Of a stretch of 49,538 bases of DNA, positions 1 to 49,538 are shown in pieces. Under the pieces are notes generated by a model, which was given only the letters and a program-made list of their open reading frames with translations, did no database searches and was not told where the DNA came from. The stretch is from Crocinitomicaceae bacterium (GTDB lineage: Bacteria > Bacteroidota > Bacteroidia > Flavobacteriales_D > Crocinitomicaceae). The position numbers and the translations under genes were made by a program. Where the stretch lies: positions 1 through 49,538 of the forward strand of contig JAQWKT010000001.1 of the NCBI GenBank assembly GCA_029247685.1. The letters are read 5' to 3'. Every line of letters starts with the position of its first letter. Positions within the stretch are counted from its first letter, which is position 1.

Positions 1-901
1 ATAAATTTCCTGCTCCTTGTGCTAATAATTCTCTATTAGGCGGAGTAACCTTTTTTCCTGGGGCTAACTTATCTGTTGCATTAAGACACAAAAGTGTTTC
101 TAAAGATGCCACTATCGCAATAGTGAACGCGGTAATCCATATTTCGGGGTTTAAGATTCCAGAAAATTCAGGGGTTGTAAATTGCTGAAAAAAGGAATTA
201 ATTGAATCTGGCGATGGCACATTTACTAAGTGAACTTTTTTAATTGCCATCGTGCTATTTGTTGCAAAAACAACGGCATAAATAGCTCCAATTAAAACAA
301 CCATAAGGGCTGGTGGAATTAATGAAAACAGTTTCCACTTTTTATCTTTGTTTAAATTGGCAAATATTAAAATTGCTAATGAAAGCAGACCAATTATGAA
401 TGATGGATAACTAATAAAATCGAGCATGTTAAACAACTCTGTAAAAGAATTTTGCCCATCATTTTGAGCAAACTTTAAATCCCCTTCTGGATCCATGTCA
501 TATCCAAAGAAATGAGGTATTTGCTTTAATATTATAATAACTCCTATTGCACTTAGCATCCCTTTAATAACACTGCCAGGGAAAAAATAGGTTATTGATC
601 CCGATTTCAATATCCCAAGAATTAATTGGATCGCACCTGCTAAAACAACTGCCAATAAAAAACTCTCGTAACCAAGAGAATTTATGGCACTCAAAACAAT
701 AACGGTAAGCCCCGCTGCTGGTCCACTTACCCCATAAGAAGAACCGCTTAAAACTCCAACAACAATACCACCAACAATGCCAGAAATTAGACCAGAAAAT
801 AAAGGTGCACCACTAGCCAATGCTATTCCCAAACACAAAGGCAAGGCAACAAAAAAAACAACCACTCCAGATGAAAGGTCTGATTTAAACCCTTTTAGCA
901 T
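1..901 (-). CDS. SulP family inorganic anion transporter, 3' end cut by window edge
   Basis: Translating the complement from the ATG at 899-901 gives about 300 residues of a polytopic membrane protein starting MLKGFKSDLSSGVVVFFVAL. It contains the SulP-type N-terminal signature (LPLCLGIALASGAPLFSG, then GVSGPAAGLTVIV) and the motif YFFPGSVIKGMLSAIG. The family exchanges anions such as sulfate or bicarbonate across the inner membrane. In Bacteroidota this subtype is often found near a carbonic anhydrase, which would lie outside the window, so bicarbonate is possible but unproven. The cytoplasmic STAS domain expected at the C-terminus of many family members would also be off the left edge. The gene is divergent from the TetR-type regulator at 1009, with about 107 bp between the two start codons. 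Confidence 0.9.
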   Translation of the reverse strand, partial: MLKGFKSDLSSGVVVFFVALPLCLGIALASGAPLFSGLISGIVGGIVVGVLSGSSYGVSGPAAGLTVIVLSAINSLGYESFLLAVVLAGAIQLILGILKSGSITYFFPGSVIKGMLSAIGVIIILKQIPHFFGYDMDPEGDLKFAQNDGQNSFTELFNMLDFISYPSFIIGLLSLAILIFANLNKDKKWKLFSLIPPALMVVLIGAIYAVVFATNSTMAIKKVHLVNVPSPDSINSFFQQFTTPEFSGILNPEIWITAFTIAIVASLETLLCLNATDKLAPGKKVTPPNRELLAQGAGNL

Positions 902-940
902 TCAAATTTTTTTTACAAATATAATAAATACTTTTTAAAA

Positions 941-957
941 TGATAGCAATACTATCA
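941..957. promoter_or_regulatory. Inverted repeat TGATAG-N5-CTATCA between divergent genes
   Basis: A perfect 6-bp inverted repeat, TGATAG and CTATCA separated by CAATA, sits in the intergenic region between the SulP gene and the TetR-type gene, about 40 bp from the former and 52 bp from the latter start. Its size fits a dimeric repressor site, but it shares no sequence with the larger palindrome at 1728-1753. Assignment to any regulator is speculative. Confidence 0.3.
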
Positions 958-1008
958 CGGATTAAAGTTTTCATTAATTTTAATTAATTATTACTTTTAT
1001 AAAAAATC

Positions 1009-1683
1009 ATGGCCTTTAGCATTAAAATATCGTTAAATGAAAACCTATATCTGAGAGATCCTCAGGAATCGGAGCTAGGAAAGAAAATCATTCAACATGG
1101 TATTCTTTTAATTGATGATATTGGTTTTGAGTCATTTAACTTTAAAAAATTAGCCAAAAGAATTAATTCTACTGAGGCATCCATCTATCGATATTTTGAA
1201 AACAAACACATGCTTTTGATTTATCTGGTTTCATGGTACTGGGAATGGTTAGGTTATTTAATTGAAATTAAAACCCTAAATGTGGTTAATCCACGAAAAA
1301 AGTTGGAAATAATCATAAGCACCTTTGTTTCTGCTAGCATGGAAAACCCTGCTATTGAATATGTGAACGAATCCACCTTGCATCAAATCGTCATATCTGA
1401 AAGTTCAAAAGCATACCACACCAAAGATGTTGACGATAAAAACGAAAAAGGATTCTTTTTGAATTATAAAGGGATGTTGGGAAAAGTTGCAAAAGTAATC
1501 TTAGAAGTTAATCCCAATTTCCCTTATCCTATTGCTTTAGCAAGTAATTTATTTGAAATGACAAATAACCAAATTTATTTCTCTGAGCATTTGCCACGAC
1601 TAACAGACATCAAAAACAAGAAAAATAAGTATGCGGAAATCGAAAAAATGCTCGAGTACTTTGTAAACAAAATGCTCAATTGA
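1009..1683 (+). CDS. TetR/AcrR family transcriptional regulator
   Basis: The 224-residue product has a TetR-type N-terminal DNA-binding region. A helix-turn-helix lies at about residues 42-62 (FNFKKLAKRINSTEASIYRYF), with the ASIYRYFENK recognition-helix pattern usual for the family. The remaining residues form a mostly helical ligand-binding and dimerisation part with no clear similarity. It is encoded immediately upstream of a penicillin-acylase-family gene, and a 26-bp perfect palindrome lies between the two, so the simplest reading is that it represses that gene. Its ligand is unknown. The start is the first ATG after a long AT-rich leader, and no better in-frame start is visible. Confidence 0.85.
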   Translation: MAFSIKISLNENLYLRDPQESELGKKIIQHGILLIDDIGFESFNFKKLAKRINSTEASIYRYFENKHMLLIYLVSWYWEWLGYLIEIKTLNVVNPRKKLEIIISTFVSASMENPAIEYVNESTLHQIVISESSKAYHTKDVDDKNEKGFFLNYKGMLGKVAKVILEVNPNFPYPIALASNLFEMTNNQIYFSEHLPRLTDIKNKKNKYAEIEKMLEYFVNKMLN

Positions 1684-1727
1684 TCTAATTGCTTTTTAAA
1701 CCGCCCCCTCCCCTTTTTATGAAGCAA

Positions 1728-1753
1728 TTTTAAACGAATATATTCGTTTAAAA
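1728..1753. promoter_or_regulatory. 26-bp perfect palindrome, candidate TetR-type operator
   Basis: The core AAACGAATATATTCGTTT (1732-1749) is self-complementary. The symmetry continues four bases further on each side (TTTT before, AAAA after), giving 26 bp with no mismatch. It lies 45 bp after the TetR-type gene and just before the acylase gene. Perfect dyads of this size at this place are typical of TetR-family operators. There is no T-tract or GC-rich stem that would suggest a terminator instead. Confidence 0.65.
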
Positions 1754-1814
1754 ACAAATGACAATTAAAGAAAGATATTTATTATCTTCAGCAACCTTAA
1801 AAAAACTCAAAACA

Positions 1815-3917
1815 ATGCCCACTAAAATAATTTTCAATATAGTCGCTTTTCTTTTTGCTTCTTTTATCTCCTATTCCCAAGTTAACCCAGAAAATATCGA
1901 TATAGTTAGAGACAAATTTGGAGTTCCACATATATTTGGAAAAACGGATAAAGAAACCGCTTTCGGATTGGCGTGGGCACATTCAGAAGACAACTTTAAA
2001 ACCATTCAAGAAACATTTCTTCCTGCGGTTTCAAAGCTTGGATCATATAAGGGGAAGGAAGGAGTTGTTTTGGATTATCTCGTGCAACTACTTAGGTGTA
2101 GAAATGTAGCTGAAAATCAATACAAAAATTTATCTAAACAAGTAGTCGCGGTTATCGAAGGTTATGTTGAAGGAATCAATGCTTTTGCCAAAGCACATCC
2201 AGAAGAGGTCTTGGTAAAAAAGACATTTCCAATATCTGTGATTGATTATTTAACCGGTTATAATATGGTTATTCATTTTTTTTCTGATTCTGGAGATATT
2301 TTAAATAAACTAATTAATAACAAAATAAAAACGATTGATGGATTAAACGGTGCTAAAGAAGCCCAAAGAAGCATTGGTTCTAATGGTTTCGCCATTAGCA
2401 ATAAAAAAACAACCGATGGAAAAACCTATTTAAATGTGAATACCCACCAACCTTTAGAAGGCCCATTCTCATGGTATGAGGCTCATATGGTAAGCGAAGA
2501 AGGTTGGAATATGTTGGGAGCTTTATTTCCGGGTTCTCCATTTCCATTGATTGGGTCCAACGAACATTTAGGATGGACACACACCTATAATTACCCTGAT
2601 TTGATTGACGTTTATCAACTCGAAATGCACCCAAAGAAGAAGAATAAATACAAATATGATGGCGAATGGCTTACTCTCGAAAAATCCAAAGCAAAGCTTA
2701 AAATAAAAACATTCTTAGGGATCAAATTTCCTATTAAAAAGAAAACCTATTGGTGTAAATATGGCCCGGTTATTAAAAACAAATCAGGGTATTTCTCTTT
2801 TCATTCCAATGCCCTATCTAATATTTCATCTATAGATCAATGGTACCAAATGAATAAATCAGATAATTTCTCCTCATTCAAAAAAGCCGTCTCCATGGTC
2901 TCAATTCCAAGATTTAATATTGTTTATGCAGATAGAGAAGATAATATTTTTTATATGAGTGCCGGTAGAATTCCTATTAGAAAAGGGAATTATAAATGGG
3001 ATCAATTGTTACCTGGTAACACCTCAAAAACAAAAACAAAGGGATATCATCCTATAGAAAATCTTCCGCAATTATTAAACCCTCAGCACGGTTACATTTT
3101 CAACACCAATAACAGCCCATTTAATTGCACTTACCCCAATGAAAATTTAAAAGAGCAAGCATATGACTCAACCATAGGATACAGAGAAAAAGAAAACAAC
3201 AGAAGTGTTCGTTTTATGGAGATAATTGAAAAGTATGACAAACTCAATTATAAGGACTTTTTAAAAATAAAATATGATGCGCAATATCCCGATTCTTTAA
3301 TTGCTCCCTTCCAATTAAATGGGGTCTTTAATCTTGACCCTAATGCTTATCCTGAGCTTAAAGAGCTTATCGAAATTATTCAAAAATGGGATAGAAAAGG
3401 AAACATTGACAACCCATCTGCTGCTTATTGGCGAGTTTACTATGAAAAACTAACAAAGAGAGTAAAAAAAGAAGGGCTTTATCACTCTGACAATATTGAT
3501 GAAAAAATAATAGTCGAAACACTTAAAGAAACCAAAGAATACTTCATAAAACATTTTAATTCTTTTAAAATAAGACTTGGAGAATATCAAAAGCACACTC
3601 GTGGAGACATTGAACTTCCTATTTGTGGACTTGAGGACATGATTGCTGCTATGCACACCGCTCCATTCAAAAATGGAAAAGCACGATCTGTCTCAGGAGA
3701 ATCGTATATTATGCTGGTTCGATACAGCGATAAAAAGGTAGAACTTGAAACCATTTTGCCATATGGCGAATCCAATCATTCAGACAGCAAGCACTATACA
3801 GATCAAATGGATGCATATGTAAATCAAAAAAGAAAAACAATGACCCTTAACAAGAAAAAAATATATGAATCTGCAATAAAAATCTACCATCCAAACGGAC
3901 AGAGAAAGCATAAATAA
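1815..3917 (+). CDS. Penicillin acylase family protein, secreted Ntn hydrolase
   Basis: The product belongs to the penicillin amidase family of N-terminal nucleophile hydrolases, which hydrolyse amide bonds of acylated small molecules such as beta-lactam side chains or acyl-homoserine lactones. Near the N-terminus is the usual signature IVRDKFGVPHIFGKTDKETA with HSEDNF. A GSNG motif lies near residue 189 (208 if counted from 1758); its serine would become the beta-chain nucleophile after self-cleavage. It is followed by NTHQPL and GSNEHLGWTHTYN. I prefer the ATG at 1815 because it begins a normal signal peptide (MPTKIIFNIVAFLFASFISYSQ in two parts: basic n-region, then hydrophobic core ending SYSQ). 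An upstream in-frame ATG at 1758 adds 19 polar residues and abuts the candidate operator. Export to the periplasm is expected. The substrate is unknown. The adjacent TetR-type gene suggests substrate-induced expression. Confidence 0.88.
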   Translation: MPTKIIFNIVAFLFASFISYSQVNPENIDIVRDKFGVPHIFGKTDKETAFGLAWAHSEDNFKTIQETFLPAVSKLGSYKGKEGVVLDYLVQLLRCRNVAENQYKNLSKQVVAVIEGYVEGINAFAKAHPEEVLVKKTFPISVIDYLTGYNMVIHFFSDSGDILNKLINNKIKTIDGLNGAKEAQRSIGSNGFAISNKKTTDGKTYLNVNTHQPLEGPFSWYEAHMVSEEGWNMLGALFPGSPFPLIGSNEHLGWTHTYNYPDLIDVYQLEMHPKKKNKYKYDGEWLTLEKSKAKLKIKTFLGIKFPIKKKTYWCKYGPVIKNKSGYFSFHSNALSNISSIDQWYQMNKSDNFSSFKKAVSMVSIPRFNIVYADREDNIFYMSAGRIPIRKGNYKWDQLLPGNTSKTKTKGYHPIENLPQLLNPQHGYIFNTNNSPFNCTYPNENLKEQAYDSTIGYREKENNRSVRFMEIIEKYDKLNYKDFLKIKYDAQYPDSLIAPFQLNGVFNLDPNAYPELKELIEIIQKWDRKGNIDNPSAAYWRVYYEKLTKRVKKEGLYHSDNIDEKIIVETLKETKEYFIKHFNSFKIRLGEYQKHTRGDIELPICGLEDMIAAMHTAPFKNGKARSVSGESYIMLVRYSDKKVELETILPYGESNHSDSKHYTDQMDAYVNQKRKTMTLNKKKIYESAIKIYHPNGQRKHK

Positions 3918-3927
3918 AAAACTTTAT

Positions 3928-4377
3928 ATGAATAAAGAAACGCTTTATCTTATTGTTAAAAAGAAACTAAAAGAGAATAAAAACAACTTATCCATTCAAA
4001 TTTCTGATTTAATTCAATCCCGAGACAACGAAACAAAAAGCAGCGCAGGTGACAAATACGAAACGGGACGTGCAATGACTCAACTAGAGCTAGACAAGCT
4101 AAAAAAAAGACTTTTTAACACCGAGCAAATGAGCTACTTTTTTAAAAAAATTAACCCTAAAAAAAAAGAAGAAAAAGTAACACCTGGCGCTTTAATTGAA
4201 ACGAACCATGGATTCTTTTTTATTTCTATTGCGCTTGGAAAAATAGAAACTAAAAAAAACAGCATTATCTATCTTATATCTCCCTCTTCCCCATTATCAA
4301 AAACAATGATCAATCTAAAAAAAGGAGATTCCTTTTCATTTCAAAAAAGAGACTATTTTATTAACGATATTCAATGA
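3928..4377 (+). CDS. GreA/GreB-like RNA polymerase-associated protein
   Basis: This 149-residue lysine-rich protein shows the pattern of the short GreA/B-related proteins common in Bacteroidota: a charged helical N-terminal half with SSAGDKYETGRAM at about residues 37-49, then a small C-terminal domain with VTPGALIETNHGFFFISIALG and SPSSPLSKTMINLKKGD, comparable with the FKBP-like half of GreA (SPLGKALLGKKVGD). Gre factors enter the RNA polymerase secondary channel and stimulate transcript cleavage. Whether this divergent protein keeps that activity is not known, because the acidic tip residues are not obvious. It starts 10 bp after the acylase stop and ends directly against the stop codon of the opposing zinc-finger gene. 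Confidence 0.7.
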   Translation: MNKETLYLIVKKKLKENKNNLSIQISDLIQSRDNETKSSAGDKYETGRAMTQLELDKLKKRLFNTEQMSYFFKKINPKKKEEKVTPGALIETNHGFFFISIALGKIETKKNSIIYLISPSSPLSKTMINLKKGDSFSFQKRDYFINDIQ

Positions 4378-4710
4378 TTAATTTGCACACCTAACGCATT
4401 TTCTGCTTTGAGGCATCAGTAAAATTCTTCCTATTGGGATAGAATTACCACATCGAATGCAATCTCCAAAATCTTGGCTATCTATCTTTGACTCAACCAC
4501 TCGAAGACGCGTTAATTTCTCCTCTGCCTTTCTAAGAGCCGCCTCCAATACACTTTTATTGTTTATTGCATCCATTCTAGAAATTCGGCCTATCGCATTT
4601 TCTGGAGAAATTGGCTTAGTCGATTCTTTATAATCCAAAATAGATGACCTTGTTTTTTCAATCTCCTCTTTTATTTTATTCTTAATCGCTTTTTTTTCTG
4701 CTATCGTCAT
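4378..4710 (-). CDS. DksA/TraR C4-type zinc finger protein
   Basis: This 110-residue protein has a coiled-coil-like N-terminal part (residues 1-75, rich in K, E, R and with EAALRKAEEKLTRL). Its C-terminal C4 zinc finger is CIRC, about 17 residues, then CVRC. This is the DksA/TraR fold, whose members bind the RNA polymerase secondary channel and adjust initiation, in some cases with ppGpp. The two acidic residues of the classical DksA tip cannot be placed confidently. The gene ends exactly where the convergent GreA/B-like gene ends, so two proteins of the same structural class lie tail to tail. Upstream, 8 bp away on the same strand, is the DMT transporter gene, so it is probably the last gene of that operon. 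Confidence 0.85.
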   Translation of the reverse strand: MTIAEKKAIKNKIKEEIEKTRSSILDYKESTKPISPENAIGRISRMDAINNKSVLEAALRKAEEKLTRLRVVESKIDSQDFGDCIRCGNSIPIGRILLMPQSRKCVRCAN

Positions 4711-4718
4711 CCTTAATG

Positions 4719-5642
4719 TTATTCTTTTTTTCCTGTTAAATAAACCCCAAAAAAGATTAAAAACATATAGGCAATTTTTATGGGAGTAATGCTATTTGTA
4801 TAATCTTCTGAAAAACCTATATATGCAAATAAATAGGTGAATAAAATAACCATAACCGGTTGCGTATAAATATAGGAACTTGACGTAGAAGCACTCAAGT
4901 GTTTTAATCCAAAAAGAGTAAGTAGATAGGTTAAAAAAGTAACCCCCACGACGACGTACATAATTTTAATCCATGCATCAAATGGAATCGATGAAAAACT
5001 TGTTTGTGAAAACTCCATCAATGTTGGAGGGTATAATAAAACAAAAAACAAACCTATTGAAAACACATAAGTAATAACGGTTAAAGGGCTATATTTTTTC
5101 ATTAACGGCTTAGCCAAAACCAAATAAAAAGCATAGCTTGTACAATTAATAAGCAATAAGACGTCTCCAAAAAAAGCATCACTCTTTAAACTAACCCCCT
5201 CTAAGGTCAACAAGCAGGCCCCTAACGCTCCTAAAACCACTCCCAATACCCTATAAAAAGTTAAACCTTCTTTTAAGAACAAGAAAGAAAGAAAAACCAC
5301 AAAAATCGGATTCATTGCCATGATAATTCCGGAGTTAATTGGCGAAGAAAGATTAAGCCCATGAAAAAAACATAGTTGATTTAACGCAACTCCAAAGAAC
5401 CCACAAAACACAAACCTTAACACATCTTTTTTGTCCGGTTTTTTAACCTTCGAAAAGCTTAAAATAAGCCAAAATAAAAAAGCCGCTCCTACAACTCTCA
5501 TCAAAATAAAAACAGAGGGCGATACAAAATTAGGCATCACACCTTTTGCAATTACATGACTTGCACCATAAAGCATGTTTACTAAAAACAATGCAAGATG
5601 TGCTTTCCAAATCGACTTGTTTTTTACCTGAATAACCTCCAT
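4719..5642 (-). CDS. EamA/DMT superfamily transporter
   Basis: The 307-residue product has about ten hydrophobic segments in two EamA halves, each beginning with the typical small-residue-rich helix (NMLYGASHVIAKGVMP and SYAFYLVLAKPLMKK). The N-terminal motif and FLKEGLTFYRVLGVVLGALG near the middle are characteristic of the drug/metabolite transporter superfamily, which exports amino acids and other metabolites through the inner membrane. The substrate cannot be read from the sequence. Its start overlaps the 3' end of the SUFU-domain gene by 19 bp, which shows translational coupling in a three-gene leftward operon (SUFU, DMT, DksA-like). Confidence 0.88.
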   Translation of the reverse strand: MEVIQVKNKSIWKAHLALFLVNMLYGASHVIAKGVMPNFVSPSVFILMRVVGAAFLFWLILSFSKVKKPDKKDVLRFVFCGFFGVALNQLCFFHGLNLSSPINSGIIMAMNPIFVVFLSFLFLKEGLTFYRVLGVVLGALGACLLTLEGVSLKSDAFFGDVLLLINCTSYAFYLVLAKPLMKKYSPLTVITYVFSIGLFFVLLYPPTLMEFSQTSFSSIPFDAWIKIMYVVVGVTFLTYLLTLFGLKHLSASTSSSYIYTQPVMVILFTYLFAYIGFSEDYTNSITPIKIAYMFLIFFGVYLTGKKE

Positions 5643-6235
5643 CTATTTTTTAATGCCGTTTGACGAAATTCATCAAGCTTTTCAGTGATGCCATGTTTCA
5701 AAAACTTCTTTTTTAAAAAATGCGTTCCCTTTCCTTGCTTATAATCCATTTCATCAGGAAAAATTGGAACCAAAAAAAGAAAATAAACTTGCTTACTATC
5801 CAACTCCAATGGTCTAAATTCTTCTTCTAACATTATAGGGTCACAAATAAATAAATGGTTTTGCTTCATTGACTTTGAAAATGACTCCCCTTCTTTGGCA
5901 CACCTGATTGTATGGCCATCACCTACCCAACTTTTCTCTTTTATAATGTGGTCCTGAACCTTTTTAAGCCATAAAAACAACCAGTTAAACTCTTTTTCTT
6001 TTAAATCTTTTACCTCCCAATATCCTGGTATACAAAAACATAGCTCCACAAAAGACCTGTGTTTTTTTTTGGAGGGGGGATGCATTTTAAAATCACTAAA
6101 CCCATTGGTCATTAAAACACGAACGTTTTTTGATTTTATTAAATCCAAAAGCAAATACGATTTATCATCATGTTTCAATTCGCTCAATTCTTTTTCTGAA
6201 AACTTTAAATAGGCTGGATGTTTTTTTTCATTCAT
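5624..6235 (-). CDS. Suppressor of fused (SUFU) domain protein
   Basis: The 203-residue protein matches the bacterial SUFU family pattern. A strand with VLMTNGFSDFKM is followed by FVELCFCIPGYW, then WLFLWLKKVQDHIIKEKSWVG, then HLFICDPIML and VYFLFLVPIFPDEMDYKQGKG, and a C-terminal helix with LDEFRQTALK. In animals SUFU binds Gli factors. In bacteria, SUFU-like proteins are widespread and have been proposed as immunity proteins of polymorphic toxins when they sit beside toxin genes. No toxin is visible here; the gene instead overlaps a DMT transporter, so a toxin-immunity role is not supported by context. Soluble and probably cytoplasmic, since no signal peptide is present. Confidence 0.75.
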   Translation of the reverse strand: MNEKKHPAYLKFSEKELSELKHDDKSYLLLDLIKSKNVRVLMTNGFSDFKMHPPSKKKHRSFVELCFCIPGYWEVKDLKEKEFNWLFLWLKKVQDHIIKEKSWVGDGHTIRCAKEGESFSKSMKQNHLFICDPIMLEEEFRPLELDSKQVYFLFLVPIFPDEMDYKQGKGTHFLKKKFLKHGITEKLDEFRQTALKNRWRLFR

Positions 6236-6402
6236 TAATCAAATATCACAAATAAAACCATTGTAAAAAAAATAATTAAACCGTTTTAAACATAAAACAC
6301 CTAAAAAGCAACTATTCCCTTATAATTAACGTATTATATTAAATAAAAACATCGTAAATTTATAAGGAATTTATATCTAAAAAAGCATACATATTATTTT
6401 TA

Positions 6403-9400
6403 TTGATCCATTCTTCTTTTTTATTCGGACAAGATGCATGGATAAATCCCAATAGAGGCCAATGGGATAACAAGATATTGTATGCCGTTAATGTTGATCT
6501 TGGCAGGATGTATATTGAAAAGGATGGAATAAGCTATCACTTTAGCGATGCTCTTGTTCACAAAGACATAGAGCTAAAAAAAGAAAATAAAAAAACAAAG
6601 TATCACACCATTAAACAACGATTTATTAATAGCAATTGGAAGGGGGATTATACAGAAAAAGAAAGATCTCAACACTACAATAATTATTTTCTTGGAAAAG
6701 ATTCTAGCAAATGGAAGTCAAGCATTCATGGATACAAAGACATTTGTCTTCCCGATTTTTCAAAAAACACCGATTTATTTTTTAAAGCCATTAATGGTGG
6801 TTTATTATACGGGTTTACTCTTGCTCCAAAAGCAGCATTAAGTAATTTATCTTTTGAAATAGAAGGTGCCGAAAAATTGCAAATTGATGCGGATGGAGAC
6901 CTGCATATTGAACATCGTTTTGGAGAAATCGTTCAATCTAGCCCAAAAGCTTGGGTTAAATCTTCAGGAGAAGAAATAAAAATTAGGTTTAAGTTAACCG
7001 ATAGTCTTGTTTCTTTTGAATTACCCGAAATCATTGATTTTAAGGACACGATAATCATCGACCCAAGTCTTACTTTTTCCACATTTTCAGGGGCAACCTC
7101 TGACAATTGGGGGTTCACAGCAACCCCCGACAATTATAGTAATTTGTTTGGTGGAGGCATCGTGTTTGGATTTGGATACCCTACAACAACCGGAGCTTAT
7201 GATGTATCTTTTAATTCAGGAATAGGAAATTATCCAATGGATATTGGCATCACAAAATATAGTGCAAATGGCAATAACTTGCTTTATTCTACATTTCTTG
7301 GAGGAAGTGCAAATGAAACACCTCATAGTCTAGTGGCAGCAGATAATGGAGAGCTGTTTATCTATGGAGTCACTTGCTCTGTTGATTTTCCAATGGCAGG
7401 AACGCCCTATGACAACTCGTTTAATGGGGGACCATATGTAATTGAGAACTCCTTAGACTTTGATGGGTCTGATATTTTTATTGCACGATTAAGCCCTAAT
7501 GGAGCCGCATTACTTTCGTCAACATATATTGGAGGGAGCGATCAAGATGGTTTAAATACAAATAATTTAAAATACAATTATGGAGATCAATTTAGAGGAG
7601 AAATAACCCTTGATGCAAACGGCAATGTGTATGTTGCTAGTACCACATACTCTACCAACTTTCCAACTAGTAGTCCTGGAGGAACAATCCAATCTAATAT
7701 TTCGGGCATTCAAGATGCCGTATTATTTAAAATGCCCCCTAACTTAAGTTCTCTGATTTGGAGCAGTTATTTTGGTGGGCTTGGAATAGAAACAGGGAAC
7801 TCCATTCAGATATCAAACTCCGGAAATGAATTATGTATCGCGGGTGGTACAAATTCAAATGTCTTACCAGTAACCACTGGAGAAGACCTTACATTTAATG
7901 GAGGGATTTCAGATGGATATGCCGCAAAATTTAATGCCAACAATGGCACTTTAATTTCAGGAACTTTTATGGGGCTGAACGAATATGATCAAACTTATTT
8001 TGTGCAATATGACATTAATGATGACATCTATGTGTTTGGCCAAACAGAATCTTCATGGCCAATGAGTGCAGGATGTTACGGAATACCTAATTCAGGTCAA
8101 TTTTTAAGGAAATATAACAATAACTTAACTGCTATTTCATGGACAACAATGATAGGAGCTGGAACGGGACATGTCGAAATTTCTCCAACCGCTTTTTTAG
8201 TTTCTAATTGTTTTGACATCTATTTAGCCGGGTGGGGAGGAGTTTTAAATGCAAATGCTTTTTGGAGTCAGGCTGTAAACTCAACCACTAACGGTTTTCC
8301 AGTTTCTACTATACCCCCAAATGTTGGATATCAACTAACAACCAATGGCAGTAATTTTTATGTTGCAGTATTGGAACCAGATGCCACTGGATTAAAATAT
8401 GGTACTTTTATGGGCGGACTTACAAGCAGCTCAAACCATGTAGACGGAGGAACTAGTCGCTTTGATAAATCAGGCAGAATCTATCATGCCGTTTGCGGTG
8501 GATGTGGAGGTAATCCCACAGGCTTTACAAGCACTCCTGGAAGTTGGTCACAGTTTAATCAAAGCGCAAACTGCAACATGGCTACCTTTAAATTTGAATT
8601 AAGTTCTATAGATGCTGTTGTTCCGGCTGTTGCCCCTTTAATCTGCATTCCACAACCAGTTTTTTTTCAAAACGGGAGTACTAACGGGAATGTTTATTTA
8701 TGGGATTTTGGAGACGGAAACACCTCTACAGATTTCACCCCAACTCATTTTTACAATTCCCCTGGCACCTATACGGTTCAACTTACTGTTTCGGACTCTA
8801 GTGGCTGCTTTAGTCCCGACTCTGTTACGCTAATTGTAAACATCGGGGATTTTCAAGGTGGCGTAATACAACCAACATCTCCAATATGTCCAGGAGATTC
8901 TTTTTCTCTTGAAGCTTATGGAGGCACAAATTACGAATGGTCGCCTGCTAATGTCTTAAATAATGCATTTATTTCAAATCCAATTGCTGTTGTTAACACC
9001 ACCACTACTTTTACTGTGGTTATTTCCGACAGTTGTGGTTCAGACACCCTTCAACTCACTCTTCCCGTTCATGGGCAAAGTATTTCTATTTCCAATGACA
9101 CCTCTGTTTGTCTTGGAGGAAGTCTTCAATTAATGGTAACGGGTCCGGGGAGTGTTCTTTGGAGCCCTCCTAGTTTTCTTAACGACCCCACTTCCTTTAC
9201 CCCTACTTCAACTCCTGATAGCATGATTACGTATATAGCAACCGTTACCTCCTTAAACAATTGCATTTATACAGACACTGTTACCATTGATGTAAATTAT
9301 AACCCACCTATTCCCGTACTAGCAGACACCATTTCTTTTTGTGAAGGAACAAGTGCTTTTGTTTCTGTATCCGGAGGAAGCACTTACATTTGGAGTCCTC

Positions 9401-10266
9401 AAAGCAACTTTATTGATACTAACGCAGGCAATTTAGTAACGGTAAACCCGCCTGTTCCAATGTGGTTTTATTGCGAGGTTACTAATTCTTGTGGATTTTC
9501 CACAGATTCCGTTCTTGTCATACCAGTTAAACCAGAAATATCTGCGGGAAACGATACGACAATTTGCCCTGGTCAAAAGGCAAGTCTTTGGGCATCTGGA
9601 GCTAGTTTTTATCAATGGTACCCCATAAATTACATCTCTTCAATTTTAAATGGCGGAGCAAATACCGAAGTGCTTCCACTTAGCTCAACAAACTTCATGG
9701 TTATTGGATCGGATCAGTCCCAATGTAAGGATACTGCTTTTGTTCAAGTAGACCTTTTCCCAAATCCTTCTATTCAAGTTTCCTCCAATATCCTTGCTTT
9801 TTATGGAGACCTTATTCCTTTAAATGCAACTAGTCAAAGTTCAGGAGTTTTTAGCTGGAGCCCTCCAGAATTTCTTTCTTGTGTTAATTGCTCCAACCCA
9901 ATCGCTTCTCCGGACCAAAACATTACATACACCGTCTCCTTTATAGATGGAAATGGTTGTCGAACCGAAAAATACGTCACCATTACTTATCAATCGATTA
10001 TATATGTTCCCAATACCTTCACCCCCCATTCGGATGGAATAAATGACCTTTTTGGCGTATCGGGAGGAAATATTCGGTCCATGAAAATGATGATCTTTAA
10101 TCGTTGGGGAGAACTTGTTTGTACGTTAAATGACATCAACGAATTTTGGGATGGAACCTATAAAGGAAAAGCTTGTCAAGACGGAACCTATGTTTGGAGA
10201 CTAGTCTATGAAGACATGCAAAAACATGCGCATGAATTAACCGGTCATGTGAACATTATAAGATAA
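6403..10266 (+). CDS. Large secreted PKD-domain protein with type IX (type B) sorting domain
   Basis: The 1287-residue product starts with the domain seen before SBBP-like repeats in Bacteroidota (QDAWINPNRGQWDNKILYAV). Next comes a long beta-rich region with repeated YSTFLGG / SSTYIGG / WSSYFGG turns. A PKD domain follows near residues 755-810 (WDFGDGNTSTDFTPTHFY), then five repeats of roughly 80 residues built on CxG...WSP (for example ICPGDSFSL and CLGGSLQL). The last 85 residues are the gliding-motility-associated type B sorting domain (YVPNTFTPHSDGINDLF, then IFNRWGELV and WDGTYKG). It should be exported by Sec, then by the type IX system to the cell surface, and may act in adhesion. The TTG at 6403 is only a formal start: the signal peptide core extends upstream in frame to 6358 without any ATG, GTG or TTG. 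Confidence 0.88.
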   Translation: MIHSSFLFGQDAWINPNRGQWDNKILYAVNVDLGRMYIEKDGISYHFSDALVHKDIELKKENKKTKYHTIKQRFINSNWKGDYTEKERSQHYNNYFLGKDSSKWKSSIHGYKDICLPDFSKNTDLFFKAINGGLLYGFTLAPKAALSNLSFEIEGAEKLQIDADGDLHIEHRFGEIVQSSPKAWVKSSGEEIKIRFKLTDSLVSFELPEIIDFKDTIIIDPSLTFSTFSGATSDNWGFTATPDNYSNLFGGGIVFGFGYPTTTGAYDVSFNSGIGNYPMDIGITKYSANGNNLLYSTFLGGSANETPHSLVAADNGELFIYGVTCSVDFPMAGTPYDNSFNGGPYVIENSLDFDGSDIFIARLSPNGAALLSSTYIGGSDQDGLNTNNLKYNYGDQFRGEITLDANGNVYVASTTYSTNFPTSSPGGTIQSNISGIQDAVLFKMPPNLSSLIWSSYFGGLGIETGNSIQISNSGNELCIAGGTNSNVLPVTTGEDLTFNGGISDGYAAKFNANNGTLISGTFMGLNEYDQTYFVQYDINDDIYVFGQTESSWPMSAGCYGIPNSGQFLRKYNNNLTAISWTTMIGAGTGHVEISPTAFLVSNCFDIYLAGWGGVLNANAFWSQAVNSTTNGFPVSTIPPNVGYQLTTNGSNFYVAVLEPDATGLKYGTFMGGLTSSSNHVDGGTSRFDKSGRIYHAVCGGCGGNPTGFTSTPGSWSQFNQSANCNMATFKFELSSIDAVVPAVAPLICIPQPVFFQNGSTNGNVYLWDFGDGNTSTDFTPTHFYNSPGTYTVQLTVSDSSGCFSPDSVTLIVNIGDFQGGVIQPTSPICPGDSFSLEAYGGTNYEWSPANVLNNAFISNPIAVVNTTTTFTVVISDSCGSDTLQLTLPVHGQSISISNDTSVCLGGSLQLMVTGPGSVLWSPPSFLNDPTSFTPTSTPDSMITYIATVTSLNNCIYTDTVTIDVNYNPPIPVLADTISFCEGTSAFVSVSGGSTYIWSPQSNFIDTNAGNLVTVNPPVPMWFYCEVTNSCGFSTDSVLVIPVKPEISAGNDTTICPGQKASLWASGASFYQWYPINYISSILNGGANTEVLPLSSTNFMVIGSDQSQCKDTAFVQVDLFPNPSIQVSSNILAFYGDLIPLNATSQSSGVFSWSPPEFLSCVNCSNPIASPDQNITYTVSFIDGNGCRTEKYVTITYQSIIYVPNTFTPHSDGINDLFGVSGGNIRSMKMMIFNRWGELVCTLNDINEFWDGTYKGKACQDGTYVWRLVYEDMQKHAHELTGHVNIIR

Positions 10267-10301
10267 AGCCTCAAAATTCGGGGAACTATCTTTTATTCTA
10301 T

Positions 10302-10309
10302 TATCTTAG
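10302..10309 (+). promoter_or_regulatory. -7-like element TATCTTAG before polA
   Basis: TATCTTAG differs in one base from the Bacteroidota -7 consensus TAnnTTTG and ends 19 bp before the polA start codon. No clear -33 TTTG is visible. Similar boxes occur before other genes in this window (37062, 41392), which supports the assignment weakly. Confidence 0.35.
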
Positions 10310-10328
10310 AAAAAAATCTTTCGCTTTA

Positions 10329-13157
10329 ATGTTAACAAAAGACATTTCAAAAAAATTATTTCTATTGGATGCTTATGCGCTCATTTATAGAGCTTATTTT
10401 GCTTTCTCAAAAAACCCAAGAATAAACTCCAAAGGACAAAACACTTCTGCCGCATTTGGTTTTACCAACGCATTAATCGATATTTTAAATAGAGAAAAAC
10501 CAACACATCTCGCTGTCGTTTTTGATCCTCCGGGAGGAGCTACCCAAAGACAAGAGGAATTTTCAGAATACAAAGCAAATAGAGAAAAAATGCCCGAAGA
10601 TATTAGAGAAATGATTCTTCCCATAAAGAACCTGATTCGTGCATTCAATATCCCTGTCATAGAAGTTGCTGGTTTTGAGGCAGACGACGTTGTTGGCACT
10701 CTCGCTAAAATCGCTGACGAAAAAGGATTTACAACCTATATGATGACTCCAGATAAAGATTATTGTCAACTCGTTTCAGAAACTAGTTTTATTTATAAGC
10801 CAGGAAGAGGTGGTGCGCCAGCACAAGTATTAGGAATAAAAGAGGTTTGCGAAAAATTTGAAATTAAGCATCCAAAACAAGTAATAGATATTCTTGGCAT
10901 GTGGGGAGATTCATCAGACAATATCCCTGGAATACCGGGCATAGGAGAGAAAACAGCTAAAAAACTAATTAATAAATATGATTCATTAGAAAACCTTTTA
11001 CAAAACACCGAAGATTTAAAAGGAAAACAAAAAGAAAATGTAGAGAAATTTGCCGATCAGGGGATAATGTCTAAAATGCTTGCAACTATTATTCTTGATG
11101 TGGATGTGGAATTTAATGAATCCGAATTAAAACTAAAACCATTTGATAAAGACAAAATAATAAATGCTTTTACAGAACTGGAATTTAGAAATCTTGCAAA
11201 AAGAGTTCTCGGAGAGGATATTTCCATTTCTTTGATTCAAAAAACCTCTCCTATAAGGGAACAAAAATCAACAACAGCACAACTAGATCTATTTGGCATG
11301 CAAAGCATGATTGAGCCTACAAGTGAAACTCCAAGCTCTTTACACAAAGACATCACAAGTGAAAAACCGAAATACCATTTTGTAGAAAGTGAGCTTGAAA
11401 TAAAAAGTCTCCTTTCCTTATTAATGGCTCAAAAATCCGTTTGCTTTGACACAGAAACCTCTAGTCTGGAACCTAGACATGCAGACCTGGTTGGCATTTC
11501 TTTTTCTTTTAAAAAAGGAGAAGCATATTATGTGGCAGCTCCAAAAACATTTGACCAAGCAAAAAAATTAATAGCGCAATTTTCCGTTTTTTTTGAAAGT
11601 AAAAAAATAGAAAAAGTTGCCCACAACATGAAATATGACTTGAAAGTATTATCTAGGTATGGTGTAAATGTTAAGGGGCCTGTTTTTGACACGATGATAG
11701 CAAACTATTTAATTAATCCGGAGTCTAGGCAAAGCATGGATTTTTTAGCGACCTATTACTTAAACTACAAGCCAATACCCATTGAATCATTAATTGGAAA
11801 AAAAGGCAAAAACCAAGGGAATCTAATGGATTTAAACCCCATAGATATTGTAGATTATGCGTGTGAAGATGCAGACATCACCTTTCAATTAAAACAACTT
11901 TTTGAGCCGCAAATACAAGAAAAGAATTTATCAAATCTCTTCTATAAGATGGAAATGCCTCTTGTTTTTGCGTTAAAAGAAATGGAAGAGAATGGCATTG
12001 CTATAAATTCTGAAAATTTAAAATCTTATTCCAAATCGCTTTCCAAAGACCTTCAAGAGCTTGAAGAAAAAATAAAAAACTTGGCTGGGGAAGATTTTAA
12101 CATTGACTCTCCTAAACAACTTGGAGAAATCTTATTTGGGAAACTTCAAATTAATCCGAAAGCAAAGAAAACAAAATCTGGGCAATTTGCAACTTCTGAA
12201 AATGTCCTTGTAAAACTTAAGAAGAAACACCCTATAATAGAGTTCATCTTAGAGTATAGACAGCTAAGAAAACTTAAAAACACCTATGTTGATCCCTTGC
12301 CTGAACTTCGCGATGAAAAAGACCAAAGAATTCACACGCACTTTATGCAAACAGTTACCGCCACTGGAAGGTTAAGTTCAAACAATCCAAATCTTCAAAA
12401 TATCCCTATTAAAACGCAAAAAGGAAGAGAAATAAGAAAAGCATTTGTTCCTAGAAATAGTGATTATTCACTAATGGCTGCTGATTATTCACAAATTGAA
12501 CTTCGAATAATCGCGGCGCTTAGCAAAGATGTTAATATGATTAAAGCATTTGAAGAAAACCTTGACATTCATTCTGCTACAGCCTCTAAAGTTTTTGCAG
12601 TCGATATTAATAAAGTTAGCCGAGAACAAAGAGGAGCAGCAAAAGCAGTTAATTTTGGAATTATTTATGGGCAATCTGCATTTGGATTATCTCAAAACCT
12701 TGGGATTACTAGAACAGAAGCTAAAGAAATCATCGATAATTATTTTAAACAATATAGTACCATAAAAGACTATATGAATGAAACCATCTCGCTTGCAAGG
12801 GAAAATGGGTATGTAGAAACAATTATGAAAAGAAGAAGGTATTTACCTGACATTAACTCTGGAAATGCGGTTGTAAGAGGATATGCAGAAAGAAATGCCA
12901 TAAATGCTCCTATTCAGGGTTCTGCGGCAGATATTATCAAAATGGCAATGAACAAAGTTTTTGAAAAAATGAACAAGAATGAGATCCGATCTAAAATGTT
13001 GTTACAGGTCCATGATGAACTGGTTTTTGACATTCACAAAGAAGAGGAAGATTTTATGAGAAAACTGGTAAAAAAAGAAATGGAAAATGCCGTTAACATT
13101 TCTGTTCCGTTAGATGTCGAAATTAAAGTCGCCTCAAATTGGCTAGATGCACATTAA
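10329..13157 (+). CDS. polA: DNA polymerase I
   Basis: This 942-residue enzyme fills gaps in repair and removes RNA primers. The N-terminal 5' nuclease domain (about 1-300) has LLDAYALIYRAYFAF, the metal-binding PDKDYCQLV and the helix-hairpin-helix GIPGIGEKTAKKL. A 3'-5' exonuclease domain follows with its metal ligands intact (FDTETSS, Asp374 and Glu376; later YDLKVLSRYG and YACEDADITF), so proofreading should be active, unlike in many shorter PolA proteins. The polymerase domain has motif A DYSQIELRIIA (Asp719), motif B RGAAKAVNFGIIYG and motif C VHDELVFD (Asp896, Glu897). Length and order match full-length bacterial PolA. The gene is preceded by 62 bp of intergenic DNA and its stop overlaps the stop of the convergent HAD gene by 4 bp. 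Confidence 0.98.
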   Translation: MLTKDISKKLFLLDAYALIYRAYFAFSKNPRINSKGQNTSAAFGFTNALIDILNREKPTHLAVVFDPPGGATQRQEEFSEYKANREKMPEDIREMILPIKNLIRAFNIPVIEVAGFEADDVVGTLAKIADEKGFTTYMMTPDKDYCQLVSETSFIYKPGRGGAPAQVLGIKEVCEKFEIKHPKQVIDILGMWGDSSDNIPGIPGIGEKTAKKLINKYDSLENLLQNTEDLKGKQKENVEKFADQGIMSKMLATIILDVDVEFNESELKLKPFDKDKIINAFTELEFRNLAKRVLGEDISISLIQKTSPIREQKSTTAQLDLFGMQSMIEPTSETPSSLHKDITSEKPKYHFVESELEIKSLLSLLMAQKSVCFDTETSSLEPRHADLVGISFSFKKGEAYYVAAPKTFDQAKKLIAQFSVFFESKKIEKVAHNMKYDLKVLSRYGVNVKGPVFDTMIANYLINPESRQSMDFLATYYLNYKPIPIESLIGKKGKNQGNLMDLNPIDIVDYACEDADITFQLKQLFEPQIQEKNLSNLFYKMEMPLVFALKEMEENGIAINSENLKSYSKSLSKDLQELEEKIKNLAGEDFNIDSPKQLGEILFGKLQINPKAKKTKSGQFATSENVLVKLKKKHPIIEFILEYRQLRKLKNTYVDPLPELRDEKDQRIHTHFMQTVTATGRLSSNNPNLQNIPIKTQKGREIRKAFVPRNSDYSLMAADYSQIELRIIAALSKDVNMIKAFEENLDIHSATASKVFAVDINKVSREQRGAAKAVNFGIIYGQSAFGLSQNLGITRTEAKEIIDNYFKQYSTIKDYMNETISLARENGYVETIMKRRRYLPDINSGNAVVRGYAERNAINAPIQGSAADIIKMAMNKVFEKMNKNEIRSKMLLQVHDELVFDIHKEEEDFMRKLVKKEMENAVNISVPLDVEIKVASNWLDAH

Positions 13158-13819
13158 CTTTCGCTTCTTAATTTTTCTAAAAACAATCCCATGTCTTCAA
13201 ATAAATAATCCGCTAGGTTTATTCTAGGGTTTGGGAAATGGGTTTTTTCAGGAATTGCAACAACATCCATTTTGGCTGCTTTTCCCGCAACAACCCCCGT
13301 CAAAGAGTCCTCTATAACCAAACACTTTTCTGGGGTTTTACCCATTTTACGTGCTGCGCTTATAAAAACTGCTGGGTGAGGTTTTCCAAAATCTTCTTCT
13401 TCTGCAGAATGAACCACCTTGAAATAATGCAATATATCTAACTTATTCAACACGGCATTAATCAATCTAAAAGGAGAAGAAGAGGCAACGGCTATTGGCA
13501 TTCTATCACTTAAATAATCCAGCGTGTCTATTACCCCAATTAAAGGGGTTGCTTGAGCATTAATAAGCGTAATCATTTTATTTATAATCTGTTCCTCTAT
13601 CTCTATAACACTTGGCTTCCAATTTTCGATGTTTTTCCAATAAAAGATAACCTCATCGATTCGCAAGCCAACTGTTTTCTGAAAGTCTTTTTTTTCTAGG
13701 GTAGACCCCAAAGATGAAAAAACTTCATGCATTGCTATTTTCCAAAGAGGTTCGGAGTCCACAAGAACGCCATCCATATCAAAAATTACCGCATCATATT
13801 TACACAAATTAATTTTCAT
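13154..13819 (-). CDS. HAD family phosphatase / beta-phosphoglucomutase-like
   Basis: The 221-residue protein begins with the HAD motif I, FDMDGVLVDSEPLW (nucleophile Asp14, acid/base Asp16). It continues with motif II VASSS, a lysine in FGKPHPAVF, and motif III VIEDSLTGVVAGKAA. A helical cap between residues 20 and 85 makes it a subfamily I phosphatase, the group of phosphoglycolate phosphatase, beta-phosphoglucomutase and sugar-phosphate phosphatases (YniC/HxpB-like). The true substrate cannot be assigned. The start overlaps the upstream gene end by 11 bp, so it is probably cotranscribed with the secreted protein at 13809. Confidence 0.9.
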   Translation of the reverse strand: MKINLCKYDAVIFDMDGVLVDSEPLWKIAMHEVFSSLGSTLEKKDFQKTVGLRIDEVIFYWKNIENWKPSVIEIEEQIINKMITLINAQATPLIGVIDTLDYLSDRMPIAVASSSPFRLINAVLNKLDILHYFKVVHSAEEEDFGKPHPAVFISAARKMGKTPEKCLVIEDSLTGVVAGKAAKMDVVAIPEKTHFPNPRINLADYLFEDMGLFLEKLRSES

Positions 13820-14660
13820 TTATCCATTTTTTTATTACCCTTAAACTTGCAGGGCCTAAAAGTTTGTTTTTTTCATTTGCTAAATACAAAACGCCTTTAG
13901 AGTTTATAGAAATTGCTTCTTTTTGATTAAACTTTTTGTATAAAAGTGTTTTTTTGAGTTCAAAAGTCTTTTTATTCAACTTATATTTAATTAAGCGATT
14001 ATAGGTAGATAGATAAAAACAGCCTTTATAATAAGTGCCCGCAGTAAATGAATCAAACAACCAGCCTCGTTTGCCAGTTTTAATGGTGGAGTATGGTTGG
14101 AGAGTCATTTTGGAGGCTAATTGTTTCAACGGAATTTTATAAACAAAGGACACCCCGCTATAAGGTTTATCATTACATTTAGAAAAAAACCATAAATTAT
14201 CCCCATCACATAAAAGAGATTCGGCATCGTAATCCAACTTATCTTTAGAAGGAGGAAAACTTGACTGTGATTTATATTCGAAAGAGTAAACTGATGCTTT
14301 TACCTCTGAACGATTAAGTACCTGCTTTATTGGTACTTTTATAATCGATAGATCTTTTCTTTTTGAAAAATTATTTCCGAAATCTCCGATAAAAAGATTG
14401 CCCTTTCCATCACATGTAATGTCTTCCCAATCTTTGTTTTTTACATTTGATACCACACATTGCCTCAACACTTTTCCTTTTAAATTCAACACATAAATAA
14501 TAGGTTTGTTTCCCCCATCGTTGTGCGCAAAAATTATAGAGTCTTTATAAATACAAATCCCCGATATTTCTTTAAGTTTTTTAGCTAATTCATATTCTTT
14601 TTGAGATAAAAAAGAAGAAACTTGAACTAAAAAAACTAATAAAAAGATCAAAAACCTCAT
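13809..14660 (-). CDS. Secreted beta-propeller-like protein, function unknown
   Basis: The 283-residue product has a signal peptide (MRFLIFLLVFLVQVSSFLSQ). It is followed by a repeated strand pattern: ISGICIYKDSIIFAHNDGGN, then DWEDITCDGKGNLFIGDFGNN, then YDAESLLCDGDNLWFFSKC, then AISINSKGVLYLANEK. This arrangement is found in exported propeller proteins of Bacteroidota related to SdiA-regulated/phytase-like folds. The conserved DWEDITC and DAESLL stretches could bind metal, but I see no defined catalytic set. It starts 6 bp after the CNNM gene stop, and overlaps the HAD gene, forming one leftward transcription unit. Confidence 0.6.
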   Translation of the reverse strand: MRFLIFLLVFLVQVSSFLSQKEYELAKKLKEISGICIYKDSIIFAHNDGGNKPIIYVLNLKGKVLRQCVVSNVKNKDWEDITCDGKGNLFIGDFGNNFSKRKDLSIIKVPIKQVLNRSEVKASVYSFEYKSQSSFPPSKDKLDYDAESLLCDGDNLWFFSKCNDKPYSGVSFVYKIPLKQLASKMTLQPYSTIKTGKRGWLFDSFTAGTYYKGCFYLSTYNRLIKYKLNKKTFELKKTLLYKKFNQKEAISINSKGVLYLANEKNKLLGPASLRVIKKWINEN

Positions 14661-14666
14661 CGAATG

Positions 14667-15935
14667 TTATTTTTTCAAAACCCTTGCCACCTCAATTCTT
14701 CTATCGCTAACTTTCTCAACAATTATGGTTAATTGATCTGTTTTAACGGTTTCTCCTGATTTTGGAATCGTTTCTAACTTGTGTATTAAAAAACCTCCTA
14801 AAGTTTCATACTCTTCGGACTCTTCAATGTCAAATTCGTACTCCTTGTTTAAATAATCGATGTCTTGTCTTGCAGAAAAACGAAATTCATTCTCAGAGAT
14901 TTTTTCTTCAATAAGTATTTCTTTATCGTGCTCATCTTCAATTTCCCCAAAAATTTCTTCAATTACATCTTCGATAGTAACAATGCCGGCTGTCCCTCCA
15001 TATTCATCAACAACAACGGCTATATTTCCTGTTTGTTTAGTAAAAAGTTTCAATAGATCACTCCCAGAAATAGCAGAAGGAACAAATGCAATGGGCAACA
15101 AAATGTGATTAATTTCTTCTGGGGTTTTAAACAAATCAAAAGAGTGCACATAACCAATAATATTATCAATGGAATCTCTATAAACAATTATTTTTGAAAG
15201 CCCGGTATCACTAAAAAGTTTAGATAATGATTGAACATCATTAGTTACATCTATAGAAACAACTTCGGTTCTTGGCACCATGCATTCTCTAGCTTTAACG
15301 CTTGAAAAATCAAGAGCATTTTGTAGAATTTGTATCTCATTTCCAAGATGCTCTTCTTCATCAATTCTTTCATTTAAGTCATTAATAAAATGCTCTAAAT
15401 CCACTTTTCCGAAAATTTTAGGAGACCCCTGCTTTATTTCTCCTTTTTTTCCAAGAATACTATTGCTTAAAAGGAAAATTAATTTTGATGGAATATAAAA
15501 AAGTAGATAGGAAACAAATAATGCAGAACTCCCAAGCTTTAAAGACCTATTTGGGTTAAGTTGAACTATTGTTTTGGGCATAAACTCAGCAATAATTAAC
15601 ACCAAAATAGTGGATAATATGGTTTGTAAAAACAAAACAAGTGCCTCGCTTTGAACCCCCCAAGAAAGTATAATTGGAGATAAAATTTTAGCAGAAGAAA
15701 TCCCAAAAACAACAAGACTTAGGTTGTTGCCAACTAAAATAGAAGTAATAATCATAGACTCTTTACTATAAAAAAAAGTCATCAATCTGCCTTTAATTCC
15801 CCCAGAAGATTTATCAAGTTCTACTTTCAATCTATTAGAAGAAATAAAAGCAATTTCCATCCCTGAAAAAAAAGCAGAAAAAAGTAGTGAAATGAAAACA
15901 AAAAAGAGAGGCTCCCCTATTTCAGTTATATCCAT
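14667..15935 (-). CDS. CNNM/CorC-type transporter-associated protein (hemolysin C family)
   Basis: The 422-residue membrane protein has an N-terminal CNNM (DUF21) domain with about four hydrophobic segments (residues 1-160; SAFFSGMEIAFISSNRLKVE is the family signature). A pair of CBS domains spans about residues 200-330 (ARECMVPRTEVVSID; VVVDEYGGTAGIVTIEDVIEE), and a C-terminal CorC/HlyC domain lies at about 345-420. Members handle magnesium or cobalt efflux or act as regulators; the gliding protein GldE belongs to the same family. There is no gldD or other gliding gene nearby, so a GldE role is not supported. The gene follows purD by 35 bp on the same strand. Confidence 0.88.
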   Translation of the reverse strand: MDITEIGEPLFFVFISLLFSAFFSGMEIAFISSNRLKVELDKSSGGIKGRLMTFFYSKESMIITSILVGNNLSLVVFGISSAKILSPIILSWGVQSEALVLFLQTILSTILVLIIAEFMPKTIVQLNPNRSLKLGSSALFVSYLLFYIPSKLIFLLSNSILGKKGEIKQGSPKIFGKVDLEHFINDLNERIDEEEHLGNEIQILQNALDFSSVKARECMVPRTEVVSIDVTNDVQSLSKLFSDTGLSKIIVYRDSIDNIIGYVHSFDLFKTPEEINHILLPIAFVPSAISGSDLLKLFTKQTGNIAVVVDEYGGTAGIVTIEDVIEEIFGEIEDEHDKEILIEEKISENEFRFSARQDIDYLNKEYEFDIEESEEYETLGGFLIHKLETIPKSGETVKTDQLTIIVEKVSDRRIEVARVLKK

Positions 15936-15970
15936 AAATTATTTAAGATAAGAAAGATACAAAAAGCATT

Positions 15971-17245
15971 TTAAAGAACATCATGACCAATGTCTTTTCT
16001 GAAATACGCATTATCAAATGATATTTTAGAAATGTTCTCATAGGATTTTTCAAGTGCTTTTTCAAGGGTTCTACCATAAGATGTCACACTTAAAACTCTT
16101 CCTCCTTCGGTTTTTATAGAAGGCCCATCAGCAGATGTACCCGCGTGAAAAACAAGGCTATCAAGGATGTTGTTTAACCCATATATTTGCTTTCCCTTCT
16201 TGTAAGATTTTGGATATCCACCAGAAACCATCATTACTGTTGCAGCGCTTTTATCAAAAAATTGAATATCCCTTTCTGATAAAGTATTAGATCCAACCCC
16301 CTCAAAAAGATCGATTATATCTGACTTTAATCTTGGTATAATTACCTCTGTTTCTGGATCACCTAATCGACAGTTGTATTCAATAACATATGGATCATCT
16401 TTAACTTTTATTAATCCAAAAAACAAAAAGCCTTTATACGAGATATTATCTTTTTTTAAGCCTTTAATTGTTGGAACAATTACCTGGTTGATAACCTTAT
16501 CATAAAAGGTTCCCTTTGCAAATGGAACAGGGGATATCGCTCCCATGCCACCAGTGTTAAGACCTGTATCCCCTTCCCCTATACGCTTATAGTCCTTTGC
16601 TTCGGGAAGGATTTTATATGAATCCCCATCCGTTATCACAAAAACAGAAAGCTCTATTCCAGATAAAAACTCTTCTATAACTACCTTTTTTCCTGCGTTT
16701 CCAAATTTTTTGTCCAATAAAATGCTTTTCAACTCGTTTTTTGCCTCCTGTAAATCATGGATTATTAGAACTCCCTTTCCTGCAGCTAAACCATCTGCTT
16801 TTAAAACATAAGGAGAAGACATTTTTTCTAAAAAAGTAAATCCGGAATTCAAGTTATTAGAGTCAAATGCAGCATACTTTGCCGTTGGAATATTATGCCT
16901 AGCCATAAATTCTTTTGCAAAGGCTTTGCTGCCCTCTAATTTTGCCCCTTCTTTCGATGGGCCTATTACCGGGACCATACTAACTGATTCATCACTCAAA
17001 AAATAATCACTTATTCCATTAACCAAAGGCTCTTCAGGTCCAACAACAACAAAGTCAATTTTATTATTCAAAACAAAAACTTTAATCGCCTCAAAATCAT
17101 TTACGGAAAGATCGACGTTTTTTCCATGCTGCTTTGTACCTGCATTACCTGGGGCTATATATAAGTTATCAAGAATAGAGCTTTGAGCTATTTTCCATGC
17201 TAAAGCATGCTCCCTTCCCCCCGAACCTAATAAAAGAACATTCAT
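15971..17245 (-). CDS. purD: Phosphoribosylamine-glycine ligase
   Basis: This 424-residue ATP-grasp enzyme joins glycine to phosphoribosylamine, the second step of de novo purine synthesis. The N-terminal motif LLLGSGGREHALAWK, the ATP-grasp region (APYVLKADGLAAGKG-like at SPYVLKADGLAAGKGV), EFLSGIELSVF, and the PurD signature RLGDPETEV near residue 295 are all present. Length is normal. It follows purQ by 9 bp, so the two purine genes are cotranscribed. I see no purine riboswitch or PurR-like site upstream. Confidence 0.97.
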   Translation of the reverse strand: MNVLLLGSGGREHALAWKIAQSSILDNLYIAPGNAGTKQHGKNVDLSVNDFEAIKVFVLNNKIDFVVVGPEEPLVNGISDYFLSDESVSMVPVIGPSKEGAKLEGSKAFAKEFMARHNIPTAKYAAFDSNNLNSGFTFLEKMSSPYVLKADGLAAGKGVLIIHDLQEAKNELKSILLDKKFGNAGKKVVIEEFLSGIELSVFVITDGDSYKILPEAKDYKRIGEGDTGLNTGGMGAISPVPFAKGTFYDKVINQVIVPTIKGLKKDNISYKGFLFFGLIKVKDDPYVIEYNCRLGDPETEVIIPRLKSDIIDLFEGVGSNTLSERDIQFFDKSAATVMMVSGGYPKSYKKGKQIYGLNNILDSLVFHAGTSADGPSIKTEGGRVLSVTSYGRTLEKALEKSYENISKISFDNAYFRKDIGHDVL

Positions 17246-17254
17246 ATAAATCGC

Positions 17255-17941
17255 TTAACAGTTGCTTAATAAAGAATGAAACAATTCCAGTCCATCTACA
17301 TTATCTAAAGAAGAACTCGCTGCTCTTTCTGGGTGTGGCATCATTCCAAAAACATTTTTTTCTTTGTTACAAATTCCAGCAATATTGTCTAACGATCCAT
17401 TTGGATTACCCCCTATATTCACTTCCGCTTTTTGATCACAATATTTAAATAGAACTTGATCGTTATCAATGATTTTTTTCATGCTTTCTTCTGAAGCAAA
17501 ATACCTTCCTTCTCCATGCGCAATAGGTATTTTATATCCTTTTTCTGTAGATAAACTCTTCGTTATAGGCGCAGATTTAGAAATGGGTTTGAGCCAAGTG
17601 TTTTTACATATGAACTTTTGATTATCATTATGTAGTAAGGCCCCATCAAGAAGATCTGATTCTAATAAAATTTGAAAACCATTACAAACTCCCAAAACAT
17701 ACCCCCCTTTTTTTGCATGAGTAATAACTTCTTTCATTATTGGAGAAAAACGAGCAATTGCTCCCGACCTAAGATAATCTCCATATGAAAAACCTCCAGG
17801 AAGAACTACAAAGTCCACATTTTTGATACTTGTGTCTTTATGCCAAAGCTTCTCAACCGGTTGTTTTAGTTCGTTTTTAATAACATCAATCATGTCTTGA
17901 TCACAATTAGACCCAGGAAAAGTTATTACTCCAAATTTCAT
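17255..17941 (-). CDS. purQ: Phosphoribosylformylglycinamidine synthase glutaminase subunit
   Basis: The 228-residue class I glutamine amidotransferase supplies ammonia for FGAM synthesis, step four of purine synthesis. The catalytic triad is visible: Cys86 in GVCNGFQIL, His203 and Glu205 in MMPHPERA. The N-terminus FGVITFPGSNCDQDM and LPGGFSYGDYLRSGAIA are typical for stand-alone PurQ. This means the organism uses a split PurS/PurQ/PurL enzyme rather than the long fused PurL. PurS and PurL are not in this window. It is directly upstream of purD. Confidence 0.97.
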   Translation of the reverse strand: MKFGVITFPGSNCDQDMIDVIKNELKQPVEKLWHKDTSIKNVDFVVLPGGFSYGDYLRSGAIARFSPIMKEVITHAKKGGYVLGVCNGFQILLESDLLDGALLHNDNQKFICKNTWLKPISKSAPITKSLSTEKGYKIPIAHGEGRYFASEESMKKIIDNDQVLFKYCDQKAEVNIGGNPNGSLDNIAGICNKEKNVFGMMPHPERAASSSLDNVDGLELFHSLLSNC

Positions 17942-17997
17942 TTATATCGGCATTATTTTAAAAGGCAAAAGTAGTTAAAATCCAAGGAATTAAAGTG

Positions 17998-18951
17998 TTA
18001 AACAAAAAATTTTATGAACGAAAAAAAGAAAAGCAAATAAAACAAAATATAGTAGGTTCTTGATTTGTTTTTATGAAAAAAGCCATACGTTAAAATAAAC
18101 ACTGTAGGAATAATCATAAAACTCAAGTCCATAAAGCCTTTTTTGAGTATAAAACAGACAACAATAGAAACTATTCCAATAAAAAACCAATACGCAAGAA
18201 TTTTAAACTGTAATCTCAATTTTATCGTGGGTTTTTTTATTCGAGATGTAATGGACAATCGTGAAAAAAACAATAAACAGAAAACTATAAAAGCTAAAAA
18301 AAAGATAACATAAAGGTTATTTGGAGTAATTAATGGTGGAAATAAGTCGATAGACAAACTAGTTTCCCCATTAAAATATTGACTTGTATAGACATAAAAT
18401 AAAGGAACAATTAAACCCAAAAAAGAAATAGCCATTTCTCTAATTAAAAAAGGTCTTGAAACTAAAATCATAAAAAAAACAAATGGAAAAAACAATATAA
18501 AACTTGGGGATAAACAGGCTCCTATGGAAAAGAAAAAAGAGGTATTAAAAATTAACTTCTTACTCTCCTTGGATGGGTTAATTTTAAAATATTGAGATAG
18601 AGAAAGAATGAAAAAAGTGTGCGATAATACAAAAGAATTTAAACTATAAAACCCCTCAAAAAAACTCATTAAAATTAAATAGAACAGAGGGCTTGTATAG
18701 GTGTTTTTCTCAATAAAATTATGGTGATTAAATATTTGACTAATTAATGTGGCGTTTAAATAAACAGCTAATGGCGTTATAATTCTAATTAAAAAAAAAT
18801 CTTTTCCTGTTTTATAAGGAAATAATCCAAAGGTTAAATCTGACTCTAAAAAATGATAAGAGGTATATGTATTTACTAATGAATAAGTTACAATTATTAA
18901 TGGCAAGCCAATTAACCAAGAGATTCTATAATCAATAAAAAACTTAATCAC
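17998..18951 (-). CDS. DUF6427-like polytopic membrane protein
   Basis: The 317-residue protein has about nine hydrophobic segments and almost no soluble part. It resembles the Bacteroidota family DUF6427 (start MIKFFIDYRISWLIGLPLIIV; SYFLESDLTFGLF-like region; central RPFLIREMAISFLGLIVPLFY). That family is commonly encoded beside purD and upp in flavobacteria. Its function is unknown; the RPFxxREW-type loop between membrane segments is the most conserved part in the family. Here it precedes purQ by 56 bp on the same strand. Confidence 0.7.
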   Translation of the reverse strand: MIKFFIDYRISWLIGLPLIIVTYSLVNTYTSYHFLESDLTFGLFPYKTGKDFFLIRIITPLAVYLNATLISQIFNHHNFIEKNTYTSPLFYLILMSFFEGFYSLNSFVLSHTFFILSLSQYFKINPSKESKKLIFNTSFFFSIGACLSPSFILFFPFVFFMILVSRPFLIREMAISFLGLIVPLFYVYTSQYFNGETSLSIDLFPPLITPNNLYVIFFLAFIVFCLLFFSRLSITSRIKKPTIKLRLQFKILAYWFFIGIVSIVVCFILKKGFMDLSFMIIPTVFILTYGFFHKNKSRTYYILFYLLFFFSFIKFFV

Positions 18952-19076
18952 TTAACAAAGTTAAAACATTATTGGCAATTAATTTTATATCTTTTATGTA
19001 AAAAAAGTAGAAAAAACACAATAAAATATCTTATATTCGTGCTCATTTTTAAAACCTACTCTATAAATTTAAACGC

Positions 19077-19466
19077 ATGAGTTCAGCAAAAATCAAAACC
19101 CGATTTTCAGATAACGAATTAAAAGAATTCAAGGAACTTATTAACAAAAAATTATCTGAAGCGCAAGAGCATTACAACTTACTTGTTGGCTCTTTATCTC
19201 ACTCTGATGACCATGGAACAGATGATACAGGAAGAACTTTCAATATGATGGAAGATGGATCTGAAACCTTATCAAGAGAAGAGTTGGCTCAATTAGCCGC
19301 AAGACAAAAAAAATTCACCTTAAGCCTTTCAAATGCGTTACGCAGAATAGAAAATAAAACTTATGGGGTTTGTCGAGTTACCGGTAAACTTATAAATAAA
19401 GAAAGGCTTAAACTTGTTCCTCATGCAACCATGAGTATTGAAGCAAAAAATGCAGAAAACAGATAA
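19077..19466 (+). CDS. TraR/DksA family protein with reduced zinc finger
   Basis: The 129-residue product has the Bacteroidota TraR/DksA layout: a long helical hairpin with HSDDHGTDDTGRTFNMMEDG (residues 42-61) followed by ALRRIENKTYGVCRVTGKLINKERLKLVPHAT near the C-terminus. Where classical DksA has four cysteines, only one is left here (YGVCRVTG), so the domain probably folds without zinc. It likely binds RNA polymerase. The gene stands 10 bp upstream of lspA and is divergent from the DUF6427-like gene. A -7-like TATATTCG lies at 19032-19039. Confidence 0.85.
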   Translation: MSSAKIKTRFSDNELKEFKELINKKLSEAQEHYNLLVGSLSHSDDHGTDDTGRTFNMMEDGSETLSREELAQLAARQKKFTLSLSNALRRIENKTYGVCRVTGKLINKERLKLVPHATMSIEAKNAENR

Positions 19467-19475
19467 GCCACTTTA

Positions 19476-20105
19476 GTGAAAAAAAAACTTCTAATTGTTG
19501 GAGGAATTGTTTTATTAATCTTATTTCTAGATCAATTACTAAAAATTTACACAAAAAACAATTTCATCTATGGGGAGTCAAGTCCTCTATTAGGAGAGTG
19601 GTTTGTCATGGAATATATTGAAAACCCAGGCATGGCTTTTGGAACTACTTTTGGGTCGAAATATTGGCACAAACTTGCCTTAAGTCTTTTTCGAGTATTT
19701 GCCATTTGCGGGATTTCTTATTATTGTTTTGATCAAGCAAGAAAAGGAATGAAATTAGAATTTTTAATTGCAGTAGGACTTGTACTTGCTGGAGCAACAG
19801 GCAATTTAATCGATTCTGCTTTTTATGATTTTATTTATGAGTTTGATCCCTGTGCACCTGTAAACCGAATGGAAGGATCTGGTTTACATACAAAATGTTA
19901 CGGCATAAATTGGGAATATCGTAATTCAGGATTTCTTATGGGAAATGTTGTAGACATGTTTCGCTTTCAGGCTACTTGGCCAAGCTGGGTTCCAATGATA
20001 GGTGAAAAAGAAATTTTTCCAGCCATCTGGAATGTTGCTGATGCTTCGATAACATGTGGTGTTGCCATGATTTTTATTCGGCAAAAAGCATACTTCAAAA
20101 AATAA
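19476..20105 (+). CDS. lspA: Lipoprotein signal peptidase II
   Basis: The 209-residue inner-membrane aspartic protease cleaves signal peptides of lipoproteins after lipidation; several likely substrates (21418, 37084, 40726, 42390, 42492) are in this window. The family motifs DQLLKIY (about 19), YIENPGMAFG (47-56), GATGNLID (106-113), and the catalytic aspartates Asp160 in GNVVDMF and Asp189 in NVADASI are present. Between GNLID and NVVDM is an insertion of roughly 40 residues with two cysteines, a feature often seen in Bacteroidota. The start is a GTG at 19476, 10 bp after the TraR/DksA stop; no in-frame ATG gives a full first helix. Confidence 0.95.
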   Translation: MKKKLLIVGGIVLLILFLDQLLKIYTKNNFIYGESSPLLGEWFVMEYIENPGMAFGTTFGSKYWHKLALSLFRVFAICGISYYCFDQARKGMKLEFLIAVGLVLAGATGNLIDSAFYDFIYEFDPCAPVNRMEGSGLHTKCYGINWEYRNSGFLMGNVVDMFRFQATWPSWVPMIGEKEIFPAIWNVADASITCGVAMIFIRQKAYFKK

Positions 20106-20128
20106 TTTATTTATTACTTTAGCGCTTA

Positions 20129-21154
20129 ATGGATTCTTTAACTCAAATTGTCTTAGGTGCTTCTGTAGGAGAAGCAGTTGGGGGAAGTAAACTGGGAAAT
20201 AAAGCTGCTCTTTGGGGGGCTATTGCAGGAACCATTCCGGATTTGGATGTTTTTTTACGCCTTTTTTATAATCCAATTGATGCGATGCATTTACATCGAG
20301 GATTTTCACATTCTTTTTTATTTGCCATTCTTTTTGCGCCAATTTTAGCCAAAATAATTTATCACATCTACAAAAAAAAATATGATTTTAAGCTTCTGCT
20401 TTATCTATCCTTTTTAGCTATTATCACACATCCACTATTAGACATGTTTACTAATTATGGAACACAATTGTTTTGGCCTTTTGATTATCGAGTTTCATTA
20501 AACACCATCTCTGTTATTGATCCAATATATACTCTCCCTTTTCTGATTTTCCTTTTAATTACTCTTTTCCTAAAAAAAGAGTCTTCTGTTAGAAGGAAAA
20601 TAAATCGTTTTTCTTTGGTTTTATCATGTTCTTATTTATTTGCTGGATGTTTAATAAAAGTATATGTTCATTCGGATGTTTCTGAAAAATATAGCTCTTT
20701 TAATGTTATTCCAAACAGAACCATTACTGTTCCTATGCCGCTAACATCTTTTTATTGGTTTTCGTTAGCTGAGGGAAAAAAATCTTTTTACTTTTCTTAT
20801 GAATCTCTTTTTTATCCATTTAATAAAAAGGACATAGATACAATACCCAAAAACCACTTTCTTTTAAAGAAAAAGGGAGTTCTTAATAATCCTGAAGTTT
20901 TGAAGATAATTAAAATGTCTAAAAACTATTATTCTGTTAAATCCGTTGGAAACAATCTTTTAATTTATGATTTAAGATTTGGGAATAGCTCAAAAATCTC
21001 TGGCGGAAAACAAAAAGAACCGGTTTGGGGGTATTTATTGCAATTTAAAAAGGATAAATTAATTAAAATAACTCCAAAGAAGCCCGATTATAGCTCTGGG
21101 CTTGATTTTAAAAAATATATCCGCACTATTTTTTCAGAAAACAATTACGAATAA
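20129..21154 (+). CDS. YdjM/DUF457-type membrane-bound metal-dependent hydrolase
   Basis: The 341-residue protein starts with the family signature MDSLTQIVLGASVGEAVGG, followed by GAIAGTIPDLDVF, the histidine motif HLHRGFSHSFLF (about 52-63) and HPLLDMFTNYGT (about 109-120). These His and Asp residues are the presumed metal ligands. There are about five membrane segments up to residue 180 and a soluble C-terminal third. Relatives are called LexA-regulated or metal-dependent hydrolases, but no substrate has been established. It begins 24 bp after lspA. A -7-like TACTTTAG at 20115-20122 lies only 6 bp from the ATG and may be chance, as cotranscription with lspA is likely. Confidence 0.88.
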   Translation: MDSLTQIVLGASVGEAVGGSKLGNKAALWGAIAGTIPDLDVFLRLFYNPIDAMHLHRGFSHSFLFAILFAPILAKIIYHIYKKKYDFKLLLYLSFLAIITHPLLDMFTNYGTQLFWPFDYRVSLNTISVIDPIYTLPFLIFLLITLFLKKESSVRRKINRFSLVLSCSYLFAGCLIKVYVHSDVSEKYSSFNVIPNRTITVPMPLTSFYWFSLAEGKKSFYFSYESLFYPFNKKDIDTIPKNHFLLKKKGVLNNPEVLKIIKMSKNYYSVKSVGNNLLIYDLRFGNSSKISGGKQKEPVWGYLLQFKKDKLIKITPKKPDYSSGLDFKKYIRTIFSENNYE

Positions 21155-21182
21155 ACACGTAGCTATATAAGTGAAACACTTA

Positions 21183-21210
21183 GCTCTTTATAAGAAAGAG
21201 CATCCATTTT
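21183..21210 (+). terminator. Stem-loop, possible terminator after the YdjM-like gene
   Basis: GCTCTTT (21183-21189) and AAAGAGC (21195-21201) form a 7-bp stem with loop ATAAG, followed by ATCCATTTTT. The T-run is displaced by five bases, so this is a weak terminator candidate 28 bp after the stop at 21154. Confidence 0.4.
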
Positions 21211-21290
21211 TACATACAAATAGATTTATTTTTTCTTCCATTTGCTGAATCCAAGCACTTTTGTCATCGAAAAACAAAAAAGAAATTAAA

Positions 21291-21407
21291 ATGAAAAAAG
21301 AAAACACTTCAAAAGAATTCAGCAACGTTAAAATGGAAATGCTGGTGGACTGGATGAAATACTGGGATAAGTTTGATATAGAGCTTTATTATAAATTAAT
21401 GTCTTAA
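21291..21407 (+). CDS. Possible small protein of 38 residues
   Basis: An ATG at 21291, after an A-rich leader of the kind that replaces Shine-Dalgarno sites in this phylum (AAAAGAAATTAAA), opens a 38-codon frame ending at the TAA at 21405. The product (MKKENTSKEFSNVKMEML, then VDWMKYWDKFDIELYYKLMS) is charged at the N-terminus and amphipathic with three tryptophans or tyrosine-rich stretches at the C-terminus. It sits 10 bp before the MORN-type lipoprotein gene, so the two could be one operon. I recognise no family. Confidence 0.35.
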   Translation: MKKENTSKEFSNVKMEMLVDWMKYWDKFDIELYYKLMS

Positions 21408-21417
21408 ATATAAAAAA

Positions 21418-21831
21418 ATGAAAAAAAACAAATTAATACTTCTTTTTATACTTGGTTTAAGTATTGTGTTTACTTCTTGTAAAACAAGTAAAACAGACAA
21501 CCAAGCAAATAAAAATATTACAAATGAAAAAGCGATAAATGGTTTAGTTATTGAAAAATGGGAAAGCGGAAATATTTGGCTTAAAGGAAATTATAAAAAC
21601 AATGAAAAAGATGGAAAGTTTACCATGTATTATCAAAGTGGAAAAACGCAGAAGGAAGAAGTCTTTTCCAATGGAATAAAAAATGGAAAACATGTCTCTT
21701 ATTTTGAAAACGGAAATAAGGAGCTAGAAGGAAATTATGTTAATGGTCTACAAGAAGGACCATGGATCTCATATTCTAGTAACGGAAACATAGAAAGTAA
21801 AATAAAATATATAAAGGGTGAAATTATATAA
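21418..21831 (+). CDS. MORN-repeat (YwqK-like) lipoprotein
   Basis: The 137-residue product has a type II signal peptide with lipobox FTSC (Cys21). About four repeats of the MORN_2 type follow: SGNIWLKGNYKNNEKDGKF, SGKTQKEEVFSNGIKNGKH, NGNKELEGNYVNGLQEGPW and NGNIESKIKYIKGE. Such proteins are common in Bacteroidota and annotated as YwqK-type antitoxin-like, but a toxin partner is not seen here. It is presumably anchored in a membrane facing the periplasm. A strong bidirectional hairpin lies 80 bp downstream. Confidence 0.85.
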   Translation: MKKNKLILLFILGLSIVFTSCKTSKTDNQANKNITNEKAINGLVIEKWESGNIWLKGNYKNNEKDGKFTMYYQSGKTQKEEVFSNGIKNGKHVSYFENGNKELEGNYVNGLQEGPWISYSSNGNIESKIKYIKGEII

Positions 21832-21910
21832 ATATCAATTTAATAATATAAAATATTAAAAATCGTAGTTTGGTGGTTGAAATCTTTATTAACGAATAAA
21901 GAAAGACAAC

Positions 21911-21943
21911 AAAAAAGAAGGGGGGGGAGCCCCCCTTTTTTTT
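21911..21943. terminator. Bidirectional G/C-run terminator between convergent genes
   Basis: An A-run (21911-21916), eight G, AG, six C and eight T give a hairpin of G-C pairs extended by A-T pairs, with T-runs readable from both strands. It separates the MORN lipoprotein gene from the convergent SSB pair; the stop codon of the leftward SSB gene (21942-21944) lies in its T-run. The pure G8 and C6 runs are conspicuous in such AT-rich DNA. Confidence 0.8.
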
Positions 21944-22286
21944 ATGCAACATTTTTTTTGCAATAAGAACTGTTTTCAATAAAAAGAAGATCATTTATCT
22001 CTATTTCGTTTAAATGCTTTCTTTTTCCTTTTTCAAAATAAAATCTACTTGTTATTTTGCCTTCAACAGCAATAGAAACATTGTGGTCTTTGATTTTCTC
22101 AATCACTTTAACCCACCTGCCCCAAGCACTCATTAAATGATAGTCTTTTTTAATAATAAAATCGCCTTTTTTATCCAATGTTTTTTCGATAGTAACTAGA
22201 CTAAATTTCACCACTTTCTTTCCATCAGGAAGAGTTCTGAAACGTGGTTCAGAACTCATTTTTCCAATTAAATTAACATAATTCAT
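21942..22286 (-). CDS. Short single-stranded DNA-binding protein, second copy
   Basis: The 114-residue protein is an OB-fold SSB: NLIGKMSSEPRFRTLPDGKKVVKFSLVT resembles the first strands of bacterial SSB, followed by DYHLMSAWGRWVKVIEKI and ISIAVEGKITSRFYFEKG-like strands. It ends NSSYCKKNVA, with no acidic DDLPF-type tip, so it lacks the usual tail by which housekeeping SSB recruits partners. It is 5 bp downstream of a second SSB gene. Roles in natural transformation, a mobile element or a stress response are all possible; I cannot choose among them. Confidence 0.82.
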   Translation of the reverse strand: MNYVNLIGKMSSEPRFRTLPDGKKVVKFSLVTIEKTLDKKGDFIIKKDYHLMSAWGRWVKVIEKIKDHNVSIAVEGKITSRFYFEKGKRKHLNEIEINDLLFIENSSYCKKNVA

Positions 22287-22291
22287 TTTAC

Positions 22292-22657
22292 TTAATTTTG
22301 TATATGTGTTTTATTGATCAATTCTACTTCTTTTAATAAAAGAAACTCTTTAAGGTCTATTACAGTTGTTTGCCTTTTTTCTCCATTTTCTGTTTCATAT
22401 GTTTTATAGACAATTCTTCCTTCTAAAGATATTTTTTGCCCTTTAGATAGTTTTTTTGAAATTACCTCTGCTATTTTACCCCAGGCATTAATAGTGTGCC
22501 ATTGCGTTATCTCTTTCCATTCGCCATTTTTATCCTTATAAGATTCATTTGTAGCAAGTGAAAATTTGGTTAAGCATGTTCCTGAGTCGAACGTTTGCGT
22601 TTCTGGATTTGCTCCTAACCTTCCCATCAAATTAACCTTGTTTTTTAGTGTGTTCAT
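22292..22657 (-). CDS. ssb: Short single-stranded DNA-binding protein, first copy
   Basis: The 121-residue protein is a clearer SSB: NKVNLMGRLGANPETQTFDSGTCLTKFSLATNE (two stretches), then WHTINAWGKIAEVISKKLSKGQKISLEGRI and KTYETENGEKRQTTVIDLKEFLLL. It covers the OB fold and then stops after about ten more residues (ELINKTHIQN), again without an acidic tip. It is the first gene of a two-gene SSB operon, with a 200-bp leader upstream. Relation to the main replication SSB, which should be encoded elsewhere, is by inference. The symbol is a family symbol only. Confidence 0.85.
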   Translation of the reverse strand: MNTLKNKVNLMGRLGANPETQTFDSGTCLTKFSLATNESYKDKNGEWKEITQWHTINAWGKIAEVISKKLSKGQKISLEGRIVYKTYETENGEKRQTTVIDLKEFLLLKEVELINKTHIQN

Positions 22658-22857
22658 GTGTTTATTATTTTAAATTTGAAAATATATTGTTTATGTCCTA
22701 TGCCAACCACCGTTGAACCGACTGTGCAAATCTCAGCAAGTCAAGTAGTTTTATTCGGTGATTTGTCGCTTACTGTCGAATGTCTTTCGTTTTTAACTGA
22801 TTAAAAATGTTTATATAACTGTTAAACAGTATATTAGGAATTATTAGATGTGCTTTT
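22658..22857. other. 200-bp non-coding leader of the SSB pair
   Basis: No gene is visible. The middle (about 22700-22790) is less AT-rich than its surroundings. A 13-bp palindrome ACTGTTAAACAGT lies at 22818-22830. On the minus strand, TTGG followed about 20 bp later by TATATTTTC, about 30 bp before the SSB start, resembles a Bacteroidota -33/-7 pair with one mismatch. Confidence 0.3.
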
Positions 22858-25149
22858 TTACTTCGTCATTCTTTGTGATAAAAAATACTCTAAGGCTAAA
22901 ACCACAAGGTCTACGTTTTCTTTATTGAAAACCAAAGGAGGTTTTGTTTTAATGACATTATCAAATGGCCCATCGGTACTTATCAAAATATTTTTATCAC
23001 GTAAAGCATTTTTTATTTCTTGTGCCAATACCGTATCGGGTGATTTTTCTTTTCCAATAATTTCTATACCTAAAAACAGCCCCTCTCCTCTAACATCTCC
23101 AATGCATTCAAACTTATTCTTTAAATGATTAAGTCTTTCTTTATAATAATCGCCTACCATTTTAGCATTTTGCTGAAGATTTTCTTTTTCAATAACCTCC
23201 AAAACAGCTAAGCCAATAGCACATGAAACGGGATTCCCACCAAAAGAACTGAAAAACTCTACTCCCTTTGAAAAAGATGCAGAAATTTCTTCAGTACAAA
23301 CAACTGCCCCAATTGGATGTCCATTTCCCATTGGTTTTCCAATAATAACAATGTCTGGGCAAACCTCATGCATTTCAAATCCCCAAAACCAATTTCCAAG
23401 TCGACCAAACCCTGTTTGCACCTCATCACTTATACAAACACCGCCTTGACACCTAATTTCAGGATAAATTATTTTTAAATACTCCTTGGGCAAAACCACC
23501 TGGCCTCCACAGCCTATTATCGGTTCTGCTATAAATGCTGCTAAAGAATATTTTATTTTATCAATTTTACTAATAACATCTTTGGCATATTTTTTACCTG
23601 AATCGCTTCCGTATTCGGAATATTTTCCTCGATAAGAATCGGGCATATCCACTTTAAAAATATCTTCTTTTTGACCCTGACCCTTTTTGTTATTAAACTT
23701 GTAATCACTTATATCAATTCCCAATTGAGTATTTCCATGATATCCATTTTCAATAACCAGTAAGTTATCTTTTTTGGTGTGCGCTCTAGCCATTCGAATC
23801 GCTAAATCACTTGCTGCGCTTCCGCTATTAACAAAATAAACTTTAGATAAAGAATCCGGAAACTTAGACAACAATTTATCTGCATATTCCGTTAAGTTAT
23901 CGTACAAATATCTTGTATTTGTATTAAGTGTATTCATTTGTTTTACACCAGCATTAACAACCTCCGGATGACAATGACCAACATGAGGGATATTATTATA
24001 TGCATCCAAAAAGGTATTCCCATAAACATCAAACATGTATTGAAATGCAGCAGAGGCCATGTATATTGGATTATTATAACTTAAGGATAAATTTAACCCG
24101 ATAAACCTTTCTCTTTTTTTAACTATTGAGCCTAATAAAGGAGGTGGTATTTGAGGGTGCCCCAGTTCTTTTCTAAACTGGTTTTCGGCTTTTAAAGGGC
24201 TTAGGCAAAGTAATGTATCTAACATATTCCAGGCGTTTATTTCACTTGAGAAAGCATAACTGTTTGCCGGGTCAATTTTTCTAGAATTTGCAGCCTTACA
24301 AACACTAATACACATTTTTGCAGCCATCAAATAATATAAGCAGGGTATTTCATTTTCTAGAATTGGAAATACGGAGTGATATCCTTTTAAAACCAGTAAT
24401 GCGTTTTGTATTCCATTGTCTTTATCATAGCATGAATACACCATCGCTGTGGAAACTTCATTAAGTAAGTATGAATAAGATAAATCTCCAAAATCAATAA
24501 GCCCACAAACTTTGTCTTCTGCAACTAAGACATTCCATTCGTTAGCATCGCCATGAATAACTGACTTTCTAAGTGTTTCTTTTACTGGACTTAAATTCTC
24601 GTTAATTTTATAAAAAAAATACGTGACTAGGTTCCTTTTGTGAGGATTCTGTATATCAGAAATATACTTCTTGTTTAAATTCAAGTATTGAAGGTCCCAT
24701 TCATGCTCTTTAAGAAGCAAAGAAGTGTTTTCAATATTAATCAAGCTTTTGTTTATGTTGGCAAGAAAAACACCTAAGTCAATATAAAATGTTTTTTTGG
24801 GGGTTATATCTCCTAAAAAATCACCCTCAAGGTAAGACAACAATCGAAGGACTTTTTCCTCCCCTTCTATTTGAACTTTTTTCACATATGACCCATCTAA
24901 AAAACAAATAGGTCTAGGCGTTTTATGTTTGTTTTTTTGAAGAAACAACAAAGTCTCTGTTTCAGATAAAGACTCCTGCATGTTTTTCCTAGAATAGGAA
25001 TATGTTTTTGCTATTAAAGTGGTTTTAGCTGTTTTTACAAGATAGTTTTCATTTTCGTATCCATTAAGTTTTTTTATTTTAAAAGAATCAATTCCTGCAT
25101 GGGTTTTTAACTCTTTTTTCATCTGTGAATTAATTAAACTAAACTTCAA
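22858..25149 (-). CDS. Fusion of APH-type kinase with class III aminotransferase (phospholyase-like)
   Basis: The 763-residue product joins two enzymes. Residues 1 to about 320 are an aminoglycoside-phosphotransferase-type kinase with the catalytic HGDANEWN (His199, Asp201, Asn206) and DFGD (Asp219). Residues about 345-763 are a fold-type I, class III PLP enzyme: [46 protein letters not shown] (Asp575) and [15 protein letters not shown] with the PLP lysine Lys605. The second half is closest to the ethanolamine-phosphate / 5-phosphohydroxylysine phospholyases (ETNPPL/AGXT2L group), and the first to hydroxylysine kinase. Together they suggest phosphorylation of an amino alcohol followed by elimination of phosphate and ammonia. 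The start overlaps the antiporter gene by 11 bp. Confidence 0.88.
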
Positions 25150-26470
25150 TCTCAGGATCTTGAGTCTCTTCTATATTATTAGCTAGCGTTGATGAAGACT
25201 CTTGAAGCTCCGCCTCCATTGCTATTCTCTTTTCAATTTCTTTTTCCATTTCTACTTTCTTTTTGTTTTTAATGAGGCCATACATCATTATCAAACATGA
25301 TAATAAAATCACAAATAAAAGAATCCCATCCATATTATGAACATCAACCCCCATATCAATATTTTCAGATTGAACCTTCATAAACAAAAGAACTGTAATT
25401 AAGCCCCTGGGAGCTAAATAAATTAAGGGCGATATTTTAATCCCGTTAAATAACAGTAAAAACAAAGCTCTAATTAAAAAGATAACCCCGATTAATGAAG
25501 CTCCTATGTATAGCACTTCTATTTCTAAAAGTTTTGCAATAACGATGGAAAAACCAAAAAGGACAAAAAAGAATGTTCTTATCACAAATGCAGATTCCGC
25601 AATTAAAATTTTAAAATCATCAATTAGTGTCTCCACTTTTTCTTGTTTTATTAATGCTTTTAATTTCCATTTAAAAAACAAATTATAATTATTTAGTATA
25701 ACGCCAAAAATCAAAATCAATATTAAACTTTCAAAATGTAAAACCTTCCCAATTCCATAAAGAAATGCAAGAATAGAAAGCAAAAGAAATAGCTTTACAT
25801 GTCCTTTTATTTTTTGAAATAAGTAAATCAAAAAATAGCTAATTACAATGGAGAACAAAACAATAAATACAAGTTTTACAAGTATTTCCTTATATATACC
25901 ACCTCCTTCAACTGATGGCTCATGCATGCCAATTATTAAATGAAATGCAATAATCCCAACGATATCGGAAAAAGAACTTTCATACACCATAAAATCTTTC
26001 TTTTTCTTTTCAAGCATTCCGATACTTGGTAAAATAATTGCAGAGCTCAAAATAGATAATGGAATGGTGTATAATAATGCTAGCTCAATTTTAAGGCCCA
26101 TAAATGCATTCAAAATCCAAGCGCCGGCAAAAGCAGTTGCACCAAGCCCCAAAATAGCCATTAAAAAGGCTTTAAGAATTAAAATTGCACTGTCTTTTTT
26201 TAGCCGAAGATCAATAGCTGCCTCCAAAACAATTAAAACAACCCCACCGCCTCCAAGAATGCTAACCGCATTTTGAATTAACGAAGCAGATGGTTTTTGC
26301 ATCGATAAAAAAGAAAAACCTTGACTAATTAAAATTCCAAATGAAATCAAAATCAAAACAGATGGAACTCCTGTTTTTTTGCTAATTACATCAAAAAAAT
26401 AAGAAATGATGATTACTAGTGAAAATAAAATTAAAGAAAGGTCATTAATAGAAATATCGCTAATCGTCAT
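25139..26470 (-). CDS. Cation:proton antiporter (CPA family)
   Basis: The 443-residue protein has about 12 hydrophobic segments of the sodium/hydrogen exchanger fold. Examples are KTGVPSVLILISFGILIS near the start, GGGGVVLIVLEAAIDLRL at 73-91, YESSFSDIVGIIAFHLIIG with the Asp of the ion-binding helix, and LAPRGLITVLLFMK near 365. A charged C-terminal tail (KKKVEMEKEIEKRIAMEAEL) is probably a cytoplasmic coiled coil. It should exchange sodium or potassium for protons at the inner membrane. It ends overlapping the fusion enzyme by 11 bp and begins 26 bp after AMP nucleosidase. Confidence 0.85.
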   Translation of the reverse strand: MTISDISINDLSLILFSLVIIISYFFDVISKKTGVPSVLILISFGILISQGFSFLSMQKPSASLIQNAVSILGGGGVVLIVLEAAIDLRLKKDSAILILKAFLMAILGLGATAFAGAWILNAFMGLKIELALLYTIPLSILSSAIILPSIGMLEKKKKDFMVYESSFSDIVGIIAFHLIIGMHEPSVEGGGIYKEILVKLVFIVLFSIVISYFLIYLFQKIKGHVKLFLLLSILAFLYGIGKVLHFESLILILIFGVILNNYNLFFKWKLKALIKQEKVETLIDDFKILIAESAFVIRTFFFVLFGFSIVIAKLLEIEVLYIGASLIGVIFLIRALFLLLFNGIKISPLIYLAPRGLITVLLFMKVQSENIDMGVDVHNMDGILLFVILLSCLIMMYGLIKNKKKVEMEKEIEKRIAMEAELQESSSTLANNIEETQDPEIEV

Positions 26471-26496
26471 AGAGTATCAAAAATAGAAAGCTAAAT

Positions 26497-27270
26497 TTAA
26501 TCAAATCTCAAATGTTTTACGGTTAAACCTTGGTTTTTTAATTCCATTAACGCATCCATTCCGATTTTTATATGATCACAAACATATTGCTGAGTAACTA
26601 ATTTATCGCTCTTTCCTGTTTTAATTCCCTCTGGAACCATTGGCTGGTCCGACACCAATAAAAGCGCACCACATGAAATCTGATTTACAAATCCAACGGT
26701 AAAAATAGTGGCCGTTTCCATGTCAATGCCCATTGATCTGGTTTCTCGTAAATACGATTTAAAATCTTCATCATGTTCCCAAACTCGTCTATTGGTTGTA
26801 AATACGGTTCCCGTCCAATAATCTTTTTCATAATTTCTTATCGTGGTTGATATTGCTTTTTGTAGCGCAAATGAAGGAAGAGCTGGTATTTCTGAAGGCA
26901 AATAATCGTCCGAGGTTCCTTCTCCCCTAATTGCCGCTATAGGAAGAATCAAGTCTCCCAGTTTGTTTTTCTTTTTTAGCCCTCCACATTTCCCAAGAAA
27001 TAAGACTGCTTTTGGGTTTGTTGCACTTAAAAGGTCCATTATTGTTGCGGCATTTGGACTCCCCATGCCAAAATTAATCATGGTAATGCCATTCGCACTC
27101 GCGTTTGGCATTGCTTTATCTAATCCTTTTATTTTACAGTTATTTATTTGTGAAAACTCATTAAGATAATGCTGGAAATTTGTAAGTAAAATATAATCTC
27201 CTACCTCTGACTTTTTTAAACCCGTGTATCTTGGTAACCAATTAACAATAATTTCATGCTTTGTTTTCAT
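26497..27270 (-). CDS. amn: AMP nucleosidase, short form
   Basis: The 257-residue protein is of the nucleoside phosphorylase fold: GITMINFGMGSPNAATIMDLL and AVLFLGKCGGLKKKNKLGDLILP, with GIDMETATIFTVGF near residue 180 holding the ribose-binding Glu. It cleaves AMP to adenine and ribose 5-phosphate. It lacks the extra N-terminal domain of the Escherichia coli enzyme, as is usual for Bacteroidota. It is the first gene of the leftward group with the antiporter and the fusion enzyme, and is divergent from the O-antigen ligase-like gene at 27360. Confidence 0.9.
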   Translation of the reverse strand: MKTKHEIIVNWLPRYTGLKKSEVGDYILLTNFQHYLNEFSQINNCKIKGLDKAMPNASANGITMINFGMGSPNAATIMDLLSATNPKAVLFLGKCGGLKKKNKLGDLILPIAAIRGEGTSDDYLPSEIPALPSFALQKAISTTIRNYEKDYWTGTVFTTNRRVWEHDEDFKSYLRETRSMGIDMETATIFTVGFVNQISCGALLLVSDQPMVPEGIKTGKSDKLVTQQYVCDHIKIGMDALMELKNQGLTVKHLRFD

Positions 27271-27359
27271 TCTTAAATTTTATGTTCTATTATCAGATAA
27301 TTATTAATTGTAAATTTACCATTAGTTTGTTCACTTGCAAAAATGGTTAGCTCTTATAA

Positions 27360-28628
27360 ATGCTACAATTGATAAATAAATTTAAAAAAGATCATTCTTA
27401 TTATTTACTTTTATTTTTTTCAGCTTCTATTTGTTGGAACTTAGATATAAGTACATATATAATGCTTGTCCTGGGAATATTTTGGACCTTTAACGCATTT
27501 AAACATCCCGAAATTTTAATCAACACATTTAAAAACCCTTTATTTTATTTTGCTTCCGTTCCCTGGTTATGGTCATTTGTAGGGCTTTTATACAGCGATG
27601 ATGTTGAGCATGGATTATTCATCATTGGGGTCAGCGCTTGTATGTTTTTTCTTCCGCTTTTTTTTGATGGAATAAATCAAAAAAAACACCTAACTCAAAA
27701 ACAAATAAAAAACATTTTATTCGGAATCATTTTTAGCTCCACCTCTTGTGCTTTATTTTGTTTCACCATGTCCTTTATCGACTTTCTATCAATTAATGGA
27801 TCAACTTCAAGTTTTTACTACATTCATTTAACACATGTGAATTTATCTCCAGGTTCACTTGGAAACTATACTGTATTCAGTTTATTTATAATCTTGCTTA
27901 GCATTGTAGGAACAAAACCTTTTTATAAGCAAAAGAATACTGCTTTCTTTTTTTTATTGTTTTTAATTAATTTTCTTTTCTTGTACTTTCTTCAAGCAAA
28001 AGCAGCAATACTTGCCTTTATAGTTGGCGGTTTCTTTTTTCTCTTTTACGTCTTAAAAAAGAAATACAGCTTTAAACGCGCTTCATCTGTTACTCTATTT
28101 CTTTTTTTCGTTTTTAGTATACTTATTTACACCAAAGGAACGGATGTTTTAGGAAGTCGTTTTAATGGATTATTAGAATCCAAAGAAGGCTTCTCCAAAA
28201 ACAAAGACAACTCTACCAACTTGAGGTTATCGGCAATAGATGGAAGTATGGATTTAATAAAAAACAACTTTTGGATAGGAGTTGGAACCGGAGCGGTGAA
28301 AGCTAAATTAATTGATTTCTATAAAAAAAATGGCTATAAAAAAGCTGAAAAACACAAGACAGACACACATAACCAGTTTTTTCGGTCTTTTGCTAAACAT
28401 GGAATTATTGGTTTTATTTTGGTTTCTTTTTTCTTTTTTATTCCTTTTTATTATGGAATAAAACAAAAGTCTATTCTTCTTCTTCTTTTTGGCTTATTAC
28501 AATTTGTAATGGCTCAGACAGGCGATATCTTAGACAACCAACCCGGGGTTGTTTTTCATTGTTTTATTTTCTCTATCCTTCTATTTATTTATCTAGATTT
28601 CTTAAAAAAAGAACACCCTGTTTTTTAA
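27360..28628 (+). CDS. O-antigen ligase/polymerase family membrane protein
   Basis: The 422-residue protein has about ten membrane segments and the Wzy_C/O-antigen ligase region: a large loop with GSRFNGLLESKEGF and LRLSAIDGSMDLIKNNFWIGVGTGAVKAKL, then HNQFFRSFAKHGIIGFIL. Proteins of this type join or ligate surface polysaccharide repeats at the outer face of the inner membrane. A second such protein lies at 31888-33285, so one may be the polymerase and the other the ligase. It converges on the last glycosyltransferase gene with a 4-bp stop overlap. Confidence 0.85.
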   Translation: MLQLINKFKKDHSYYLLLFFSASICWNLDISTYIMLVLGIFWTFNAFKHPEILINTFKNPLFYFASVPWLWSFVGLLYSDDVEHGLFIIGVSACMFFLPLFFDGINQKKHLTQKQIKNILFGIIFSSTSCALFCFTMSFIDFLSINGSTSSFYYIHLTHVNLSPGSLGNYTVFSLFIILLSIVGTKPFYKQKNTAFFFLLFLINFLFLYFLQAKAAILAFIVGGFFFLFYVLKKKYSFKRASSVTLFLFFVFSILIYTKGTDVLGSRFNGLLESKEGFSKNKDNSTNLRLSAIDGSMDLIKNNFWIGVGTGAVKAKLIDFYKKNGYKKAEKHKTDTHNQFFRSFAKHGIIGFILVSFFFFIPFYYGIKQKSILLLLFGLLQFVMAQTGDILDNQPGVVFHCFIFSILLFIYLDFLKKEHPVF

Positions 28629-29857
28629 GCTTTATTTAATTTTTTATTTAAAATAGAATGGAATTTTCCGGCAATAACATCTCTTTCAAAAAACTGTTTA
28701 ACATATCCCCTCCCATTCATGCCTCTTTTTAAGATTTCTTCTGGACTTTTTTTAATCTCTCTTATTTTAAATATCAACTCTTGTAAATTTTCTGGTTCAT
28801 AATACCAGCCAGCTTTTCCTTGATTAATAAACAATTCACGTGCCTCTCCATCCACGCCTAATAATACAGGCTTTTGCATGGATAAGTTTTCAAAAACTTT
28901 AGATGGAATAGCCCCTAAAAATAAATCTAGTTTTTTAAGTGGCACTAATGCCACATCACAGCCCGAAACAATATTAGGCATCTCTGATTTAGACACACTA
29001 TTTAAAAACAAAACATTTGACAACTTAGATTCTTTTTTCATTTGAAGCAAAGTTTCTCTAACAGGCCCATCCCCAAGGATAACAAACTTGATTTGTTTTT
29101 CCTCTAAAAAACTTTTTGCCGCATTTAAAATTATTTCTAATCCTTGAGCGTGTCCAATAATTCCTGCGTATAAAAAAACAAGGTCTTGATCTTTTATCCC
29201 ATTTGATTGTCGAAAAGTAGAAGGCTTTTTTAGTTGAGGGTTATAATAATCCGTGTCCACACCATTTGGCAGCCAATGGACCATTTTTTCTGAAAATCTA
29301 GATTTTATATCTTTAACAATCCCTTGCGTTTGTCCGGTAATTAAAAACGCCTTTTTGTAACATTTTGCTTCAAGATTATAGGCCATTTTAAGAAGCCTTT
29401 TATTGTTTACAATTTCAAGTTTTTCTGCACTTTCTGGCCATAAATCAGAAACATTAAAAATTAGCTTTGCTTTTGTTCTTTTAGCTAAGGCTATCGCTGA
29501 ATAGCCTAAAAACAATGGAGGGCTCTCTACCATTAAATAATCGTAATTTCCAAGACGCCTCCCCCTTATATAACTCGAGAAAACAAAACTAAAATAATTA
29601 AGCAATCTTGCTATTATACTTTTTGATTTTGAAACATAAATCCACGACCTAAAAACCTTTATTCCATCTATTGTTTCTTCTCTTTTGTTTTTTTTCTTGT
29701 ACGTTTCAAAAACCTCCATTTTGGGATAGTTAGGCAGAGCGGTGAGCACCTGCACTTCTACTCCTTTTAGTTTTAATCTAACCGCTAACTCGTGAAGCCT
29801 GTTTTGAGGAGCGCCTGTCTCTGGTGGATAATATTGGGTTAAGATTAGCAGTTTCAT
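28625..29857 (-). CDS. Glycosyltransferase family 4 protein (WbuB-like)
   Basis: The 410-residue GT-B enzyme starts MKLLILTQYYPPETGAPQNRLHELA, the WbuB-type N-terminus. It has a donor domain with LVFLYAGIIGHAQGLEIILNAA, FVILGDGPVRETL and ALVPLKKLDLFLGAIPSKVFENLSMQKPV in sequence (from about residue 225), including the ExxA-like PSKVFE motif. It should transfer a sugar from a nucleotide donor to the lipid-linked repeat at the cytoplasmic face. It is the last gene of the leftward polysaccharide operon, starting directly after the stop of the preceding glycosyltransferase. Confidence 0.9.
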   Translation of the reverse strand: MKLLILTQYYPPETGAPQNRLHELAVRLKLKGVEVQVLTALPNYPKMEVFETYKKKNKREETIDGIKVFRSWIYVSKSKSIIARLLNYFSFVFSSYIRGRRLGNYDYLMVESPPLFLGYSAIALAKRTKAKLIFNVSDLWPESAEKLEIVNNKRLLKMAYNLEAKCYKKAFLITGQTQGIVKDIKSRFSEKMVHWLPNGVDTDYYNPQLKKPSTFRQSNGIKDQDLVFLYAGIIGHAQGLEIILNAAKSFLEEKQIKFVILGDGPVRETLLQMKKESKLSNVLFLNSVSKSEMPNIVSGCDVALVPLKKLDLFLGAIPSKVFENLSMQKPVLLGVDGEARELFINQGKAGWYYEPENLQELIFKIREIKKSPEEILKRGMNGRGYVKQFFERDVIAGKFHSILNKKLNKA

Positions 29858-30931
29858 TTACAATTGTTTTAAAATGCTATTATACATTTTTGTTGCCTTT
29901 TTCATATTTGAATCCCAATTTCCTTTTCCCTTTATGATTTCAGCATTAAACTTTGAAGATGAAGTTACAAGTTCTTTATAATTTCTTTTTGCTTTTAACA
30001 TTGACTCCGCTAATTTATCCACTTCAGTCAAAGGAACTAAAAACCCATTTTTGTTATTGCTTATCCAAAGTCTATTTGCGGGAATATCGCTACCTATGCA
30101 AGGTAAACCACAGGACATTGCTTCTACAATAGATACCACATCACCATCACTTTTTGAAAAAGAAACAAATAGATGGCTTTGATTAAGATGGCCAACCATT
30201 TCCTTCTGATTAATTCTACCAACAAAAAAAACCTTTTCTTTAATGCCTTTTTTTTCTGAATATCTAATTAAATCTTGCTTTAAAGAACCATCGCCTATTA
30301 TTTTAAGGTGCATAGAAGGATCTTTTTTTAAAGCAATAGCAAAAGCCTTAAGAAGTTTTTTGTGGTTGTAAACTTCTTCAAGATTTCTAGTACAAACCAC
30401 TGTAAAATTGCTGTTTTTTTCTGTCTTAATAACTTTAAATAAAGAGGAGTCTACACCATGAGTAATTACGGCTGTTTTATCCTGATCAACCCCCAGCTTA
30501 AAAAGATCCTCCAACATGTGATCTGCCACCACTGTTATCTTGGATGCTCTTTTAAATGCCCAACGTAACAAAAGCCTTATCAGGCTTGATTTTTTTGGGG
30601 AAATAAGTATGTCTGATCCCCAAGTGGAAACAACAAATGGCTTATAATTAATTAATGCAGCGGTTATTCCATAACTGGTGGCGTAATGGGCATGAAATAT
30701 ATCTGGATTAATTTTTTTTAAAAGCTTTTTTATCTGAAACGCCTTTAATAAAACTTTCCAGTTGCCTCCTGCAACTTTTATTGGCCCAACATCAACATAA
30801 TAAACATTAATATTCGGTATTTCTGTTTTTCGAAAGGAAATCAAAGACACCTCGTTTCCTGTTTTATAAAAGTGTTGACACCATTTTTGAACATGAATGC
30901 TTTGACCGTCTCCAAAAAAACATATTTTCAT
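29858..30931 (-). CDS. Glycosyltransferase family 4 protein
   Basis: The 357-residue GT-B enzyme has an N-terminal acceptor domain (MKICFFGDGQSIHVQKWCQHF; HAHYATSYGITAAL) and a GT4 donor domain with VVCTRNLEEVYNHKKLLKAF, KIIGDGSLKQDL, VFFVGRINQKEMV and the ExxxxxE region SKSDGDVVSIVEAMSCGLP. The start ATG at 30931 overlaps, as ATGA, the stop codon that the preceding glycosyltransferase would have if its frameshift were repaired. Function in sugar transfer for the repeat unit is inferred from family and position. Confidence 0.9.
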   Translation of the reverse strand: MKICFFGDGQSIHVQKWCQHFYKTGNEVSLISFRKTEIPNINVYYVDVGPIKVAGGNWKVLLKAFQIKKLLKKINPDIFHAHYATSYGITAALINYKPFVVSTWGSDILISPKKSSLIRLLLRWAFKRASKITVVADHMLEDLFKLGVDQDKTAVITHGVDSSLFKVIKTEKNSNFTVVCTRNLEEVYNHKKLLKAFAIALKKDPSMHLKIIGDGSLKQDLIRYSEKKGIKEKVFFVGRINQKEMVGHLNQSHLFVSFSKSDGDVVSIVEAMSCGLPCIGSDIPANRLWISNNKNGFLVPLTEVDKLAESMLKAKRNYKELVTSSSKFNAEIIKGKGNWDSNMKKATKMYNSILKQL

Positions 30932-31045
30932 TTGACGTTATTTAATTGGTGAAGTTTTTGAACATACTGTTTCATTAATTTTTTTCTATTGTAAATATCT
31001 TTTGATAATTGAATGTTTTTTAGGTTTGGGGTATTATTTCTTTTT
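30928..31045 (-). other. Out-of-frame C-terminal tail of the preceding glycosyltransferase
   Basis: This stretch continues the glycosyltransferase at 31034-31843 if one A of the A9 run (T9 on the plus strand, 31041-31049) is skipped. The tail reads LKKRNNTPNLKNIQLSKD then IYNRKKLMKQYVQKLHQLNN-VK and ends at TGA 30928-30930, which overlaps the next ATG. The restored protein would be 304 residues. The tail resembles the usual helical end of GT4 enzymes. Confidence 0.7.
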
Positions 31046-31843
31046 TTTTAGTTCTTGGAATGCTCTTGTAAGCGCCTCCATCATTTCAAGTTGATCTTTA
31101 ACATAAAAAACACCTTCTGCTGGATGAGTCCAAATAACTTCAGCGCCAACAGATAGTGCTTCAATAACCGAAACCGAAAAACCATCGTGCTCAGTCATTC
31201 TTAACATTATTGGCGAATTCCGTAGTTCCGTTTCCATTTCTTTACTATTTAACCATCCTAAAAGGACTACATTTTCTGGTACAGGAATTTCTGGTGTTTT
31301 CATTCCAACAACTTTAAATGTTATTTCTGGAAAAGCTTTTGCTGCTTCTATTATCTTTTTTAAACCATAAAAATCTTGGCGACTTTCTGGTATATAGGTG
31401 AGGACACAACTCTCTTTATAACTTTTAACTGGCTCAAGTTCTCTTCCATATTTAAATCGAATATAATGTATTTGTAAACCAAGGCTTTCTACTTCCTCTT
31501 TTAACCAAGGGGAATCCACAAAATGGAAAGAATTATCTATGTATTTTCTTTCTATTTTATCTAATGACGCTTGTTTTCTAGCAATAACAGAGTCTGTTCC
31601 CATCCACTGCATTATTATTTTCTTTTTTAGAAAAATAGCCCAATTTAGTGTTCCGCTATTATCGGTAACCCCATTAAAAGAAATCACCATTTGAGAGAAA
31701 GGCAGAAGAATAAAAAACCGCAACTTATCAAAAAAAGAATAGTATGTATTAAGGGCTATATACTTGTTTTTAGAATCAAATTCATTTAAATCTTTTTCTA
31801 TTTTTTTTACAAAAAGAGGAAGCCCTGTTATTAAAACTCTCAT
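31034..31843 (-). CDS. GT4-like glycosyltransferase, frameshifted near its 3' end
   Basis: As written, 269 residues are read. The N-terminal half is short, with no strong motifs (MRVLITGLPLFVKKIEKDL; IMQWMGTDSVIARKQ). The C-terminal half has the GT4 donor fold: VLTYIPESRQDFYGLKKIIEAAKAF, FKVVGMKTPEI, VVLLGWLNSKEMETEL and RMTEHDGFSVSVIEALSVGAEVIW, with the catalytic-region glutamates. Translation stops just after an A9 run, and a natural C-terminal tail is found in another frame up to 30928. The gene therefore is either a 304-residue enzyme with a sequencing error, a slippery on/off switch, or a recent truncation. It lies 44 bp after the Wzy-like gene. Confidence 0.8.
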   Translation of the reverse strand: MRVLITGLPLFVKKIEKDLNEFDSKNKYIALNTYYSFFDKLRFFILLPFSQMVISFNGVTDNSGTLNWAIFLKKKIIMQWMGTDSVIARKQASLDKIERKYIDNSFHFVDSPWLKEEVESLGLQIHYIRFKYGRELEPVKSYKESCVLTYIPESRQDFYGLKKIIEAAKAFPEITFKVVGMKTPEIPVPENVVLLGWLNSKEMETELRNSPIMLRMTEHDGFSVSVIEALSVGAEVIWTHPAEGVFYVKDQLEMMEALTRAFQELKKKK

Positions 31844-31887
31844 TTAATCAAAATTAACAATCCATCAAAACTATAAATTATACTTGT

Positions 31888-33285
31888 TTAATAAGCTGAT
31901 CCTACGTTTTTTCCTTTTATTAAAAGCATATAAATACAAAAAAGAGGGATCAACATTTTATGTGTTTGTAATAACATGTAAGAAGATGGCATAAGCCAAA
32001 GCAATGGGACAGAAAACAGAACCAAAAGCAAAATTGCTGAATCCATTTTTGAAAATGTTTTTCTTAATAAGAATAGTTTATAAATAAGAATGCCGAGAAA
32101 TAAAAAATAAAACCACCCAAAGCACCCATACTTAGATATAATTTCAATTGGAAGATTATGAGGAGAGACTTGGCTTGCAACAAAATAATTATTTTTGTTT
32201 AAAAGGCACCTTTGTTCATACCCCCCAGGACCTAAACCAATAAAAGGCTTCTCTTTTATGAAATCAAGCCCATTTAAAATAAGGTTTTTCCTTATGTTAA
32301 AGGATTTTTTAGGGTTGTTTTTATTAATAGAATCTAAATCATTAATTAATTTATTTTGTTCTTTTTGGCTTAACTTTTCTTTTACTTTTGAAACCTCATA
32401 ACTTCCATTTTCGGTTTTATTTATAACGCTTAATTCATTTATTCGATAATTTTTCGAGTTCTCATATTTAGGCCCTAAAAATATTTCATTTGAAAAAAAT
32501 GTTACCATTAAACACAAAAAAGAAACCGTAACAAAAAGATGCTTTTTTAAGCTTTTTGCATTAAATGAATTGTAAAGTTCTCTTGATGCGGAAAAACAAA
32601 ACAACATAAAGCAAATGATTTTTGAAAAATTAGAGTCCGCAAATGCAGTAAAAAAATAGATTACCAACACTATTAAAAACTGCATATAAGTGTTCTTTTT
32701 AAGCCTTTCATCAAACAAAAAAAGAAGTAAATAAATAAAAATAATATACACTAAAAATGTATTTTGATTTTCATAAATAAACATTGGAGCATAAAAGCTA
32801 TTTCCAACTGCTAAAGAAAGCATCTCATTTGTTTTGTAGCTTTCAAAGTGAATACCAGTAAAAAACTCAAAAAAGCCAAAGCCAATTAGCATAATCAAAA
32901 ACGCCCAAAGACCTAATAACATAGATTTAAGAAACGTCTGCCGATCTAAAAGGTGAAAGACATTAAAAATGGAAACGGAAAAAATAAGCTGGAGAAATAA
33001 ATGGCGAATATCAAAAATTGCATTTGCATGAAGTCCATATAAACCTCCCAAACAAATGCCATAAATCAACCAAAATAATAGAAAAACGGAAAATGTTTTC
33101 TCAAACTTTCCCCACATTTTAAATGAAAAGGGCAGCAATAAAAATAATAAACCAGAAAAAATTAAACTTGGATAAATGGTAAAAAAGCCCAAGGATAGTC
33201 CAGCTAGTTTGGAGCCAAATGGAAGGGTTAACATCCAAGACAAAAAAAGAAAATTAACTTGTTTTAAACTAATCTTAGTTTTCAT
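31888..33285 (-). CDS. O-antigen polymerase (Wzy-like) membrane protein
   Basis: The 465-residue protein has about eleven hydrophobic segments and a large external loop ending with NLILNGLDFIKEKPFIGLGPGGYEQRC, then SPHNLPIEIISKYGCFGWFYF. This is the Wzy_C arrangement with the His of the HN(L/x)xxE motif. It is expected to polymerise repeat units flipped by the neighbouring flippase. Its start overlaps the upstream glycosyltransferase by 11 bp. The family is too divergent for a linkage prediction. Confidence 0.82.
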   Translation of the reverse strand: MKTKISLKQVNFLFLSWMLTLPFGSKLAGLSLGFFTIYPSLIFSGLLFLLLPFSFKMWGKFEKTFSVFLLFWLIYGICLGGLYGLHANAIFDIRHLFLQLIFSVSIFNVFHLLDRQTFLKSMLLGLWAFLIMLIGFGFFEFFTGIHFESYKTNEMLSLAVGNSFYAPMFIYENQNTFLVYIIFIYLLLFLFDERLKKNTYMQFLIVLVIYFFTAFADSNFSKIICFMLFCFSASRELYNSFNAKSLKKHLFVTVSFLCLMVTFFSNEIFLGPKYENSKNYRINELSVINKTENGSYEVSKVKEKLSQKEQNKLINDLDSINKNNPKKSFNIRKNLILNGLDFIKEKPFIGLGPGGYEQRCLLNKNNYFVASQVSPHNLPIEIISKYGCFGWFYFLFLGILIYKLFLLRKTFSKMDSAILLLVLFSVPLLWLMPSSYMLLQTHKMLIPLFCIYMLLIKGKNVGSAY

Positions 33286-34498
33286 TTAATATTATTTTTT
33301 GAAGTTTTAAAACTTCTTTTTTTCTATGTAAACTGCTTATTAAAACTTCATTATATTGGTTTTCAATATTGTTTTGCCAACAGTCAAAAATGTTCAATAA
33401 TTCTTCTTTAATCGAGTTAATGTCGTAAAAATCAACCGAATTGCCCGCATTGCATTTATTAATTAAATCTGCAGCTACATCTTCAACATCCACCAAGGCT
33501 AAAATTGGTTGTTGAACCGATAAATAATCAAATAGTTTCCCTGTAAAAACACCCTTTGCTTTAGATGGAGGGTGAATGAGCAGGTTACAATCCGATTGCG
33601 CTAAAACTTTTATTACTTCGATGTTTTCCATTGATTCTACAAAACTTATGTTTTTTCCAAATTGCTTTGGAATAGAAAAGTTTTTTGGCGTACCAATAAA
33701 CAATAATTTCCATGGAATTTTCAATTGCCCCGAATCAGACAATTCTTTTAATGCACTAAAAAAAGTATCCGGTTTTCTTTTTCCATAAAATGTACCAGCA
33801 TAAACAAAAGTAAATATTTGATTTCTTTTTTTTATTAGCTTTTCTTGATGATCAAATCCATTGCGTATTTCTATGTACTGGATGTTTTTATTTATTGGGT
33901 TTTTAAACCCATCGAGAATTGGAGCACTTACAGCGCTAATAAAATCTACCTCAGGAAAAATATAATCCTCTACTTTTTTATAATATTTCCTTTCTTTTTT
34001 TCCCAACATTTGATTTAGGCTCATCTCATCTCGCATGTCTGCAATCCATTTATTATCCGTTGTTCTTTTTTTAAATTCAAACGCTATTAAATGAGAATCT
34101 ATTGGACTAAAGGAAGAAAGAATGAAATCTATTTTATTTTTCTCCTCTAGCTTTAATGCTTGTTTTAATGCATTCTTTTGCCAACCAGGATAGTCAGATT
34201 TAGAAAAAAAACGCATCATCTTATTGTTTAATGAAAATAACCAATGTTTCCATTTTGGCATGGTTTGTTTTTGCTTTCTTAATCTAAATATTGGATTATA
34301 GGGCAAATAATAAACCCAGGTATTGTTAAATACTTTTTCTTTTCTATTTTCTGTTTCAGAAATTGTTAAAACCGTTACTTCTATTTTAGATGGGTCCAAG
34401 TATTTAGCAAAGGCATTCATTCTATACGAAGCAATGTGTTTCATCGGGTGAAAATGCGAGCAAATGATAAGAAGCTGTTTTTTATTGGACATTAACAT
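33275..34498 (-). CDS. Glycosyltransferase, GT-B fold
   Basis: The 407-residue protein begins like GT4 enzymes of Bacteroidota capsule clusters (LLIICSHFHPMKHIASYRMNAFAKYL), has DFILSSFSPIDSHLIAFEF and WIADMRDEMSLNQ in the acceptor domain, and a donor half with FTFVYAGTFYGKRKPDTFF, WKLLFIGTPKNF and CNLLIHPPSKAKGVFTGKLFDYLSVQQPI. Its 5' end overlaps the flippase gene by 17 bp, and its 3' end overlaps the Wzy-like gene, so translation in this part of the operon is tightly coupled. Confidence 0.87.
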   Translation of the reverse strand: MLMSNKKQLLIICSHFHPMKHIASYRMNAFAKYLDPSKIEVTVLTISETENRKEKVFNNTWVYYLPYNPIFRLRKQKQTMPKWKHWLFSLNNKMMRFFSKSDYPGWQKNALKQALKLEEKNKIDFILSSFSPIDSHLIAFEFKKRTTDNKWIADMRDEMSLNQMLGKKERKYYKKVEDYIFPEVDFISAVSAPILDGFKNPINKNIQYIEIRNGFDHQEKLIKKRNQIFTFVYAGTFYGKRKPDTFFSALKELSDSGQLKIPWKLLFIGTPKNFSIPKQFGKNISFVESMENIEVIKVLAQSDCNLLIHPPSKAKGVFTGKLFDYLSVQQPILALVDVEDVAADLINKCNAGNSVDFYDINSIKEELLNIFDCWQNNIENQYNEVLISSLHRKKEVLKLQKIILNEN

Positions 34499-35783
34499 CG
34501 TGGTTTTTAATTATTCTATATAAATAATATAAAATAAAAATGGAAAACAAAGCTTGACTCCATGACACAATTTTAAAAACCCAAAACAAGCCCTCTTGAT
34601 GACTTCCTAAAAGCATTGGAAGAAAGAAAAAGCCAGAAAGTTGCAATAAAGACGCCGTTAATCCAACAATAAAGTAAGACCGTTGCTTTCCAAGAACTAA
34701 AGGAGCTGTTGAAAGTGGAGACACCATAAAATTTAACATTAACCAAGGAACCATAATTTCGGAAAGTAAGCCTGACTGATGCCATTCTGATCCAAAAATA
34801 AAAGAAAACAATGGCCCTCCAAAAAAGAAAATAATAGCAAATGGAATAATAGAAACTAAAAATAAAATAATAATGATTTTTTTAAAAAGAGGAAACAGTT
34901 TCTTCCCCTCTTTTGTAAGGTTAGAAATTCTATTAAAAAAAACTTGAGACATGGATGTTCCTATAATCATTATTGGTATTCTAAGCATTCTAAAAGAATG
35001 ATCAAATGAACCGAAAACACTCTCTGAAAAACATTCTATAATAAGAAGGGCAACAAACACATCCCTTAAATTATCGCTTAAAGCATGTGGTAAGTTAGCT
35101 AGTGGAAAGTCCTTATGCTTTTTCGCTATTGCCCATTGTTTTTTCTTTGAAAAAACAGATTTAAATCGAAAAGTATTAAAAATTAAGTCTTTTGAAAAGT
35201 GTGCCGCAGCAACAAAAAGGCTTATTACAAAAGAAGCGATTAATCCAAATGCTCCATATCCCAATACGCCAAAAAGAACCCTAAATCCATTTAAACTTAT
35301 CGAGTTTGTCATTTTTGCAAAAGAAATTTTTGCAAATTCTTCTTTTCTTATCGCCCAATTATTCCCCAAGTTGTATAATACTAAAGAAAAAACAGCTAAT
35401 GCAAAACCAAGTAATAGTAAATAAAAATCGATGCTTTTAGAATAAACAAAACCAAATATTAAGGATAAAAAAACAGTTATAGCAATAACGATAAAACAAA
35501 TTTTAATCGCAAACCTATAAAGTAAAAAGGCATGGCTATCCTTTTTAGGTAGAGGCAAAGAAAACTCATATCTTGCTGTGGAAATTGTTGCAATTAAAAC
35601 CACAATTCTTTGAAACATTCCAAACTCTCCCATTTCTTCAGGGGTAAATAAACGGGTAATTACTGGAGCCAGAAAGTATCCTATTGCCTGGGCCAAGACA
35701 GTTCCGGTCATCAAGACGGAAACGGCCTTCAAAAATTCGTTTTGCTTTATTTTTGAAAAAACATTCATTCTATTATCAAACAA
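34482..35783 (-). CDS. Oligosaccharide flippase (Wzx-like)
   Basis: The 433-residue membrane protein has about 12 hydrophobic segments and the N-terminal signature of polysaccharide transporters: VSVLMTGTVLAQAIGYFLAPVITRLFTPEEMGEFGMF, read in two parts. It should move lipid-linked repeat units across the inner membrane. It is the first gene of the leftward polysaccharide operon, 104 bp downstream of the type A sorting protein gene. The initiating phosphosugar transferase and nucleotide-sugar genes are not in the window. Confidence 0.9.
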   Translation of the reverse strand: MFDNRMNVFSKIKQNEFLKAVSVLMTGTVLAQAIGYFLAPVITRLFTPEEMGEFGMFQRIVVLIATISTARYEFSLPLPKKDSHAFLLYRFAIKICFIVIAITVFLSLIFGFVYSKSIDFYLLLLGFALAVFSLVLYNLGNNWAIRKEEFAKISFAKMTNSISLNGFRVLFGVLGYGAFGLIASFVISLFVAAAHFSKDLIFNTFRFKSVFSKKKQWAIAKKHKDFPLANLPHALSDNLRDVFVALLIIECFSESVFGSFDHSFRMLRIPIMIIGTSMSQVFFNRISNLTKEGKKLFPLFKKIIIILFLVSIIPFAIIFFFGGPLFSFIFGSEWHQSGLLSEIMVPWLMLNFMVSPLSTAPLVLGKQRSYFIVGLTASLLQLSGFFFLPMLLGSHQEGLFWVFKIVSWSQALFSIFILYYLYRIIKNHDVNVQ

Positions 35784-35886
35784 TAATATACTGTAAAGGT
35801 AATATTCCGCTTTATTTAATATAATTTAGTTTGCTAAGAAAAAGATAAAAATGGAGACTTTATAAAAAAATAATAGAGAAACTGCT

Positions 35887-36960
35887 TTAGTTTTTTACTA
35901 TTTTTTTCAAAATAGAGAAGTTAGAAACATCAAAAAGTCTTAAATAATAAATATTTGTCTCTAAATCGCTAATGTTAATTGAATTATTATCTAACTGATT
36001 TTGAAGAACAATTCGCCCATTTAAATCAAGTATTTCATATCTGACAAAGGTGTTTTTAGAACGAATAAAAACTTCACTTTTGGATGGCATTGGAAAAACT
36101 TCCACTTGCTGAGATAATAAAGCAGATGAGAAATCTGGTTTTTCGATGTTAAAATTAGTTGATTTTCTCTCCCCAATGAATCCCTTTGGGTCTTTTGGCT
36201 TTAAGTTATATATAGGTCTTGGCGGGGTATAGTTTGGACATGCAAAAATTCTTTGAGAGTTTGCCAAAGGAACGGAGTCTCCTTGATTCGAAACAACTCG
36301 GATTAAATTACCTTGTGAATCAAAAACTTTATATGCATCATAATAGTAATCAAATGGAGTGGATGAAGCATTGTAAATCAAATCTATTTTGTCATTTGCT
36401 TCTACCGCAAAAGAAATATCTTCCGCATCTGCCCAAGCATAACTCAAATCTTGATGTGTTCCTGTGATATATAGAGCGTTATTAATGTACACATCCAAAC
36501 TAGAACCTCCCCAACCGTTTCCACCATATCCATCTATCAGTTCTACCGTAAATGTTCCGCATTTAGAGGAAGAAGGACAAGCTAAAAGGCCATAAACATT
36601 TTCTGGTCCACCTGAATGACCAGAACCTACTCCATCTCTAGTAGCTATTAAATTATTATTGTTGTCATAAACTTCATACTTACAGTCATCCGCCCAACTG
36701 TTTCCATTTCTTTTAAAATACATGCTGATCACATCATTGGATTGAACTGGAAATTCAAATTCAAATGGAGCCTGACCGGATACCCATGTTTCTCCTACAT
36801 TAGGATGAACAACATTGTTATTAATCTTAATTGCCAAGGAGTGGCCATTCCATCCATTAAACCAATGGGTGTATAGTTTGACTTTGTAATTCCCACAAAC
36901 ATTTTGGGCTTGATAAAAAAGGGGGGTTGAAAATAAAAGAAGTAAAATGAGTCTTAACAT
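35887..36960 (-). CDS. Secreted protein with tandem repeats and type IX (type A) sorting domain
   Basis: The 357-residue product has a signal peptide (MLRLILLLLFSTPLFYQAQ) and two similar domains of about 110 residues. The first has CGNYKVKLYTHWFNGWNGHSLA, the second CGTFTVELIDGYGGNGWGGSSL; each continues with a DDISFxVxxNDxID-like strand and a YxVYDxxGNLI ending. After a linker (about residues 255-285) comes a C-terminal sorting domain: VEVFPMPSKSEVFI, then YEILDLNGRIVLQ and IYYLRLFD. The type IX system should export it and probably anchor it to surface lipopolysaccharide. Function is unknown; the glycine and asparagine-rich domains could bind glycans. It neighbours the polysaccharide operon but is separated from it by 104 bp. 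Confidence 0.85.
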   Translation of the reverse strand: MLRLILLLLFSTPLFYQAQNVCGNYKVKLYTHWFNGWNGHSLAIKINNNVVHPNVGETWVSGQAPFEFEFPVQSNDVISMYFKRNGNSWADDCKYEVYDNNNNLIATRDGVGSGHSGGPENVYGLLACPSSSKCGTFTVELIDGYGGNGWGGSSLDVYINNALYITGTHQDLSYAWADAEDISFAVEANDKIDLIYNASSTPFDYYYDAYKVFDSQGNLIRVVSNQGDSVPLANSQRIFACPNYTPPRPIYNLKPKDPKGFIGERKSTNFNIEKPDFSSALLSQQVEVFPMPSKSEVFIRSKNTFVRYEILDLNGRIVLQNQLDNNSINISDLETNIYYLRLFDVSNFSILKKIVKN

Positions 36961-37061
36961 ATTTATATAACATAGAAAATAAAATTTTGTTTATGCATTT
37001 ATTTATACAACTTTTCTTTTGGGTATGAAATAAAATATTTATAACATGTTTAGATAATTTA

Positions 37062-37069
37062 TAATTTAG
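37062..37069 (+). promoter_or_regulatory. -7-like element TAATTTAG
   Basis: TAATTTAG, one base from TAnnTTTG, ends 14 bp before the ATG of the DUF4920 lipoprotein gene. A TTTA-containing stretch about 19 bp upstream could serve as the -33 box. Confidence 0.35.
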
Positions 37070-37083
37070 ACGAAATTGAGTTT

Positions 37084-37533
37084 ATGAAAACTTTAATATA
37101 TATCAGCGCTTTTCTTTTGATTTTCTCTTCTTGTAAAGGATACGATTATTATGGAGAAAAAATATCTATGGATAACACTGTTAGTTATGGAGATGCTAGC
37201 AAAAAAGCATCTGCTAATGGTTCGCTTAAAACAAAAATTTCAGGTAGAATTATTGAAACTTGTGCTAAAAAAGGATGCTGGATGACTCTTAACACGCAGA
37301 CAGATACGGTGTTGGTTCGGTTTCGAGATTACGGATTTTTTGTTCCTACAAATGGTGCTGCAGGCAAAGAAGCCATTATACAAGGAGACTTATTTGTAGA
37401 TACGGTTAGTGTGAAACATTTACGTCATTATGCGAAAGATGCTGGGAAAACGCAAGAAGAAATTGACAAAATAACCGAACCAAAATTAGGGCTTAGCTTT
37501 ACTGCAGACGGAGTTATTATTAAAAAGGATTGA
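37084..37533 (+). CDS. DUF4920 lipoprotein
   Basis: The 149-residue product has a lipoprotein signal with lipobox FSSC (Cys17) and the DUF4920 pattern. GEKISMDNTVSYGDA is followed by ISGRIIETCAKKGCWMTL with a CxxxGCW motif, then VRFRDYGFFVPTNGAAGKEAIIQG and KHLRHYAKDAGKTQEEIDKI. The family is conserved in Bacteroidota, membrane anchored, and of unknown function. The Cys and His residues may bind a metal, which is a guess. The gene is convergent with the MOSC gene, 12 bp apart. Confidence 0.85.
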   Translation: MKTLIYISAFLLIFSSCKGYDYYGEKISMDNTVSYGDASKKASANGSLKTKISGRIIETCAKKGCWMTLNTQTDTVLVRFRDYGFFVPTNGAAGKEAIIQGDLFVDTVSVKHLRHYAKDAGKTQEEIDKITEPKLGLSFTADGVIIKKD

Positions 37534-37545
37534 TCTAAAAGCAGG

Positions 37546-38004
37546 TTATAAAAAACAAACCTCCTCGTTTATACGAATATCTCCTTCTTTTAAAACCTTT
37601 GCATACCACCTTGACCACCCTGGATGTTTCTTTTCAGATATTCGAGAAAAGTCTCCCTCTTTGAAAGAATTTGAAATTGTTTTACATGGAGATGTTGGCC
37701 CTGTAAGCTCTATTTCTACCTCTCCAAGACTTAATCTTGCACCAAGTTTCATTAAATTCCAATCAATTCCCTGAATGGTAATATTTTCTCCTGTAGATCC
37801 AGAAAAAATAGGATGCCCTTCTTTTTTAAGCTGCATAATTAATTCAAAAGAAAATAAACAAACCGCTCTATTTTCTCCTCCATGATGTTTTTTGTCGTTT
37901 TGCTTATCTCCCACAACATTTAACTTATTTACATATGCTGATGCAACAGGGTGTTTTGGCACCCCTCCATTTTTGTTAATGTTAATAGAGATTACTTTAG
38001 ACAT
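37546..38004 (-). CDS. MOSC domain protein
   Basis: The 152-residue protein is a stand-alone MOSC domain: VASAYVNKLNVVGDKQNDKKHHGGENRAVCLF in the first part, GSTGENITIQGIDWNLMKLGARL in the middle, and the conserved cysteine in LTGPTSPCKTISNSF (about residue 116) near the end. MOSC domains handle molybdenum cofactor sulfur and, in YiiM-like proteins, reduction of N-hydroxylated compounds. Nothing nearby suggests a molybdoenzyme, so the substrate is unknown. Confidence 0.9.
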   Translation of the reverse strand: MSKVISININKNGGVPKHPVASAYVNKLNVVGDKQNDKKHHGGENRAVCLFSFELIMQLKKEGHPIFSGSTGENITIQGIDWNLMKLGARLSLGEVEIELTGPTSPCKTISNSFKEGDFSRISEKKHPGWSRWYAKVLKEGDIRINEEVCFL

Positions 38005-38040
38005 TTTTTATTAAAAATACATTACATTTTAAAACGATGA

Positions 38041-38553
38041 CTATTTCAAATAAAATCTGGCGGTAATTGGCGCCATCAAAGCCAAATTTATTCCATAATC
38101 GTCTGAATCAAGAGAAAACCCTGCCTTTAATTGAATTTCTGCTCCAAAACTAAACTGAGAGGATAAAAAATACTCCAACCCAACTGTTGGTGCTGCATTA
38201 AGCGTAAAACTCCAATCTGACATGGAAACTCCCGAGTTTACCCCATATAAAATGTTTATTTTTTCATGTTGTTTTTGAAAATAAACTGCCGATCCTACCG
38301 ACACCCAAAACTCGTCAAAAAAACTATTATATGCTCCTGAAATCTCTGGTTCAACCCTAATTCTATTGTTAATATTTATAGGAAAAACTATTTTGTTTAA
38401 ATCCATTGGATATTCAAAATTATAAACCTCCATAAAATTAAAGGCATGAGAAATTCCGACACCAAACTTCTTTAAGTTTATTTGACTCTCTTGTGAAAAA
38501 GACTTTGTGGTGCAAAGAAATAAAACGGTTAAAAAAATAGCTGATTTTTTCAT
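38041..38553 (-). CDS. Outer-membrane beta-barrel-like protein
   Basis: The 170-residue product has a signal peptide (MKKSAIFLTVLFLCTTKSFS) and alternating hydrophobic strands ending in an aromatic or basic residue, for example IRVEPEISGAYNSF, FWVSVGSAVYFQKQ, TVGLEYFLSSQFSFGAEIQL and the C-terminal ITARFYLK, whose last residues resemble the barrel-insertion signal. It probably forms an eight-strand barrel in the outer membrane. No function is known. It lies 36 bp upstream of the MOSC gene on the same strand. Confidence 0.65.
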   Translation of the reverse strand: MKKSAIFLTVLFLCTTKSFSQESQINLKKFGVGISHAFNFMEVYNFEYPMDLNKIVFPININNRIRVEPEISGAYNSFFDEFWVSVGSAVYFQKQHEKINILYGVNSGVSMSDWSFTLNAAPTVGLEYFLSSQFSFGAEIQLKAGFSLDSDDYGINLALMAPITARFYLK

Positions 38554-38648
38554 ATTATGTTTAATACAAAAAACGCTTTTTTAATGCGCTTATTTTACTT
38601 TCAACTGTAACTCACCTAATTTTTTTAACTTTAGAAAAACGTAAAATT

Positions 38649-39287
38649 ATGTATGACGATATTATAGCAGCTTTTTTTATTCTTTTATTAGTTATCATTG
38701 TTGCTTTAGCTTTTTATGGTTTTTTATGCTCCTCTTTAAAAAAAACACTCGAATTAGTTGATAAAAAAAATAGAACTATGTCTCCAAAAAATATATGGTG
38801 GCTTATTCTTCCTATTTTTAATGCATATTGGTTTTTTCATGTTGTTATTAGGGTTTCTAAATCCATAAAAAACGAATTTAAATCTCGAAAAATAAATTTA
38901 AAAGATTACGATGAAATTGAATTTAATGAAGATAACCCTGGTTATGGTTTTGGTTTAACTGCTGCTATCTTTAATCTACTTAGTTATGTTGTTGGGCCTG
39001 AAGAAAGTTCTGATATTGCTATTTATATTTTATCGTTTATAGGACTTGTATTCACAATTTTATATTGGGTAAGAATAAATAAATACAAAGAAATTTTACT
39101 AAAAAGTAACACATTAAAAAATGCAACTATTGAACCTTCTTCCAAACCTAATGATGAAATAGTTAAAGAAAAACCTTTGGATGAAACCTCTGATAAGCTA
39201 AAGCAATTAAAAGGTTTATTTGACAATGGATTAATTACGCAAGAAGAATATGATTTAAAAAGAAAGTCTTTGATCGATGAAATTTAG
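38649..39287 (+). CDS. Membrane protein with C-terminal SHOCT domain
   Basis: The 212-residue product has an N-terminal hydrophobic helix (residues 5-27), a segment at 46-65 (IWWLILPIFNAYWFFHVVIRV), and two more at about 100-117 and 125-145. The last 30 residues, LKQLKGLFDNGLITQEEYDLKRKSLIDEI, are a typical SHOCT motif, a short helical pair found at the ends of many proteins with an oligomerisation role. A -7-like AACTTTAG at 38628-38635 lies 13 bp before the ATG. The gene is convergent with the CAP-domain gene, 5 bp apart. Confidence 0.75.
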   Translation: MYDDIIAAFFILLLVIIVALAFYGFLCSSLKKTLELVDKKNRTMSPKNIWWLILPIFNAYWFFHVVIRVSKSIKNEFKSRKINLKDYDEIEFNEDNPGYGFGLTAAIFNLLSYVVGPEESSDIAIYILSFIGLVFTILYWVRINKYKEILLKSNTLKNATIEPSSKPNDEIVKEKPLDETSDKLKQLKGLFDNGLITQEEYDLKRKSLIDEI

Positions 39288-39292
39288 AATAA

Positions 39293-39787
39293 TTATTCTT
39301 TAAAAACAGTCAAGGTACAAAATACCCAATCATATTCATCTTTGGACCATTTGTAATCTCTTCCGTACTTGCAACTTATTGCTCCATATTCGGCAGATTC
39401 AGGGTTAAGTAACAACTTTTTATGAGCTGGTGACTCTTTCCATAATTCCAGAATTCTATTTGCTACATATTCAAGTGAAACCCCAGAGCCACATACCACT
39501 GCGCAATTTTCTCCCGAATAGTTCCAGTCAATTCCATATTTTTCTAATCGGCTTGTTGGTCTTGGAGTATCCGATTTTTCATCATGCCCCATATATCCAT
39601 TTTTTACTTGATAATCCGAATGATGAGCCGCTGGTTTAAAAGCTCTTTTAGACCAATTCCATTCCTTTAGACCGTTTTTTGTTCTATACTCATTACATTT
39701 ATTAAAAAGCAAATAATCCATATATATTTGTGCGTTTATTTGATTTGATAAACAAAAAATAATTATCGCGATGAATCGTTTTTTCAT
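39293..39787 (-). CDS. Secreted CAP (SCP/PR1-like) domain protein
   Basis: The 164-residue product has a signal peptide (MKKRFIAIIIFCLSNQINAQ) and a CAP fold: LLFNKCNEYRTKNGLKEWNW, AAHHSDYQVKNGYMGHDE (metal-type histidines), YSGENCAVVCGSG with the conserved Glu, and LELWKESPAHKKLLLNPESAEYGAISCKYG. Bacterial CAP proteins are secreted, and most have no known activity. It is the last gene of a leftward three-gene group (lipoprotein 40726, CAP-like 40361, this one). Spacing to the previous gene is 4 bp, so coexpression is nearly certain. Confidence 0.82.
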   Translation of the reverse strand: MKKRFIAIIIFCLSNQINAQIYMDYLLFNKCNEYRTKNGLKEWNWSKRAFKPAAHHSDYQVKNGYMGHDEKSDTPRPTSRLEKYGIDWNYSGENCAVVCGSGVSLEYVANRILELWKESPAHKKLLLNPESAEYGAISCKYGRDYKWSKDEYDWVFCTLTVFKE

Positions 39788-39791
39788 AGTT

Positions 39792-40361
39792 TTAATTTAA
39801 AATTGGGCGAAGTAACTGAAAACTTACATACATGCTTTTATAGCCCTTATAATTTCCAAATTGGATAGATACTGCTCCTAAAAGGAATTTTGAGTTTTCT
39901 CCATATCCAAACAATATTCCTCTATGTGCTGAAGAAGATTTCCATGTATTGGCAAATAAAACTGCCAATTCTTGATAGGTTTTGATTTTTTTTGATTTTG
40001 CAAACGCTATTGGAATCATAATACAAACCTCTGTTTCTGAAGAGATTTTTTTGATTACATAATCGTGTTTTTCAATACACTCAAACTTTAATGGAATTAA
40101 TATTTTTTCATAAAGTTTATCCGAAAATGGATGATATACTTTCTGCTTATTAACAAGATTTCTTGTTATATTTTTTGATACATTTTCATGAATCACCGCA
40201 GAGTAATTAATAGTCGTTCCACCTAATTTACTTCTTTGCTTATTTACCTCATTGATGATGTTTTCTTCCAATAATTGGATATTAATGTTAATATAATTGA
40301 TTAATTGAGAATGAATAAAATGTGTGAAACAAATAAATATAATTAACAGTTTTTTTTTCAT
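39792..40361 (-). CDS. Divergent CAP-like secreted protein
   Basis: From the ATG at 40361 the product has 189 residues and begins with a signal peptide, MKKKLLIIFICFTHFIHSQ. An upstream in-frame ATG at 40418 would add 19 residues, would overlap the preceding gene by 40 bp, and would put polar residues before the signal, so I reject it. The rest follows the CAP outline: IINEVNKQRSKLGGTTINYSAV, a central region without the usual His, FANTWKSSSAHRGILFGYG and FLLGAVSIQFGNYKG. It appears to be a degenerate relative of the neighbouring CAP protein. Function unknown. Confidence 0.6.
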   Translation of the reverse strand: MKKKLLIIFICFTHFIHSQLINYININIQLLEENIINEVNKQRSKLGGTTINYSAVIHENVSKNITRNLVNKQKVYHPFSDKLYEKILIPLKFECIEKHDYVIKKISSETEVCIMIPIAFAKSKKIKTYQELAVLFANTWKSSSAHRGILFGYGENSKFLLGAVSIQFGNYKGYKSMYVSFQLLRPILN

Positions 40362-40378
40362 TATCATTAAATAAAAAC

Positions 40379-40726
40379 TTAATGTTTCTTTTTTTTTGCA
40401 TTGCAAAATATCAAGCAATTTTTTTTGTTTTTAAATTTGTAAAACAATAATCTTTCTAATTGTTCTTTAGTAAAATCTCCATAATATGGATTGGGGTCCT
40501 CATTGCTTGAGTAATAAATTTCATAAATAAATTTATCGTGTTTTTTAACTGGCAAAATAGGTTCATCGGTACTTAAATCAAATAAGGTGTATTCTTTATC
40601 CCAAAAAACATTTGCATAATCTTTTTTTTGATTATAGTCTCTTTTTATTGCAGAATAGCTTGTCTTTTTAGAACAAGAATTATTTAATAATGCCAATAAA
40701 AAAAACAACAAAACTGATATACGCAT
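40379..40726 (-). CDS. Small lipoprotein, function unknown
   Basis: The 115-residue product has a lipoprotein signal with lipobox NNSC (Cys18), followed by a lysine- and tyrosine-rich soluble part (FTKEQLERLLFYKFKNKKN) ending in CNAKKKKH. I recognise no family. Its stop lies 17 bp before the start of the CAP-like gene, so it heads a three-gene leftward operon of exported proteins. Confidence 0.65.
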   Translation of the reverse strand: MRISVLLFFLLALLNNSCSKKTSYSAIKRDYNQKKDYANVFWDKEYTLFDLSTDEPILPVKKHDKFIYEIYYSSNEDPNPYYGDFTKEQLERLLFYKFKNKKNCLIFCNAKKKKH

Positions 40727-40995
40727 TGCTTATATAAAAAAGGGGGGTTTCTACTAACTAAACCTTATATCTATAAGTGAGTTTATGTTTTTGGTTACGA
40801 ACCAGTTTAATTAAAGAGGCTAAAGAAATCATTCCGAAACTTTGTTTTTATGCTCTAAATTATCGATTTGATGATGAGATTATTGAATTAACAGGAGGCT
40901 TTACTATAAAACGTTAGTTTTTACTTTTCGAAAAGACATTCAAAACAAAAATTGACCACTAGAACTTTTTATAATTCTGGAAATGTGGTCTTTTT
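40727..40995 (+). other. Non-coding stretch with a possible gene remnant and a terminator-like hairpin
   Basis: A frame from GTG 40777 to TAG 40917 encodes 46 residues (MSLCFWLRTSLIKEAKEI, then IPKLCFYALNYRFDDEIIEL, then TGGFTIKR). It looks like the end of a protein but matches nothing I know. After it, GACCAC (40954-40959) and GTGGTC (40985-40990) enclose an AT-rich loop and are followed by TTTTT, a rightward terminator candidate. Together these could be the remains of a gene read rightwards. Confidence 0.3.
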
Positions 40996-41002
40996 AAGAA
41001 AG

Positions 41003-41066
41003 AAAAAGCCCAACTTTTGAAAGTCGGGCAATCCTACAAGTGAGAGGTGGAAGCCCACTCACAAGT
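41003..41066 (-). ncRNA. Candidate small structured RNA or structured 3' region after the tRNAs
   Basis: Reading leftwards, a stem GTGAG-TGG with tetraloop GCTT and a three-base bulge (41040-41064 region) is followed by TTGTAGGATT and then a second stem, GCCCGACTT / AAGTTGGGC (41008-41029, one A-C mismatch, loop TCAA), and a TTTTTCTTTCTT tract. This hairpin-hairpin-T-run layout just downstream of tRNA-Leu resembles a small RNA ending in its own terminator. I know no named family for it. Confidence 0.35.
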
Positions 41067-41078
41067 GTTTTAAGAAAA

Positions 41079-41106
41079 AAAAGGCTCAGTCTAAACTGAG
41101 CCTTTT
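41079..41106 (-). terminator. Terminator of the tRNA-Gly/tRNA-Leu unit
   Basis: GGCTCAG (41083-41089) and CTGAGCC (41096-41102) form a perfect 7-bp stem with a 6-base loop. On the minus strand it is followed by an eight-T run, which is an intrinsic terminator immediately after tRNA-Leu. The AAAA/TTTT flanks would allow it to work in both directions. Confidence 0.8.
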
Positions 41107-41107
41107 G

Positions 41108-41191
41108 TACTCGAGGCGGGACTTGAACCCGCACGGGCTAATGCCCACAGGATTTTAAGTCCGGCGTGTCTACCAATTCCACCACTCGAGC
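41108..41191 (-). tRNA. tRNA-Leu(TAA)
   Basis: The minus strand gives an 84-nt tRNA with acceptor stem GCTCGAG pairing with CTCGAGT, a D-arm TGGTGGAATTGGTAGACA, anticodon loop CTTAAAA (anticodon TAA), a long variable arm (TGGGCATTAGCCCGT) and T-arm GCGGGTTCAAGTCCCGC. The long variable arm fits leucine. It ends with discriminator A and no encoded CCA. Confidence 0.95.
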
Positions 41192-41200
41192 GTAGACTTG

Positions 41201-41273
<73 letters not shown>

Positions 41274-41391
41274 AATTTTTAATGTTTCTCTTTTCATTTA
41301 AAGAGCATTAAAATTCGCCGGACGGCAAATATACAAATATTCTATAGGAAGAATCAAGAGAAATTTTAAAAATTTTAATCTTATCTATTTT

Positions 41392-41399
41392 TATATTTG
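41392..41399 (+). promoter_or_regulatory. Consensus -7 element TATATTTG
   Basis: TATATTTG matches TAnnTTTG exactly and ends 13 bp before the ATG at 41413, so transcripts would have a leader of only about 6-8 bases. No strong -33 TTTG is visible. Confidence 0.5.
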
Positions 41400-41412
41400 C
41401 TAAGCGATAAGT

Positions 41413-41598
41413 ATGTACCCATACCACAACAAAATAAAACAACGTATAAAAAACAAAGAACTTGTTCGATATGAATATGTAGAGCGTTATAAAAACATTA
41501 CCCCATGCTTGTTATTATATTTTGACACAAAGCCTCATGTTAGGCCGATAAGAGAACCTCGATTTAATGAATATGAAAAGATTTTAAACAATCAATGA
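41413..41598 (+). CDS. Small conserved-type protein of 61 residues
   Basis: The product is MYPYHNKIKQRIKNKELVRY, then EYVERYKNITPCLLLYFDTK, then PHVRPIREPRFNEYEKILNN. It is basic at the N-terminus, has a short hydrophobic strand with a cysteine, and ends in a basic arginine-proline region. Similar small proteins occur in flavobacteria as hypothetical proteins, from memory only. The exact consensus -7 element directly upstream supports it being real. Function unknown. Confidence 0.65.
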   Translation: MYPYHNKIKQRIKNKELVRYEYVERYKNITPCLLLYFDTKPHVRPIREPRFNEYEKILNNQ

Positions 41599-41619
41599 CT
41601 TGATTTTTAATGTTTCATT

Positions 41620-42390
41620 TTAATAAAATGAATACGTTCCTTTGCCTTCAACAAACTTGTTTTCATTAAACTTCGCTTTTCCAATTTGTTTTCCTTCTTT
41701 GTCGTACCAATAACTATATCCTTGTAACAAGCCATTTTTGTAATATTTTTTTGCAGAAATGTAATTGTCTGAGTATACATATACACTATCTTTAAATGTT
41801 CCGGATTTAAGCACTGTAGAAAATTCTTGGCTACGCAAAGAACCATCAATTTTTGATGGATCGCCCGCATTAAACCAGCTAAATATTTGTTTAGTAGCCG
41901 TGTCTTGCATTATTGTTGTCGTCTCATACTTTTTAATCCCTTCTTTTGTCCAACTAGTAAACACTTTCTTTTTTTCATTTTCAGATATTAAAGTTTCTGA
42001 TCTTTTTTTGCCATCTTCATAATAATACCTTTCATATCCATCATTCCCTTTAGAAGCCTCCTTCTTTCCTGGTTCAATAGATTTTTCGAGCCATTTCATC
42101 CCTGTTTTTGGATCTAACATATAGATAACCCCAGAAATAATTTTTGAAGGATCCGATTTTAAAACCCAGCCATCCGGATAAAACATACAACTGTCTTGAT
42201 TATAAGTTCCAGTTACAATTTCATACGATTGATTTAGCCCTTTATAAGTTGGGTTATTGCTTTTATTCTCTTTTTTGTCATCCGCTTTATTTGCATTCGA
42301 ATCTTGCTTTTTTTCTGAATCTGAGCAAGAGGATAGACCTACTAAAAAAAAGGACAAAGCAATAATTTTAGTATATTTAATTTTAAACAT
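41620..42390 (-). CDS. MORN-repeat lipoprotein
   Basis: From the ATG at 42390 the product has 256 residues with a lipoprotein signal (lipobox LSSC, Cys22); the upstream ATG at 42441 adds 17 unlikely residues before it. After a low-complexity linker (SDSEKKQDSNANKADDKKEN) come MORN_2-type units such as GYERYYYEDGKKRSETLISEN, TSWTKEGIKKYETT, SAKKYYKNGLLQGYSYWYDK and the ending GKAKFNENKFVEGKGTY. It is membrane anchored and probably faces the periplasm. Function unknown. Confidence 0.75.
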   Translation of the reverse strand: MFKIKYTKIIALSFFLVGLSSCSDSEKKQDSNANKADDKKENKSNNPTYKGLNQSYEIVTGTYNQDSCMFYPDGWVLKSDPSKIISGVIYMLDPKTGMKWLEKSIEPGKKEASKGNDGYERYYYEDGKKRSETLISENEKKKVFTSWTKEGIKKYETTTIMQDTATKQIFSWFNAGDPSKIDGSLRSQEFSTVLKSGTFKDSVYVYSDNYISAKKYYKNGLLQGYSYWYDKEGKQIGKAKFNENKFVEGKGTYSFY

Positions 42391-42491
42391 ATTCTTTAAT
42401 TTTAATACAAGATAGCAAATAGTAATAAATAAAGTACCCAACCTTTTTAAAAGTTGTTTCTCCTATTTAACAAACTATAAAATATATTATC

Positions 42492-43070
42492 ATGAAAAAA
42501 ACATTTTTAAGCATTGCCGCAATTAGCACTCTTTTTCTGTTTTCTTGCAATAAAGAAACAAACGAAATAGACTCTTTTACCCATGAGTTAGCTTTAGAGT
42601 CTGCTCAAATAATCCTTCCAACATCGGGTGGAGAATTGGTCGAATCAGAACCTTTGGTTAAGTCGGCAAATAACGACTATTACACCTCCGGAAAATTAGA
42701 CTATATCCAAAACGGGGAAATTGTTGCTCAAGTGGACTTTGGCAACGGAGAAGAAAATAGTACTGCTCAACTATTAAAAGATGGAAACGTAACCACGTTT
42801 GATCTAAAAAAAGATGATTCCTATTATAACGGCAAAAAATCCAAATACAAAAAAGTAATTGTGAAGCCATTAATAAAATCGGAAGATTGCGATTATATTA
42901 TCTATGGGATTATCAAATATTATTCTATAAAAACAGGGAAATGGGTAGCAACTATTGATTTTGGAGATAGAACATGTGATGAGTGGGCAACAAAAACTAC
43001 CGCGGATGACAATGGAAACGAATATACGTTTAGTCTAGATGACTGGAAATATGGAAAAGACTGGAAATAA
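42492..43070 (+). CDS. Lipoprotein with two internal repeats, function unknown
   Basis: The 192-residue product has a lipoprotein signal (lipobox FSC, Cys19). Two related units follow: SGKLDYIQNGEIVAQVDFGN with VTTFDLK (about residues 65-105), and YGIIKYYSIKTGKWVATIDF with EYTFSLD (about residues 133-185). The second is longer and has two cysteines (CDY and TCDEW). A duplication of one beta-rich domain is the best explanation. The family is not known to me. A good terminator follows at 43115. Confidence 0.7.
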   Translation: MKKTFLSIAAISTLFLFSCNKETNEIDSFTHELALESAQIILPTSGGELVESEPLVKSANNDYYTSGKLDYIQNGEIVAQVDFGNGEENSTAQLLKDGNVTTFDLKKDDSYYNGKKSKYKKVIVKPLIKSEDCDYIIYGIIKYYSIKTGKWVATIDFGDRTCDEWATKTTADDNGNEYTFSLDDWKYGKDWK

Positions 43071-43114
43071 ACCTAATCTTTAAAGACATTTTCGTTAAGT
43101 AAAACTTTAAAATT

Positions 43115-43142
43115 AAAAGACCCGATTGGGTCTTTTTTTTTA
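43115..43142 (+). terminator. Intrinsic terminator
   Basis: AAAAGACCC (43115-43123) pairs with GGGTCTTTT (43128-43136) around the loop GATT, and the T-run continues to 43140. It ends the duplicated lipoprotein gene 45 bp after its stop. Confidence 0.85.
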
Positions 43143-43188
43143 ACCAAGTTAATAAATAGTTAGATAAGGGGGGCTACTGCTTTTTTAT

Positions 43189-43575
43189 TTATGGTCTCAT
43201 TTTAAGCCATTCATTCCTATAATTAATTGGGTTTTTACCCCAACCGTAACAAAAGACAGCCAAACGATTAAGGTCTTTTGTTGGGTGAGACATCTTTGCA
43301 ATATTTTTGCCTCTTAATTGTTGTAAATTAACATCCATCATTGCAGGTGGCTTAAGTAATTCTATTTGTTCATCACTTAATTTAATGTTTACGCTTCCGT
43401 CTTTATTTACAGGAACGTTTACAGTATTCGTGTTTTCAACCTTTTGCTTTTCTTTTTTATTTGAATTATTCGCATACGTTGGGCTTACTGCATATATTAA
43501 AAAGCCAAAGGAAAATACAAGCATTGATGTGCCAGTCATTAATTTATACCAGTTTTCAGAAAGAAATTTTTTCAT
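43189..43575 (-). CDS. Single-pass membrane or exported protein, function unknown
   Basis: The 128-residue product has an N-terminal hydrophobic segment (residues 12-36, KLMTGTSMLVFSFGFLIYAVSP) preceded by basic residues, a linker rich in N and K (NNSNKKEKQKVENTN), and a soluble end with VNIKLSDEQIELLKPPAMMDV and NPINYRNEWLKMRP. I recognise no family. Upstream, tRNA-Cys lies about 250 bp away, with direct repeats between. Confidence 0.55.
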   Translation of the reverse strand: MKKFLSENWYKLMTGTSMLVFSFGFLIYAVSPTYANNSNKKEKQKVENTNTVNVPVNKDGSVNIKLSDEQIELLKPPAMMDVNLQQLRGKNIAKMSHPTKDLNRLAVFCYGWGKNPINYRNEWLKMRP

Positions 43576-43614
43576 AATTAAAGTTTTAAATGTTTAGCGT
43601 TAAATTAATAAATT

Positions 43615-43697
43615 TCAATTACTCCGCTTTACTCCGCAAGGCTACGGAGCAATAAAAACCAATGCCAGTAAAGGATTGAAGTCAATTACTCCGCTTT
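43615..43697. repeat. Pair of 16-bp direct repeats with a small stem-loop between
   Basis: TCAATTACTCCGCTTT occurs at 43615-43630 and again at 43682-43697, 67 bp apart. Next to the first copy, CTCCG (43632-43636) and CGGAG (43645-43649) can form a hairpin. The local GC content is higher than around it. A further 12-bp direct repeat, AAATCGTTAGTT, follows at 43742-43765. Confidence 0.55.
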
Positions 43698-43774
43698 TCC
43701 GCACATATCTGATATATAAACCAGAACACATCCAAAATATAAAATCGTTAGTTAAATCGTTAGTTATTGACTAA

Positions 43775-43817
43775 AATAAAAAGACCTAACATACTGATTA
43801 ATAGCGCATTAGGTCTT
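43775..43817 (-). terminator. Terminator of tRNA-Cys
   Basis: AAGACCTAA (43781-43789) and TTAGGTCTT (43809-43817) form a perfect 9-bp stem with a 19-base loop. On the minus strand the stem is followed by TTTTATTTTAG. It lies just 9 bp downstream of the tRNA. Confidence 0.7.
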
Positions 43818-43825
43818 AAATGTAG

Positions 43826-43896
43826 AGGTCTCGAACGGATTCGAACCGTTGTAGATGGTGTTGCAGACCACTGCCTAGCCGCTCGGCCACGAGACC
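43826..43896 (-). tRNA. tRNA-Cys(GCA)
   Basis: The minus strand gives a 71-nt tRNA: acceptor GGTCTCG pairing with CGAGACC, D-arm GGCCGAGCGGCTAGGCA, anticodon loop CTGCAAC (anticodon GCA), T-arm AACGGTTCGAATCCGTT, discriminator T. CCA is not encoded. Confidence 0.95.
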
Positions 43897-43957
43897 ATTC
43901 TTAAGTCTAACTTAATAGACAAGGCAAAAATAAATAATAACTTGTTAATTGGGCTTA

Positions 43958-46900
43958 TTATTTAATAAAATCTTCAAATGATTTAAATTCTACCTTTTTT
44001 AATTTGGCTTTTTTGAGCAGTTTTTCAAATTCCACTTTAGAGGAATCAAAACGATTCGATAAAACACCTAGATAATCCAATTCAGCAGCAGATGGCTTGT
44101 CATAACTTGAAACAATTTTACTGTATAACTCTGCTACTTTCTCTCTCAATTGGGGCTCAGCGCTTCCCACATAATTATCCCCGGTAGTAACCACAAGTGT
44201 TTTCTTTAGAGAGGTCAAGGCTTCTTTTGTTTTCGTTTTTTTACAAATATCCACTACAGTGTCAAGCTTATAGATTATATATGCTAATTCTTCAGAAAGA
44301 TTATATAGTTTCATTACGCTTTGCTGCTTCAATTCTATGTCTTCTTTGCTAAGTGTTGATTTGGGATCATATGCCACTTCAAAAACATGCTCAAAAGTGT
44401 CCTTTCCTTTTGTTATGACTGCTTTATATTTTCCGGCTTTTACTCTAGGAGATGCAAAGCCACCAAAGGAGAAAGTTTTGGCTTTAGCCACTTTTGGAGC
44501 CTTCATCGTATAGTACCATTCTACTATATTAAGTCCTTTTGATTTTCCAGGGGTTAAAGAAATAATTTTTTTTCCATCCATGTTCTGAATTTCCATGCTC
44601 ATTTTTCCAAAGGTATGTCGTTTTGAAAGCAGGTATTTTATTTGAACTCCCGAGTTGGGATTTGATCCAACAAACTGTGTTTCTGCACCAAAAGATCCAC
44701 CACTTCCTGCAAAACCATTTTGGTCATCCATGTAAAAGGGTTTGCTTTCAAAAAAATGCAACTTTTTGGTTAACACTTGTTTGTTAATGCTTCGCAATGG
44801 AGAAATATCGTCAATAATTATAATCCCTCTTCCATGTGTTCCCAAAACTAAATCATTGGTGGTTTTCTGCAAATCGATAAAATGAATCGCCGTTGAAGGA
44901 ACTTTATTGGTAAACTTAGTCCAGTTTTTTCCTCCATCAATGGTAACATACAAGCCAAATTCAGTCCCCAAGAAAAGTAAATCTGGGTTTACATAATCTT
45001 CTTGAATATTTCTGGCAAAAATTTCAATTGCATTCGTTGTGATACTTTTCCAGGTTTTTCCAAAGTCAGTCGTTTTGTATACATAAGCCTTCATGTCTCC
45101 ACTATTATGCCCATCAAAAACCGCATAAGCTGTTTTTTTATCATGCACACTAGCCTCTATGTGATAACACCAAGTATTTAATGGTAGTCCAGGGGCATTT
45201 TTGATTGTGTTTGTCCAATTTTGTCCGCCATCGGTAGTTACTTGAACATTTCCATCGTCGGTGCCAACCCAAATAACATTTTCGTCCAAGCTAGACTCCG
45301 CTATGGTAAATATTGTCGTATGATTTTCTGCACCTGAATTATCCATGGAAAGACCTCCTGAATTTTCTTGATCTTGTTTTTTGGGGTCATTTGTGGTTAA
45401 ATCTGGAGATATTATTTTCCAGGTATCGCCCATGTCATCCGACTTATGCAAGAACTGGCTACCCATATAAAATCTATCTGGATTAATTGTGCTAACAGCC
45501 ATTGGGGCATTCCAATTAAAACGAAGTTTTGGGTTACCTTTTTGTGGGAGAGGTTGAATGGTTTTTACTTGGTTTGTTTTTTTATTATACCGCCAAACAG
45601 AGGCTGCCCCTTGCATCTCGGAATAAATAATTGGTTTTGTAGGGTGTTTCAATACTCGAAAACCATCTCCCATTCCAACAGAATTCCAATCTCTTGCAGA
45701 AATGCCACCACCCGAAGAAGATGGTCCATACCAAGACCCATTGTCTTGAAGCCCTCCATAAATATTATATGGAGTTTCATCATCCACACTTATGTGATAA
45801 AACTGAGACAATGGAAGGTTTTCTACAATTTCCATGGTGTTTCCTCCATCCCAAGATCGATATACACCTCCATCCGTTCCAACATACATCACGTCTGAAT
45901 TGTTAATTGAAAAAACCACATCGTGAATATCGGAATGCATGTTTCCTAAATTCTTAAAAGTTTTGCCTCCATCTCTAGAAATAGAACCGGTTAAACCTCC
46001 TTTAACTACCACGTCTGGATTTTTGGGATCAACCACAATTCTTGAAAAATAAAATGGACGAACGGTGATGCCAAAATCGTTATTTAATTGTTTCCAATTT
46101 GCTCCTGCATCATCGCTTCTATAGATTCCTTTTTTCTTCTGCTCTTCTGCTTCAATCACCGTATATAATATATTTGGATTAGATGGGGCAACCGCAATAG
46201 CTAGTCTACCAAGTTTTCCTTTTGGGAAGCCATTGTGGATTTTGTTCCACGTTTTACCTGCATCAATTGATTTATATAAAGAACTACTTTCCCCTCCCGA
46301 ATTAAAAGACCAAGCAGTTCTTCTAAATTCCCACATCGATGCATAAAGGATAGAAGGATCTTTTGGATCCATGGCAAGATCAGCACAACCTGTGGAAGGG
46401 TTTACATAAAGTACTTTGTTCCAGGTTTGGCCGGCATCCATTGATTTATAAACTCCTCTATCCGGACTATCGGACCACAATGCCCCCAAGACCGAAACAT
46501 ATATCTCGTTTGAATTTTTTGGATTAACAATGATATTGGCAATTCGTTCGGAGTTTTCAAGACCTATTTTTTTCCAATTTACTCCACCATCAATGCTTTT
46601 GTACAATCCATCTCCTATAGAGACACTGTTTCGTGTCCAAGTTTCGCCAGTTCCTACATAAATAATCTTATCTGGGTCATTTGGATCTAACTCAACGGCC
46701 CCTATGGATTGGCAATAATCATCAAAGATTGGAAAAAAAGTAGTGCCGGCATCTTTTGACTTCCAAACGCCCCCTCCTGCTGTTCCGGCATATATAATTC
46801 TAGGATTTGTTGGATGCGCCTCCATGTCAATAATTCGACCACTCATAAGCGCTGGACCAATATGCCTGCCTTTCAAATCACCAAAGTATTTTTGTAATTC

Positions 46901-46996
46901 TATTGGTTTTATTTTTTCATTGCTTTTTGTTTGAGCAAATAATTGAAAATTAAAAATTATGGCAGCACAAGCAGCCAATGTTATTGCGTTTCTCAT
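43958..46996 (-). CDS. Secreted BNR/Asp-box repeat protein (WD40/YVTN/BNR type)
   Basis: The 1012-residue product has a signal peptide (MRNAITLAACAAIIFNFQLFAQ) and many Asp-box (SxDxGxTW) repeats, for example SKDAGTTFF, SIDGGVNW, SMDAGQTW, SIDAGKTW, SDDAGANW, SRDGGKTF, TTDGGQNW and TTDFGKTW, up to about residue 700. This means two seven-bladed propellers of the sortilin (VPS10)/sialidase-like fold. The last 300 residues are a beta domain (about 760-880) followed by a helical end. No type IX sorting sequence is visible at the C-terminus (ends FKSFEDFIK), so it is probably periplasmic or otherwise exported. Related proteins are annotated as glycosyl hydrolases without proof. It may form an operon with the LolA-like gene 23 bp upstream. 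Confidence 0.85.
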   Translation of the reverse strand: MRNAITLAACAAIIFNFQLFAQTKSNEKIKPIELQKYFGDLKGRHIGPALMSGRIIDMEAHPTNPRIIYAGTAGGGVWKSKDAGTTFFPIFDDYCQSIGAVELDPNDPDKIIYVGTGETWTRNSVSIGDGLYKSIDGGVNWKKIGLENSERIANIIVNPKNSNEIYVSVLGALWSDSPDRGVYKSMDAGQTWNKVLYVNPSTGCADLAMDPKDPSILYASMWEFRRTAWSFNSGGESSSLYKSIDAGKTWNKIHNGFPKGKLGRLAIAVAPSNPNILYTVIEAEEQKKKGIYRSDDAGANWKQLNNDFGITVRPFYFSRIVVDPKNPDVVVKGGLTGSISRDGGKTFKNLGNMHSDIHDVVFSINNSDVMYVGTDGGVYRSWDGGNTMEIVENLPLSQFYHISVDDETPYNIYGGLQDNGSWYGPSSSGGGISARDWNSVGMGDGFRVLKHPTKPIIYSEMQGAASVWRYNKKTNQVKTIQPLPQKGNPKLRFNWNAPMAVSTINPDRFYMGSQFLHKSDDMGDTWKIISPDLTTNDPKKQDQENSGGLSMDNSGAENHTTIFTIAESSLDENVIWVGTDDGNVQVTTDGGQNWTNTIKNAPGLPLNTWCYHIEASVHDKKTAYAVFDGHNSGDMKAYVYKTTDFGKTWKSITTNAIEIFARNIQEDYVNPDLLFLGTEFGLYVTIDGGKNWTKFTNKVPSTAIHFIDLQKTTNDLVLGTHGRGIIIIDDISPLRSINKQVLTKKLHFFESKPFYMDDQNGFAGSGGSFGAETQFVGSNPNSGVQIKYLLSKRHTFGKMSMEIQNMDGKKIISLTPGKSKGLNIVEWYYTMKAPKVAKAKTFSFGGFASPRVKAGKYKAVITKGKDTFEHVFEVAYDPKSTLSKEDIELKQQSVMKLYNLSEELAYIIYKLDTVVDICKKTKTKEALTSLKKTLVVTTGDNYVGSAEPQLREKVAELYSKIVSSYDKPSAAELDYLGVLSNRFDSSKVEFEKLLKKAKLKKVEFKSFEDFIK

Positions 46997-47019
46997 GTTA
47001 AAATAGATTTAAACCGATT

Positions 47020-47766
47020 TTATTTTTTTGGAAAAGTAAATATTGAACCGTCTACTTTTGGGTTCAATGCAATTTTAGTCATTACAATTGCTTGTCCTTC
47101 TCCTCCTTTAAGTCCTTGAGTCATTGAAAATGGAAAATACAAGCCATCAACCTCCTGGTAATCGCTTAATTTCACCTCTCCCATTTGCCCTTTCATTTGA
47201 CCAGACTTCACTTCTGTTTGTTGTCCAATAGGAACAAAACTGTCTTTGTCAAAATAATAGAACACTACATTTTGCTCCTCTTTTCCATCAACCATCATTG
47301 GTTTTTTAGTAAGTTTTAATTTAAAACAACTTGTCCCATCAAAATCTTCATCCGGCATTTTTTCTAAGGTGTAGCCGTTTTCTTTATAATTCATAAATGC
47401 ATCCGGAAAATCTAGCACCTCTTGTTTCATGTTATCGGTCGATTCTTGATCTGCTTTTTCTGCTTCTTGGGTCATAAAATTATTTCCCCATAACACTTTT
47501 CCATCATACACATTTTGATTAATCTCTTTTCCTTGAAAAGTTATTTTAGTGAGTTGATTGCCATTTTTTAGCTTAATCATTTCTATGGGTATTTCCATTC
47601 CCATTTGATTTACAGAGGCAAACATGGTAATGCCTTCTAGTTTTTTCCAATTTTCTATACCTCCTGTGTTTTCATAATAAGTAGAGATGATTTCGTCTGC
47701 TGTTTGCGAAAAAGCATGGTTTCCTAAAAAGGAAATAAATAGTAATAATAAGGTTGTTTTTTTCAT
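47020..47766 (-). CDS. LolA-like secreted protein
   Basis: The 248-residue product has a signal peptide (MKKTTLLLLFISFLGNHAFSQ) followed by ADEIISTYYENTGGIENWKKLEGI, a start typical of outer-membrane lipoprotein-sorting-like proteins of Bacteroidota. The rest is an antiparallel sheet pattern (GTSCFKLKLTKK, NVVFYYFDKDSFVPIG, VKLSDYQEVDGLYFPFSM). The family folds like LolA/LppX but its ligand is unknown. It is the first gene of a two-gene leftward unit with the large BNR protein, hinting that they act together outside the cytoplasm. Confidence 0.8.
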   Translation of the reverse strand: MKKTTLLLLFISFLGNHAFSQTADEIISTYYENTGGIENWKKLEGITMFASVNQMGMEIPIEMIKLKNGNQLTKITFQGKEINQNVYDGKVLWGNNFMTQEAEKADQESTDNMKQEVLDFPDAFMNYKENGYTLEKMPDEDFDGTSCFKLKLTKKPMMVDGKEEQNVVFYYFDKDSFVPIGQQTEVKSGQMKGQMGEVKLSDYQEVDGLYFPFSMTQGLKGGEGQAIVMTKIALNPKVDGSIFTFPKK

Positions 47767-47890
47767 TGTTTTGATTTTTTAAGCGATTGAAATTACAAAA
47801 AAGCAATGAAATAGTTATGCCAAACTTTGGTGTGGTCAAAAATGAACTTGATTTGGCAACTTTTTTTTATTTAAAAACGTAAATTATCAC

Positions 47891-48127
47891 ATGATTAGAA
47901 TCTATATTATTGGACTGTGCGTGTTAATTATTGCAATTGTTGCTAATGTCTTGGTTTCTTTATTAGGGATAAGCACCTGGTATGATTTTGGAACAAAATT
48001 ATATAGCAATGGGGTTAATGCCATAAAAGAAGCCGGAGTAATTAATTGCATTTGGCTGTTTCTTTTATATCCAATTTGCCTTGGGCTATCTGTTCTTATT
48101 GGCGAGAAAATCTATGCATTTTTTTAA
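47891..48127 (+). CDS. Small two-helix membrane protein
   Basis: The 78-residue product has two hydrophobic helices, residues 3-27 and 51-72, joined by STWYDFGTKLYSNGVNAIKEAG. Similar small proteins are conserved in Bacteroidota, but I know no function and do not assign a family number. It is divergent from the LolA-like gene. Confidence 0.7.
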   Translation: MIRIYIIGLCVLIIAIVANVLVSLLGISTWYDFGTKLYSNGVNAIKEAGVINCIWLFLLYPICLGLSVLIGEKIYAFF

Positions 48128-48141
48128 ATAAAAAACTTAAA

Positions 48142-48171
48142 AAAATAAAGAGTTATCTTAGACCTACGTTA
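48142..48171. repeat. Left copy of a promoter-like repeat
   Basis: AAAAATAAAGAGTTA, followed by TCTTAGA and CCTACGTT, is repeated at 48895-48929. The copy contains TATCTTAG, which resembles the -7 box TAnnTTTG and is identical to the one before polA. The decayed gene begins about 65 bp further on. Confidence 0.5.
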
Positions 48172-48236
48172 ACTGAAAGTTAAAACAAACGAATGGCAAT
48201 CATTCATCTAAAACATTAAAAATGGATAAAAATTAA

Positions 48237-48636
48237 ATGGAGGATTCATTAAAAATAAAAATCTTTAATCTTTAAAAAAAAGAGAACGTTTTATCTTTTA
48301 CGACTAATAATAAAATTCAAGGTGGTCCTTTAGTCGATATTATTCTCAACAACAAAAGCATTGGTGAGGTATATACTTATAACTCTGCAGATAAGCGATA
48401 TGAAAATATACCACAAGGAAATTTGCTTGAGATAGAATTAGCTGATACTTTAAAGGATTGGGTTCACGATTTTTTTTTTTCAGTTTGTGTGTGAAAATGA
48501 CAATCTTCTAAGTGATTTTTATGATTGTTCATTTAGGCTAGAAGAAGAAACTATTATTCTGGAAATATCTATACAAAATGAAGATGATGTAACAATTAAT
48601 GAGTGTTTTAAATACTTTTTAACCGATATTGAATAG
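48237..48636 (+). pseudogene. Decayed gene with in-frame stop and T11 frameshift
   Basis: From the ATG at 48237 the frame reads MEDSLKIKIFNL, then TAA at 48273, and the same frame continues KKENVLSFTTNNKIQGGP up to a run of 11 T (48470-48480). Removing one T joins it to QFVCENDNLLSDFYDCSFRL and the rest, ending TDIE at TAG 48634-48636. The repaired product would be about 132 residues, acidic, without signal peptide. I recognise no family. Two separate lesions argue for true decay, although each could also be a sequencing fault. Confidence 0.6.
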
Positions 48637-48683
48637 TAAAGCAAGAACAATTTGGATAAACAGCGACAATATCGAACCTGTAA

Positions 48684-48848
48684 AATTCAATCTCTATTTT
48701 CGCACACTTGACAAAGGACACAGAGGGTCAAAAAAAAGACTCACCGATAAAAAATACCGATGAGTCGTCTTTAGTAGACAGAATAATCGAATTATCGGAT
48801 CTAAAACTAGGGTTTATTGAGGTATTGGAGTATTTGGGTATAGAATAG
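48684..48848 (+). other. Short open stretch after the decayed gene, probably a gene remnant
   Basis: A frame of 54 codons without ATG ends TDESSLVDRIIELSDLKL, then GFIEVLEYLGIE. It has the look of a C-terminal helix of a lost protein. Nothing else is visible between 48637 and 48894. Confidence 0.3.
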
Positions 48849-48894
48849 AATCTAGAGCCCTATCGAGAAAATTCAGATAGAGCAAGGCTTCACA

Positions 48895-48929
48895 ATGGAA
48901 AAATAAAGAGTTAACTTTATCCCTACGTT
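48895..48929. repeat. Right copy of the promoter-like repeat
   Basis: AAAAATAAAGAGTTA followed by ACTTTATC and CCTACGTT repeats the sequence at 48142-48171. It includes TAACTTTA, a -7-like element, and the ATG of the next BNR gene is 19 bp after the repeat. Confidence 0.5.
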
Positions 48930-48947
48930 GGCAACAATTAAATCAAT

Positions 48948-49538
48948 ATGACAAAAATAGTTTCTATAATTCTAACGCTAATTTGCATCCAAGTATTTGG
49001 ACAAACTTGGCAGCAAATTGGTCCAAAGGGAGGCTATTTTAAAGAGTTCACTTTTCATCCTACTAATCCATCTATAATCTACGCTGGAAGTGATGATGGT
49101 GGTGGAGTATGGAAAAGTACAGACGGAGGAATCAACTGGGCCTTACTGACGGCAAGTTTCCCTAATATGACCGGATGGTCAATTACAATAGATCCTCTTA
49201 ATATGAACACAGTATATGCATGCGATGTCTATAGTAGATACGGAATTTTAAAATCCTTGGACGGGGGCAGCACATGGAGCCAGATTGTTAACGGATTGTC
49301 TAGCCAGTATGATAGAATGGTTTCTGGCATTGCATTAAAAAATTCGGATACACTATTCATTAGTACTGGTGAAGGAGCTACTACCAATCCTCCTCGACCT
49401 GGAAATGGGGTATTTAGAAGCGATAACGGAGGAAGTTCATGGAGTGCAGCTGGCCTTCAAGATACGACCATTTTATCTATTGGATCAAATGTATTCGGAA
49501 CAATTTTCGCTGGCACAGAATCATATGGTCTTAAATTC
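48948..49538 (+). CDS. Secreted BNR-repeat protein, 3' end cut by window edge
   Basis: 197 codons are visible. The start MTKIVSIILTLICIQVFGQ is a signal peptide, followed by WQQIGPKGGYFKEFTFHPT and several Asp-box units: STDGGINW, SLDGGSTW and SDNGGSSW. The protein is a beta-propeller type related in layout to the 1012-residue BNR protein at 43958. A type IX sorting domain may lie beyond the edge. Confidence 0.85.
   Translation, partial: MTKIVSIILTLICIQVFGQTWQQIGPKGGYFKEFTFHPTNPSIIYAGSDDGGGVWKSTDGGINWALLTASFPNMTGWSITIDPLNMNTVYACDVYSRYGILKSLDGGSTWSQIVNGLSSQYDRMVSGIALKNSDTLFISTGEGATTNPPRPGNGVFRSDNGGSSWSAAGLQDTTILSIGSNVFGTIFAGTESYGLKF

Follow-up and report, generated by a model that had tools for sequence, protein, structure and literature searches.

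In many genomes, runs of A become depleted at a length of nine bases, which Baranov et al. (2005; PMC1088944) interpreted as reflecting a cost of slippage. According to the same authors, depletion of this kind does not distinguish transcriptional from replicational slippage (PMC1088944). Their 9A/9T 'pseudo pseudogenes' are open reading frames (ORFs) that are broken exactly at such a run. In Blochmannia and Buchnera, frameshifts result from single indels in poly-A tracts, and rescue has been proposed for the frameshifted genes of Blochmannia (PMC3017870). In the surface polysaccharide genes wbeL and manA of Vibrio cholerae O1, one-base changes occur in a poly-A tract, and the frameshifted form wbeL*, with a run of A7, still functions in a leaky, tract-dependent manner (PMC3441752). 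In Citrobacter rodentium, a long A-run in tssM1 is followed by a stop codon (PMC4256274).

Here, we describe a glycosyltransferase gene in a Crocinitomicaceae draft genome that is broken at a run of nine A (A9). The gene lies in a stretch of 49,538 nucleotides, the whole of which is referred to as the window. The observation is sound and of an already known kind. The poly-A break is present in the assembled sequence and, as far as is visible, restricted to this lineage. With moderate confidence, we explain it by a recent expansion of the run to A9 by one base in a single lineage, which shifted the frame some 36 codons short of the end of the gene and probably left a leaky full-length product.

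Results

The frame break and its surroundings

The broken gene and its neighbors are arranged in the window as follows.

31888-33285, minus strand: preceding gene, Wzy/O-antigen-ligase-like, 465 aa (PF04932, E 3e-10)
31034-31843, minus strand: glycosyltransferase ORF as present, 269 aa, stop TAA at 31036-31034 (ORF translation, weak Pfam matches to group-1 glycosyltransferases, nine longer orthologs)
31041-31049, minus strand: A9 run and break point, T9 on the plus strand (read from the sequence; without counterpart in nine of nine orthologs)
30928-31047, minus strand: tail in the +1 frame, about 36 codons, stop TGA at 30930-30928 (homology to ortholog C-termini, profile match)
30928-30931, minus strand: ATGA, in which the TGA of the tail frame and the ATG of the next gene overlap (read from the sequence; likewise in the three nearest orthologs)
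29858-30931, minus strand: intact gene of 357 aa that follows, a GT4-type glycosyltransferase (ORF and Pfam)

The 269-aa ORF ends with the minus-strand codons CAA GAA CTA AAA AAA AAG AAA TAA, its stop falling two codons past the A9, and the frame ends within three codons of the run as described in the earlier note. The +1 frame contains a TAA within 'CTAAAA' immediately 5' of the A9, which confines the join between the two frames to about 14 nt centered on the run. Downstream of the run, the +1 frame meets its next stop only after 36 codons, at the TGA 30930-30928, which overlaps the ATG of the next gene at 30931-30929. In this AT-rich genome, a +1 frame free of stops over 36 codons has a chance of about 0.05; such a frame is weak evidence alone, and homology was therefore required. 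The break lies in a run of at least nine A, as in the poly-A 'pseudo pseudogenes', the A9 length being read from a draft assembly of 83 contigs.

Pfam matches of the broken gene to PF13692 (E 1e-4) and PF00534 (E 2e-4) were both under the gathering score, and weak PF13692 matches were found in nine of the ten subfamily members. A profile search of PDB returned weak matches to group-1 glycosyltransferases (E 6e-4); the single sequence returned no PDB matches. The tail is typical of the protein's own subfamily, but its earlier description as a typical GT4 tail was overstated, as the Pfam group-1 matches remain below the gathering score. Elsewhere in the window, positions 22858-25149 encode a 763-aa protein in which an APH-type phosphotransferase domain is fused to a class-III aminotransferase.

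Orthologs and the tail in the +1 frame

A search across 86 genomes of the genus, with the 304-aa read-through product as query, identified nine orthologs, each of them open throughout. From the first Met they measure 303-306 aa, in agreement with the 304 codons of the read-through form in the window and with the ancestral gene length proposed before. They share 41-55% identity with the read-through protein and align through to its end, which gives nine uninterrupted homologs from other species that span both parts of the broken gene. The same ATGA closes the gene in the three closest relatives and overlaps the start of what is apparently the same downstream gene. The orthologs and the +1 frame therefore agree with the expectation that one A fewer restores 35 residues and a TGA that overlaps the next ATG.

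A profile built from the nine ortholog tails scored 38.4 bits against the +1 frame of the window, compared with at most 8.0 bits in 200 shuffles. The tail retains the invariant residues R268 and Y293 and the nearly invariant P272. Its identity to the closest relatives (0.33-0.36) equals that of one intact ortholog tail (L010) to two others (L022 and L023; likewise 0.33-0.36), and signs of decay are accordingly absent. Tail decay was rejected on the basis of the normal identity and the retained invariant residues, and the truncation with tail decay that the earlier note had named as a possible refutation is thus not borne out.

Once the window is read with one A fewer, the alignment is free of gaps at the run, which suggests a gain of one A and not a loss of two. 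None of the nine orthologs, all of which are from other species, has an A-run at the matching position, where codons such as ATT GAA GCT CGA or ATT GAA AAG AGA are found instead; the tract is thus not retained in related species as would be expected of a contingency locus. A search of genome and viral contig collections revealed no further genome from this species.

Homopolymer runs in the genome

Runs were counted in 632 ORFs on 804 kb of sequence (36% of the genome), comprising the window and further stretches, and were compared with shuffles that preserve each protein and its codon usage. Runs of up to eight A were over-represented (317 A8 versus 270 expected). A9 was rarer than expected (64 versus 105, sd 8), A10 was found five times versus 36 expected, and runs of A11 or longer were absent versus 28 expected. 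T-runs were also depleted at nine or more. Negative selection on 9A, a further feature of 'pseudo pseudogenes', is thus apparent in the genes of this genome. The onset of coding A-run depletion at exactly nine suggests that A9 is probably slippery here. In the 804 kb, 625 A7, 261 A8, 45 A9, and 4 A10 runs are intact inside ORFs. Maximum run lengths in this genome are about A12 and G10.

The longest homopolymer of the window is a T11 at 48470-48480, which adjoins short overlapping open frames. Overlapping ORFs at 40379-40726 and 39792-40418 meet at runs of A8 and A9; because the second ORF has a signal peptide-like start of its own, these are probably two genes and not a frameshift.

Other frame breaks and assembly quality

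Three frame breaks in total were found in the 804 kb. The two outside the window are listed below.

L114:15649-15658 (G000:C77:15649-15658), plus strand: break in an EamA-family transporter at A10; identity of 46-55% to an intact relative goes on in the next frame past the run
L029:13670-14420 (G000:C3:33670-34420), plus strand: gene in two frames beside an ExbB/MotA-like gene (ORF check; neighbor assigned by synteny with L057)

The frame change in the L029 gene lies at about 13970-14001, close to an A6/A7 stretch, whereas in relatives a single frame encodes about 250 aa. The C-terminal part of this gene has matches in 66 of the 86 genus genomes, most of them within uninterrupted frames that span about 218-280 aa. 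Three more candidate breaks, two at A8 and one at A7, were rejected because homology shows normal gene ends.

When the proteins of a relative (G016) were compared with the sample, about 225 of them had a match and one frame break was revealed, the A10 break in the EamA-family transporter. The reverse comparison gave about ten breaks in conserved genes of the long-contig assembly of G016 (loci L068, L075, L078, L082, L083, L096, and L098), none of them at long homopolymers, which suggests that this assembly is unpolished. Set against these breaks away from long runs, the assembly of the window is comparatively clean, and its own breaks lie at or near A-runs. Breaks in such positions are predicted both by true slippage and by miscounts of run length.

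Discussion

The break coincides exactly with the run, the +1 frame holds an intact and homologous tail, and the run is present in no ortholog found. These findings support a recent expansion of the run in a single lineage. The extra A would have been gained through strand slippage in replication, and the main product would be the 269-aa protein without its conserved C-terminal segment, the last 35 residues. As in other bacteria, slippage of RNA polymerase at the A9 might yield a minority of full-length product, in which case the gene would be weakened and not dead. The stop is now situated about 100 nt before the start of the next gene, which may loosen the coupling to that gene. Mixed products of slippage, which the earlier note had considered, are plausible given that A-run depletion starts at exactly nine in this genome.

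The chief rival reading, possible if somewhat doubtful, is that the break is an assembly or sequencing error and that the cells carry an in-frame run length and an intact gene. The undecayed tail and the nine intact orthologs are in line with such an error, and homopolymers could be miscounted in a draft genome of 83 contigs. Furthermore, all confirmed breaks in the genome are at or near homopolymers (A10, A9, A6/A7), as miscounts would give, but a rise with run length is equally predicted by true slippage. Homopolymer error as a blanket explanation for the genome is ruled out, as most A7-A10 runs are in frame, and the single break among the genes matched in the relative likewise argues against a general problem. 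A selected phase-variable switch, in which a reversible change between A8 and A9 toggles the tail of the enzyme and thereby varies the surface polysaccharide, is unlikely. The position of the gene in a polysaccharide operon and the poly-A contingency loci known in O-antigen genes of Vibrio cholerae (PMC3441752) speak for this proposal; our literature search on homopolymer phase variation in Bacteroidota gave nothing directly relevant. However, the run is missing at the site in all nine orthologs, A9 is widespread in the genes of this genome, with 45 others in frame, no enrichment of runs was seen at this locus, and an off switch that acts through loss of the last 35 residues would be unusual. 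The phase-variable switch raised in the earlier note has thus gained no positive support.

A frameshift programmed at the ribosomal or transcriptional level to yield two products by design is highly improbable. The stop directly follows the A9, and -1 slippage could occur on the heptamer A AAA AAG. However, the -1 frame of this heptamer meets a stop after EIIPQT, short of the tail, the RNA 3' of the run is unstructured (z +1.6), and neither the site nor the break occurs in any of the nine orthologs. A programmed -1 ribosomal shift was rejected on these grounds, i.e., wrong frame, no structure, and no conservation. Orthologs without the A-run and RNA without structure leave both a conserved switch and a programmed frameshift unsupported. 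It is conceivable, though very unlikely, that a reversible A-run switch specific to this species alters the tail of the enzyme and also how translation of the next glycosyltransferase is coupled to it, with a leaky floor provided by transcriptional slippage. If this switch reading were true, one base change would alter two sugar-transfer steps together. An evolved switch is unnecessary to account for the break, which is of an ordinary kind, namely a recent slip, a leaky slippery site or an assembly error.

The significance of the recent expansion that we favor is mainly that of a caution and a test case, as sequence alone should not lead to A9-broken genes in AT-rich draft genomes being labeled pseudogenes or switches. 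The onset of depletion exactly at nine, together with breaks at or near A-runs, makes the few broken genes of this uncultured lineage suitable to separate three causes, i.e., assembly error, hypermutable alleles, and leaky slippage.

Among the described systems, Citrobacter rodentium tssM1 shares with this locus a stop just past a long A-run and a C-terminal part in another frame (PMC4256274). In tssM1, however, the run is an A11, transcriptional slippage was measured, and a ratio of two products is required, whereas the run here is an A9 at which slippage is inferred. Vibrio cholerae O1 wbeL and manA are likewise surface polysaccharide genes whose poly-A tract changes by one base, but there variation was seen experimentally and the wbeL tract is conserved in 37 of 37 O1 strains examined (PMC3441752), in contrast to the one sequence available here and its orthologs without the tract. 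The poly-A frameshifts of Blochmannia and Buchnera also occur in AT-rich genomes through a single indel in the tract and without downstream decay (PMC3017870). In Blochmannia vafer, eight genes are affected in this way and long A-tracts are numerous (PMC3017870), whereas in the present genome runs of at least A9 are depleted and the 804 kb contain three breaks. The 9A/9T 'pseudo pseudogenes' of Baranov et al. (2005; PMC1088944) differ from the present case, which concerns a polysaccharide glycosyltransferase in a draft genome and is known only as sequence. In both, the ORF is broken exactly at 9A, the homologs of other species are single ORFs, and slippage would yield the full-length product.
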